Below, in pieces: positions 1-47,911 of a DNA stretch of 47,911 nt; within the stretch, counting starts at the first letter, position 1, and each line of letters opens with the position of its first letter. The notes under the pieces are model-generated. The model was not told the DNA's origin, did not search any database, and was given only the letters and a program-made list of their open reading frames with translations. Location of the stretch: positions 1-47,911 of the forward strand of contig JAGCNI010000081.1 of the NCBI GenBank assembly GCA_017646015.1, written 5' to 3'. The DNA is from Lentisphaeria bacterium (GTDB lineage: Bacteria; Verrucomicrobiota; Lentisphaeria; Victivallales; UBA1829). The position numbers were made by a program, and so were the translations under genes.

Positions 1-359
1 CCGGACGAACCTTTCCGCTCAAATTTGACTTTCCAAATCAGATTTCTGACCATCGGCGTCTGCAGTTCCGCAAGATATGAATACGATTTCAATTCTCCGA
101 ACTGCTGTTTCATACTCTCCTCTGAACTCTTGAAATCTTTTTCCACAACAGATTTCATCGGACCATTCTTCAGCAGAGGTTTCAATATGCGGAAATCATT
201 ATCCTGCAATCCTTTCAGAATCGTTTCACCGATCATGATCTCTTTGGAAATATCCATCTCCTCATTGTCCGTGACCCTTGCTTCCGGCGGAATTGTCCGG
301 CAGGCGGGCAGAAGTGCAAGCAGGAGAATGGAACAAAGCAGAAAAAGCAGTTTGATCAT
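1..359 (-). CDS. Small lipoprotein, 3' end cut by window edge
   Basis: The reading frame starts at the ATG at 359 and runs off the left edge, so only about 119 N-terminal residues are visible. The start has a clear AGGAG ribosome site at 363-367 and lies 9 bp after the stop of the upstream secretin-like gene, so it is probably the third gene of that operon. Residues 1-20 form a signal peptide ending in a lipobox (LLPAC, Cys20), which predicts lipidation and membrane anchoring. The rest is charged (FKSSEESMKQQFGELKSYSY) and faintly resembles small DUF3887/DUF4019-like periplasmic domains, but I do not recognise it firmly. The context suggests an accessory, perhaps pilotin-like, lipoprotein for the secretin pair; that role is inference. 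Confidence 0.75.
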   Translation of the reverse strand, partial: MIKLLFLLCSILLLALLPACRTIPPEARVTDNEEMDISKEIMIGETILKGLQDNDFRILKPLLKNGPMKSVVEKDFKSSEESMKQQFGELKSYSYLAELQTPMVRNLIWKVKFERKGSS

Positions 360-368
360 ATTCTCCTC

Positions 369-2123
369 TTACGGTTGATTCGATGTATTCTTCACTTGAG
401 CGGTGTAGAAATCCACATTCTCCGGCATATCAAGAGAACATTCTGCCATAATGATCAGCTCAGAATGTTTGACCGATGTAGTTTTACTGGAGAAAAGATA
501 GCCCAGGATCGGAATATCCGAAAGCCACGGGATCCCGGTGGAAGATGTCACGGTTTCCTGTTTCTTCAATCCTCCGATCACAAAACGGTCTTTTCCATGC
601 GGCAGACTGATTTGCAGATCCACTACACTCGGAGAACTGATCCGGGGTTGTCCGTTGGATTGGAATCCGATCAGACTGGTATTGCTCAGAGAAACTCTGA
701 AGCTGGTTTCTTTGAGATTGACCGAAGCATTGGAAACTTTCATGCTGAAACCGTATCCGGAAGATACTGTTGTGATCTGCTGATTGCCTTTTGCCACAGG
801 AAAATTCCCCTGATCAACTGTCTCAGCCGTTGTGCCGAGTTTGGTTTTGATCGTACCAATGATCGCATCCAGCAACTCATAAGGTCCAACTCCAGTATCG
901 GGCAGAGTTATGGCATCCGGAGCTGCTTTGGATACATCGATATAAAAAATCTGAGTCGTACGGTTGAGTTCCGCCGGCGTATTATTGCGAATCAGAAGTT
1001 CTCCGCTGTATGATACTTTTGCCTTGCCTTTACTGACAAGGAAATCAATATAGCGAGTATTCCATTTCGGATTGAAATTATAAAAACTTGTCCGTTCCGA
1101 TCCATAACTTTTATTCATGACACCGGCAGTATTGAACAACGCAGTCCAGTTGTTTCTCATTCTGCCGCCGGCGGAGAAGAAATCGGTTCCGGCATTATTT
1201 TTCCACGCTTGAAAATCCAAACCGATCTTGTCATCATCCTCCTGAAAAACCTCAACAAGAGTGATCTTCATTCTCACCTGCGGGATCGGCACATCATATT
1301 TTGCCAACAGAGCCGCCACATTTTCACAGGAATAGTTGGAAACATCAAAGATCAACCAGTTCAGATCCGGGTCATACGCCACAACATCCTGCCCCTGCCA
1401 GAGTTCTGTCACATCATAAATATTCATCCCGACATTCTGGATCAGAGACATCAAATTCCGCGCCGGTACAAATTTCGGCAGATAGAAAAAGATTTGTGTT
1501 CCGGTACTGGTTCCCATCCCCGGCTTGTCAAGAAATTCAATGATCGAATCCAGCCCCATACCGTTTTCATGATCTTTGAAACGGTATTCTTCGGCACTGA
1601 CGATCAACAAACCTGTTCCGTCAACATATTTCAAACATTCCACGGCGGTATTGCTGCCGAGCTGAAGCGGCGGATTATAACCGGGCTGTGCTGTCGCGGG
1701 AGTTGTCAAAACCGGAGCAGATACGGTCGCCGCAACGGTGGCAGCCTGATCCGTACCGATCCCCGCATTGGTCGCAGGCGTGCCATTCCCGCCATTGACT
1801 GCATTCAGCGGAAACTGTTGCTGCTGACTGGTATTGCCAACCTGTTTTGCCTGAACCATACTGCGGAGATAATCCCGCAACTCATACGGATCGGCATGTT
1901 TCAAAACATAAGTCTTGGTCACAACTCGCGGATCATTGTTATCACGGATGAAATGAACGGTTTTGGTGCCTTCTTTCACATTGACCATCAGTTGAGCTTC
2001 AACTCTGGTACTGTCATATCCTCCGGTATTCTTGAAATTGGAATCCCGCGGTGTTCCGGCGATCTCTGCAGCAGTAGCAATCAGAAGAATACTCCAGAGA
2101 ATGATAGATACGATCTCTTTCAT
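369..2123 (-). CDS. Secretin-like (type II/III secretion GspD family) protein
   Basis: This 584-aa protein begins with a signal peptide (about residues 1-23). The C-terminal 150 residues carry the secretin signature: a beta-rich stretch with a DLQISLPHGKDRFVIGGL segment, then GIPWLSDIPILGYLFSS, as in GspD/PulD-type outer-membrane channels. Residues 55-200 hold short N-domain-like modules split by an Ala/Thr/Pro-rich low-complexity linker. It is a paralog of the gene upstream (shared IGLD.qAWKN and GIPWLSDIP blocks), 12 bp away, and its AGGAA ribosome site overlaps that gene's stop. The family forms oligomeric outer-membrane pores. No GspE, GspF or other pathway gene is visible here. It could be a secretin-like surface protein rather than a complete channel. 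Confidence 0.8.
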   Translation of the reverse strand: MKEIVSIILWSILLIATAAEIAGTPRDSNFKNTGGYDSTRVEAQLMVNVKEGTKTVHFIRDNNDPRVVTKTYVLKHADPYELRDYLRSMVQAKQVGNTSQQQQFPLNAVNGGNGTPATNAGIGTDQAATVAATVSAPVLTTPATAQPGYNPPLQLGSNTAVECLKYVDGTGLLIVSAEEYRFKDHENGMGLDSIIEFLDKPGMGTSTGTQIFFYLPKFVPARNLMSLIQNVGMNIYDVTELWQGQDVVAYDPDLNWLIFDVSNYSCENVAALLAKYDVPIPQVRMKITLVEVFQEDDDKIGLDFQAWKNNAGTDFFSAGGRMRNNWTALFNTAGVMNKSYGSERTSFYNFNPKWNTRYIDFLVSKGKAKVSYSGELLIRNNTPAELNRTTQIFYIDVSKAAPDAITLPDTGVGPYELLDAIIGTIKTKLGTTAETVDQGNFPVAKGNQQITTVSSGYGFSMKVSNASVNLKETSFRVSLSNTSLIGFQSNGQPRISSPSVVDLQISLPHGKDRFVIGGLKKQETVTSSTGIPWLSDIPILGYLFSSKTTSVKHSELIIMAECSLDMPENVDFYTAQVKNTSNQP

Positions 2124-2135
2124 GATGAAATTCCT

Positions 2136-3569
2136 TTATTTGATCTGTTTGACCATACCCGGATGAACTCCCGACGGCAGAGTTGTGTTGAGCATTTCTG
2201 CTTTGACTGTCATATACACATGGATCTTTTCCCGGCTGGTAGTCGTGGTACTGAAAAGATATTTCAAAACAGGAATATCGGAAAGCCATGGGATCCCGAT
2301 GACCTGTTCCACATCCTGTTCTTTTTCCCAGCGGGCAAGAATGATCTCCTGATCCAAACAGATCGCAGAATTGCCATTGATCACTCCTGTCTCGATCAAC
2401 TCATGCCCGAAATTGTTCCGCTCCACAACATTCGCTGTCTGGATACTGTATCCAAAAACAACACTGCCCCAACGGTTTGTATAATCTCCCGGGGTATAAT
2501 TTTTAATTGAAAATGCTTCTCTTTCCGGATAGCCGCTCATGGGTTCGCCTCCGGGCAGATTCACCATCGGTGAAGTGATTTTCAGATAAATCTGATAGGA
2601 TCCTTCCGGTAAAGAGGTGATCGTGCCGACAGTAGTCTTGTCATTATCGGCTTTGTAGATATTCTGAAGCTGCGGACTGAACATCAGAGAATAATTCCGG
2701 CTGTCTGAATTGGCTACAGTTATAGAAGCGGTATTGCGGATATCCGCTTTGCCGTTCTGTTGCAGCAGCCGCAGAAAACTGGCATCAAACTGAGGCGCAA
2801 AAAGAAAGCCGCCCATCGGTCCGGAAAAAGATTGCAGAGCCGCACTGCCGGATGAGGAAAGATCCATCGCCTGAAAACTGGTTTGGAAAATATTCATCCC
2901 CGGTCCATTCTTCCATGCAAGATAATCCAACCCGATGTCACGCATAGTGCTCTGCCGGACTTCATACACATTGAAATGAAAACTGATTTGCGGAGCCGGA
3001 CGGTCAAGCCATTCCAGAAATTGAAATACATAACTCGAATTGGAAGCATTGTCTTTCCAATAAATCTGATTGGAATTCTGGTCATACCCATAGACAGAAC
3101 CGTAAGGTCCCTCCCCGACAATGGCGTTGACTATGATGTTGACAAGATCCTGGCCCGATCTGTATTTCGGCTGATAGACCGCACGGGTGATCCCCGTTCC
3201 ACGAATGATCTCTCCCGGAACTTTCCCTTTGACCTGAACATCACGATCCGCTTTGGCAATGAAATCATCCACATACGGCATCATCTTGACAGGACAGGTC
3301 ACGGTCAGGATCTGCTGATTGTTATTGCCGAACACTATACTGCCGACCGTTGAGTTCATGTTGTACCGTTTGACAATCCCAAGCAGAAACGGGATAATGT
3401 CATTGGATTGCACGTACTTCAGAACATACACTTTGGAAACCATCTTGTCCTGTGCATCATCCTGAACGAATCTGAGTTGTTGAATTTCCTGTTTCTCCTG
3501 AGTGTGTGCCGGATAACAGACTGCGGCACAAAACAGGAGAAGCAGCCAGCTGAATTTGGATACAGCCAT
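2136..3569 (-). CDS. Secretin-like protein, first gene of the secretin operon
   Basis: I place the start at the ATG at 3569, giving 477 aa, because it opens with a good signal peptide (MAVSKFSWLLLLFCAAVC...) and follows a run of seven G residues at 3574-3580. The longer frame to 3647 has no ribosome site. An N-terminal module (KVYVLKYVQSNDIIPFLLG) resembles secretin N-domains. A central segment with IGLDYLAWKNGPG matches the next gene, and the C-terminus has GIPWLSDIPVLKYLFSTTTT, the secretin end motif. It diverges from its partner in length and in lacking the low-complexity linker. The two may form a hetero-oligomer or serve different substrates (inference). A TTGAAA/TATAGT promoter lies upstream. 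Confidence 0.77.
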   Translation of the reverse strand: MAVSKFSWLLLLFCAAVCYPAHTQEKQEIQQLRFVQDDAQDKMVSKVYVLKYVQSNDIIPFLLGIVKRYNMNSTVGSIVFGNNNQQILTVTCPVKMMPYVDDFIAKADRDVQVKGKVPGEIIRGTGITRAVYQPKYRSGQDLVNIIVNAIVGEGPYGSVYGYDQNSNQIYWKDNASNSSYVFQFLEWLDRPAPQISFHFNVYEVRQSTMRDIGLDYLAWKNGPGMNIFQTSFQAMDLSSSGSAALQSFSGPMGGFLFAPQFDASFLRLLQQNGKADIRNTASITVANSDSRNYSLMFSPQLQNIYKADNDKTTVGTITSLPEGSYQIYLKITSPMVNLPGGEPMSGYPEREAFSIKNYTPGDYTNRWGSVVFGYSIQTANVVERNNFGHELIETGVINGNSAICLDQEIILARWEKEQDVEQVIGIPWLSDIPVLKYLFSTTTTSREKIHVYMTVKAEMLNTTLPSGVHPGMVKQIK

Positions 3570-3638
3570 AATACCCCCCCAATAAAATGATTTTGTTTTT
3601 CCGCAGAGATCCCCATTCCCTGCAGTTCTAATGGCCTT

Positions 3639-3666
3639 ACTATACACAGAAAAATGATTTTTTCAA
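3639..3666 (-). promoter_or_regulatory. Sigma70-type promoter for secretin operon
   Basis: On the minus strand, TTGAAA (3666-3661) is followed after 16 bp by TATAGT (3644-3639), about 70 bp before the chosen secretin start. The surrounding intergenic DNA is A/T-rich. The divergent gene at 3829 may use TTGAAA (3764-3769) with a weaker TAAGTT (3786-3791). Confidence 0.55.
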
Positions 3667-3828
3667 ATCAAAATATTCATGGACAAACACTTATAAAAAA
3701 AGATATTCGCCGTTTTCCTGCGAAAACCCCCCTCAGAAAATTTTATTTTTTTTTATCTTCCGTTTGAAATAAACTTTTTTTATGGTAAGTTTCTGAAAAA
3801 TAAAAAACGATGAAAGGCTGTTTCTCTC

Positions 3829-4854
3829 ATGAAAAACGATCAAATCATAAACGGTTTGAATGAATATATCGGAGACAGGTATCAACCCTGTGAATATCCC
3901 GCGTTGCGTCAACAGGCAACGGAATGGTCTGAAAGCAAACCTCTTGCAGGGATCCGGATCCTGGATAATACTCCTTTGTTTACCAACACTTTACTGAAAT
4001 ACATCCCGCTTCTCTCCGGCGGAGCTGAACTGACTCTGGCAATTTCAGAACGGACTCCGTATGACTCTTCTCTGATCCCCGTCATGCGTTCACTGGGAAT
4101 CAGAGTCATTGAAAATTGCAATCAGGGAGATTTCGATTGTATCTTGGATTGCGGCGGTTCTCATGCTCACTTGAAGCCCCGTTACGGATATGCGGAACTG
4201 ACCCGTTCCGGATACTATCACTACAAAGATACAGAACTTCCCGTGATTCTGGTGGATGACAGCCGGATCAAAGCGATCGAGACATGTCTCGGAACAGGTG
4301 ACGGTTTTCTGCGGGCAATGAAACAGCTTGGTCATAAAGATTTTACAAATCGTAAAATCATTGTCTTCGGCTTCGGAAAAGTCGGATGCGGCATTGTTTA
4401 TTATGCAATGAAAGAAGGGGCTGAAGTCAGGATCGTGGATGAACCCGGAACCCTTATCCCGCCCGGAACAGAACTCATCAGCCGTTATGATTCCGATGCG
4501 ATCGCAGCAGCAGTCCGTCAAGCCTGGTGCGTCGTGACCGCCACCGGGATCCGGGATGCCATGCTGCAAAACGGAGCAGCAGAAGAGATCCTTGCCGGCA
4601 AACAACTTGTGGCTGCCATGGGAATCGAAAATGAATGGGGATCATCTCTGCCGGAAGAACGGATCCTGAATCATAATATTCCTTTGAATTTCATTCTGGA
4701 AGAACCGACCCGACTGCGTTATATCGATCCGACCATGGCTCTTTCCAATGTGGCGGCTCTCGCTTTACTCTCCGGAAAAATCCCGCCTGGAGTCAACAGG
4801 ATCGCTCCGGAAACAGAAAAATTTTATATGGATATCGTTGAAATGAAGGATTGA
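3829..4854 (+). CDS. S-adenosylhomocysteine hydrolase-like NAD-binding protein, diverged active site
   Basis: This 341-aa protein is recognisably related to adenosylhomocysteinase but shorter than the usual 420-480 residues. It keeps the dinucleotide-binding core (IIVFGFGKVGCGI, then VTATG) and the flanking segments (ILDCGGSHAHL, PVILVDDSRIK). Aligned by eye with human SAHH, Lys186 is kept, but Asp131 becomes Cys, Glu156 Leu, Asp190 Thr, His301 Ile and His353 Asp. Ordinary SAH hydrolysis therefore looks unlikely. It lies 31 bp before an SAH/MTA-deaminase-like gene. In some archaea SAH is deaminated to S-inosylhomocysteine and then cleaved by an SAHH homolog, so the pair may act on a deaminated nucleoside (inference). 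The start follows a weak AAAGG site. Confidence 0.75.
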   Translation: MKNDQIINGLNEYIGDRYQPCEYPALRQQATEWSESKPLAGIRILDNTPLFTNTLLKYIPLLSGGAELTLAISERTPYDSSLIPVMRSLGIRVIENCNQGDFDCILDCGGSHAHLKPRYGYAELTRSGYYHYKDTELPVILVDDSRIKAIETCLGTGDGFLRAMKQLGHKDFTNRKIIVFGFGKVGCGIVYYAMKEGAEVRIVDEPGTLIPPGTELISRYDSDAIAAAVRQAWCVVTATGIRDAMLQNGAAEEILAGKQLVAAMGIENEWGSSLPEERILNHNIPLNFILEEPTRLRYIDPTMALSNVAALALLSGKIPPGVNRIAPETEKFYMDIVEMKD

Positions 4855-4885
4855 TCACAGAAGATCTGAAAGGCGCAGGGTTGAT

Positions 4886-6133
4886 ATGAGTATATTGTTG
4901 AAACATGTATTGCTGAATGGCAAACAATGTGACATTGCAATCCGTCAGAACAGGATCTCTGAAATCGGAAGTGGGATCCATGGCGATTTTGAAACGGTTA
5001 TCAACGGCTCAGGAAAAGCTGCATTCCCCCCCTTTTACAATATGCACTGTCATGCAGCAATGACTCTCCTCCGCGGGATCGCCGATGATATGGAACTCTT
5101 CGATTGGCTCAATAATCATATCTGGCCCGCTGAAGGACGGCTCACTCCGGAGGATATCTATTGGGGAACACGTCTGGCGTGTCTGGAAATGATCAAATCC
5201 GGAACCGCCTATTTCAATGATATGTATTTTCATCCGCACGAAACAGTTCGGGCGGTACAGGATTCCGGGATCCGGGCAGCGATCGGAATGATTTATCTTG
5301 ATGCATCCCCGCAGGCGGATCTCTTCAAACGGCATAACAGTGAATTATGGGAAAAACGGAACGAACTGGGCGATCGGATCCGTCTGACATACGCCCCTCA
5401 TGCCATTTATACGGTGGAAGAAAAAACACTGGAACAAATCGCGGAACTCTCTGCGGAACAGAATGTTCAAGTCCATATCCACCTTGCAGAAACAGCACGG
5501 GAATATGCAGATTGCATGGATAAACACAACAGGAGCCCTGTCGCATATCTGGATTCTCTGGGATTGCTCTCCAAACGCCTGCTGGCAGCTCATTCCGTAC
5601 ACCTGACAGATGATGATGTGGAACTGATCCGGGAACGCGAAGTCCATACGGTTTTCATGCCATGCAGCAATTATAAACTCTCCTCCGGGAAATTCCGTTT
5701 CAACAAACTGAGTCAGTCCGGATGTCATGTGACTTTCGGAACTGACGGCTGTGCTTCCAATAACAATCTTTCCATGTTCGACGAAATGAAATTCGGAGCA
5801 TTGGCGGCAAAACTGGAATATGGTGGACCAACCGCTTGCAGCAGTGCAGAAATCTTCTACGCAGCAACACAGGCAGGAGCAGAAGCCGCAGGATTTGATG
5901 CGGGAATCATTCAAACAGGAAAACTGGCTGATATCATGCTGATCGATCTGGATTCGCCCATGATGGTCGCAGATCACAATCTGATATCCAATCTCGTTTA
6001 CGCCGCAGATTCCTCCTGTGTCTCCTCCCTGATCTGTAACGGAAAAATATTGATGCACAACAGAATCGTGGAGGGCGAAAAAGAGATTTTGGAACAAGCA
6101 CGGAAATGTGCACGTCATCTGCTCGGGAAATAA
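4886..6133 (+). CDS. Amidohydrolase of the SAH/5-methylthioadenosine deaminase family
   Basis: This 415-aa protein has the features of the MtaD/SsnA/TrzN branch of metal-dependent amidohydrolases. These are the metal-binding HxH (NMHCHAAMTLLRG, His54/His56), a VHIHLAET segment, AAHSVHL, and FGTDGCASNNNLSMFDEMK carrying the catalytic Asp. Characterised relatives deaminate S-adenosylhomocysteine, methylthioadenosine or adenosine to the inosyl form in the cytoplasm. An AGGG ribosome site precedes the ATG, and the gene is almost certainly co-transcribed with the SAHH-like gene upstream. Related enzymes also take guanine or triazines, so the substrate is not certain. The SAHH-like partner favours SAH or another adenosyl compound. 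Confidence 0.82.
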   Translation: MSILLKHVLLNGKQCDIAIRQNRISEIGSGIHGDFETVINGSGKAAFPPFYNMHCHAAMTLLRGIADDMELFDWLNNHIWPAEGRLTPEDIYWGTRLACLEMIKSGTAYFNDMYFHPHETVRAVQDSGIRAAIGMIYLDASPQADLFKRHNSELWEKRNELGDRIRLTYAPHAIYTVEEKTLEQIAELSAEQNVQVHIHLAETAREYADCMDKHNRSPVAYLDSLGLLSKRLLAAHSVHLTDDDVELIREREVHTVFMPCSNYKLSSGKFRFNKLSQSGCHVTFGTDGCASNNNLSMFDEMKFGALAAKLEYGGPTACSSAEIFYAATQAGAEAAGFDAGIIQTGKLADIMLIDLDSPMMVADHNLISNLVYAADSSCVSSLICNGKILMHNRIVEGEKEILEQARKCARHLLGK

Positions 6134-6146
6134 TTCCGCTTTCAAT

Positions 6147-6174
6147 TTGAATTTCAGCAAAATCGTGCTATCTT
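6147..6174 (+). promoter_or_regulatory. Candidate promoter for LacI/MBL pair
   Basis: TTGAAT (6147-6152) and TATCTT (6169-6174) are spaced by 16 bp, just after the deaminase stop and 44 bp before the LacI start. The regulator and its coupled gene may thus be transcribed separately from the two genes upstream. Confidence 0.45.
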
Positions 6175-6217
6175 ATTTCACCATAGTGTAACGTTTATTT
6201 CTGGAGATGTGATTCTT

Positions 6218-7234
6218 ATGATTACAATAGCAGAGATTGCCCGAATCGCCGGGGTTTCAAGATATACAGCCAGTAAAGTCCTGAATCATGATATGACTGT
6301 CAAAGAAGCGACCCGTACTAAAATTCTGAAAATCTGCGAAGAACACGGATATATCCCAAACCTGAACGCAATCAATCTTGTCCGCGGACGCTCTCCTCTG
6401 ATCGGAATGATCGTTCCATATATCACAGACGGGTTTTACAGCATGATGATTCAGAATATGGAAGTCGAAGCTGAAAAACTCGGTTTTCATCTGCTTTACA
6501 AGTCATACTACAATGATCCAAAACTCGAAGCGAAAACGATCCGTACGATGCTTTCTCTCAATGTATGCGGACTCTTTGTCGTTCCCGCTGTGATTGGAAT
6601 CGATAAAAAAACTCACCAGCTCGCGGCTAAAAATATTCCCGTGATCTATCTCGACCGCCCACTCTCCGGAAATCATTGCTGTATCCTCAATGATAATACT
6701 GCCAGCGCAAGAACTATGACCGAACATCTCCTGAAACAAACACCGTCCGGTGATGTGGTCTTTCTTGACAGTTCATACGGTGAAAGCAATCCGACCGCTG
6801 TCGCACGCAGAAAAGGATATGAGATCGCGATGAAAAAACACGGGTTCACCCCAAAGATCATTCCCGCATCCGGCAATTCCAATCTGCAGGACAGCGAACA
6901 GTATGCGTATGAACGCCTGACTGAATTTTTTCAGGCAGGAAACCGTTGCAAATCACTCTTCTGTGTAACAGATGCCTCCGCATTCGGTGCTGAAAAAGCT
7001 GCCCGTGAAGCCGGACTCAATCCGGGAAAAGATTTCTTCATCGGCGGACATGATAATCTGCCGTTCAGTGCATACTCCAATCCGCCGATCACAACCATGA
7101 CCCAGCCCATTCCGCAGATTTGCAGCAAAGCATTGGAAATTCTGCTGAGCATGCTCGACGGTGCTCCCGATCCCCAGCAGCATTTTATGTTCTCTTCGGA
7201 ATTGACGATCCGGAAATCTGCGGGGGAAATGTGA
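6218..7234 (+). CDS. LacI family transcriptional regulator
   Basis: The chosen ATG at 6218 gives 338 aa and sits 11 bp after GGAG (6203-6206). The GTG at 6209 is too close to that site. The N-terminal helix-turn-helix reads ITIAEIARIAGVSRYTASKVLN, with Ala-Ser-Lys where most LacI proteins have TVSR. A periplasmic-binding-protein-like sensor domain follows (GMIVPYITDGFYSMMIQNME, then the NDNTASARTMTEHL and FFIGGHDNLPFSAYSNPPITTM segments). LacI proteins usually repress sugar or nucleoside genes. Its stop overlaps the start of the MBL-fold gene by four bases. Its targets may be the neighbouring nucleoside-type genes or the convergent GH1 gene, whose promoter sits in an inverted repeat. Confidence 0.9.
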   Translation: MITIAEIARIAGVSRYTASKVLNHDMTVKEATRTKILKICEEHGYIPNLNAINLVRGRSPLIGMIVPYITDGFYSMMIQNMEVEAEKLGFHLLYKSYYNDPKLEAKTIRTMLSLNVCGLFVVPAVIGIDKKTHQLAAKNIPVIYLDRPLSGNHCCILNDNTASARTMTEHLLKQTPSGDVVFLDSSYGESNPTAVARRKGYEIAMKKHGFTPKIIPASGNSNLQDSEQYAYERLTEFFQAGNRCKSLFCVTDASAFGAEKAAREAGLNPGKDFFIGGHDNLPFSAYSNPPITTMTQPIPQICSKALEILLSMLDGAPDPQQHFMFSSELTIRKSAGEM

Positions 7235-8025
7235 AACTCACATTACTCGTTGACAAACAGGATTCTACAAAATTCCAAAGCGAATTCGGTCTCGCTTTCC
7301 TGGTTCAGCATGATCCTGTTCAATTCCTGTTCGACACAGGAGCCGGTTCCGCATTGCTCCATAACATGCAAATGGCGGGTGTCACACAGGAACAATCTCA
7401 AAAAATAGTTTTATCACATGGTCATTACGATCATGCAGGTGGCATTGCTCTCCTGCAGCCCACGGAGATCTGGTGCTGCAATGATGTGGAGATCCCCCAT
7501 TTCAGCCGTCATGCCGATGGCGAAGTAGTTTGTATCTCGATCCCCCAAAATGCACTGAAGGTTCTCCGGAATTCCAATATACACAGAATCAACAAGTTTA
7601 CAGAAATTTTCAATGGAGTCTATGCAACCGGTCCCATCCCCCGTGTTTCAGGAGAAAACAACGGCGGAGATTTTTATCATGACCAGGCATGTTCACAACC
7701 GGATATCGTCCCGGAAGAACAGGCTCTGCTCTTTGCGGAAGGGATCCTCCTGACCGGATGCTGCCACATGGGGATCATCAATACGATTCTATGGTGCAAC
7801 AGTGAAAAACCGGAAATCCCGATCCATACCATCATCGGCGGTCTGCATTTGCGTCACGCCGGAGAAAAACGTTTGCGGGAAACGGCTGATATGATCCGGA
7901 AAACGGAAATCAAAAATTTGTATCTGCTGCATTGTACCGGAGAAAATGCGATCCGCTATCTTCGTAATGCCCTGCCGGAATGTAAGATCCATACCCCCGT
8001 ACCCGGTGAGATCCTCTCTTTCTGA
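7231..8025 (+). CDS. MBL-fold metallo-hydrolase (COG1237-like)
   Basis: I choose the GTG at 7231, which overlaps the LacI stop as GTGA and has a GGGGGAA ribosome site at 7222-7228. This gives 264 aa. The longer frame to 7120 only runs inside the LacI gene. The protein has the metallo-beta-lactamase metal motif SHGHYDHAGG, a GCCHMGIINT segment and GGLHLRHA. Together these define the subgroup annotated as 7,8-dihydropterin-6-methyl-4-(beta-D-ribofuranosyl)-aminobenzene-5'-phosphate-synthase-like hydrolases. Members bind two metal ions and have varied, mostly unproven substrates. Tight coupling to the regulator suggests that both serve the same pathway. The substrate cannot be read from sequence. 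Confidence 0.85.
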   Translation: MKLTLLVDKQDSTKFQSEFGLAFLVQHDPVQFLFDTGAGSALLHNMQMAGVTQEQSQKIVLSHGHYDHAGGIALLQPTEIWCCNDVEIPHFSRHADGEVVCISIPQNALKVLRNSNIHRINKFTEIFNGVYATGPIPRVSGENNGGDFYHDQACSQPDIVPEEQALLFAEGILLTGCCHMGIINTILWCNSEKPEIPIHTIIGGLHLRHAGEKRLRETADMIRKTEIKNLYLLHCTGENAIRYLRNALPECKIHTPVPGEILSF

Positions 8026-8032
8026 AACAGAA

Positions 8033-8073
8033 AAAATCCCTGCCGTTTCCAGAAAAAAACAAACAGGGATTTT
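8033..8073. terminator. Bidirectional intrinsic terminator
   Basis: AAAATCCCTG (8033-8042) and CAGGGATTTT (8064-8073) form a 10-bp perfect stem. It lies between the convergent MBL-fold and GH1 genes, with A-rich and T-rich flanks suited to stopping both. Confidence 0.75.
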
Positions 8074-8102
8074 GTGTTTTTCAAACAGATACAAACCCGG
8101 AA

Positions 8103-9443
8103 TCAGGCAAGACGTCCTGTCTTGATCAGCTGTGAATACCAATAATAACTGGTCTTCGGCAACCGTTCCGAGGTGTTGTAATTGACATAGATCAAGCCGA
8201 AACGGGGACGGAATCCAGAGCACCATTCCAGATTGTCCAGCAGACTCCAGTGCAGATATCCGGTAACCGGAATATCCTCTTTGATGGCACGGGAAAGAGA
8301 TGCCATGTAAAGACGCAGATATTTGATCCGGTAAGAATCTCTGATTTCAGTTTTGCAGAATTCAGGACGTTCATGAGCACATCCGATACCGTTTTCAGAA
8401 ATGATCATTTCTTTCGGATGCCACAGTTCATTGACCATACGGCAACCCCAATACATTGCATCCGGCTGGAAACCGACCGCAGGATCATCATTGTATTCAG
8501 CATACACTTTGTATTTGCGTTCTTCATCCGGATCCGGATACACAAATTTTCCGAAATAAATATTCAGTCCGAGGAAATCCATCGGCGCACTGATCAATTT
8601 GAAATCACCATCCTCGATTTCAGGCATATTTTCTTTTTCAGACTGCACATAGCTGTCAATATATTTTCCTTCCATGATCGCAGTCAGAAAATGGGCATTG
8701 ACTTCACGGAAAGCCTGTTTGGCTGCATCCACATATTCCGGCTGATCCAGTGCAGGCAGCATGAAGAAAGGATTTTCCGCGATCCCGACTTTGGCATGAG
8801 GCGCAGACTGACGCAATACCTGCATGGCTGTCCCGTGGGCAACAAGCATATTGTGACGAACCTGATTTCTGCGTTTCGCCGGAAGTTTCAACCCCGGAGC
8901 GATCACACCGTTGGCATAGCCCTGATCGGTACAGCCGAGAAACTCATTGGTCGTGAAATAATTTTTCACTCTGGTTCCCAGTTCTTTCGCCACGATATCC
9001 GCATATTCACCAAAATATTTGACTGTTTCACGGGATTCCCATCCGCCATATTGTTCCTGCAATGCCAGCGGCAAATCCCAGTGATACAACGTCACATACG
9101 GCTCGATCCCGTTTTCCAGAAGACCATCGCAAAGACGTTTGTAATAGTCCAGTCCTTTCTGATTGATTGCTCCTTTTCCTTCCGGAATAATGCGGCTCCA
9201 TGCAAGAGAGAAACGATAGGCGTTCATCCCCGCTTCTTTCATCAGACGGATGTCTTCTTTCCAGCAATGATACTGATTACTGGTAATATCGCCGTTTACA
9301 TTATCGGCAATCGCCCCCGCACGCTTTTCAAAAGCAGTCCAGATAGAAGGCCCTTTTCCATCTTCAACTCCACCTTCGACCTGATAAGATGCTGTGGCGG
9401 AACCCCAGATAAAATTCTCCGGAAAATCTCTTTCGTACTTCAT
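8103..9443 (-). CDS. Glycoside hydrolase family 1 beta-glucosidase
   Basis: This 446-aa cytoplasmic enzyme has the GH1 opening FPENFIWGSATASYQVEG, YRFSLAWSRIIPEG and TLYHWDLPLALQ. The acid/base glutamate lies in TTNEF (Glu167) and the nucleophile in ISENG (Glu350). The first motif is normally T-x-N-E-P, so Phe in place of Pro is unusual, but both catalytic glutamates are present. The tail (SLLDNLEWCSGFRPRFGLIYV) carries the conserved sugar-binding DN.EW. There is no signal peptide, so the substrate is probably an imported beta-glucoside or disaccharide. It is a single-gene unit with its own strong promoter inside an inverted repeat, which predicts tight repression or induction. Confidence 0.93.
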   Translation of the reverse strand: MKYERDFPENFIWGSATASYQVEGGVEDGKGPSIWTAFEKRAGAIADNVNGDITSNQYHCWKEDIRLMKEAGMNAYRFSLAWSRIIPEGKGAINQKGLDYYKRLCDGLLENGIEPYVTLYHWDLPLALQEQYGGWESRETVKYFGEYADIVAKELGTRVKNYFTTNEFLGCTDQGYANGVIAPGLKLPAKRRNQVRHNMLVAHGTAMQVLRQSAPHAKVGIAENPFFMLPALDQPEYVDAAKQAFREVNAHFLTAIMEGKYIDSYVQSEKENMPEIEDGDFKLISAPMDFLGLNIYFGKFVYPDPDEERKYKVYAEYNDDPAVGFQPDAMYWGCRMVNELWHPKEMIISENGIGCAHERPEFCKTEIRDSYRIKYLRLYMASLSRAIKEDIPVTGYLHWSLLDNLEWCSGFRPRFGLIYVNYNTSERLPKTSYYWYSQLIKTGRLA

Positions 9444-9480
9444 AATTCTTTACTCTTTCGTGTTTTGATATAAAATCTCA

Positions 9481-9530
9481 GGATTGATTCGACATTATAG
9501 CATAAGATCATACCAATGTCAAATCAATCC
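9481..9530. repeat. 16-bp inverted repeat, probable operator over GH1 promoter
   Basis: The left arm GGATTGATTCGACATT (9481-9496) and right arm AATGTCAAATCAATCC (9515-9530) are complementary at 15 of 16 positions, separated by 18 bp. The right arm contains the -35 element and the left arm reaches into the -10 element of the minus-strand promoter. A protein bound to both arms would cover the promoter. Confidence 0.7.
9494..9522 (-). promoter_or_regulatory. Consensus sigma70 promoter for GH1 gene
   Basis: On the minus strand, TTGACA (9522-9517), 17 bp, then TATAAT (9499-9494) match the consensus exactly. The start codon is about 50 bp downstream. Such a strong promoter is normally held down by a repressor, which fits the overlapping inverted repeat. 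Confidence 0.8.
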
Positions 9531-9747
9531 AGATAAACTTTTAAGATAACACCTGTTAGTTTGAATGTATTATACAACATAAATTTCAAAATATCAATAG
9601 CTAAATCACTAAAAAAAAACTTTTTTCCTATAACTGTGCACAAATTTTTTCCGTACTGCCAATTTCGGAAAAAGATGAAAAACAAAATTTTATAAATATT
9701 GTATATATTCCAAATATGAGAATATAATAATTTTTCAAATTCCGGAT

Positions 9748-11844
9748 TCAGTTTCCCGTAAGTGTTCCTTCAATACGACGGATCTGATCCCGAAGCTGTG
9801 CAGCACGTTCAAATTCCAGACTTTCCGCAGCCGCCAACATCTCTTTTTCAAGTTCTTCAAGCAGTTCATTCATATTCAATCCCTCCCAGGCAGGCTCGGC
9901 ACAACGCGTCAACTTCCCTTTTTTGGACTGTTTGGAATTGGAGGAGATCGTAAAAGCTGCACGGTCTTCCCGCAGGATCGCAACCGTGGAACGGTGCAAT
10001 TCATCGGTGTTGTACGGCACATCTTTCCCTTTTTCCGCTTTCGGGGACAACCCCAGCACATCGGTGATCGTTTCACGCGCAGCCTTGTAAATCGTCTTCG
10101 GAACGATCCCGTTCGCCTCATTATAAGCCTGCTGTTTCGCACGGCGGGATTCTGTCGTTTCAAGCAATGATTTCATGCTGTCGGTAATCGTATCGGCATA
10201 CAGGATCACACGTCCCTCCGCATTTCGTGCAGCACGTCCCGCAACCTGGATCAGAGAACGGGATGAACGCAGAAATCCCTCTTTATCCGCATCCAGGATC
10301 GCAACCAGTTTCAATTCCGGCATGTCGATCCCCTCTCGCAGAAGATTGATCCCCACAATACAGTCAAAATCACCTTTGCGTAATTCATTCAGCAGACGGA
10401 CACGTTCAATCACATCAATTTCTGAATGAAGATATTTCACCCGCAAACCAAGTTCACTCAGATAATCCGCCAGCCGCTCCGCACTCTTTTTGGTCAACGT
10501 TGCCACAAGAGAACGTCCGCCGCTCTCTGTACAACGTCGAATCTCTTCCATCACATCATCCACCTGTCCCTCCAACGGACGGACTTCCACCGGAGGATCC
10601 AGCAGACCGGTCGGGCGGACAACCTGTTCCACAACCGCATCACCGCTGAGTTCCAGTTCATACGCCGCAGGTGTCGCAGAAACAAAAATCACATCGCCGA
10701 GCAGAGACGTGAATTCTTCAAATTTCAAAGGTCGGTTATCCAATGCAGAGGGCAGACGGAATCCATGATCGACAAGAGTCTGTTTCCGGCTGCGGTCAGC
10801 TTTATACATCGCCATGATCTGCGGGATCGTAGCGTGGGATTCATCTATGATCGTTATGTAATCTTTCGGAAAAAAGTCAAGTAAACAGAACGGTCGGGAA
10901 CCGGGCAGACGCCCTCCGAGATGACGGGAATAATTCTCGATCCCGGAACAATAGCCGATCTCACGCATCATCTCCACATCATAATTCACACGCTGATAAA
11001 GACGCTGCGCCTCCACCAGTTTTCCCTGAGACTCAAATAATGCGACCTGACTCCGCATCTCTTCCAGGATCCCTCCCATCGCCGCATCGATCCGTTCCTG
11101 CGGCAGCACAAAGTGACGGGCAGGAAACACCATCACAGACTCAGGACGGCTCCGGACTTTCCCGCTGACAGGATCCATACGCGTCAGGGCTTCAATGGAA
11201 TCCCCCCAGAACTCCACACGCAAAACCTCCTCTTTCTGCGCCAGAAATATATCCACACTGTCACCACGGACACGGAACTGTCCACGCTCCGGAGATACAT
11301 CATTGCGGTCATATTGCACATCAATCAGTTTACGCAGAAGATCATTCCGCTCCATCTCCTCCCCGACCGACAATGGAATACACATACATTCATAGTCTTC
11401 ACGGGCAGTCAAGCCGTAGATGCAGGACACACTGGCAACCGCCAGAACATCCCGCCGTTCCAGCAGAGAAGCTGTGGCAGAAAGACGCAGCCGTTCAATA
11501 TTTTCATTGATGCTTGCATCTTTGGCAATATACGTATCGGTTTGTGGAATATAGGATTCCGGCAGATAATAATCGTAGTAACTGATAAAATATTCCACCG
11601 CATTGTCCGGCAGAAAAGATTTACATTCGCTGTAAAGCTGAGCAGCAAGTGTTTTATTATGAGAAAGCAACAGAGCCGGACGGTTCACCTGAGCCAACAC
11701 GTTGGCAAGCGTAAAAGTCTTTCCGGAACCGGTCACACCAAGCAATGTTTGGAATTTCCTGCCTTCCTTGAGACCCCGGACCAGTGCTGCGATCGCCTGC
11801 GGCTGATCCCCTGCCGGAGAATATTCTGCCTGTAAAGAAAACAT
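9748..11844 (-). CDS. uvrB: Excinuclease ABC subunit B
   Basis: This 698-aa protein is UvrB, the damage-verifying helicase-like subunit of nucleotide excision repair. It acts with UvrA and UvrC. Visible features are the N-terminal YSPAGDQPQAIAALVRGL, Walker A GVTGSGKT near residue 40, and the tyrosine-rich beta-hairpin (YYDYYLPESYIPQTDTYIAK). Further on are IIDESHAT, the helicase motifs NLLREGIDMPE and QVAGRAARN, and a C-terminal UVR motif (ELEKEMLAAAESLEFERAAQ) that contacts UvrC. It is the last gene of the long housekeeping operon, 25 bp after tsaE, with GGAG before the ATG. The length is normal and all core motifs are present. Confidence 0.97.
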   Translation of the reverse strand: MFSLQAEYSPAGDQPQAIAALVRGLKEGRKFQTLLGVTGSGKTFTLANVLAQVNRPALLLSHNKTLAAQLYSECKSFLPDNAVEYFISYYDYYLPESYIPQTDTYIAKDASINENIERLRLSATASLLERRDVLAVASVSCIYGLTAREDYECMCIPLSVGEEMERNDLLRKLIDVQYDRNDVSPERGQFRVRGDSVDIFLAQKEEVLRVEFWGDSIEALTRMDPVSGKVRSRPESVMVFPARHFVLPQERIDAAMGGILEEMRSQVALFESQGKLVEAQRLYQRVNYDVEMMREIGYCSGIENYSRHLGGRLPGSRPFCLLDFFPKDYITIIDESHATIPQIMAMYKADRSRKQTLVDHGFRLPSALDNRPLKFEEFTSLLGDVIFVSATPAAYELELSGDAVVEQVVRPTGLLDPPVEVRPLEGQVDDVMEEIRRCTESGGRSLVATLTKKSAERLADYLSELGLRVKYLHSEIDVIERVRLLNELRKGDFDCIVGINLLREGIDMPELKLVAILDADKEGFLRSSRSLIQVAGRAARNAEGRVILYADTITDSMKSLLETTESRRAKQQAYNEANGIVPKTIYKAARETITDVLGLSPKAEKGKDVPYNTDELHRSTVAILREDRAAFTISSNSKQSKKGKLTRCAEPAWEGLNMNELLEELEKEMLAAAESLEFERAAQLRDQIRRIEGTLTGN

Positions 11845-11869
11845 GATCCCGTTCTCCAGTAAACTTCAT

Positions 11870-12319
11870 TCAGATCGACGCAATATCTTCCGCCTCATCA
11901 CTCACGGTGATCCGTCGTGTCTCTTCCTGTTCCGTCCGGTCGATCGTGATCCGGATCGTTCCCGGAGGAAACAGCCCACGGATACGTTCAGGCCATTCGA
12001 TCAGAGAAATTCCGTCTTCTGCAAATAAAAATTCATCGATCCCGAAAGCCAATGCCGAATCCGGTGTATCGATCCGGTAAAGATCCAAATGAAAAAACAT
12101 GCCACGGGCAAACGGATATTCCTGTACGATCGTAAATGTCGGACTGGAAACGGCTTCTGTGATCCCGAGCCCACGGGCAAAACCGGATGCAAAAACAGTC
12201 TTCCCCGCACCCAGATTCCCATCCAGTGCAAACACAGTCCCCAATTTCGTCGATCCGGCGATCCTGCTGGCAAGTTCCCGGGTCTCATCCGGTGATTTTG
12301 TAAAATATACCTGTTTCAT
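11870..12319 (-). CDS. tsaE: tRNA threonylcarbamoyladenosine biosynthesis ATPase TsaE
   Basis: This 149-aa P-loop protein matches TsaE (YjeE), the small ATPase that works with TsaB, TsaC/C2 and TsaD to make t6A37 on ANN-decoding tRNAs. It has Walker A GNLGAGKT (34-41), SSPTF (58-62), HLDLYR (77-82) and LIEWPERI (106-113), the standard family signature. Its ATG overlaps the thiL stop (ATGA, 12316-12319), so translation is probably coupled. No TsaB or TsaD gene is visible nearby. Confidence 0.95.
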   Translation of the reverse strand: MKQVYFTKSPDETRELASRIAGSTKLGTVFALDGNLGAGKTVFASGFARGLGITEAVSSPTFTIVQEYPFARGMFFHLDLYRIDTPDSALAFGIDEFLFAEDGISLIEWPERIRGLFPPGTIRITIDRTEQEETRRITVSDEAEDIASI

Positions 12320-13206
12320 TTAAAATGATCATATCCTGTATTGAATTTTGAAAGATCCACTTGTTCAAGACCCGTCACATGACCGGGTGTTCCTTTCTGA
12401 AATTGTCCGATCCGGCTCAAGCCGGTTTCCGGAAAATTCCAACTCCGTTCCAATTCATCCGCTTTCTCCGGAGAAACTGCAAACAGCAGTTCATAATCTT
12501 CTCCATCCGTCAGACCATGTGCAACTGACACACCCCTGCGGAGCGGAATTTTATCCGGGTCCAAATGCAGAGCCAGTCCCGACGAAGCTGCAAAACGGCA
12601 TGCATCTTTCAGCAGTCCATCACTCACATCCTGCATCGCATTGGTAAAACGTCCCGCAAGAAAACGTCCTTCCGCAAGCCGGGGATGAAAAGTCAGATGA
12701 TGACCGGAATAAAAAGAATTGCCGAAACAACCCGTCGCATACAGCCAATCCCCTTCACAGGCATTGGAACGCAAACATAACTTATCTCGCTCAACTGTCC
12801 CGAGAATAGAAAGAGATAATACTTCCCCCTGCGTGAAAAGTTTTGCAATATCTCCTCCAATCACAGACATCCCGTATTTCTCACACTCCTCCGCGATCGC
12901 TTTATGGAATTGCAGCAGCCAGGACTCCTCCAAAGGATTCACCGCCAGAGAAAGAAGTGCATGAGTCGGAACTCCGCCCATCGCTGCAATATCACTCACA
13001 TTCCGCCGTAACAATTTACCTCCGGATAATGCCGGCGGACAATCCGGCAGATAATGCACACCGGAAATCACCTGATCCACTGCCGCCAACAACAGCACAG
13101 GAAGTCCCAGATCCAATACGGCACAGTCATCTCCCGGTCCGGTCAGAACATCCTGTCGCTGAGAAAATAACGCCGCAAGCGCAGCAGTAAAATTTTCCTC
13201 ATTCAT
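12316..13206 (-). CDS. thiL: Thiamine-monophosphate kinase
   Basis: ThiL phosphorylates thiamine monophosphate to the active diphosphate in the cytoplasm. The 296-aa protein shows the AIRS/PurM-like signature: GPGDDCAVLD for ATP and metal binding, DQVISGVHY, RRNVSDIAAMGG, IGGDIA and QDVSDGLLKDA. I choose the ATG at 13206 (MNEENFTAAL). A TTG at 13224 overlapping the HIT-gene stop (TTGA) is a real alternative that adds six residues and would couple the two genes. Neither has an ideally spaced ribosome site. No other thiamine gene is present, so this is a housekeeping copy. Confidence 0.92.
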   Translation of the reverse strand: MNEENFTAALAALFSQRQDVLTGPGDDCAVLDLGLPVLLLAAVDQVISGVHYLPDCPPALSGGKLLRRNVSDIAAMGGVPTHALLSLAVNPLEESWLLQFHKAIAEECEKYGMSVIGGDIAKLFTQGEVLSLSILGTVERDKLCLRSNACEGDWLYATGCFGNSFYSGHHLTFHPRLAEGRFLAGRFTNAMQDVSDGLLKDACRFAASSGLALHLDPDKIPLRRGVSVAHGLTDGEDYELLFAVSPEKADELERSWNFPETGLSRIGQFQKGTPGHVTGLEQVDLSKFNTGYDHFK

Positions 13207-13220
13207 CGTAAAAAATTCTG

Positions 13221-13652
13221 TCAATCCTGCGGTTCAAGTTTCAAGGCATTCCGCAGTTTTTCCGCCAGTTCACCGGCAACTTCAGGAGTATCATATTTCA
13301 ACTGACGCCAATTCCAGTGGAAAGTATCATCCGCATTCCGCGGAACTACATGCAGATGAGCATGCATCACAACCTGTCCGGCACAAGTACCATCGGCAAG
13401 ATGCAGATTGAATGCGTCCGCATCCAGTGCACGTTTCTGAGCAACTCCGATCCGGGCTCCCACACGGAACATGCGTCCGGCTGTCGCTTCCGGAATCGTG
13501 GCTGTACTGGTATGATGTTCTTTCGGAATCACCAGCGTATGCCCGAAATTGATCGGACCGATATCCATGAACGCATACACCAGGTCATCTTCATAAATCT
13601 TCCAGGACGGGATCTCTCCCGCAATGATTTTACAGAAAATACAATCTTTCAT
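13221..13652 (-). CDS. HIT family nucleotide hydrolase/transferase
   Basis: This 143-aa histidine-triad protein has an N-terminal CIFCKIIAGEIPSWKIYED and the triad HAHLHVV near residue 103. That is the HinT/Fhit-like catalytic motif for hydrolysing nucleoside phosphoramidates or dinucleotides. The insert FHWNWRQLKYD after the triad is like the longer bacterial HIT proteins. The ATG at 13652 is spaced 8 bp from AAGGAG (13661-13666). The upstream GTG at 13658 is too close. The exact substrate is unknown. Confidence 0.93.
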   Translation of the reverse strand: MKDCIFCKIIAGEIPSWKIYEDDLVYAFMDIGPINFGHTLVIPKEHHTSTATIPEATAGRMFRVGARIGVAQKRALDADAFNLHLADGTCAGQVVMHAHLHVVPRNADDTFHWNWRQLKYDTPEVAGELAEKLRNALKLEPQD

Positions 13653-13687
13653 ATTCACATCTCCTTAGATTATTATAAAACAAAGTT

Positions 13688-14374
13688 TCAATCACGATTC
13701 ATCATACTCGCACGGAGCAGATAGTACAGCAGTGTCAACAGAGAACTCAACGCCGCCGCAACATACGTCAGAAAAGCGGCATTCAATACACGTCCCGCTC
13801 CGTCACGCTCATATTCACTCACGATCCCCGCTGTCACCATCATTTTCTTGGCTCTCGCACTGGCATCCCATTCCACCGGCAGAGTCACGATCGCAAAAAC
13901 AACTGCCGCACTGAAAAGAACAGCCCCGAACATGACCATCCCCGAAGACTGAAAAAGAAATCCCAACAGAATCACTCCGTATGACAGAAAGGAAGAAATA
14001 TTGGTCACAGGAACCAACGCACTCCGCAAATTCAACGGTCCATATCCGGAAGCATGCTGCAGCGCATGTCCCGCTTCATGACATGCCACCCCGATCGCGG
14101 CAAGAGAATCCTCCCCGTACACTTTCGAAGATAAACGCAATGTCCGGCTCGTCGGATCATAATGATCGGAAAGAAAACCATCCACACGCTCGATCGTCAC
14201 ATCGGTGATCCCCGCACGACGCAACATCATGGCTGCCGCTTCCGCTCCCGTAATCCCGGAATTACTCCGTTTGTCAGAATATTCCGAAAAAGTCGTATGC
14301 GTGTACATCGACGCAAGCCCCGCCAGAATCAATCCGGGAATCGCAAATAATAAATACAACGGATCAAAAAACAT
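13688..14374 (-). CDS. Membrane zinc metallopeptidase, YugP family
   Basis: The 228-aa protein starts at the ATG at 14374, which follows AGGAGGGT (14381-14388). The longer frame to 14467 has no ribosome site. It has an N-terminal membrane helix (LYLLFAIPGLILAGLASMY), a zinc motif HEAGH in ACHEAGHALQHASGY, and three C-terminal hydrophobic helices (SYGVILLGFLF, FGAVLFSAAVVFAIVTLP, YVAAALSSLLTLLYYLL). This is the Zn_peptidase_2/YugP architecture. Substrates are not established. A role in membrane-protein quality control is commonly supposed. It lies 35 bp from the HIT gene in the same operon. Confidence 0.92.
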   Translation of the reverse strand: MFFDPLYLLFAIPGLILAGLASMYTHTTFSEYSDKRSNSGITGAEAAAMMLRRAGITDVTIERVDGFLSDHYDPTSRTLRLSSKVYGEDSLAAIGVACHEAGHALQHASGYGPLNLRSALVPVTNISSFLSYGVILLGFLFQSSGMVMFGAVLFSAAVVFAIVTLPVEWDASARAKKMMVTAGIVSEYERDGAGRVLNAAFLTYVAAALSSLLTLLYYLLRASMMNRD

Positions 14375-14498
14375 AATTCTACCCTCCTGTGTAATTCCGG
14401 AAAACAAAATCAGATTGTCCCCGGGTTCAATTGAATAACAATGTAACGTTACTTTCTGACAAAACAAACGGAAAAATGTTTCTTTTTATGAAAATATT

Positions 14499-15134
14499 TC
14501 ACTTTTTTTCTGTCAGAGTCCGGATCATCACCCGTGCCAGTTCCAATTTCGCGGAACAACCGAGATCCAGCATTCTCCCATCCGAACAATACAACTTGAT
14601 CATGTTGGTATCCGATGCAAATCCACTGCCGGGGATCCCCACACGATTGGCGGCGATCCAATCAAAATTTTTCGCCTCCAGTTTCTTCAACGCATTGAAT
14701 TCAACATTATCCGTCTCCGCCGCAAATCCAACAAGCATCTGATCCGGACGTTTCACCTTTCCCAGAGACAACGCAATATCTTCCGTCCGTTCCAATTCAA
14801 GAAACATATCGCCAGCCGTTTTTTTCAACTTACTGGAAGCAATGATCTTGGGACGGTAATCCGCAACTGCCGCACAGAGGATCGTCAGATCCGCAGAAGC
14901 AAAAAGACGTTTCATCACATCCGCCATCTCAGCAGCCGTTGTAATACGGATAAAATCCGTAAGACCTGACGGTTCCTGCAATGTCACCGGACCGGAAACA
15001 AGAGTTACTTCATGACCGGCATCAACCGCCGCCTGCGCCAGCGCATACCCCATCTTGCCACTGGAATGATTGGAAATAAAACGGACCGGATCGATACTTT
15101 CACGGGTCGGCCCAGCATTGATCAGAATTTTCAT
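14499..15134 (-). CDS. coaB: Phosphopantothenate-cysteine ligase (standalone CoaB)
   Basis: CoaB joins cysteine to 4'-phosphopantothenate in coenzyme A synthesis. The 211-aa protein has the opening INAGPTRESIDPVRFISNHSSGKMG, the AAVADYRP motif, the SKLKK lysine region and a C-terminal AANRVGIPGSGFASDTN nucleotide loop. Most bacteria make a CoaBC fusion. Here only the ligase domain is present, so the decarboxylase CoaC must be encoded elsewhere. The ATG overlaps the NAD-kinase stop as ATGA (15131-15134). Confidence 0.93.
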   Translation of the reverse strand: MKILINAGPTRESIDPVRFISNHSSGKMGYALAQAAVDAGHEVTLVSGPVTLQEPSGLTDFIRITTAAEMADVMKRLFASADLTILCAAVADYRPKIIASSKLKKTAGDMFLELERTEDIALSLGKVKRPDQMLVGFAAETDNVEFNALKKLEAKNFDWIAANRVGIPGSGFASDTNMIKLYCSDGRMLDLGCSAKLELARVMIRTLTEKK

Positions 15135-15889
15135 AATGGCATATCCTCAAATCCGTTTGTACGCTGTTCCCGACGGATACGGCGACACTCCGGACACATA
15201 AATAAATCCAATCCAAGGATTTGTGCAACCTGATCCGATTTCCGGATCGTTATAATATCTCCCTCATGCAAAGGAAGCGTTTCTGATGAATTGTCAAAAA
15301 CCAGCTCCGAAGGTCCACGGAGAATACGGACTTTGATCACTGAATCCTCCCGCAGAACAAGATGATTCAACAATTCCGTACTGTTGCTGAATGCGATCCC
15401 GATCCCAACACGGAAACTGCCATGCGTAATGCTGCGGTAATAGGCTGTACTCCCATGCACGGTGGAAACCCCGACTCCATCTCCCACAACTTCACGGGCA
15501 TAAATCTCATCATCAATCTTTACCTGATAACGCAACGCACTGACATTGTTTGTATTATGAATAAAAACATCATTCACAGCCTGACGTCTCACATCGCCGG
15601 TGATCCCTTCCAGTTTCATCAATTCACTCCGCTTCAATCTCCCCTGAAGCAATGCATCAAGCTGTTCTTCCAACGGATGATGCAGACAATGCGGAGCCGT
15701 TTCCAGATCCCGGACAGGCATTTTCAATTTGCCCGGATAACGCAGTTCCGCACCAAGCATCGCACCATCTCCGCCATAACAGAGAATCACATCACAATCC
15801 GGTGCATCCGGAGAAACAAGCTCCGCACCTCTCTGAATCAACATCTCTTCCACAAGAGATGATCTTTTTCCATATAATGCAATCTTCAT
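15131..15889 (-). CDS. nadK: NAD kinase
   Basis: NadK makes NADP from NAD and ATP or polyphosphate. The 252-aa protein has GGDG (residues 39-42), VNDVFIHN and the diagnostic GDGVGVSTVHGSTAYYRS. The ATG at 15889 follows GGGAG (15896-15900) and shares one base with the SpoU-gene stop (TGATG). The C-terminus adds an extension with CPEC and a basic stretch (RRIRREQRTNGFEDMPL) that I do not recognise as part of the core fold. A single CxxC is not enough to claim zinc binding. Confidence 0.93.
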   Translation of the reverse strand: MKIALYGKRSSLVEEMLIQRGAELVSPDAPDCDVILCYGGDGAMLGAELRYPGKLKMPVRDLETAPHCLHHPLEEQLDALLQGRLKRSELMKLEGITGDVRRQAVNDVFIHNTNNVSALRYQVKIDDEIYAREVVGDGVGVSTVHGSTAYYRSITHGSFRVGIGIAFSNSTELLNHLVLREDSVIKVRILRGPSELVFDNSSETLPLHEGDIITIRKSDQVAQILGLDLFMCPECRRIRREQRTNGFEDMPL

Positions 15890-16380
15890 CAGCGGCTCCC
15901 GTATTGATATTTGCCGATCAGGGAATATAGCACAGCTGCGGCACAATTTCCAACATTTACCGATGTTTTTCCTCCGGACATCGGCAGAGATACGATCCCG
16001 TCACACTCCGCCAACACCTCAGCATCAACTCCAAGAGCTTCATTACCCAGAACTAACGCAAGCGGAAAACGGAATTCATGATCCCAGACATATTCCGATT
16101 CCGGTGTGATTTCCACCGCCACAACCGTATAACCCGCCTGTTTCAATTCACGGACAGCATCAACAGTACGGCTGAAAACACGGCTCTTCACCAGTTTATC
16201 CGCCCCCAATGCGGTCTTTTCCAAACGGGAATGAGGCGGAGCAGGAGTATATCCGCAACACAGAATCTCTTCCACACCTGCCGCATCTCCCAAACGGAAT
16301 ATATTGCCGGTATTGAACGCACTTCTCAGACGGTCCAACACCAGCGTTATGCGGAGTTTTTCACATTTCGTCTCTTTCAT
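15889..16380 (-). CDS. SpoU/TrmH-type RNA 2'-O-methyltransferase
   Basis: The 163-aa protein (ATG at 16380) is a minimal SPOUT methyltransferase lacking an N-terminal RNA-binding domain. Motif 1 is DRLRSAFNTGNIFRLGDAAG, motif 2 is LALVLGNEALGVD and motif 3 is VSLPMSGGKTSVNVGNCAAA, forming the trefoil-knot SAM site. Relatives methylate a ribose in tRNA or rRNA. Which base is not predictable here. A TTG at 16404 overlapping the helicase stop (TTGA) would add eight residues and is an alternative start. Confidence 0.9.
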   Translation of the reverse strand: MKETKCEKLRITLVLDRLRSAFNTGNIFRLGDAAGVEEILCCGYTPAPPHSRLEKTALGADKLVKSRVFSRTVDAVRELKQAGYTVVAVEITPESEYVWDHEFRFPLALVLGNEALGVDAEVLAECDGIVSLPMSGGKTSVNVGNCAAAVLYSLIGKYQYGSR

Positions 16381-16400
16381 TTTCCACCCTGCCCGATCTT

Positions 16401-18098
16401 TCAATGACGCCCGGAAGAACGGTGTGAACCATGCCGTCCGGAGGAATTTCCACCACGCCGGAAATGATCACTGCGCTTGTTGACCCGGGGCGCATTCACT
16501 TTCTCCGGCAGGATCAGAGTTTCATCTTCCGGCAAAACAGTCTTCACGGAAATCTGTGCATATTCTTCGATCTGCGGCATCACATAAGCACCATACTCAC
16601 AGACAAAACTGATCGCACAACCTTTGGCTCCCGCACGTCCGGTTCTCCCGATCCGGTGAACATAATCTTCCGGATGATCCGGCAAATCATAATTGACCAC
16701 ATGCGAGATCCCCGGAATATGGATCCCGCGGGCAGCAACATCTGTCGCCACAACCACTTTTGTTTCACCACTTTTGAAACGTTCCAGAATATTGATCCGT
16801 TTGTTCTGCGGAATATCCCCGGAAAGCAGTTCCGCTTTCACTCCGTATTCATACAGTTTTTCTGCCAGTTCACTGTTCCGTTCTTTCCAGTTGCCGAAAA
16901 TGATCATACGTTCAAAAGGTTCATTCTTCAACAACCACAACAGAAATGCCAGTTTCTGATCACGCATCACCGCATAAAAACGCTGATCGATCAAATCGGT
17001 CACAACATGTTCCGGTTCAGCTTCAAAAGAGACTGGATCCACCAGCCAGCGTTCCACAAGACGGAGAATCTCAGGCTCCAATGTCGCACTGAAAAGCATG
17101 GTCTGCCGTTTCCCCGCAGGTGGAAGTTTCCCTACGATCCGGCGGACATCCGGGATGAAGCCCATGTCAAGCATCCGGTCAGCTTCATCGATCACAAGGA
17201 TTTCTGTACGCGAAAGATCAAGGTGTCCGCTGCGGGAATAATCAATAATACGTCCCGGCGTACCCACAAGGATATCCACCGGTTCAGAAAGAGATTCACG
17301 CTGACCCTGATGATCCATACCACCGAAAATCACAAGATTGTTCAATGCCGTATATTTTCCCAAGCCGGCTGCATCATTGTGGATCTGGATCGCCAGTTCA
17401 CGGGTCGGCGAAAGAACCAATACACGGCAGGCTCCCGGATGACGTTTTTCAGCCGGAACAGGATTGACGATCAAACGTGTCATACAGGAAGCAAGAAAAG
17501 CTGCTGTCTTCCCTGTTCCGGTCTGGGCTTTGGCAGCAAGATCCTTTCCGTCCAGTGCCGCAGCAAGACACATCTGCTGGATCGGAGTACAGTATTTGAA
17601 TCCGAGATCCTGGATCCCTGCCAGAACTTCTTTCGCAACCGGAAGATCTGTAAAACGGGTCTTCCCTTCTTCCGGCGGGGGCATGATCAATTCCGGCATG
17701 GGGGGCGGAACGATCTCTTTCCGACGGGGACGTTCTGTCCGCACAGGCGGTTTATTTTCCCGTTTTTTCTCCTGAACAGGACGTTTCATGTTCCGCAGGT
17801 TCTTCCCCTTCGGATTTTCTTTACGGAATGAGTTTCCATTTTTCCGGTTCTGTGTACGCACGGAGGCGGATTTCTGTCCACGCCCACTCTGAGTCTTCTC
17901 TGCCGGAGCTGCTCCGAAAAGAGTCTTCCAGAGCAGATGCAGCCTTGCCCGGAGGCGCAGACTGAACACACGATCTGATTTTTTCTGATTCTGTTTCAAC
18001 ACGTTTTCAGCATTTTCTATTTTGATTGTTCCTGTAAAATTACGGATAAACATAAATATATAAGATACATCCGAAAAGGGAATATTGCAAATGAACAT
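16401..18098 (-). CDS. DEAD-box RNA helicase, RhlB-like
   Basis: The helicase core starts near residue 145 with EEGKTRFTDLPVAKEVLAGI and YCTPIQQ (171-175). It continues with Walker A AQTGTGKT (191-198), PTRELAIQIH, DEAD (304-307), SAT, then VATDVAARGIH and HRIGRTGRAG. Sequence and layout match pseudomonad-type RhlB, including a basic, Lys/Arg/Pro-rich linker before the core and a short basic C-terminal tail (RRGGNSSGRHGSHRSSGRH). Such helicases unwind RNA for decay or ribosome assembly. It is the first gene of the housekeeping operon. The true start is unsure: the ATG at 18098 and the one at 18053 both lack a good ribosome site. Confidence 0.93.
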   Translation of the reverse strand: MFICNIPFSDVSYIFMFIRNFTGTIKIENAENVLKQNQKKSDRVFSLRLRARLHLLWKTLFGAAPAEKTQSGRGQKSASVRTQNRKNGNSFRKENPKGKNLRNMKRPVQEKKRENKPPVRTERPRRKEIVPPPMPELIMPPPEEGKTRFTDLPVAKEVLAGIQDLGFKYCTPIQQMCLAAALDGKDLAAKAQTGTGKTAAFLASCMTRLIVNPVPAEKRHPGACRVLVLSPTRELAIQIHNDAAGLGKYTALNNLVIFGGMDHQGQRESLSEPVDILVGTPGRIIDYSRSGHLDLSRTEILVIDEADRMLDMGFIPDVRRIVGKLPPAGKRQTMLFSATLEPEILRLVERWLVDPVSFEAEPEHVVTDLIDQRFYAVMRDQKLAFLLWLLKNEPFERMIIFGNWKERNSELAEKLYEYGVKAELLSGDIPQNKRINILERFKSGETKVVVATDVAARGIHIPGISHVVNYDLPDHPEDYVHRIGRTGRAGAKGCAISFVCEYGAYVMPQIEEYAQISVKTVLPEDETLILPEKVNAPRVNKRSDHFRRGGNSSGRHGSHRSSGRH

Positions 18099-18149
18099 TG
18101 AGATTTAGAGGCAGAACATTAAAAGTTTTTAAAAAAAGTTCTCAACGGC

Positions 18150-18177
18150 TTGCATTTTTCAATTATTGCATTATATT
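18150..18177 (+). promoter_or_regulatory. Promoter for rpmH operon
   Basis: TTGCAT (18150-18155), 16 bp, TATATT (18172-18177), in A/T-rich DNA about 80 bp before rpmH. Confidence 0.5.
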
Positions 18178-18255
18178 ATCAATTCGTTAATTTTGCAAAA
18201 ATCGTAAACATGCTTTGATAGCCCGGCAGAATATGCCGGAGAAAGGAAAATTACA

Positions 18256-18393
18256 ATGAAAAGAACGTATCAGCCCTCAAAAATCAAGAGAGCCCACAAA
18301 TGCGGATTCAGAGCCAGAATGGCAACCCGTGGCGGCAGACTTGTCTTGAAACGCCGCAGAGCTGCCGGAAGAAAAAGACTCGCTCTCAAGTGA
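18256..18393 (+). CDS. rpmH: 50S ribosomal protein L34
   Basis: This 45-aa, highly basic protein begins [20 protein letters not shown] and ends [13 protein letters not shown], which is the full-length bacterial L34 pattern. AAGGA (18243-18247) is spaced 8 bp from the ATG. It is the first gene of the conserved rpmH-rnpA-yidD-yidC-jag cluster. No dnaA gene or DnaA-box group is seen on the other side, where a helicase operon lies instead. Confidence 0.97.
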
Positions 18394-18511
18394 GTTTTTT
18401 CGGTAAACTCTATCTTTTGTCGGACGGGAAAGTGTCCGGGTCACACCGAGGCATGACATCCCGTTCCGTACAAAAAACGGAATTTTTCATCTAAACAAAG
18501 TTGAAATCATC

Positions 18512-18871
18512 ATGTCAGACCGGTTGAAATTACGGTCGGAATTTTCCGCCGTTCGCGAAAATGCCGAAAAACAAGTTTCATTCCCGGCTGTCATGCTCTA
18601 TATCAAATGCGAACCCCAAGACGGCAATGAACCCGTAAAATGTGGCGTCATCTGTTCCAGAAGGTTCGATAAGAGAGCGGTTTACAGAAATCGCGCAAGA
18701 CGTTTGCTTTTTGAGGCATTCCGTTTGATCAAAAAGGATCTGACACCATGCCGGATCATCTTCATTCCGAGAAGAAGCATACTGGATCTGAAAATGCAGG
18801 ATGTGGCATACCAAATGAAGAAAATGGTTGTCCGTGCCGGACTCACCGGAACTTCCCGGAAGTCAAATTGA
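18512..18871 (+). CDS. rnpA: Ribonuclease P protein component
   Basis: The 119-aa protein is the small basic subunit that helps the RNase P RNA cleave pre-tRNA leaders. It carries the start [36 protein letters not shown] with the RNR motif, and LFEAFR. The position directly after rpmH is the usual one. The 3' end overlaps the yidD start as TTGA. Confidence 0.95.
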
Positions 18872-19104
18872 CATTTTCTCTTTCCGGATTCATGTTGCTG
18901 CTCCTCCTCGGCTATAAAAAAATCATCTCTCCATGGCTTCCCCCGGCATGCCGGTTCACTCCTACATGTTCCGCTTACGCCGCTGAAGCAATCATGGTTC
19001 ATGGTGTTCTGAAAGGTTCAGTCCTGGCGGTCAAACGACTTTTACGTTGCCAACCCTTCTGCAAAGGCGGATGGGATCCGGTTCCGCCCAGAAAACAAAA
19101 ATAA
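18868..19104 (+). CDS. yidD: Membrane protein insertion efficiency factor YidD
   Basis: The 78-aa protein from TTG at 18868 has [20 protein letters not shown], then AYAAEAI and [14 protein letters not shown], the YidD signature with its conserved cysteines. The TTG overlaps the rnpA stop (TTGA), follows CGGAAG, and leaves the usual short hydrophobic lead. The ATG at 18892 would leave only seven residues before the motif. YidD sits on the inner face of the membrane and assists YidC. Confidence 0.9.
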
Positions 19105-19130
19105 CCATTTATAAAGAAAGATTTTTGATC

Positions 19131-20891
19131 GTGAAGGTTAAAAGTATTGACAAAGAAAGTTTGATCGTCATCGGTATCGCGCTCATACTTTTGATCGCAT
19201 GGGGCGTGTGGTATCCCAGGTATCAGGCGAAACAGCAGGCGTTCTATCAGGAACAGCAGGCTCAGAAAAAAGCATTGAACGCCCAAGCTGAAAAAGCACA
19301 GCAACTCGCTGAACAGAAAACACAGAATGTTACAGTTTCCGACACAAAAGAACAGAAAACGGTTCTTCTTCCGAAAACTGCAAAAATTACCCGATATGAC
19401 AATCTGAAACTGGAAAACAAACTGCTCTCCGTTGTTATTGATCCGAATAACGGTGTGGTCGAAACTGTTACATTGAAACAGTATGACACTTCAGACAAAA
19501 AAACACGTATCGTTTTCAATTCAGAAAAAGCTCCGCTGAAAACCGCCGCCCTGCTCGGTCTGGATGGTTGGAAAGTCATCAGCACTACCCGCCCGAAAGT
19601 TACACCGGACTCTGTAAGCTTCTCCCGGATCCTTGTCAAAGGCAATGAAAAAATGCAGCTGACTCAGGTCTATTCCCTTCCGGCTGATTCCTACCATCTC
19701 AATGCCCGCCTCATCATCGAAAACCTGGGTAAAGATTTGTTGATTCTTCCGCAGTTGCATATCGCAGTTGCCGGATTGCCGCCCATGCAGTATCTCGGCG
19801 GAGATAAACTTTACAACACCATGCACCGGATCGAATATTGCGGAACCACTTCCAAAGCAATGATCTCTCTTGATCCGACCATGAAAGAGGAAAAATTCAA
19901 AAATGCCGGAACCAATGATGCCGTTGACTGGATCGGTTCTTCCAATAAATATTTTGCATCTCTCCTCTTCGCAGATCCTGTTTTCGATCATGGTGTGGAT
20001 ATCGCACGCAAACCATACCCCGTCCCCGGAAAAGATGACACCTACTATATTCCGGCGATTTCCGGGAAATATCAGAATGTTGCCATCAAAGCGGCTGGCG
20101 TAAAAGAATTCAAATTCAATTATTTCTCCGGCCCCAAAACACTGGCTGAAGTGAAAAAACTTCCGGAATCTGCCATGCCGATCCTCCATATCTCCTCTTT
20201 CTCTCTCATGGAATATCTGGCACGTCCGGTCCTCTGGCTCCTGAATTATCTCAACGATCTCTGCGGCAGTTATGGTATCGCAATCATTCTGCTCACCTTG
20301 ATCGTCCGGATCGTCTTCTTCCCGCTGACCGAACGCGGGAACCGCTCCATGCGGAAAATGCAGAAGATCGCTCCGAAGGCGAAAGAGATCCGGGAAAAAT
20401 ATAAATCCAATCCGCAGCTGATGAATCAGAAAACAATGGAACTCTACCGTCAGGAAGGCGTCAATCCGGTTGGAGGATGTCTCCCGATCCTGTTGCAGAT
20501 CCCCGTTTTCTTTGCTCTCTATGCTGCTCTGGATTCCGCTGTTGAACTCCGCCATGTTTCCTTCCTCTGGGCAACTGACCTGACAAAGCCTGACCTTGTC
20601 GGTCCGCAGTTCTTCTTCGGATACGGGATCCATCCCCTTGTTCTGGCTATGACCGCACTCATGGTCCTCCAGCAGAAGATGACTCCCAACACAATGGAAC
20701 CGGCGCAGCAGAAAATGATGATGGCTATGCCGGTGATCATGCTCGTACTGCTCTATAATCTGCCTTCCGGTCTGACTCTCTACTGGACCGTCAGCCAGAT
20801 TTTCAGTATCCTTCAGATGAAATACAGTCAATATGTTTCAAAAAGGGAAGAGGCTAAAGCGGCTGACGCATCCAAAGCCAATCCCGCATAA
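19131..20891 (+). CDS. yidC: Membrane protein insertase YidC
   Basis: I take the GTG at 19131 (586 aa). A TTG at 19125 is close by. The product has an N-terminal membrane helix (LIVIGIALILLIAWGVWYP), a Gln/Ala-rich linker and a large periplasmic P1 domain of about 300 residues. The five-helix insertase core follows (LCGSYGIAIILLTLIVRIVF, NPVGGCLPILLQIPVFFALY, SGLTLYWTVSQIFSILQM). This is the long Gram-negative form, consistent with an outer-membrane organism. It inserts inner-membrane proteins alone or with SecYEG. Confidence 0.96.
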   Translation: MKVKSIDKESLIVIGIALILLIAWGVWYPRYQAKQQAFYQEQQAQKKALNAQAEKAQQLAEQKTQNVTVSDTKEQKTVLLPKTAKITRYDNLKLENKLLSVVIDPNNGVVETVTLKQYDTSDKKTRIVFNSEKAPLKTAALLGLDGWKVISTTRPKVTPDSVSFSRILVKGNEKMQLTQVYSLPADSYHLNARLIIENLGKDLLILPQLHIAVAGLPPMQYLGGDKLYNTMHRIEYCGTTSKAMISLDPTMKEEKFKNAGTNDAVDWIGSSNKYFASLLFADPVFDHGVDIARKPYPVPGKDDTYYIPAISGKYQNVAIKAAGVKEFKFNYFSGPKTLAEVKKLPESAMPILHISSFSLMEYLARPVLWLLNYLNDLCGSYGIAIILLTLIVRIVFFPLTERGNRSMRKMQKIAPKAKEIREKYKSNPQLMNQKTMELYRQEGVNPVGGCLPILLQIPVFFALYAALDSAVELRHVSFLWATDLTKPDLVGPQFFFGYGIHPLVLAMTALMVLQQKMTPNTMEPAQQKMMMAMPVIMLVLLYNLPSGLTLYWTVSQIFSILQMKYSQYVSKREEAKAADASKANPA

Positions 20892-20913
20892 CAAAATTTA
20901 CGAGGTAAAAGAT

Positions 20914-21594
20914 ATGGAGAACGAAACCATTAAAGAAACTGTCCAGACGGATCCGATCCCGGCAGTAGAAGCAATTCCGGCAGAAGAGACCGCCGTGCAG
21001 ACAGAAGCACCTGCCGCCCGTCCGCAGCCGGAACCCGTGGCAGTGACCGAAGAAATGCTCGAAAAGACCAAAACAACTCTGGCTACCATGTTGGATTATC
21101 TCGGTCTGGATGGCACAGTCAAGGCTGAAAGCAAACCCGGCAAGATCAATCTGATCGTTGCCAGCAACGATGCCGGACGCATCATCGGACGCAAAGGACA
21201 GTCCCTCGAAAGCCTCCAGGTCCTGGTCAACCGCATGATGCAGAAAGGTGATGAACCTTTCCCGAAAGTCTATATCGACATCGATGGTTATTCCTCTTCC
21301 TCCAAACGCGGTGAAAAGCGGGATCGCGGCGGACGGAATGAAAAACGCAATAACCGTCGTGAATTCAAAGAAGAAGGCAAAAGTGAATTTTCCGGTAAAG
21401 ATGAACAGCTCCGTCAGCAGGCTCTCGACTCCGCAAAAGAAGTCCGCCGTTGGGGTGAGCCTGTCACTCTTCCCCCGATGAATTCTCATGACCGCAGAAT
21501 CATTCACATCACCCTTGAAAATGAAGCGGATCTCCAGACAGAAAGCAATGGCGACGGCAATTTCAAAAGCGTTACCATCTCTCTGAAAAAATAA
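20914..21594 (+). CDS. khpB: KH-R3H RNA-binding protein KhpB (Jag)
   Basis: The ATG at 20914 follows GAGG (20902-20905) and gives 226 aa. Residues 1-45 are an acidic, Pro/Ala/Glu-rich tail in place of the usual Jag_N domain. A type-II KH domain follows (INLIVASNDAGRIIGRKGQS, about 75-130), then an Arg/Lys/Gly-rich linker and an R3H domain (SHDRRIIHITLENEADLQTE, about 160-226). KhpB proteins bind many mRNAs and sRNAs. It is last in the rpmH cluster, just before a strong terminator. Confidence 0.93.
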   Translation: MENETIKETVQTDPIPAVEAIPAEETAVQTEAPAARPQPEPVAVTEEMLEKTKTTLATMLDYLGLDGTVKAESKPGKINLIVASNDAGRIIGRKGQSLESLQVLVNRMMQKGDEPFPKVYIDIDGYSSSSKRGEKRDRGGRNEKRNNRREFKEEGKSEFSGKDEQLRQQALDSAKEVRRWGEPVTLPPMNSHDRRIIHITLENEADLQTESNGDGNFKSVTISLKK

Positions 21595-21624
21595 TTTATA
21601 TCCGTTTCAGGGTCAGTCTTTTAC

Positions 21625-21667
21625 CGCACCGTATCATCCTCCGGATCATACGGTGCGTTTCGTTTTT
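21625..21667 (+). terminator. Strong intrinsic terminator of rpmH-khpB operon
   Basis: CGCACCGTATCATCC and GGATCATACGGTGCG (21625-21657) pair at 14 of 15 positions around a 3-base loop, followed by a T-rich run to 21667. Confidence 0.85.
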
Positions 21668-21672
21668 AAACA

Positions 21673-21709
21673 CAAAAAATCCGGCAAAGATCTTTCTCCC
21701 TTGCCGGAT
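21673..21709 (-). terminator. Terminator of cyclase/AAC(3)-TIM unit
   Basis: On the minus strand, ATCCGGCAA (21709-21701) pairs with TTGCCGGAT (21687-21679), followed by six T residues. It lies 28 bp after the stop of the fusion gene. Confidence 0.8.
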
Positions 21710-21736
21710 CTTCTGAAAATCAATTCCTGCCAACGA

Positions 21737-23164
21737 TCACATATTGTCCAGCAGATGAACGAAATCCTTTGCAGCCTCTTTCAAGGTTCCCGGATAAATC
21801 ACGCCACCGCCCAGAGTGAACCAGCCGCTGAAGTTGTGACAACGCAGAATCGAAATCAATTCTTTGATCTCACCGTTCCCCTGTGCCAGACGGGTCACAA
21901 CACCGTCACGACGGCTGTCGGCAATATCAAGCTGACGGTTTTTCCGGATGAAACGTCCGATTTTATAAGACTGCAGGAAAGGCATTTCCCCGGCTTTCAC
22001 AAACGCAGGAGGATTGAAACAGAATCCATTGATTTTCTGATCCAGTTCTTTCAATGCAGCGGCAGCTTTCTTCGCGGTGTGGATATGATTGTATGCCACG
22101 ATCTCCACCCCGTCGGCACAAGCAGCAACAGCGGCGGCATCGCCCAGCGGAACGATCAGACGTTTGATCCCGGCAGCAACAGCTTTCTCAATCAGTTTGG
22201 CAGATTCATCCGGAACGACTTCCACACGCAGACCGCTGACAGTGATTCCATTTTCCTGCAATTCATCAACCGCAGCTTTCAATTTTTCCGGCGGCAGAAC
22301 TGCACAGGCTTTCCCCTGCAGATAATCCAACTCGATAAAACGGATCCCGACTTCTTTGAGATTCTCGATCATCTCCGGCAGATAGCGTCCAGCCAAACGG
22401 GAGGATGCAGTAAGCCGGAAGGACTCTTTTTCCATGCGGTCGGCAAAGATCGCAGCCCGCTGGCGGACACAATCGGCGCAAGCGGGATTATCACATAGAA
22501 CAAAGGCAGGATCCTTACTGCCAAGCTGTAATCCGATTTCAAAAAGATCTTTTGCTTTGATCAGACGCACCTGTGCATTTCCGATCCGGGTAATTTTAAG
22601 AGCTCCGGCTTCACGGAAATAACGATCCAGACCGATAAAATCACGATGCGGTCCGGGATAATATTTCCAGGTCTTGGTAACAGTTTCCCCATCCGGTGTC
22701 ATGAAAGTCTGCGTAGTATTATTCAGATAAGGAAGTTCCAGAAGAGATTCCACACCATGCAATGTTGTATTACGATCCTGATCCACGCCGAGCAGACAGA
22801 CATATCCATTCATATCAGCCAGACGGGTGAAGGGTGTATCTTTTCCATGAGCAGTCTCCGCTTTCCAGTGATCTCTGCAAAGTGTTTCGGAATCGGCTCC
22901 GATGGCGGCAAGGGTTCCGACCGGACACGGACTGATCACAGCACCGGGACGTTTTTTCAGGGTATCCGTGATCACACCGAGCGCAGTGAAAACAGGGACC
23001 AGAAGTGTTCCCTCTTTTCCGATCACATCCACAAACGCATCGATCACGGCATCCGGTCCGCCCTCGACAGTACCAAGACTGACCAACGAACTGTGAAGCA
23101 GGACTTTATCTCCTTTTTTCAGTCCCATCGACTGCAGAGCTGCGGCAATTTCTTTCTGATTCAT
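21737..23164 (-). CDS. Fusion: AAC(3)-family acetyltransferase-like domain plus xylose-isomerase-like TIM barrel
   Basis: The ATG at 23164 follows AAGGAG and gives 475 aa. Residues 1-230 match the aminoglycoside 3-N-acetyltransferase/YokD family: KGDKVLLHSSLVSLG (HSS 24-26), VEGGPDAVIDAF, EGTLLVPVFT and NTTLHGVE. The motif normally reading H-P-T-H-S is CPVGT here (80-84), so the catalytic histidine is missing. Residues 250-470 look like an AP-endonuclease-2/sugar-phosphate-isomerase TIM barrel (FRLTASSRLAGRYLPEMIEN start, DIADSRRDG then LAQGNGEIKELISIL end). The 34-bp gap to the cyclase gene implies one transcript. Antibiotic resistance is unlikely. A role in modifying or binding a CoA- or sugar-linked metabolite is inference. 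Confidence 0.8.
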   Translation of the reverse strand: MNQKEIAAALQSMGLKKGDKVLLHSSLVSLGTVEGGPDAVIDAFVDVIGKEGTLLVPVFTALGVITDTLKKRPGAVISPCPVGTLAAIGADSETLCRDHWKAETAHGKDTPFTRLADMNGYVCLLGVDQDRNTTLHGVESLLELPYLNNTTQTFMTPDGETVTKTWKYYPGPHRDFIGLDRYFREAGALKITRIGNAQVRLIKAKDLFEIGLQLGSKDPAFVLCDNPACADCVRQRAAIFADRMEKESFRLTASSRLAGRYLPEMIENLKEVGIRFIELDYLQGKACAVLPPEKLKAAVDELQENGITVSGLRVEVVPDESAKLIEKAVAAGIKRLIVPLGDAAAVAACADGVEIVAYNHIHTAKKAAAALKELDQKINGFCFNPPAFVKAGEMPFLQSYKIGRFIRKNRQLDIADSRRDGVVTRLAQGNGEIKELISILRCHNFSGWFTLGGGVIYPGTLKEAAKDFVHLLDNM

Positions 23165-23198
23165 ATTCAGACTCCTTATCTTTTTTGCAATATCAAAA

Positions 23199-23825
23199 TT
23201 AAAATTCAGCAACGATCCGGCACGGCAACTGTGTCACACCGGGGATTTTGGAAAATAGAACAGTCAACTTGACTTCCGGCAGAGGAAGCTGATTCAGGTT
23301 GACCGGCATACAGACCGTTGTGATCCCTGCGCCGAAGAGTTTCGGGAATACGCCATGCAACGCCTGACTTTCATAAATATCAGACATCAACAGGCGGCAT
23401 CCGGAAGCAATGATCCAATCGATCGCACTGTGATCGAGATACACGCTTCTGTTTTCCACATCTCGTGGATCAAATTCTCCCAAAGCATTGATGATCAATG
23501 TTTCTGTTGAGGGGACACCGCCGAATGCTTTTTCCAGATCCTCACCGGAAACAGCCCCATGTCCGCTGCGGCAGTGCATACGGATCACGGAAGCGGGAAC
23601 ACGATATACTCTTTCAATCGAAAAATTATCGGCATATTCACCGTTATCCGTTTCGGCGATATGACCGGGAAAATCAATGTAACTGCCGGACATGGATTCA
23701 TTGATAAATTTGTAAACCACTCCGGTGTAACGTGTTTGTTCCGAACGCAATGGAATATCCATCCGGATCGTTTCCGGCGGAACACGTTCCCCGATATATT
23801 CCATTGTCAAATCAACAACAGCCAT
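23199..23825 (-). CDS. Cyclase family (kynurenine-formamidase-like) metal hydrolase
   Basis: The 208-aa protein looks like the cyclase family (PF04199): VDLTMEYIGERVPPETIRMD near the N-terminus, SGSYIDFPGH at the site of the usual H-x-G-T-H-x-D-x-P-x-H metal motif, YLDHSAIDWIIASGCRLLMSD (split here for length: DHSAIDW, then LLMSDIYES), and VNLNQLPLP near the end. The first two motif histidines are replaced (SGS for H-x-G-T-H), so metal binding may differ. Relatives hydrolyse formylkynurenine or cyclic metabolites. It is the first gene of a two-gene unit with the AAC(3)-TIM fusion. The substrate is unknown. Confidence 0.78.
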   Translation of the reverse strand: MAVVDLTMEYIGERVPPETIRMDIPLRSEQTRYTGVVYKFINESMSGSYIDFPGHIAETDNGEYADNFSIERVYRVPASVIRMHCRSGHGAVSGEDLEKAFGGVPSTETLIINALGEFDPRDVENRSVYLDHSAIDWIIASGCRLLMSDIYESQALHGVFPKLFGAGITTVCMPVNLNQLPLPEVKLTVLFSKIPGVTQLPCRIVAEF

Positions 23826-23862
23826 ACTGCACTCCTTGCTTGTCCATTATTTCAAGAGAAAT

Positions 23863-23891
23863 AATATAAAACAGGGAGTATAGTATTACAA
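23863..23891 (-). promoter_or_regulatory. Promoter for cyclase/AAC(3)-TIM unit
   Basis: On the minus strand, TTGTAA (23891-23886), 17 bp, TATATT (23868-23863), about 40 bp before the cyclase start. Confidence 0.5.
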
Positions 23892-23936
23892 ATCAGAAAT
23901 CCGGTAAAAATCTGTTTTTAATAATACGTTTCTGTA

Positions 23937-25739
23937 TTATTTTCCGGGTTTCAACTGCTGCATGACATTCCGCAATTCAAGCATATTCTCGCGGAAGAAT
24001 TCCAAAGCATCCCCGACAGGGTCGCCATTGATGAAATCGACTCCTGCATCTTTCATGATATCCAAGACATCTTTAGAATCTCCGGCTTTCAGGAACTGGA
24101 TATAGGGAGCTGTTTCTCCGGCAATGATCTTTCTTGCCAGAGCGGCTGCCGCAGAAAAACCGGTTGCATATTTATAGACATAGAAATCATAATAGAAATG
24201 CGGAATTCGTGACCATTCGTAACGGATCCGGTCATCCGGAGCGACGCCATCGCCGTGATAGAACTGATTGAGTTTGAAATAATGATCGCACAACAGATCA
24301 GCAGTCAACGGAGTACCCTCTTCTGCGAACGCATAAATATCCCGTTCAAATTCAGCAAACATGGTCTGACGGAATACGGTTCCGCGGAATTCCTCGATCA
24401 GATGATTCAGGAGATATGCCCGTACTTTCAGATCGTCCGCTTTCCGGAGCAGGTGATGATGCAGGAGCAGTTCATTCGTCGTGGAAGCCACTTCTGCCAC
24501 GAAAATCTTGTAAGAAGCATAATGAAAATCCTGATTCCGGTCAGAGAAATAAGAGTGCATGGAATGTCCCAACTCATGAGTCAGCGTAAACATGCTGTCA
24601 AGAGTTCCCACGAAATTGAGCAGCATAAACGGGGGAGTTCCATAGCAGCCGCTGGAATAAGCTCCGGAACGTTTTCCCCGACATTCAGGGACATCGATCC
24701 ACCGTTTCTCGAAAGCCTGTCCGATGGCAGAATGGTATTCGCTGCCCAGAATTTTCAAGGAATCGCAGACCTCTTTCACTGCCTCATCCCATGTTACTTC
24801 CAAACGGCATTCCGGCAAAAGCGGAGTATGGATGTCGTACATATCCAACTTTTCCAGTCCGAGAATTTCCGCACGGAATTTGAAATAATCATGGATCAAA
24901 CCGATATTGCGGTGAATCGAATCAATCAGTCCGTTATAAACTCCGGCAGGAACTTTATCAGCAAACAGAGATGCTTCCAAAGCAGATGGGAAAGAGCGCA
25001 ATTCTGATTCCAACACGCCGGTTTTCACCTGAGAATCCAACAAGGCAGCAAGAGTATTTTTGAATTTTGCATAGGTATCATACATCGCTTCAAAAGCACC
25101 TTTACGGACATTCCGGTCGGCACTTTCCAGAAAACGGTTGTAGTTGCCATGAGTCAGTTCTTTCTTCCCGCCATTGTCATCCACGATCTCCGGGAAACGC
25201 ATATCCGCATTATTGAGCAGGGAAAAAACTTTATCCGGAGTGGAAAGGACATCAGAAGCCAGACTGAGGATCCGTTCTTCCTTATCACTCAGTGTATGTT
25301 TCCGTTCTTCGCCGATCTCCTCCAATGTCCGGCGGTAAAAAGAAAGGATATCCGCATTCAGATATTCATTGAACAACGCCTCATCCATTGCCAACAGTTC
25401 GGGCTGGAACCATGCACATTCTCCGGAAATTTCCGCACTGCGTGCAGAGATCCGATCCATTCGCGCCTGACTTTCCGAGTTGCCGGTATCTTCATCAGCT
25501 TTCAGATGTGCATATACATAAAGACGTTCCATAACAAGAGAGAGAGCATCATCCGCCTCCAACGCCTCTTTCAAAACAGCGGGAGAATCAGCCAGATGTC
25601 CTTTGCAGCCAAGAAAACGGGAAAGTAAACGATCCAAAGACCCGAACTCTTTTTCCCATTCCTCATCCGAAATATAGATTTGCGTCAGATCCCAGGTCAT
25701 TGCGGGATCCAATTCTGCGCGTGTCTTCAATGCTGTCAT
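23937..25739 (-). CDS. pepF: Oligoendopeptidase F (M3B peptidase)
   Basis: This 600-aa cytoplasmic metallopeptidase has the M3 zinc motif HELGHSMHSY (His388-Glu389-His392). The M3B-type segments RKGAFEAMYDTYAKFKNT and GAYSSGCYGTPPFMLLNF are also present. Upstream is the coiled N-domain (LADSPAVLKEALEADDALS). It degrades short peptides of about 7-17 residues. The ATG at 25739 has GGAGG upstream. It lies between the two AAC(3)-fusion units on the same strand but has its own promoter and a terminator hairpin before it, so a shared function is only suggested by position. Confidence 0.93.
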   Translation of the reverse strand: MTALKTRAELDPAMTWDLTQIYISDEEWEKEFGSLDRLLSRFLGCKGHLADSPAVLKEALEADDALSLVMERLYVYAHLKADEDTGNSESQARMDRISARSAEISGECAWFQPELLAMDEALFNEYLNADILSFYRRTLEEIGEERKHTLSDKEERILSLASDVLSTPDKVFSLLNNADMRFPEIVDDNGGKKELTHGNYNRFLESADRNVRKGAFEAMYDTYAKFKNTLAALLDSQVKTGVLESELRSFPSALEASLFADKVPAGVYNGLIDSIHRNIGLIHDYFKFRAEILGLEKLDMYDIHTPLLPECRLEVTWDEAVKEVCDSLKILGSEYHSAIGQAFEKRWIDVPECRGKRSGAYSSGCYGTPPFMLLNFVGTLDSMFTLTHELGHSMHSYFSDRNQDFHYASYKIFVAEVASTTNELLLHHHLLRKADDLKVRAYLLNHLIEEFRGTVFRQTMFAEFERDIYAFAEEGTPLTADLLCDHYFKLNQFYHGDGVAPDDRIRYEWSRIPHFYYDFYVYKYATGFSAAAALARKIIAGETAPYIQFLKAGDSKDVLDIMKDAGVDFINGDPVGDALEFFRENMLELRNVMQQLKPGK

Positions 25740-25779
25740 GACAATATCCTCCGTTTACGATCTTTTGATTTTTGACGAT

Positions 25780-25807
25780 ACTGTAGCACAAATGAAGAAA
25801 GTTTCAA
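25780..25807 (-). promoter_or_regulatory. Promoter for pepF
   Basis: On the minus strand, TTGAAA (25807-25802), 16 bp, TACAGT (25785-25780), about 40 bp before the start codon. Confidence 0.5.
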
Positions 25808-25857
25808 GCGGAAGAGCAGAAGTTCCGAAGATGAAATTCATGGAAAACGGATAACAG

Positions 25858-25903
25858 AAAACGCATATTTTCAGCGGAAAAACATTCTGAAAATATACGT
25901 TTT
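25858..25903 (-). terminator. Hairpin terminator after the M28-AAC(3) gene
   Basis: AAAACGCATATTTTCAG (25858-25874) pairs with CTGAAAATATACGTTTT (25887-25903) at 16 of 17 positions. It lies between the fusion gene and pepF. The U-tract on the minus strand is short. Confidence 0.6.
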
Positions 25904-25933
25904 GCAAATTTATCTGTTCGAACAGATCACTCT

Positions 25934-28354
25934 TCACTTGAGGGGTTGTTCATCCCGCATCAGGATCCGGGGATCTTCCTGAACCAGCTTCATCCCGATC
26001 GTATAAAGCTGTCTGATATCAATCAGCTGCAATGTGCCCATACCCAATGCAACATTTTTAATTTCAAGACCTTCAGTGACTGCACGACGGAAGAATTTAC
26101 AATTTTCAGCATCATGACGATAGAAATCACGATCGCCGGGGAGATGATTTTCAATCAGAACAGTTTTCAACTTTCCATCGGACTCCCGCACCCGGCAAAT
26201 TGCCGTACCGAGCCCGGGAAGATTTGCCTGATCTTCCAGATAATGCAGGAAAGTAGTCGGACCGAGACCTGTTCCGAAGAAAAGGATTTTTCCATTCCGT
26301 TCCAATGCTTTATGCAGCGGAGAAGTGATTCCGCAGGGAGGATCGCAGGGTGCATGATCCGCAAGACATTCCGCCGCATGTTTCCCCAGACCGACCCAGG
26401 AATGTGTGACATGTCTGCTCCGGATCGCCTCCGGGTATTTCCGCAAGACTGTTTTCGGGATATCTCCAGTCCAGACAGCATCAATATCGGCAGGATCAAA
26501 CGGGCGGAACCACCAATTTTTATTGACTCCGCTGCCCAGATGGATAAAAGGATAATTGAACGATGCAAAAAGAGCAGTATCCGCAAGTCCTGCAATCGCA
26601 TCGATCACCGTTTCTGCGCCATTGGCAATATAACCACAGGAGGCAACAGAGGAATGAACCAGCAGAGTATCTTTTGCGGTAATGCCGAGCTGTTTCAGGG
26701 AAGTTGTAATATCATCCTTTGTAATTTCCTGCCGCTGAATAATTTCCAGATATCCCCAGTCTGCCAGATAATTGACAGCTCCTGCCAATTTTCTGATTTC
26801 GGATTCAGAGATGACAGTATTGCGTTCTGCCTCGGCTTCAAGGATCAGACGGGCAAGAGATTTTTTTCCGTCCATATTGCAGAGGATATTGGAAAACGGT
26901 CCGTACAGGATCGTCGGCAGCACTCTTCTCTGTTCCAGAGGGATACGGGCGAGGCTGTGAGGGAATCCCGTTGTTTTTCTTGCGAAAATCATCTGATCGG
27001 CATATTCACGCCAGGGGGATGAGATCTCTTTGATCTCAAACTGTTCCCGTTCCGGAGCGGGTCCGGTGTAGTTGAGGATCCGTTCCATCAAGGTGGAGAC
27101 GAAAGCGGTATTTTTATGGAATTTTTCCCATGCGATCGACTTTGGATCACACTGAATGGAATTGTGCCAGTATCCGCTGCCGTTACAGAAAGCCCAGAGA
27201 GTCGGCACGCCCACGGTGGGATCACTGATCCAGTTATCATCATAATATTCTTCTGTTGAGAAAGTCAACGGCAGGAAAGAGTTGAGTTCGTCATAACATT
27301 CTTTCATCAACTTGTTGCCGATAAAAGGAACAGCAGGACCTGCGCCATGCAGTTCAAGAGAACAATGATCGAATCCGGCGAGCGTGTCGATATTGCAGCC
27401 GCCGATGACTTCATTTTTCAAATTTTCGCCACGGGATGCGACATAAGCGGCATAGCCGTACACTTCCATGGCAAAGACCAGACGGAGAGTGTATTCGGGA
27501 GTACCTTTGAGCATGATCTGACGGGCGATTTCAATTCCGGCGATCACTCCGCTGGAATCATCATCCAGAAGAGGTTCAAAGGTATGAGCAATCAGCCAGA
27601 CTTCTTTTTTCTGTCTGCCGGGAACAATTCCGGTCACAAGCGGCAATTTTCCTTCGTAACGTTTCCCGTCACACTGGACCAGCACTTTACAATTTCCGCG
27701 GTTTGCTTTCTGACGGATCAGATCACCAGTCCGGGGAGAAACAGAAAAACCGATGAAAGGACGATCTTCAGCTGTCACATGCCAATCCAGAGTTTCTGCT
27801 CCTGCATTGACCCACTGAACAGAATCCGGCGTGTTATAACGTCCAGTCAGAAAATCAGTAACGAATCCCAAAGCGCCCATATCCAGGATCGGACGGATCA
27901 CAGGTCTCCGGGGAGAAGTCAGCGATTCCAGCATGACCAATGCCCCGGCAGGATCTTCACCGGCAAGCACCTGTTGTTCTGTGATGATCCTGGAAATGAC
28001 CCCTTCCGGCGGAGTGGCAACAGAACCTTTCACCAGATGAAACGGATGTTCCTGAAAATCAGCGAGGACCGCATTTTCACCGGGAGCAGGCTTGAGCAGA
28101 GAAAGTTTACCGACAGAGGCATCCCATGCGATCGGCATGATCATATCACAATAAGCAGTTTTTCCATCGGCGGGGAAATCCATGATCTCCACATCGGAAA
28201 GCCCACTCTCTTTCATTGTCCGGCTGATATACTCGATCGCTTTGCGATAATGACGGAAAGTCTGTCCCATTTCAATCGCAGTAAGCTCTTCCGTTTTCCG
28301 ACGCAAAACAGCCGGATCAATGGCACTCAGATACTGCTCAAACATTTTTTTCAT
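25934..28354 (-). CDS. Fusion: M28-type aminopeptidase-like domain plus AAC(3)-family acetyltransferase-like domain
   Basis: The 806-aa protein has two clear halves. Residues 1-430 resemble M28/DUF4910-type zinc aminopeptidases, with candidate metal ligands His257 (LIAHTFE), Asp265 (LDDDSSG), Glu297 (FAMEVYG), Asp323 (CNIDTLAG) and His397 (YWHNSI). Residues 430-545 look like a winged-helix segment (LARLILEAEAERNTVISESE then LADWGYLEI). Residues 545-800 match the AAC(3) family, with VHSS (566-569), HVTHS (648-652) keeping the catalytic His, and TTFLH (700-704). The acetyltransferase half therefore looks active, unlike its paralog in the neighbouring fusion. There is no signal peptide. A linked peptide-hydrolysis and N-acylation activity is inference. 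Confidence 0.8.
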   Translation of the reverse strand: MKKMFEQYLSAIDPAVLRRKTEELTAIEMGQTFRHYRKAIEYISRTMKESGLSDVEIMDFPADGKTAYCDMIMPIAWDASVGKLSLLKPAPGENAVLADFQEHPFHLVKGSVATPPEGVISRIITEQQVLAGEDPAGALVMLESLTSPRRPVIRPILDMGALGFVTDFLTGRYNTPDSVQWVNAGAETLDWHVTAEDRPFIGFSVSPRTGDLIRQKANRGNCKVLVQCDGKRYEGKLPLVTGIVPGRQKKEVWLIAHTFEPLLDDDSSGVIAGIEIARQIMLKGTPEYTLRLVFAMEVYGYAAYVASRGENLKNEVIGGCNIDTLAGFDHCSLELHGAGPAVPFIGNKLMKECYDELNSFLPLTFSTEEYYDDNWISDPTVGVPTLWAFCNGSGYWHNSIQCDPKSIAWEKFHKNTAFVSTLMERILNYTGPAPEREQFEIKEISSPWREYADQMIFARKTTGFPHSLARIPLEQRRVLPTILYGPFSNILCNMDGKKSLARLILEAEAERNTVISESEIRKLAGAVNYLADWGYLEIIQRQEITKDDITTSLKQLGITAKDTLLVHSSVASCGYIANGAETVIDAIAGLADTALFASFNYPFIHLGSGVNKNWWFRPFDPADIDAVWTGDIPKTVLRKYPEAIRSRHVTHSWVGLGKHAAECLADHAPCDPPCGITSPLHKALERNGKILFFGTGLGPTTFLHYLEDQANLPGLGTAICRVRESDGKLKTVLIENHLPGDRDFYRHDAENCKFFRRAVTEGLEIKNVALGMGTLQLIDIRQLYTIGMKLVQEDPRILMRDEQPLK

Positions 28355-28527
28355 AATTCATCCCCTGTTCTTTGCTGATATTGCAGAATTTTTCTGTTGG
28401 AAACTGTATTTTATAATGTAATGTAATATAAAAAACGCAGTTTTCAACTTTTTATTCACCAAAATGATATAAAAAAAGGGAGGTTTACCTTGTGACAATT
28501 TTGCCTTTCATGGTTACATATTTACTG

Positions 28528-28556
28528 TTGACAAAAGGCTGATCCAATGTTATACT
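28528..28556 (+). promoter_or_regulatory. Near-consensus promoter for GH2/symporter unit
   Basis: TTGACA (28528-28533), 17 bp, TATACT (28551-28556), 57 bp before the GH2 start. It is one of the two strongest promoter matches in the window. Confidence 0.75.
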
Positions 28557-28612
28557 TTACACATGATAAAAAGATTAGACTGTAAAGGTGAAAAAAATAA
28601 AGGTTATTTGAA

Positions 28613-30241
28613 ATGAGAGTTACAGAAAATCTGAATGGGATCTGGAGTTTTGCATATTGCGGAGAAAAGAAACCCGTCTATCCATTCCCTGCCAATGAAT
28701 TCACAGTTATTCCCGGCTGTTATGATCTGATGGAACCTCATTGCGGCAAACGCGGCTTTGCAGTTGTATCACGGAAAGTATATACAGGCGGATATGTTCA
28801 ACTCTTTATTGACGGTCTCGGATTGGAAGCTGAAATCTTCTTTGACGGTAAAATGATCGGCAATACAAAATTTGCCTACATGCCGGAAACTTTCACATTC
28901 GATGCCGGAGAAGAAACCGAACACGAACTGAGTATTGTCATGAACAATCAGTACAACGAACTCTTTGAAGGATATTTCGATTTCTACGGCTATGGCGGTG
29001 TGTATGGCGATGTGACCCTCACCCGTATTCCGCAGGATCATCTGACCGCCCTGCGGATCAATACGGAAGATTACAAAACCGGAACGATCCGGATTCAGGC
29101 AACGACCTCTTATCCATTCAATGGCACGGCGAAACTGCATTTTGATACAGGCTATGAACAGGAAATCCTATTCCGGAACGGTATTGCCGATCTGACTCTA
29201 TCGCTGCCGGGCTATAAACTCTGGAGCGACATCGAACCCAATCTGCACACTGTCACACTCAGCACCGGAAACGATCAACTTACAGAAACATTCGGGATCC
29301 GGGAATTCACTGCATGCGGACGTCAACTGCTGCTCAATGATAAACCGGTCAAACTGCTCGGATTCAACCGTCATGAAAGTCATCCGGAAGTCGGAGCAGC
29401 CATGCCGGCACAACTGATCGCAGCGGATTTGCGTATGCTCAAAAATGCCGGATACAACTATATCCGGGGCAGTCACTATCCGCAACGCAAAATCTTTCTG
29501 GATCTCTGCGACAAGATGGGGTTCTTCGTCTGGGAGGAAACGATCGGCTGGGGGATCAAAGCTCCCGCCCTGCAATCGGAGGAATTCCTTGCATTCAAGC
29601 TGGCGGAAAATGAAAAACTAACGTTGCAGAATTACAACCATCCCTGCATCATCATAAGAAGTTTTCTCAATGAAAATGAAAGCGACAACGAGGGAACACG
29701 CAAAATCATCAAAGCTCTGTATGACAAGATCCGTTCGATTGACAAGCATACACTGATCACCTATGCCTCCAACCGATACGAAAAAGATGTCTGTCTTGAT
29801 CTGGTTGATGTGATCGCCATGAATCCTTATCCCGGATGGTATGATTCTGAGTACGGCAATAATTCAACCATTTCCAGAGTCAAACCGCGTCTGCAGGAAC
29901 TTTCGGATGCGATGCCGCAGGATAAACCTTATCTGATCACAGAAATCGGTGCTGAAGCTATTCTGGGCTTCCGGGATCCGCTCAAATCATACTGGTCCGA
30001 AGAATATCAGGCGGAACTGCTTAAAGAATGTACAGAATACGTACTGGAAAATGAGGATTGCGCCGGACTTTCCATCTGGCATTTTGCAGATACAAGATCA
30101 TACACAAACGGCCCGGGCATCTATGCCAGAGCGAGAGGATTCAATAACAAAGGAATTCTGGATGAATACCGCAGACCCAAACTTGCATGGACTGTGGTTT
30201 CTCAACTGGTGGCTGATTATCATAAAAAGACACAGAAATAA
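28613..30241 (+). CDS. Glycoside hydrolase family 2 (beta-glucuronidase/galactosidase-like)
   Basis: This compact 542-aa GH2 enzyme has a sugar-binding jelly-roll domain (residues 1-140), an Ig-like domain (140-235) and the TIM barrel. The barrel contains LGFNRHESHPEVG (249-261), RGSHYP, the acid/base Glu354 in FLNENES, and the nucleophile Glu444 in ITEIGAEA. It is shorter than the usual 600 residues and has no signal peptide, so it is probably cytoplasmic. The layout is closest to beta-glucuronidases, but galactosidase activity cannot be excluded. The symporter downstream, probably in the same transcript, may import its substrate. Confidence 0.9.
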   Translation: MRVTENLNGIWSFAYCGEKKPVYPFPANEFTVIPGCYDLMEPHCGKRGFAVVSRKVYTGGYVQLFIDGLGLEAEIFFDGKMIGNTKFAYMPETFTFDAGEETEHELSIVMNNQYNELFEGYFDFYGYGGVYGDVTLTRIPQDHLTALRINTEDYKTGTIRIQATTSYPFNGTAKLHFDTGYEQEILFRNGIADLTLSLPGYKLWSDIEPNLHTVTLSTGNDQLTETFGIREFTACGRQLLLNDKPVKLLGFNRHESHPEVGAAMPAQLIAADLRMLKNAGYNYIRGSHYPQRKIFLDLCDKMGFFVWEETIGWGIKAPALQSEEFLAFKLAENEKLTLQNYNHPCIIIRSFLNENESDNEGTRKIIKALYDKIRSIDKHTLITYASNRYEKDVCLDLVDVIAMNPYPGWYDSEYGNNSTISRVKPRLQELSDAMPQDKPYLITEIGAEAILGFRDPLKSYWSEEYQAELLKECTEYVLENEDCAGLSIWHFADTRSYTNGPGIYARARGFNNKGILDEYRRPKLAWTVVSQLVADYHKKTQK

Positions 30242-30441
30242 TAAATTCTCGCAGAGATTCATTTTTCCCTTTTGAAATCTGACATTCTTGATTCATAAAA
30301 TAAAGCCAATCACGATTGGTAAGGAGGTTTGCGCCCTGATACATGGTTTTTTGGGATCTTTTGTTCAAGAAAAATTCTCTTTCAAAGTACCTGTAAATGA
30401 TCTGACATGAAAAATCAACTTTTTAACAAAGGAGTTAAATT

Positions 30442-32742
30442 ATGAGTATTTTTGACTGGTGCATTGTTATTGGATTTCTGATCTTGATTGTATGGATGGG
30501 AATCTACTCAATGCGATATGTGAGAAGTATCACCGATTATCTTGCCTGTGGACGGGTTTGCGGGAGATATGTAATTTCAGTTGCGGACGTGGCAAACGGG
30601 CTTGCTCTCATCACAATGATCGGAATGGTGGAAGCGGGATATAAAAGCGGATTTGTATATAGCTTCTGGGGCAGCTTTACACTGCCGTTGTCTCTGTTCC
30701 TTTCATTGACTGGTTTTGTGATATACCGTTTCCGCCAAACCAAAGCGATGAGTTTCGGTCAATTTATTGAAATGCGTTACAGCCGGGGATTGCGTATTTT
30801 TGCATCGACCCTCCGTTCTGTTTCAGAAATGCTTGCCAATATGATCCTTCCGGCTCTTGCAGGACGTTTTTTCATCTATTTTTTAGATCTGCCCCCGACA
30901 TATAATCTTTTCGGACTCCAGATTTCCACTTTCATGACCGTTATGCTCATCTGTCTGACATTGGCAATTTCCATGATTCTGTTCGGCGGCAGCGTGACAT
31001 TGGTAATCACAGATACCATTCAAGGGTTGATCGCCTATCCGGTGCTGGCAATTTTTGTATTTTTTGTTTTGTGGAAATTTTCCTGGAGTAATGAAGTTCT
31101 TCCTGTTTTGATGGACCGTACACCGGGAGAAAGTTTTTTGAATCCTTATGATATTGAAAGTTTGCGTGATTTCAATGTATTCTATATATTTGTGACTGTT
31201 TTTGCAATGGTTTTGAACAGAGGGATCGGACTTGGTGCGGGCGGCGGAAGCTGTGCTGCTAAAAGTGCACATGAACAGAAAATGGCAGGGGTTCTCGGTA
31301 CATGGCGCGGTGGATTCATGGGAATCTTCTTTATCATGCTGGTTTTGATGGTGGTCGTTTTCATGAATCATAAAAACTATTCAGCCGAATCTACTGAATG
31401 TCGCAAGACACTCTCCTCTAAAATAACAAAAGAATTGATTGCAGACAGCAATATTCAGCAGCAGGTTCTCCGGAAAATAGAGAACATTCCGCAGCATAAC
31501 CATACGATCGGGAAAGATAAACCCTTATCGTTGAAAGAGAATCTGGATACACCGTATCTGAATGCCATTGCGGAAGTTTCAAAAGAAAATCCTCAGGCGG
31601 ATATCAAGGGAAAAGTACCTGAATTCAAAACATTGTTTCATCAGTTGATGCTTCCGACGATCATGCGGAAAATATTGCCTCCCGGATTATTGGGATTGTT
31701 CTGTCTGCTGGTCATTCTGATGATCATTTCAACTGATGACAGCCGCATTTACAGTGCTTCGCTGACATTGTCTCAGGATCTGGTTCTGCCGTTGTTGAAA
31801 AAAACGCCTACACAGAAACAGCATATCATGATCATACGCCTGGTCACGATCGGTGTCGGAATATTCTTCTTCTGCGGCTCAATGTTTATGTCGCAGCTGG
31901 AATATGTAACACTGTTTGTCATGATCATGTATGGGATCTGGTCGGCAGGCGCCGGTATTATGGTGCTTGGCGGATTATATTCACGGTGGGGAACAACTGC
32001 CGGAGCCTGGGCGGCTTTGTTGTCCGGCTCAGTATTCATGACGATCGGGATCATCATTCAACGCAATTGGGCAAATGCAGTATACCCGTGGCTGGAAAAA
32101 ATGAATTGGGTCATTCCGGTCGGCAATATACTGGACTGGATCTCCCGCCCGTTAAACCCGTTTGTTGTATGGAAGATCGATCCGTATAAATGCCCCGTCA
32201 ATGCAGTGGAGCTGAGTTTTATCTCTATGCTGATAAGTATTCTCTTCTATTGCATAATCTCCTATCTCACCTACAAACAACCGTTTAATCTTGACCTTAT
32301 GCTGCATCGCGGAAAATATAATATCGACGGCGATATGGAAGCGGAATCCGTCTGGACATGGAAAAATATTTTCAGCAAAATCATCGGTATCACCAACGAA
32401 TACACCAGAGGAGACAGAATCATTGCATGGAGTGTGTTCATTTATTCTTTCGGATTGGGATTCTGCCTTTTCCTGATTATTATAGCATGGAACTGTTTTG
32501 ATTCCTGGACACTGAAATGGTGGGGAAATTATTACCTGATACGCAGTTTGCTCATCCCCGGTGCGGTCGCAGTTGTCACAACGGTTTGGTTCTTTATCGG
32601 CGGTCTCATTGATTTGCGGAGAATGTTCCGTGATTTGAAAAACCGGCAGATCGATAATGATGATAACGGCGTTGTTGTCGGGAATGTCTCGTTGAGCGAT
32701 AAAAAGAAATTTGATAAAGCTGAATCCCGGACAAAAGATTGA
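30442..32742 (+). CDS. Sodium:solute symporter (SSS family) with large loop insertion
   Basis: The 766-aa membrane protein follows AAAGGAG and has the SSS pattern of about 13-15 helices: DWCIVIGFLILIVWMGIYS, a conserved SITDYLACGR loop, and GLGAGGGSCAAKSAHEQKMA near residue 265. Between two membrane spans, residues 309-405 form a polar insertion of about 95 residues (KNYSAESTECRKTL to PEFKTLFHQ). The C-terminal cytoplasmic end is charged. SSS proteins import sugars, sialic acids, nucleosides or amino acids with sodium. Being next to a GH2 gene, this one may import a glycoside or uronide. The 200-bp gap to GH2 holds no clear terminator. Confidence 0.9.
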   Translation: MSIFDWCIVIGFLILIVWMGIYSMRYVRSITDYLACGRVCGRYVISVADVANGLALITMIGMVEAGYKSGFVYSFWGSFTLPLSLFLSLTGFVIYRFRQTKAMSFGQFIEMRYSRGLRIFASTLRSVSEMLANMILPALAGRFFIYFLDLPPTYNLFGLQISTFMTVMLICLTLAISMILFGGSVTLVITDTIQGLIAYPVLAIFVFFVLWKFSWSNEVLPVLMDRTPGESFLNPYDIESLRDFNVFYIFVTVFAMVLNRGIGLGAGGGSCAAKSAHEQKMAGVLGTWRGGFMGIFFIMLVLMVVVFMNHKNYSAESTECRKTLSSKITKELIADSNIQQQVLRKIENIPQHNHTIGKDKPLSLKENLDTPYLNAIAEVSKENPQADIKGKVPEFKTLFHQLMLPTIMRKILPPGLLGLFCLLVILMIISTDDSRIYSASLTLSQDLVLPLLKKTPTQKQHIMIIRLVTIGVGIFFFCGSMFMSQLEYVTLFVMIMYGIWSAGAGIMVLGGLYSRWGTTAGAWAALLSGSVFMTIGIIIQRNWANAVYPWLEKMNWVIPVGNILDWISRPLNPFVVWKIDPYKCPVNAVELSFISMLISILFYCIISYLTYKQPFNLDLMLHRGKYNIDGDMEAESVWTWKNIFSKIIGITNEYTRGDRIIAWSVFIYSFGLGFCLFLIIIAWNCFDSWTLKWWGNYYLIRSLLIPGAVAVVTTVWFFIGGLIDLRRMFRDLKNRQIDNDDNGVVVGNVSLSDKKKFDKAESRTKD

Positions 32743-32763
32743 AATCATCCGGAATCACTATAA

Positions 32764-32816
32764 AAAAAACAGAACCGCTGCTTCTTATAAAAAAAGTTGT
32801 AACGGTTCTGTTTTTT
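32764..32816. terminator. Bidirectional intrinsic terminator
   Basis: CAGAACCG (32770-32777) and CGGTTCTG (32803-32810) form a stem flanked by eight A and six T residues, between the convergent symporter and deacetylase-like genes. Confidence 0.8.
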
Positions 32817-32842
32817 GTATTTCAAAAAAGAGATCGAACCTT

Positions 32843-33982
32843 TCAATCCCACGCTGTATTGCCGAAAATACCATCCTGGAAAAAGACCGGACGGTATCCC
32901 AATTCTGCCGGAACACGACAGGAGGCTTCCAGTCGGGCAAAATAATCCGGCAGATAATTCATATAATGCTTATAAGCATACTGTTCGTGTCCAACGGCTT
33001 CCATCATCTCACACCCGGTCGCAGCCGCATAGGCATCTTCTTTCCGGATCTTGGCTTCGATCTCTTCCGGGGTGTCGATGTTGAAACAGAAGAATGTGCG
33101 GGAAAGAAACAGATCATGATCGTCATCATAAAAACAACGTTTTTCCAGCATGTGATGCGCCACATCCTGTTCATAAAAGAAACCGATATCGCATGAACCA
33201 GGTTTCAAATCCTCCACTTTTCCGTCCACGATGATCCGGTTGGCCATGAATCCGGAGGATGTCAGGATCTTGAGACCGCGATCCTTCATCACATGGAACT
33301 GTTCCGGCGGCAGCATTGCCCAGTGCACATTGGTAGGAGGAGTACAGGATTTTTCTCCGGCAATACGAATCAGCTCATTCATGGTCAGATCATAATCATG
33401 CGCCAGACGTTCCGCGGTACAATGCTGATAGGGACGGTCCGGAAATTCTGCCAGTGCATGAAATGCCAGATGCAACCAGTCTGCATTATCTTCAAATTCG
33501 CTCCGGTAGGTGGACGGAACCTGATCGATCGTGAATTTTTCAGAATCATGTTCATTCCGGAAAAAACACTTGAGAATAAACTTGCTGCCATATTTTTCAT
33601 GCAGTTCTTTCAAACCTTTCAAATAGAAATGATCAAAAAGACGCGCGGGTTTCTCACGGGCAAGATCGGTCATGAAAAAACAGTTGTCATCAATACGGAC
33701 CGTATAACGTTTGAAAGAAGCCTTGTCCCATACCAGTGTGATCGTCTGAGTCCGTTCTCCAAATTTATCTTTGGCGGAAACTGTCACCTTATTGACCTTG
33801 GAACGAAGTGGAACTTCCGCACGGAATTCTCTGTCACAACGAGTCACAGCCATTCCATTGACCGTGACTCTGCTCTGCGGATCAGCCAGTCCGCGCAATT
33901 CGATCAACAATGAATCTGCACTTTCCCTGCCATGTTTGTAGTTCAGGATCTCTCCATTACGATGCGATGTGATCTCCAACAT
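32843..33982 (-). CDS. Polysaccharide-deacetylase-like protein with N-terminal beta-sandwich
   Basis: This 379-aa protein starts after TGGAGG. Residues 25-85 look like an Ig/cadherin-type domain (RVTVNGMAVTRCDREFRAEV, then NKVTVSAKDKFGERTQTIT). The rest has NodB-like traits: a RIDDN segment (96-100) where the family has its DD metal motif, LHLAFHA (170-176) as the H-x-x-x-H pair, and a GLKELHEKYG helix. The C-terminal half (VGHEQYAYKHYMNYLPDYFA) is not recognised. There is no signal peptide. A carbohydrate deacetylase role is only a proposal. The gene diverges from an AraC regulator 196 bp away. Confidence 0.6.
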   Translation of the reverse strand: MLEITSHRNGEILNYKHGRESADSLLIELRGLADPQSRVTVNGMAVTRCDREFRAEVPLRSKVNKVTVSAKDKFGERTQTITLVWDKASFKRYTVRIDDNCFFMTDLAREKPARLFDHFYLKGLKELHEKYGSKFILKCFFRNEHDSEKFTIDQVPSTYRSEFEDNADWLHLAFHALAEFPDRPYQHCTAERLAHDYDLTMNELIRIAGEKSCTPPTNVHWAMLPPEQFHVMKDRGLKILTSSGFMANRIIVDGKVEDLKPGSCDIGFFYEQDVAHHMLEKRCFYDDDHDLFLSRTFFCFNIDTPEEIEAKIRKEDAYAAATGCEMMEAVGHEQYAYKHYMNYLPDYFARLEASCRVPAELGYRPVFFQDGIFGNTAWD

Positions 33983-34178
33983 AAATACCTCCAGTGATAT
34001 GATTTGTTTATCTGTAAATTAAAATTGGAAACAGAATTTTTCAAGCAACAAAAACTGCATTATCGGGCAAATAGAATTGAATAATTGAGCAAACGCCTTT
34101 GATATATACTTGCAGAATCAGGAAGAAAGCATTATATTTCATAAAAAGGAAAAAAATAAAATCAAACAGGAAACCTAT

Positions 34179-35033
34179 ATGGAACAGCATTTCATATACA
34201 AACAATCTGAACTCCGGACTCTTGCCGGGGAAGTAAAAGAGAATTTTTATGTCAACCGCCGCAGTGTTCCGGATTCCGCCGCCCTCTTTCACTTGCAGCT
34301 CTGGTTCGATTCCGAATGGAAAGAATACCACTGCAATAACAAAGTTTCTGAAAATGCCATGTTTCTGGGACTTGTTCTGAGCGGCAGTCAGTACAGAGCC
34401 CAAACAGAAAATGAACAACTTCTGCAAGCCGGGGATCTTCTTCTGGAACGGCAGAACAATGAGATCCTTCAACTGCGTGCCCTCCCCGGGAAACCTCTTT
34501 GCCGAATCGGAATGTTGATTTCCAGAACTGCCGCATTGGAAGCTCTGGTATGTTCCCTTTTCCCCGAACAGACCACAGTTATACACTGTCTTGAACCGAA
34601 AAAAATGAAAGAACATTTCATGTCGATCAAAGAAGAGATCACCTCTTCCGGCGGCAGAGCGGAAATGATTTCACAACAATTATTCTGTCTGCTTCAGGAG
34701 GCTGTCCGCCAACAGAAAAAAAATTCTTTCCCGGAACCGCTTCAGCGGGCACTGGATTTTATCACACTCAATGGATTTCGTCAAATCTCCCGGGAGGAAT
34801 TGGCAGAACACGCCGGAGTGTCTGTCCGCTCCCTCACGAATCTGTTTCAAACGTTCTGCGGAGTCAGCCCGGGACGTTACATGAGCAGACGCAGGATCGA
34901 ATATGCAAAAGAACTCCTTGCCTCTCACAAACTTACAGTAGCAGACACGGCTCGACTGGCAGGATTCAGCAGTGTGGAATTTTTTATCCGGGAGTTCCGT
35001 ACCCATACAGGGATCACACCGGGAAAATATTGA
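34179..35033 (+). CDS. AraC family transcriptional regulator
   Basis: The ATG at 34179 follows AGGAAA and gives 284 aa. The longer frame to 34110 lacks a ribosome site. The C-terminal 100 residues contain the double helix-turn-helix (ISREELAEHAGVSVRSLTNL and LTVADTARLAGFSSVEFFIR, ending HTGITPGKY). The N-terminal 180 residues are a cupin-like sensor. It sits between the deacetylase-like gene (divergent) and the 681-aa gene downstream (its own promoter), and probably controls one or both. Confidence 0.92.
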   Translation: MEQHFIYKQSELRTLAGEVKENFYVNRRSVPDSAALFHLQLWFDSEWKEYHCNNKVSENAMFLGLVLSGSQYRAQTENEQLLQAGDLLLERQNNEILQLRALPGKPLCRIGMLISRTAALEALVCSLFPEQTTVIHCLEPKKMKEHFMSIKEEITSSGGRAEMISQQLFCLLQEAVRQQKKNSFPEPLQRALDFITLNGFRQISREELAEHAGVSVRSLTNLFQTFCGVSPGRYMSRRRIEYAKELLASHKLTVADTARLAGFSSVEFFIREFRTHTGITPGKY

Positions 35034-35079
35034 AATATATTTCCAGTGCAAGAGTTTATGAAAAACCTTCTCTCTCAGG

Positions 35080-35107
35080 TTGAAAAAAGCTGTTCTGTAT
35101 GTATATT
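35080..35107 (+). promoter_or_regulatory. Promoter for the 681-aa glycosidase-like gene, with overlapping palindrome
   Basis: TTGAAA (35080-35085), 16 bp, TATATT (35102-35107). An inverted repeat TTCTGT (35093-35098)/ACAGAA (35109-35114) spans the -10 element and could be an operator. Confidence 0.55.
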
Positions 35108-35154
35108 AACAGAATGAAATTCAGTTAAAAAAAATACTATCAGGAGAAAAAAGT

Positions 35155-37200
35155 ATGGCAAAAGCAGAAATCACATGGAGTCTGATGCACCCGACTCCCC
35201 TGAATGTTGATTACATGAAACAAGTTGTCGCCAAAGCTGCCGAATACAGAGTGGACAGTTTTGAGATTTGTGCATCCTGTCACACCAACCTCGGCGGGAT
35301 GGATGGGCTGACAGATTATGCAGATTATCCGGAAACTCACAAACGGATCGATCTTGCCGGGATTGAAGAGAACCGGAAAACACTCCGTGAAATCCTGAAT
35401 CTTGCCCACAGCATCGGCAAACCGGTTGTCTATTGGCACCGGGAAGCCATGGTTCCGGAAGGATTGCTCATTGACCGTCCGGATCTGTTGGATGCCAACG
35501 GCGAATTTGATCTTTTCGGAAAGGCCTATGAAGAGTTGCTCCGTTACAAAATCGATTCCACATTCAAAGCAATGCCGGAACTGGACGGTCTGGTGCTGAC
35601 TCTGACTGAAGCGACCTATTCCGTGATCCACAACTCCAATACAGAAAAATTCCCGCCGCAGAAAGTTGTCCGCCATGTGGTACGGATCTTTGCGGAAGAG
35701 TTGCAAGCCCGGAAAAAACGCTTTGTGCTCCGTTCTTTCGGTTCGATCGCTCAGGATTATGAAGACATCCTTGCCGGAGCTGCTGAAGTGGCAAAAGAGT
35801 TCAGTTTCGAGATCGAAACAAAGATCACACCGTATGATTTTGACCCGTTCCTGCCGACCAATCCCTTCCTCCGCAAACTGCCCGGGGCAACTCTGGGCGC
35901 AGAATGTGATTGTCTCGGTGAATTCCTCGGTGCAGGTGTCCTCCCCGCTGAAAACGTGGATAATATTGTCAAATACATCCGTACTGGACAGTCTGAAAAT
36001 GTGGATCGCTATGTCATCCGTCTGGACCGTATCGGCAACCGTACATTTGATACCTATGAAATCAATCTGTACGCTTATGAACGCGCAATCGACGATGAAA
36101 CAGTCACCGCAGAAGAGATCCGCCGGGAATGGTTGGAGAAACATGCACCCGCATCTGCACGGGAAGCCTTCTATAAATTGGGATTGGATGGTCTGGAACT
36201 GGTCAAAAAGACAAATTTTGTTGCCGGCAATGTGACTTTTCATCAGTTCCCGAGTCCGGCGAATACAAAATATCTGAAAGCCGGATTTATTTTTGCAACA
36301 TTCAAAAACGGCGTGGATCTGCGGAACGGAAAAGGTGTCTGGTCGATCCTGCATGAAAACAAAACCCCCGGCCGTGATGCGATTCTGAAAGAAAAAGAAG
36401 AAGCCCGCGCCATTGCTGTTTCCGGATTGGCATTGTTGAACTCTCTCCCGGTCGAACCCGGTTGGGAAAAAGAATATCAGTGGCGGAAAACGCTTTGGGA
36501 AAATGCTCAAGTCGCTACGACTGCATTCCTCTGGCTCTGCCGGATCACCTGTGCATATTATGATGATATGGAAGCGGGTGATGCAGCCGCCTCCAAATTG
36601 AAAGCCGCTGTCCTCGCCGGACGTGCCGAATTGAATCAGCTCGCCGGATATGATCTGACAGAAAATGCTCTCCGCAAAGAAAAATTTGTCAATGGCATGG
36701 AGATCCATCTCTTCAAACGAGCCTCCGACATGGAAACGATTTATCTGAAACCGTTCCATGGTATCTTCGGGATCCTGCAGGAAGAATATGATATTGAATT
36801 TGCCATGCGGAAGAAATATGCCTCCGGCATGACCGACTGCATTATCTGCGGAGCTCTGACGGATGAGTGGCGTATGGCTCGTTATATGCACGCATGCCAT
36901 GTCAGTATGGATCATGGAGAATTTTTCCGTTATGCAGGAAACACAGTCTTCCCGAACGGCTTTATCGACATGGAATTGACCCGTCCGCTCAACGGCGGCA
37001 AACTGCTGATTTACGGCGATACCACAGAAACTGCAACCTTCCGGATCGAGTTGGACGGCTCAGCCCCGATCGAAACTCATTTCAATACAGATGGCATTGC
37101 AGAATTTTCTGTTCCGGCAGGAAATGCTCCGGTCAAAATCCGTCTGAGCAAAGTGCCGGGTCCGTTCTATCCCCGCTTCCGTGCCGTTGTCACGAAATAA
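35155..37200 (+). CDS. Large cytoplasmic protein, possible GH67-like glycoside hydrolase
   Basis: This 681-aa protein follows AGGAG. It has no signal peptide. It appears to be a TIM-barrel enzyme (VDSFEICASCHTNLGGMDGL, PELDGLVLTLTEATYSVIHN, ATLGAECDCLGEFLGAG) followed by a helical region with many Tyr/Trp (EKEYQWRKTLWENAQVATTA). A C-terminal beta-sandwich closes it (from about residue 600, FIDMELTRPLNGGKLLIYGD). The overall order resembles alpha-glucuronidases of GH67, but I cannot assign catalytic residues. It has its own promoter and a terminator, with an AraC regulator upstream. It may be an unclassified glycosidase typical of this phylum. Confidence 0.55.
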   Translation: MAKAEITWSLMHPTPLNVDYMKQVVAKAAEYRVDSFEICASCHTNLGGMDGLTDYADYPETHKRIDLAGIEENRKTLREILNLAHSIGKPVVYWHREAMVPEGLLIDRPDLLDANGEFDLFGKAYEELLRYKIDSTFKAMPELDGLVLTLTEATYSVIHNSNTEKFPPQKVVRHVVRIFAEELQARKKRFVLRSFGSIAQDYEDILAGAAEVAKEFSFEIETKITPYDFDPFLPTNPFLRKLPGATLGAECDCLGEFLGAGVLPAENVDNIVKYIRTGQSENVDRYVIRLDRIGNRTFDTYEINLYAYERAIDDETVTAEEIRREWLEKHAPASAREAFYKLGLDGLELVKKTNFVAGNVTFHQFPSPANTKYLKAGFIFATFKNGVDLRNGKGVWSILHENKTPGRDAILKEKEEARAIAVSGLALLNSLPVEPGWEKEYQWRKTLWENAQVATTAFLWLCRITCAYYDDMEAGDAAASKLKAAVLAGRAELNQLAGYDLTENALRKEKFVNGMEIHLFKRASDMETIYLKPFHGIFGILQEEYDIEFAMRKKYASGMTDCIICGALTDEWRMARYMHACHVSMDHGEFFRYAGNTVFPNGFIDMELTRPLNGGKLLIYGDTTETATFRIELDGSAPIETHFNTDGIAEFSVPAGNAPVKIRLSKVPGPFYPRFRAVVTK

Positions 37201-37210
37201 AAACGCAAAA

Positions 37211-37257
37211 AAATACCGGAGGACTCTGTCATTTTCTTTTGGCAGAGTTCCCCGGTA
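37211..37257 (-). terminator. Terminator at end of the GH127/pseudopilin operon
   Basis: The long imperfect hairpin TACCGGAGGACTCTG...CAGAGTTCCCCGGTA (37214-37257) is followed on the minus strand by seven T residues. It may also end the convergent 681-aa gene. Confidence 0.7.
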
Positions 37258-37294
37258 AATCTCATCTGAATGACGGGAAAGATCGTATTACGAC

Positions 37295-38044
37295 TCAGTC
37301 TTTCCCGTTCATATTTCCCATGCAGGTCTGATGCAGACTCTTGAAGACAACAGAGCGGATATCGCCCTGTTTCCATGTTCCTTCAGCCACAGCTTCAACT
37401 CTTCCATCCATAAAAAGCATGTTGTTCACACCTTTTTTTCCGGCTTCTTTATGAGTCCAGAAATGGAGTCGCCATGTTGCCCAGTGAGTGGCATCGCCTT
37501 TTTTCCAGAAATTATCCCATGTACTGCCGGGCATGTGACGTTCAAAAAACCACAATGTATTGGCAGGTTCTTCCACGACATTGAATGACACACTGGTTCC
37601 ATGCAGAGGCGAATAGGATCCGCGGTTGGCTGGACCCCATTCCTGTTTGGAACTTTTGCGATAGGGATACCCCCAGAGATGCCCGGTATTCAGATTATAA
37701 GAAATCTTTCCGCCGAGAACAATACGTTTGACTTCATCATCCGGACATCCATAATAATCCTTATATCCGGTCTTTGCATCATTGGTTCCGGAAAGGAGTT
37801 GTGCCCATCCTTTGATTTTTTTATTTCCGCCGAATGCGGGGACACTCATTTCATGATTGGCATCGGCATAAGCGAATGCAGCTTCTCCGATCTTTTTCAG
37901 ATTGTTGCGACAATACAATGCTTTTGCCTGGGTATCCTGAACCGCTCCGGCATGAGCAATCAGAATGATCCCCACGATGGGAATCGTGATCAGAAATGCC
38001 ATAAGATCGGTAAAGGTAAAATGATTTTTCACTGTCTTTTTCAT
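37295..38044 (-). CDS. Pseudopilin-like protein with non-canonical N-terminus
   Basis: This 249-aa protein is a paralog of the pseudopilin at 39487-40320. They share the [18 protein letters not shown] block, the NMLFMDGRVEA motif (the xxFxDGxVEA of the H-X9-DG class) and the WKQGDIRSVVFKSLH C-terminus. Its N-terminal helix reads FTFTDLMAFLITIPIVGIIL, where the standard motif has [18 protein letters not shown]. The +5 glutamate is an aspartate, so prepilin-peptidase processing and assembly may be altered. It is the last gene of the five-gene GH127 operon, 35 bp after the beta-propeller gene. It may be a membrane-held variant or minor pseudopilin (inference). Confidence 0.82.
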   Translation of the reverse strand: MKKTVKNHFTFTDLMAFLITIPIVGIILIAHAGAVQDTQAKALYCRNNLKKIGEAAFAYADANHEMSVPAFGGNKKIKGWAQLLSGTNDAKTGYKDYYGCPDDEVKRIVLGGKISYNLNTGHLWGYPYRKSSKQEWGPANRGSYSPLHGTSVSFNVVEEPANTLWFFERHMPGSTWDNFWKKGDATHWATWRLHFWTHKEAGKKGVNNMLFMDGRVEAVAEGTWKQGDIRSVVFKSLHQTCMGNMNGKD

Positions 38045-38079
38045 TTTTCTCCTCGTTTTTTCAGTTTATAAATTATGTT

Positions 38080-39462
38080 TTAGTTTTCAGAAACAGTCAT
38101 CACTGTACCATGTCCGGCAGATTCTTTCTCCCCGCTGAAAACAAAGGAATAAAATTCCGCCTCACGGGAACGGACAGCGATCCGCAATATTGTTCCGGGA
38201 TCCAATGTTTTTCCGGACTTCCACCGGGGCCGCCATGCCACGGAATTGCCGTACATCTTTTCGCACTCATCGAAAGAGAATCCGGGCAGCGGCACACCAT
38301 CGGGAGTCTGTAATTCCACTTGCGCAAAACCCCCACATGAAGTGGCAATATTCAGTTCCAGTTCTCCGGAGGTGTAACGCAACACTTTGGAAAGCCACTC
38401 CCCGCCCTCATAATGAGTTGTCAGAGAAACGAATCCATCATACCGGAGCGAATAACGGATTCCGTTCCAGTTATGAAAAAGAGAGATCTCATGCGGAGAT
38501 GTCGGCACAATACCGCAGGCAAGATAGTTGTAACGGTTGCTCCAGCTCTCCCGGTCGAATCCCGGACGGATCCATGCTTCTTTCCAAGTCCGGTCGATCG
38601 CTCTCCCCTCACGAGAAAAAAGGAAACCGATATCTGTGGCGGAACCACGATCTTCAAAAAAACGTGTCGGTGTTCCGATATAAATATGCGGCGCACGGAA
38701 ATAAGGCTGCAGTTGGGATACATACAAATTTTCATCCGGCAGATTCACATCCAACTCCTGAAAATTCTCCCAATGCAGATAATCTTTGGAATCGATACGG
38801 GCAATGGACCGCAGAGCCCGGTCATCCTTCGTGCAATTCACACGGAAATAACAGACATAACGCCCTTCCACGGGTGAATAGAAAGAAACATTCTGAGAGT
38901 CAAAAAGATAACTGAATCTCGGTCCCGGTGATGTGAATACAGGCTCCTCCCCCTGCACCTTCCAGGAAATACCATCAGCAGAAAAAAGAGCAAACATCCC
39001 TCCGCTGTCCGCTGTACCCGCAAGAGCTTTGAACTTTGCCTCCGGGGAACATTCCGGATTTGTATCCATAAAAGGAGTCAGATTATGAGCCAGATACTTT
39101 TTTGAATTGCAGAAAATCACATTCGGGATCCCGCAATCATAAATCCCGGCATCCGGTTTCATCCATCGATGACCATCCCGACTTTCTGCATATCCGGTGA
39201 ATTCTCCGATAAAACCGGGTTTCACCTCATACGGCTCCGGCGAGTTCAATCTGGTATAATCCGCAAAATCTCCACGGTAATAACGATACAGTTTTCCCTG
39301 ATTGCAGATCACGGTCTGATATGCTCCCCGGGGAGCAGTCGGATCCGGATCATGCGGAACGGGGTCATGCAAATCTCTGCTGACATCTCCACGGAGAGAT
39401 TCTGTAACAAAATCATCCAGAAACAACTCCCGGCGATTTCCAATGTCATACTCCATACTCAT
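38080..39462 (-). CDS. Beta-propeller glycoside-hydrolase-like protein (GH32/GH43-type fold suspected)
   Basis: The ATG at 39462 (460 aa) has AAGAGA upstream. A TTG at 39468 is possible. The opening RRELFLDDFVTESLRGDVSR is typical of uncharacterised five-bladed-propeller proteins of planctomycetes and Lentisphaerota. Inside are repeated blade-like strands (WMKPDAGIYDCG, FALFSADGISWK, RYVCYFRVNCTKDDRAL, LHWENFQEL) as in GH32/GH43 enzymes. The end is a beta-sandwich (LELNIATSCGGFAQVELQTP). It lacks a signal peptide. Catalytic acids cannot be named with confidence. It lies between the two pseudopilin genes in one operon, so it probably shares their glycan target. Confidence 0.62.
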   Translation of the reverse strand: MSMEYDIGNRRELFLDDFVTESLRGDVSRDLHDPVPHDPDPTAPRGAYQTVICNQGKLYRYYRGDFADYTRLNSPEPYEVKPGFIGEFTGYAESRDGHRWMKPDAGIYDCGIPNVIFCNSKKYLAHNLTPFMDTNPECSPEAKFKALAGTADSGGMFALFSADGISWKVQGEEPVFTSPGPRFSYLFDSQNVSFYSPVEGRYVCYFRVNCTKDDRALRSIARIDSKDYLHWENFQELDVNLPDENLYVSQLQPYFRAPHIYIGTPTRFFEDRGSATDIGFLFSREGRAIDRTWKEAWIRPGFDRESWSNRYNYLACGIVPTSPHEISLFHNWNGIRYSLRYDGFVSLTTHYEGGEWLSKVLRYTSGELELNIATSCGGFAQVELQTPDGVPLPGFSFDECEKMYGNSVAWRPRWKSGKTLDPGTILRIAVRSREAEFYSFVFSGEKESAGHGTVMTVSEN

Positions 39463-39486
39463 GGTCAAATCTCTTTTACGATATCA

Positions 39487-40320
39487 TCACAGACCGCTGC
39501 TGCAAGCTTTTTCTGCATGCAATTTTTTGAACACGATTCCGCGATGATCCCCGGGCTTCCAGTCTCTGATATTACAGGCTTCCACATGTCCATCCACAAA
39601 TGCAAGATTGGTCACCCGGAAACCATTGTGATAACCGACTCCGGGATTCGCTTCAATTCCGTCAAAGGTAGAACCGACAATACTATAAGTTGTCCATGTT
39701 CCCTGACAATCAAAAGTATTATAGATCGAGCGCAGCGGATTCCACGTATCACGCAGCCACACAGTATCAGAGGGTGATTCGACCTGAGACATTTTCAATT
39801 TGGCTCCATTCACTTCCGTATTGCGTGTTGCCATGCCCCACTCATGTTCATACCCCTCATTTCCCCAGCGTTTATTGATCATGTGTCCGGTGCTGATCGC
39901 ATAACTCACACGGTATTCAGGCTCAACAGTATAGGCATTCCAGTTTGCTTTTCTGCCATGATAATCCTGTTTATCAGAAGGACAATGCAGATAGCCTGTT
40001 TTCATATTTTTCGTTTCCTCACGGGGAATTCCAAGAATCATACTTGCCCAACCACGATACTCACTCCCTCCATTGTAACTGGGCGGAGGCGTATTATCGT
40101 TATCATCCGTATAAAGTTGGAATTGCAGAGTGACCTGTTTGAGATTGCTGCGGCAACTGATCCCCTGAGCTGATTCCTTTGCTTTGCTAAGAGCGGGCAG
40201 CAGCATTCCTGCGAGAATAGCAATGATCGCAATCACCACAAGGAGCTCTATTAATGTGAAAAATCTCTCTGCAATAACCGTCCCATACCGTTGTTTTGCT
40301 GTGTTCTGTCTGGATTTCAT
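39487..40320 (-). CDS. Type II secretion-like pseudopilin (GspG/H family, DG-motif class)
   Basis: The 277-aa protein has a prepilin N-terminus: a basic 18-residue leader, then [20 protein letters not shown] and [10 protein letters not shown]. This is the classic methylated-helix motif with Glu at +5. The body contains [10 protein letters not shown], and the C-terminus [20 protein letters not shown], as in the large pseudopilin families of Lentisphaerota. GGAG precedes the ATG. It is the third gene of the GH127 operon, after an internal hairpin. Such proteins are exported, cleaved by prepilin peptidase and held in or assembled at the membrane. Their link to glycan use is inference. Confidence 0.9.
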
Positions 40321-40381
40321 TTTTTTCTCCTTTTTTTGTAATGTTTATTTTAGAAAACACATTTCCCATTTTGATCATGCA

Positions 40382-40417
40382 AGGAGTTACCCCCATTCGG
40401 ACATGGGAATAACTCCT
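40382..40417 (-). other. Strong intercistronic hairpin inside the GH127 operon
   Basis: AGGAGTTACCCCCAT and ATGGGAATAACTCCT (40382-40417) form a long stem with one small bulge, between the DUF4838 gene and the pseudopilin. On the coding (minus) strand there is no U-tract after it, so it may be an mRNA stability or attenuation element more than a full terminator. Confidence 0.6.
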
Positions 40418-40446
40418 GTTTTTCTACTCATCAACTGAATCAGGTC

Positions 40447-42804
40447 TTATTTTTCAAAAACCAGATTTCCTGCACGATGAGGCGACATCGCCCAGCCTTG
40501 ACCGAATGAGGGAGCCCATGCTGTCCGTATTGTTACACCGCCAGCCTGACGATCCCGTCCGATATTGATTCCCGGATATTTTGAAAAATTCAAATCTTTC
40601 AACGGTATCGCCAACTCCAATGTCCAGCCGGATTTTGTGACCCCGGCTTTGTAACGGATCGAAGTGTTCCAGCTGTAATCTTCCGGATTGGCAGCATTGG
40701 CTTTCAGATCCACCAGTGAATTGCCTTTGGCATTGATCACGATCTGGAAAAACTCCTGAGGATTGCTGATATCCGGCAATATGAAAAATTCCATTGCATC
40801 ATCATCCCAGAAATGAGGCCGTGCAGTATTGTCACGTTTCCGTTCAGGCGAACGGAGCTTTGCCATATTGCCCTCATGAGCCGTTACAAAAATATAGAGA
40901 TTTGTACCATCATGCAAGGTGCGGACATTCGTCGGATATTCCGGATCCCGGGAAGAAAAGTTATCCACAAAACTCATTCCGTTGGCTCTGCGCCAGACTG
41001 TATCACGAACACCATCAATTTTCGGAGCATCCGCCGGATTGATTTTTCTGACAACATGTGTAGGACGCTTGGAACGGGTCCCGGCAACACGGTCATAGTA
41101 AGAATAAAAATGATCCTGGATCTTTTTGATACGGCGGGACTCTCTGGTGTTCCATTTAACTTTGCTCTGTGCCGCTTCAAGATAGGATTTGAGTTTGGCA
41201 AGCACCTGCGGAGTATAAAGATCTTTCTGCAAATTATCTTTTGGACCGCGTTTTTTGACGGCTTTATTGCACCAGATTTCTTCTGCATAGGACCAGAACT
41301 GTTTCATCTCAGCAGCGGCAGGTCCATAGAACTTGGTATAATAATCATCCAACAAATCATCCACAGGGATTTCCGGATCCCACTGCAGTTCCCCGGCAAG
41401 ATAAATATTCAGATGATTAAATTCGGGATATGCCATCAGATATCTTCCATTGATCGGAGAAAGACGGCAGTCAAGGTACATTCCTTTGGAGTGTCCATTA
41501 CGTTTTTTCAGATCATCTGCAAGCCAGTGCGAAATCAAAATCGGCAAGCCGGTAAGATGCTGATTGGTATCGTCCCAGCAATAATAATCCCATGTGTAAA
41601 TATTGGAAGTGATCTTGCACCATTTGTAGATCATTTCTTCATTCCGCCAACGGTAGAGTTCATCAAAAATCCACGGAAGACAAGTTGTAACCATGATTGC
41701 AACATTGGGTTCCATTTTCATATTGGTCGGCGGAGTCACATAATTACTGTATGCACAGCAGCCGATCATTTTATCAGGATAAATTTTGGCAAGGATCCGC
41801 GCTACACGGTTGATAAATCCCCAGACATAATTGCTTGCCTGACTGGGCTTGGGAAGAGAAAGATCGACCTGAGCCTTGCAATTTTCACACTGACAGGTAT
41901 TCGTGTTATCGTTGGGCATGACAGGATAGATGATCTGGGAAGGATTGGCTTTGAAAAATTCGATCGCTGCATTGGCAACGACCTGATCCAATCCTTTGGC
42001 TGTAAGACACAAGCTGCCACGATTGCCATCCGGCATAGTACAGCGTGTCCCATCTTTCTGCAAAGCCATATATTCAGGATTTGTTTTGCGCAAATAATCA
42101 AAACGGTAGAAACTGTGTTCAAAACGAATCGGATAACGGGCTCCGAATCCGGCACGGGCATTCCATTTAGATACTTCCGGTTCATGATTCCAGAGACCGA
42201 AATTGAGATAACGATATTCAAATGCCGGATTCCGTTTATAATCAATATCCTGCAAAGTGAAATCCCGCATCACAGGGATGTATTCTCCCAACTCACCGGG
42301 CATGAACCAACGACAGTTACGGTATTTTTTCAGCAGATACATCACCCCGTGAAATGTCCCGTTGTTGCCATATGCTCCCAGATCAAGCTTTTTGTTGTAA
42401 ATATGAATGATATCATACCAGGAACCTTTTGCATAGATCGGCCAGGGTCCTTTGTAGTCATCCCCGAAAATATACAGGTCGCCATCTTTGGTCACGATCT
42501 TGAAACCGTCAAATTCAAGCCCTTTCAAATCCAATCCGGCCTTCCGGGCATGATCGGTATAACCGAGAAAAATATCATTCCCCCCCGTTGCTTCATAACC
42601 GATCTTCAGTTTCACTCCAGTCTGAAGATAGAGGTAATGAGACAACTCTTTTGCTGCCCGTTGTGCTGATTTGGAAGGATTTTTTTCCAAAACGATCGCA
42701 CCATGTGCTTTCCCGCCGGAAATAAATACATTCCCAGCCCATGCAGTCTGCACTCCAGCCAACAGGCACAATGCAAACATGCCAATACCAATACGCCATT
42801 TCAT
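40447..42804 (-). CDS. DUF4838-type exported protein with C-terminal CBM9-like domain
   Basis: The ATG at 42804 follows AAGGG and gives 785 aa. The ATG at 42819 has no ribosome site. A signal peptide (WRIGIGMFALCLLAGVQTAWA) is followed by an alpha-glucuronidase-like N-domain (KSAQRAAKELSHYLYLQTGV) and a TIM-barrel-like DUF4838 region with CQCENC, CCAYSNYV and TWDYYCWDD. From about residue 590 there is a carbohydrate-binding family-9-like sandwich (PKIDGVRDTVWRRANGM, LYIFVTAHE, DDDAMEFF). The protein is likely periplasmic or extracellular and binds or cleaves a glycan. It is the second gene of the operon behind GH127. Whether the DUF4838 domain is catalytic is not known. Confidence 0.82.
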   Translation of the reverse strand: MKWRIGIGMFALCLLAGVQTAWAGNVFISGGKAHGAIVLEKNPSKSAQRAAKELSHYLYLQTGVKLKIGYEATGGNDIFLGYTDHARKAGLDLKGLEFDGFKIVTKDGDLYIFGDDYKGPWPIYAKGSWYDIIHIYNKKLDLGAYGNNGTFHGVMYLLKKYRNCRWFMPGELGEYIPVMRDFTLQDIDYKRNPAFEYRYLNFGLWNHEPEVSKWNARAGFGARYPIRFEHSFYRFDYLRKTNPEYMALQKDGTRCTMPDGNRGSLCLTAKGLDQVVANAAIEFFKANPSQIIYPVMPNDNTNTCQCENCKAQVDLSLPKPSQASNYVWGFINRVARILAKIYPDKMIGCCAYSNYVTPPTNMKMEPNVAIMVTTCLPWIFDELYRWRNEEMIYKWCKITSNIYTWDYYCWDDTNQHLTGLPILISHWLADDLKKRNGHSKGMYLDCRLSPINGRYLMAYPEFNHLNIYLAGELQWDPEIPVDDLLDDYYTKFYGPAAAEMKQFWSYAEEIWCNKAVKKRGPKDNLQKDLYTPQVLAKLKSYLEAAQSKVKWNTRESRRIKKIQDHFYSYYDRVAGTRSKRPTHVVRKINPADAPKIDGVRDTVWRRANGMSFVDNFSSRDPEYPTNVRTLHDGTNLYIFVTAHEGNMAKLRSPERKRDNTARPHFWDDDAMEFFILPDISNPQEFFQIVINAKGNSLVDLKANAANPEDYSWNTSIRYKAGVTKSGWTLELAIPLKDLNFSKYPGINIGRDRQAGGVTIRTAWAPSFGQGWAMSPHRAGNLVFEK

Positions 42805-42871
42805 TTTTTTCCCTTTCATGTTGGTTTACATTATTTGATAAAACAAATCTGATTTTTTATCATTCATTCCG

Positions 42872-44611
42872 TCATACTTTTCTCTCTTCCAGCCAGACAC
42901 GTAACAGATTTCCCGGTTGAAAAAAAGATCCGGCAGAAATATAATCACACAACTTGCTGCCATCTGAAAGTTTCCGGATCAGAAAAATTTTGTTCCATTC
43001 ATCAGGCGGACACTCTTCATATTGAAGATCCGTAGGAACAGGAGCATTGATATCACTCAATCTGGAATCCCGGCTCATCACCAGAGGCCCCGCAAGAAAT
43101 GCAGTATATTTCCCATCCGGTGAAATCTCTTTCCGAAGCGAAAAATCAAGCTCAAACTCAATTCGATCACCATCATGCCAAACTCGTTTCACTGCAAAAT
43201 ATTTCCCCGGTTCACCACTCATGATCTCTCCGTTGACACTGATTTTCAGATTTTCAGGCTGCCAGAACGGAATCAGAAGTTTCAACTCAAACTCAATCGG
43301 CTCAGAAAGTTGAAAAATGCAATCGACCCTGCCGGAAAATGGATAAGAACTCTGCAATTTCAAATATCCTCTTTTCCCGCTGAGACAGGAAAGATCGATC
43401 TCCATCTCTTCAAAATAATGCAGCACGATCCCTTCCGGAGTACGCATCACTGCATTCAACGCCGCCAATGCGATCCCTTCCGGTCCCTGCGCCAGACAAC
43501 AATCATGTCCATGGAACGGTTCTGCTCCCTGAAAAGCGATCTGATCAATTGCAGGGATCTTGGAGCTCCCCGCCGCCAATGGCGTCGGATTGCCATGACA
43601 CCAGAAACGCCCGTCAAAACGTACCGCCCCCAACAGCGCATTGCAGAAAGAATTGAAAAACTCCGCAGCAGCACAAGGCAATTCCGTCATTCCCAAAACT
43701 GCATTACACAAGTGCATATAGGTCACAGTCACACAGGTCTCTCCCATCGCGCCCACATCAGAACGGGTCTGATTATAACGTCCATTATACCAGAATTCAC
43801 CCACTCCATCCAATGAACCTCCACCTCCGGTAATGAAAATTTCCTGCGTCCGAACAGCCTCAAAAAAACGTAAAACGGCTTCTTTGTATTCCTCTCGCGG
43901 ATCATAATTACAGTAATCCGCCAATCCCTGAAAACAGCTCATCATCTCGTACGCTTTACCATTGGATAATTCTGAAACAGGACGCCCTTTGCGGATCTCT
44001 TCAAAAATATTATGCAAAGTACAACAGCCGGAACGGACAATGGATGCAGCAAAATCCAGAAAACGTTTTTCTCCGCTGATCCGGTACACTCCAACCACCG
44101 CACCGAGAATGGAACAGGCAGCCAAACCGGAATGACATCCGAATTCCCGCAGTTCCTTTTCCCCAAGCTGAACAATCAAATGATCAAGCATACGGATCAA
44201 TACTTCTTTCACACGTTCCGAATGATCAAGTTCCTCATAATAACGAAGCAGTGCGATCATCACATATTTCCTCCCCCAGATGTCCCAACCGGATAACTGA
44301 AGCTCCGGAGGATATGCAGAAATACAACCATCCGCAGATTGCGTAGAAATCATGTCTTCCACTGTAGCCCGGATAACCTGTTCCAATTCCGGATTCTTTT
44401 CCGTATGAAAACACCATATTGCAGAACGAACGATCTTGCCCCAGAACTCACAACGCCACAGATTATCTGTTTCACTGTGATAACGGTACACATCCACCAG
44501 ATGAGGATAATGGATTTTCAACAGCCGGTTCACAACTGTCTTGTGCAATCGATCCCCCAAAATCCCATGCAGGGTTACAGAATGATGCGGCATAACTTTG
44601 AATACTGACAT
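42872..44611 (-). CDS. GH127/DUF1680-type glycosidase (beta-L-arabinofuranosidase-like)
   Basis: The 579-aa protein has the (alpha/alpha)-barrel pattern of GH127: WGKIVRSAIWCF, GCISAYPPELQLSGWDIWGR, GAMGETCVTVTYMHLCNAVLG, then FHGHDCCLAQGPEG, where the family has a cysteine-rich metal/nucleophile region. The C-terminal sandwich follows (LKLLIPFWQPENLKISVNGE). Characterised members remove beta-L-arabinofuranose. Here the Cys pair in HDCCLAQG matches the expected position of the nucleophile Cys, and the Glu in GET is kept. There is no signal peptide. It opens a five-gene operon behind a TTGGAA/TATATT promoter, divergent from an AraC regulator. Confidence 0.85.
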   Translation of the reverse strand: MSVFKVMPHHSVTLHGILGDRLHKTVVNRLLKIHYPHLVDVYRYHSETDNLWRCEFWGKIVRSAIWCFHTEKNPELEQVIRATVEDMISTQSADGCISAYPPELQLSGWDIWGRKYVMIALLRYYEELDHSERVKEVLIRMLDHLIVQLGEKELREFGCHSGLAACSILGAVVGVYRISGEKRFLDFAASIVRSGCCTLHNIFEEIRKGRPVSELSNGKAYEMMSCFQGLADYCNYDPREEYKEAVLRFFEAVRTQEIFITGGGGSLDGVGEFWYNGRYNQTRSDVGAMGETCVTVTYMHLCNAVLGMTELPCAAAEFFNSFCNALLGAVRFDGRFWCHGNPTPLAAGSSKIPAIDQIAFQGAEPFHGHDCCLAQGPEGIALAALNAVMRTPEGIVLHYFEEMEIDLSCLSGKRGYLKLQSSYPFSGRVDCIFQLSEPIEFELKLLIPFWQPENLKISVNGEIMSGEPGKYFAVKRVWHDGDRIEFELDFSLRKEISPDGKYTAFLAGPLVMSRDSRLSDINAPVPTDLQYEECPPDEWNKIFLIRKLSDGSKLCDYISAGSFFQPGNLLRVWLEERKV

Positions 44612-44664
44612 TTTTCAAAAAAACTCCTCATGAATCAGTCATATATATTTTGATTTTGTTCAAT

Positions 44665-44693
44665 AATATAAATGGCTTTTTCTTGATTTCCAA
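44665..44693 (-). promoter_or_regulatory. Promoter for GH127/pseudopilin operon
   Basis: On the minus strand, TTGGAA (44693-44688), 17 bp, TATATT (44670-44665), about 55 bp before the GH127 start, in the AraC/GH127 divergent region. Confidence 0.55.
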
Positions 44694-44783
44694 CAATATA
44701 ACACATAGAATATTTTGATATTGTCCCAAAATTATTTTACATATTACCAACAATAAAAAATAGACTTTTCACGCACTTCCAAC

Positions 44784-44812
44784 TTGAAAAAAACAATCTT
44801 TCATGCTACAAT
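44784..44812 (+). promoter_or_regulatory. Promoter for AraC regulator
   Basis: TTGAAA (44784-44789), 17 bp, TACAAT (44807-44812), 45 bp before the start codon. The two divergent promoters are about 90 bp apart, so one regulator could control both. Confidence 0.6.
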
Positions 44813-44857
44813 ATCAGAAAATGAAACACCGCCCCCTTACCAGAACAAGAGGATAAA

Positions 44858-45676
44858 ATGATAGATCTCTCAAAAACAACCTCAAAAACCGGTTGCGAAC
44901 TTTACAGCGATTATCAACGGATCGAAGAAATGCACTATTTTCATGGAGACCGGGAAAATTGGAATCTTCTCTTTCCCGTCGATGGAGTTGGACATCTGAT
45001 CATGGGAAAACAACGCCCGATCCTCTTGAACAGAAGAAAAATGTTTCTGCTGCGCCCCGAAGTTGACAGAATTTTTCATATTGAAGATTTTTTACAGATC
45101 CATTGGGTTCATTTCAATCTGGATGCACATCTGCAATATCCCCCGGAATGGCAGGAAATCACACCGGGAATTCTGGAAATAACAATGGATGAAAAACATA
45201 TAGAAAATTTTTCCCGGATCTTTTCTGAAATCCATGAACTGTGCCAAATCCGTCAGTCAGGTTGGTATCGTTTGGCATATTGTCTCGTTCAGGAAATCAT
45301 CCTGCGCGGAAATATGATCGCACAACATGGATTCACGCAGAAAAAAATCGAACAGGCTGCACGACTTCTGGAGCCTCTCAATACTCCGGAATCCATGAAA
45401 AAAATCGCAAAACGGTGCTCCTTGTCAAAAACATCATTCTACCGTCAATTCCAAAATGCTTTCGGAATCAGCCCCGGACTCTATCGGGAACAGAGAATTT
45501 TTAATCAGGCTCAGGCGTTACTGGAAGAAACAGATCTCACAATCAGCGAAATCGCAGACAGGCTTCATTTCAAAAATGCCGCCTATTTCGCAACCCGTTT
45601 CAAAAAAACGATCGGGCAAACCCCGAGTCAATACAGAAAAATGCACAGTTTCCAGAAAAATAAACTGCAAAAATAA
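44858..45676 (+). CDS. AraC family transcriptional regulator
   Basis: The 272-aa protein has a cupin-like N-terminal sensor (NWNLLFPVDGVGHLIMGKQR, VHFNLDAHLQ) and a C-terminal double helix-turn-helix from about residue 170 (MKKIAKRCSLSKTSFYRQF and LTISEIADRLHFKNAAYFAT, ending FKKTIGQTPSQYRK). An AGAGGA site precedes the ATG. It diverges from the GH127 operon, the normal position for its activator, and would respond to an arabinose-containing or related sugar (inference). A terminator follows 5 bp after the stop. Confidence 0.93.
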   Translation: MIDLSKTTSKTGCELYSDYQRIEEMHYFHGDRENWNLLFPVDGVGHLIMGKQRPILLNRRKMFLLRPEVDRIFHIEDFLQIHWVHFNLDAHLQYPPEWQEITPGILEITMDEKHIENFSRIFSEIHELCQIRQSGWYRLAYCLVQEIILRGNMIAQHGFTQKKIEQAARLLEPLNTPESMKKIAKRCSLSKTSFYRQFQNAFGISPGLYREQRIFNQAQALLEETDLTISEIADRLHFKNAAYFATRFKKTIGQTPSQYRKMHSFQKNKLQK

Positions 45677-45680
45677 ATAA

Positions 45681-45733
45681 ACACCGTGTTCAAGCCTGAA
45701 GAGGTCATCTCCTTGGGGAACACGGTGTCTGCT
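45681..45733. terminator. Bidirectional intrinsic terminator
   Basis: ACACCGTGTTC (45681-45691) pairs perfectly with GAACACGGTGT (45718-45728), followed by a T-rich run, between the convergent AraC and proA genes. Confidence 0.8.
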
Positions 45734-45753
45734 TTTTTATTGTATGCGATCCA

Positions 45754-46995
45754 TCAGGAACGGAGATGCCCGTCTCCTATCGCAACCCATTTATATGTAC
45801 AAAGTTCCGCAGGTCCGACAGGTCCGCGAGCATGAAGACGATCCGTACTGATCCCGACCACGGCTCCAAGACCGTAGTCCCCTCCCCCCGACAAACGGGT
45901 GGAGGCATTCACCAATACAGAAGCTGAATCCACATTTTCAATAAATTTCAACGCCAACTCATCCGACTGCGTCACGATCCCGTCCGTATGACCGGAACCA
46001 TGTTCTGCTATATGATCCATCGCTTCATCAATTCCAGCCACCATCCGGATGGAAAGAATATTGCCGAGATATTCCGTATCCCAATCCTCCGCAGTCGCCG
46101 CAATACATCCCTCCACACGGGAACAAAGGTCAGAACAGCCGCGGATCTCAATGGAATTCTCACGCAAACCGGCTATGATCTTCTGTAAGACAGCGTCCGG
46201 CAGAGCTCGATCGATCAACAAGGTTTCCAGAGCGTTGCAGACTGCCACATTCTGACATTTGGAATTGACTACAAGTTGAACAGCTTTCTCTTCCGGGGCA
46301 TCCGCTGCAATATACAAATGACAAATCCCGTCATAATGTTTCAAAACAGGGATCCGGGTTCCTTCCGCAATCGCTTTGATCAGACTTTTTCCGCCACGGG
46401 GAATAATCAGATCAATAAACGGATCCTGTTTCAGAAGTTCACTCACCGCCGCCCGGTCAGCAGTCGGAATGATCTGAACCGCATCTTCCGGCAAACCTGC
46501 CTCCCTTGCAGCGGAACGCATCGCTTCCGCCAAGACAAGGTTGGTACGGAGTGATTCCGAACCGCCTTTGAGGATCACAGCATTCCCACTCTTCAACGCA
46601 ACCGCCGCCGCATCCGTAGTCACATTCGGGCGGGCTTCATAAATCATGGCGATCACTCCGATCGGAACAGCCACCCGTTTCACAAGCAGACCGCTGGGCA
46701 TACGCCGTTCTTCAATAATATGTCCCACAGGATCCGGTAAAGCTGCCGCTTCCCGCAAACGACGGATCATATATTCAAAAACTTTATCATCCACCAGAAG
46801 ACGTTTCCGGAATGCAGCGGACAATCCGGCGGCATCCGCCATATCCTGTTGGTTTGCAGACAATACAGCTTCGCGGACTTCCAGCAGTTTCCCAGCCATG
46901 CGGTTCAATGCATCCGCACGGCATGATGCAGGCAGACTGCGTAAACGTGCCGCTGCCGCTTTCGCCCGACGTGCCAATTCCATAATCTCAGACAT
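45754..46995 (-). CDS. proA: Glutamate-5-semialdehyde dehydrogenase (gamma-glutamyl phosphate reductase)
   Basis: ProA reduces gamma-glutamyl phosphate with NADPH in proline synthesis. The 413-aa protein is full length: KRVAVPIGVIAMIYEARPNV, LKGGSESLRTN, the catalytic Cys in CQNVAVCNALETLLID, and the C-terminal STRLSGGGDYGLGAVVGIST. GGAGAG lies before the ATG. No proB is adjacent. The gene 36 bp upstream is a pyridoxamine-kinase-like gene, so the two may be co-transcribed. Confidence 0.97.
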   Translation of the reverse strand: MSEIMELARRAKAAAARLRSLPASCRADALNRMAGKLLEVREAVLSANQQDMADAAGLSAAFRKRLLVDDKVFEYMIRRLREAAALPDPVGHIIEERRMPSGLLVKRVAVPIGVIAMIYEARPNVTTDAAAVALKSGNAVILKGGSESLRTNLVLAEAMRSAAREAGLPEDAVQIIPTADRAAVSELLKQDPFIDLIIPRGGKSLIKAIAEGTRIPVLKHYDGICHLYIAADAPEEKAVQLVVNSKCQNVAVCNALETLLIDRALPDAVLQKIIAGLRENSIEIRGCSDLCSRVEGCIAATAEDWDTEYLGNILSIRMVAGIDEAMDHIAEHGSGHTDGIVTQSDELALKFIENVDSASVLVNASTRLSGGGDYGLGAVVGISTDRLHARGPVGPAELCTYKWVAIGDGHLRS

Positions 46996-47031
46996 AATCG
47001 CTCTCCGTAATCCTGTCTATGATTCAATAGT

Positions 47032-47853
47032 TCAATTCAATGCTTTTACCAGATCCGGAATCACTTTTTCAAAACAAACCCCGTACCAATGTTCATCCGG
47101 TGTTGCAGCAATCGCCAGACAGACCACATCAGCCGCAATAGCTGCCGCCTGCAACAGACTCTTTCCACGCAGAAGAGCACCCGCAAAAACACTGGCAAAA
47201 ACATCGCCCGTTCCATGGGAACTGCGATTCTGACGGACATTGAAATCGTATTCGATCCTGCTGCCATCACTGACCGCACAGCCTAACAGACCCGGATCAA
47301 AGGAAACCCCGGTCAATACAACATTCTTTGCTCCGAGAGAATGCAGGCGTTCCACCATTCTCTCAATATATTTCTGATCGTAATTTTCCAACTTGCACTC
47401 TTCTCCGAGCAGGAAAGCAGCTTCCGTCAGATTCGGCAGCAGATAGTCTGCCCCTTTGCAAAGACGACACATTTTCTGCGGAAAATCCGCACTGAAGCCG
47501 GGATAGAGTTTTCCGGCATCCGCCATCACAGGATCTACGATCCGGATCGCTCCCTCAGCAGAACACTCCTGCATCATATCCAGAATCGGCTGGATCTGGT
47601 TTTCACAGACATAACCGGTATAAAATGCATCAAATTTCAAGCCGTTTTCCAACCAACTCTTCTGAATGGCTGGAATATCATCCGTCAAATCACGGAAAGT
47701 ATAATTCTTGAACCCGCCCGTGTGAGTGGATAATACTGCCGACGGCAGAATCACGGTTTCAATACCGCAAGCAGAAATCACCGGCAAAGCCACTGTAAGA
47801 GAACACTGTCCGAAACAGGAAATATCCTGAATTGTCAGAACTCTTTTATACAT
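47032..47853 (-). CDS. Pyridoxamine/pyridoxal kinase-like (PfkB/ribokinase fold)
   Basis: The 273-aa protein starts after AAGGAGG. It has VLTIQDISCFGQCSLTVALP near the N-terminus, STHTGGF, VDPVMAD, LLPNLTEAAFL and the C-terminal SHGTGDVFASVFAGALLRG carrying the catalytic Asp in GTGD. This matches PdxY/PdxK-type kinases that phosphorylate pyridoxal or pyridoxamine. ThiD-like hydroxymethylpyrimidine kinases share the fold, so the substrate is likely but not certain. It may be co-transcribed with proA. The upstream promoter lies outside or at the window edge. Confidence 0.87.
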   Translation of the reverse strand: MYKRVLTIQDISCFGQCSLTVALPVISACGIETVILPSAVLSTHTGGFKNYTFRDLTDDIPAIQKSWLENGLKFDAFYTGYVCENQIQPILDMMQECSAEGAIRIVDPVMADAGKLYPGFSADFPQKMCRLCKGADYLLPNLTEAAFLLGEECKLENYDQKYIERMVERLHSLGAKNVVLTGVSFDPGLLGCAVSDGSRIEYDFNVRQNRSSHGTGDVFASVFAGALLRGKSLLQAAAIAADVVCLAIAATPDEHWYGVCFEKVIPDLVKALN

Positions 47854-47911
47854 TGTTTTTTCCTCCTTAGGGTAAAAGTTAAACGAAATAATAACATGTG
47901 TCCCATGCCGG

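Follow-up and report, generated by a model that had tools for sequence, protein, structure and literature searches.

The fold considered here is that of SAHH (AhcY; TIGR00936, PF05221/PF00670). In the mouse enzyme, Thr157 and Lys186 contact the 3'-OH, Glu156 and Asp190 contact the 2'-OH, and the nucleobase ligands are Thr57 and Glu59; at the 5' end, His55 acts as a base on water, Asp131 passes a proton to C4', and His301 also takes part (PMC4647836). The SAHH of P. aeruginosa cleaves the N-glycosidic bond of 2'-deoxyadenosine via a 3'-keto intermediate, with loss of adenine (PMC6063907). Euryarchaeal S-inosylhomocysteine hydrolase (SIHH) has the SAHH fold and a short C-terminus, co-occurs with a DadD-type deaminase, and keeps the SAHH catalytic set along with an HxExK base motif (Koeppl et al. 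2024, PMC10978960).

MTA and 5'-deoxyadenosine inhibit SAM-dependent enzymes and need to be removed, which in most bacteria is done by MTAN or MTAP (PMC10986504). P. aeruginosa, with an MTA deaminase and an MTI phosphorylase, and M. jannaschii, with DadD and MtiP, deaminate first and then apply a PNP-type phosphorylase to the inosine form (PMC6302742). The gene pair described here, A and B, would follow the same deaminate-first logic; B falls in the same amidohydrolase group as the P. aeruginosa and M. jannaschii deaminases (PMC6302742), whereas the second enzyme, a PNP-superfamily phosphorylase in those organisms, is here apparently an NAD-dependent SAHH-fold protein. Pfs/MTAN and MtnP share the role proposed for A and B, removal of MTA and 5'-deoxyadenosine, but have a fold unrelated to that of A (PF01048) and work without NAD and without prior deamination.

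An SAHH-fold gene head to tail with a deaminase gene

The window, that is, the whole 47,911-nucleotide stretch of DNA analyzed, is a contig from a 2.5-Mb genome assembly that is about 79% complete and whose relatives are Victivallales. Gene A (3829-4854, + strand) encodes a 341-amino-acid NAD-binding protein that has the SAHH fold and belongs to a new family, and gene B (4886-6133, + strand) encodes a 415-amino-acid amidohydrolase of the MTA/SAH/5'-deoxyadenosine deaminase group; the two lie head to tail with a spacing of 31 bp. A preliminary description of this DNA had given the same coordinates, lengths, and gap, and had called A a divergent SAHH-like protein, as is borne out by sequence and structure searches alike. 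NCBIfam adenosylhomocysteinase models match A at E 1e-9, nearly every phmmer match in the PDB is an SAHH, and hhalign of the gene A family (an alignment of 76 diverse members) against Victivallales SAHHs gave a probability of 97.7%. An AlphaFold2 model of A built from 76 homologues (mean pLDDT 97.3, pTM 0.92) places the protein in the SAHH fold; the top 50 Foldseek matches to this model in the PDB are all SAHHs, with TMq values up to 0.81.

A thus has in common with SAHH a two-domain fold that includes a Rossmann domain for NAD (TM about 0.8 in Foldseek), the GxGxxG motif, and equivalents of Lys186 and Thr157. It differs in that identity is about 20%, the protein is about 90 residues shorter, the 5' catalytic and base-recognition residues are replaced, and A coexists with a normal SAHH, which in the source genome is encoded on a separate contig. 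Scores fall far below the curated SAHH cut-offs, at 37 bits against 275 for NF004005 and 36 against 498 for TIGR00936; other members of the family score 27-58 bits on SAHH models (cut-offs of at least 275), and the Pfam SAHH domain PF05221 gives no match to A. Gene A is a member of a new conserved family, carried by many gut bacteria, that lies outside every curated family searched, and literature searches among open-licence papers found no paper on it. Across 76 sequences from several phyla, 30 columns are invariant.

B was described earlier as an intact amidohydrolase of the SAH/MTA-deaminase type, and this description holds: its metal and catalytic motifs are complete (NMHCH, HLAETxxE, AHSVHL, and GTDG, supplying HxH, HxxE, H, and D), and it is collinear at every motif with the C. 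violaceum MTA/SAH deaminase structure 4f0r. The match to Pfam Amidohydro_1 has an E value of 4.6e-62. The best NCBIfam models all belong to the MTA/SAH/5'-deoxyadenosine deaminase group, although B stays below the curated equivalog cut-offs (413 bits against 609 for the best model). In one relative, the B homologue (genome G005, C1:569-1795, L031) is well conserved apart from three in-frame TAG codons, which reflect either TAG recoding or gene decay.

Directly downstream of B, a gene for a LacI-type regulator (6209-7234, + strand) overlaps, in another frame, an ORF with a metallo-beta-lactamase fold (7120-8025, + strand). Divergent from A are two adjoining genes, 369-2123 and 2136-3647 (both - strand), each with one secretin domain. 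Elsewhere in the window, positions 25934-28354 (- strand) encode an 806-amino-acid protein in which DUF4910 is joined to an aminoglycoside 3-N-acetyltransferase-type domain (Antibiotic_NAT, 4.7e-31), an unusual fusion.

The active site of gene A

Residues of A were paired with those of SAHH by profile alignment (hhalign and phmmer), and conservation was counted in 76 homologues. At the nucleobase motif site, residues 49-53 PLFTN (3973..3987, + strand) replace the SAHH motif HxTxE(Q), of which the SIH form is HxExK; P49 stands at His55, F51 at Thr57, and N53 at Glu59/Gln, P49 and N53 being present in 76/76 homologues and F51 being F or Y in all 76. Residues D107-C108 (4147..4152, + strand) put C108 opposite Asp131, a position that is C in 75/76 and S in 1/76. 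Residues 123-128 ELTRSG (4195..4212, + strand) lie opposite SAHH EETTTG, so that Glu156 becomes L124 and Thr157 is retained as T125, both in 76/76. The segment 143-152 DDSRIKAIET (4255..4284, + strand) contains K148, the counterpart of Lys186, together with D143 at Asn181, E151 at Asp190, and T152 at Asn191, each invariant in the 76. The Rossmann NAD-binding motif GxGxVGxG follows as residues 181-188 GFGKVGCG (4369..4392, + strand), and D204, after the second strand, is found in 59/76. Finally, residues 266-269 IENE (4624..4635, + strand; V-E-D-E in most members) replace the His301-Phe gate, with I266 at His301 and V, A, or I there in 76/76.

These pairings agree with the earlier replacements of Asp131 by Cys, Glu156 by Leu, and His301 by Ile, and with the retention of Lys186, but not with that of Asp190 by Thr, which came from an ungapped reading. 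Both phmmer and hhalign open a one-residue gap past the lysine and pair Asp190 with E151 (Glu in 76/76) and Asn191 with T152; most likely, SAHH Asp190 is replaced by Glu and not by Thr. The proposed replacement of His353 by Asp (D300) is plausible by motif resemblance, but the position is outside the part aligned by hhalign.

The SAHH catalytic set (His55, Asp131, Glu156, Lys186, Asp190, and His301) is thus not found complete in the gene A family: only Lys186 is identical and Asp190 is conservatively Glu, while the others are replaced in 76/76, and most of the replacement residues are themselves invariant across the 76 homologues. To call A an SAHH-like protein without its catalytic residues, as was done at first, nonetheless goes too far. 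As judged from the alignment, the SAHH site keeps its sugar-oxidizing half (Lys186, Thr157, and the NAD site) whole, and an acid is retained at the position of Asp190, the 2'-OH ligand; it is the C4'/C5' elimination/hydration half that has been rebuilt, with residues unfit for the same chemistry in the same way, along with the base-recognition residues. The P, C, and V/I/A found at the His55, Asp131, and His301 positions would suit an apolar 5' group.

The deaminase of DadD/SAH-deaminase type that adjoins A, and the archaeal precedent (PMC10978960), would fit an S-inosylhomocysteine hydrolase that completes the Methanocaldococcus route from SAH via SIH to inosine and homocysteine, the starting point of the preliminary description. 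We consider this identity very unlikely, since the base motif is PxFxN in 76/76, neither HxTxE nor the SIH-type HxExK (PMC10978960), the 5' catalytic residues His55, Asp131, and His301 that SIHH keeps are gone from A, and a normal SAHH is present in its own genome and in most relatives that carry A. Because the host keeps a normal SAHH, SAH is not an obvious substrate of the pair. That the pair acts on a different deaminated nucleoside, as the preliminary description suggested, we regard as likely.

A might also cleave nothing at all, serving as a nucleoside 3'-dehydrogenase or as a regulatory SAHH homologue like mammalian AHCYL1/IRBIT, with B deaminating the nucleoside before export. Most SAHH catalytic residues are indeed gone, and the short C-terminus lacks the tail with which long-form SAHHs complete the NAD site of the neighboring subunit, but active archaeal SAHHs with short C-termini also exist (PMC10978960). 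The invariant columns, among them the counterparts of Lys186 and Thr157 as well as the NAD motif, together resemble a catalytic site; a non-cleaving A is therefore quite unlikely in our estimation.

Distribution of the pair and of MTA phosphorylase/nucleosidase

When 84,980 species genomes were scanned, 222 gene A loci were confirmed, and the best 80 of these were retained. Hosts among these best 80 of 222 are Lentisphaerota, Akkermansia, Rikenellaceae and other Bacteroidales, Sutterellaceae, and a Fibrobacter, as well as single MAGs labelled Actinomycetota or Clostridium. Cultured isolates carrying A include Akkermansia glycaniphila, Victivallis vadensis, Rikenella microfusus, and Oligosphaera ethanolica. 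The family tree follows phylum for the most part, with Sutterellaceae and Fibrobacter falling within the Bacteroidota rows. A mobile-element origin was considered and set aside, as no relative of gene A was found in plasmids or phages.

The pairing with B had been noted in this genome only; it is in fact found in many genomes and conserved across several phyla. Of 93 non-redundant loci, 47 have A followed by B on one strand, the two genes often overlapping by 4 bp (ATGA type); at six further loci among the 93, all from Bacteroidota, the two are adjacent on opposite strands, and at three they are 2-3 kb apart. Genomes without B beside A usually encode it elsewhere, as do 13/13 Akkermansia and 8/12 sampled Rikenellaceae genomes, B being absent from the other 4/12 sampled Rikenellaceae with A. 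Among Victivallales, B is present in 23/23 genomes with A versus 1/38 without; it is present in 13/13 Akkermansia genomes with A and in 0/9 sampled Akkermansiaceae that lack A and carry PF01048. Which other genes adjoin A varies from clade to clade (cysS, Mur ligases, and others); besides B, none was seen to recur across phyla in this comparison. Mur-ligase genes (L064, L069, L075, and L032) precede A and B at short spacings in one Lentisphaeria clade, as does cysS (L033-L042), again at short spacings, in another. Normal SAHH is present in 56/61 Victivallales genomes irrespective of A.

The Pfam family PF01048 comprises MTAN, MTAP, and PNP. It is found in 3/23 Victivallales genomes with A versus 33/38 without (Fisher p 1e-8, uncorrected for relatedness), many of the genomes surveyed being incomplete MAGs. 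The classified PF01048 genes of Victivallales without A are nearly all MTAP or MTAN, with a few PNP, whereas the three matches in genomes with A comprise one gene resembling AMP nucleosidase, one that is weakly MTAN-like, and a contig-end fragment, none of which passes the MTAP or MTAN cut-offs. In the 79 Akkermansiaceae genomes, PF01048 occurs in 0/8 with A versus 70/71 without; the sole genome with neither, G098, does have the deaminase, as though its assembly had simply missed A. Among the Victivallales, the state flips within two genera, between G000/G001 and G002 in genus g1 and between G007 and G014 in genus g6. An SAHH-gene tree of Victivallales, in which the rows for G045 and G016 are apparently in the wrong frame, gave two supported independent pairs, which leaves no power for a phylogenetically controlled test, and the tree is left out of the evidence here. 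The near-complementary distribution of A/B with MTA phosphorylase/nucleosidase is strong in two clades, Victivallales and Akkermansiaceae. Five Bacteroidales outside Rikenellaceae carry both A and a clear MTAN and are exceptions to it, and Rikenellaceae offer no contrast, with no MTAN over the cut-off in genomes with or without A.

Across the Rikenellaceae, 0/101 genomes have an MTAN over the cut-off, and 83 of the 101 are also without A. In relatives lacking A, MTA/SAH nucleosidase domains occur in unusually long proteins, at 1441-2637 in L172 (G014) and at 49-1236 in L225 (G009); in L172, the MTAN domain is fused to an adenine phosphoribosyltransferase, which gives a route from MTA to AMP within a single protein. 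The futalosine (menaquinone) pathway was also searched for and discarded, as MqnA/MqnD (PF02621) were found in 0/61 genomes with positive controls.

Because A and B usually occur where the enzymes that destroy MTA and 5'-deoxyadenosine are missing, they probably constitute a new disposal route; the complementarity fits glycosidic cleavage or another fate of the nucleoside alike. One such fate is SAHH-type 5' elimination on another deaminated nucleoside, methylthioinosine, to give inosine and methanethiol. It would draw on the SAHH fold and the 3'-oxidation residues that A retains, and clearance of MTA in this way still fits the complementarity with MTAP/MTAN. Against it, His55, Asp131, and His301 are replaced in every homologue by residues that are non-ionizable or weakly suited, 5'-deoxyadenosine has no 5' leaving group and could not be processed, and no PF01048 purine phosphorylase is there to take up the inosine in most Victivallales with A or in all Akkermansia with A examined; we therefore hold 5' elimination to be unlikely. 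General purine nucleoside salvage, from adenosine (for example, that released by the host's own SAHH) to inosine and hypoxanthine, is in our judgment improbable as well. SAHH yields adenosine in nearly all of these genomes and PNP is present in few genomes with A outside Bacteroidota, but PNP is mostly absent from relatives without A as well, which have MTAP instead, so that the complementarity points to 5'-modified nucleosides; moreover, the 5'-OH ligands of SAHH are absent from A, and B is closer to deaminases of 5'-modified adenosines than to classical adenosine deaminase.

A proposed route and its meaning

We think it probable that A and B serve to dispose of SAM-derived nucleosides; that they do so in two steps, acting on 5'-modified adenosines, chiefly 5'-deoxyadenosine and/or MTA, and ending in glycosidic cleavage, is an evenly balanced proposition. 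The fold, the residue pattern, the pairing, and the near-complementary distribution are shown by the data above; the substrate, reaction, and steps we infer as follows. B would deaminate the adenine of 5'-deoxyadenosine or MTA to hypoxanthine, and A, with bound NAD+, would act on the resulting 5'-deoxy- or 5'-methylthio-inosine. Since 5'-deoxyinosine has no 5' leaving group, an enzyme that takes it as substrate has to cleave the glycosidic bond or else do something quite different. A would oxidize the 3'-OH by means of K148, T125, and NAD+, rendering the C2'-H acidic; E151, near the 2'-OH, may help to eliminate hypoxanthine from C1', after which water would add and NADH would reduce the ketone back. 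GH4 and GH109 are NAD-dependent glycosidases that pass through a transient 3-keto form, with elimination at C1, addition of water, and reduction; this chemistry resembles that proposed for A, but they act on hexopyranosides and are unrelated proteins. Residues for 3'-oxidation, an acid that would lie near C2', a 5' pocket of apolar character, and an altered base site are what one would expect of a redox nucleosidase that evolved from SAHH. On the simplest reading, A and B keep the P. aeruginosa and M. jannaschii order of deamination followed by cleavage, with a different second enzyme.

More tentatively, A may be the founding member of a class of NAD+-dependent, SAHH-fold nucleosidases that oxidize C3' and expel hypoxanthine across C1'-C2', in a pathway unknown until now. 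It is conceivable, though short of an even chance, that gut Lentisphaerota, Akkermansia, some Bacteroidales, and Sutterellaceae use this pathway to clear MTA and the radical-SAM by-product 5'-deoxyadenosine.

Akkermansia and Lentisphaerota without a detected MTAP, MTAN, or other PF01048 enzyme represent a gap in gut metabolism, and a conserved two-gene route made up of A and B would fill this gap in the disposal of MTA and 5'-deoxyadenosine. The cultured isolates that carry A make it directly testable. Should A indeed break the glycosidic bond, a side reaction that inactivates ordinary SAHH, the loss of the base from the 3'-keto form, would here have become a physiological task, which would make A an uncommon and clear-cut example of how enzymes evolve.
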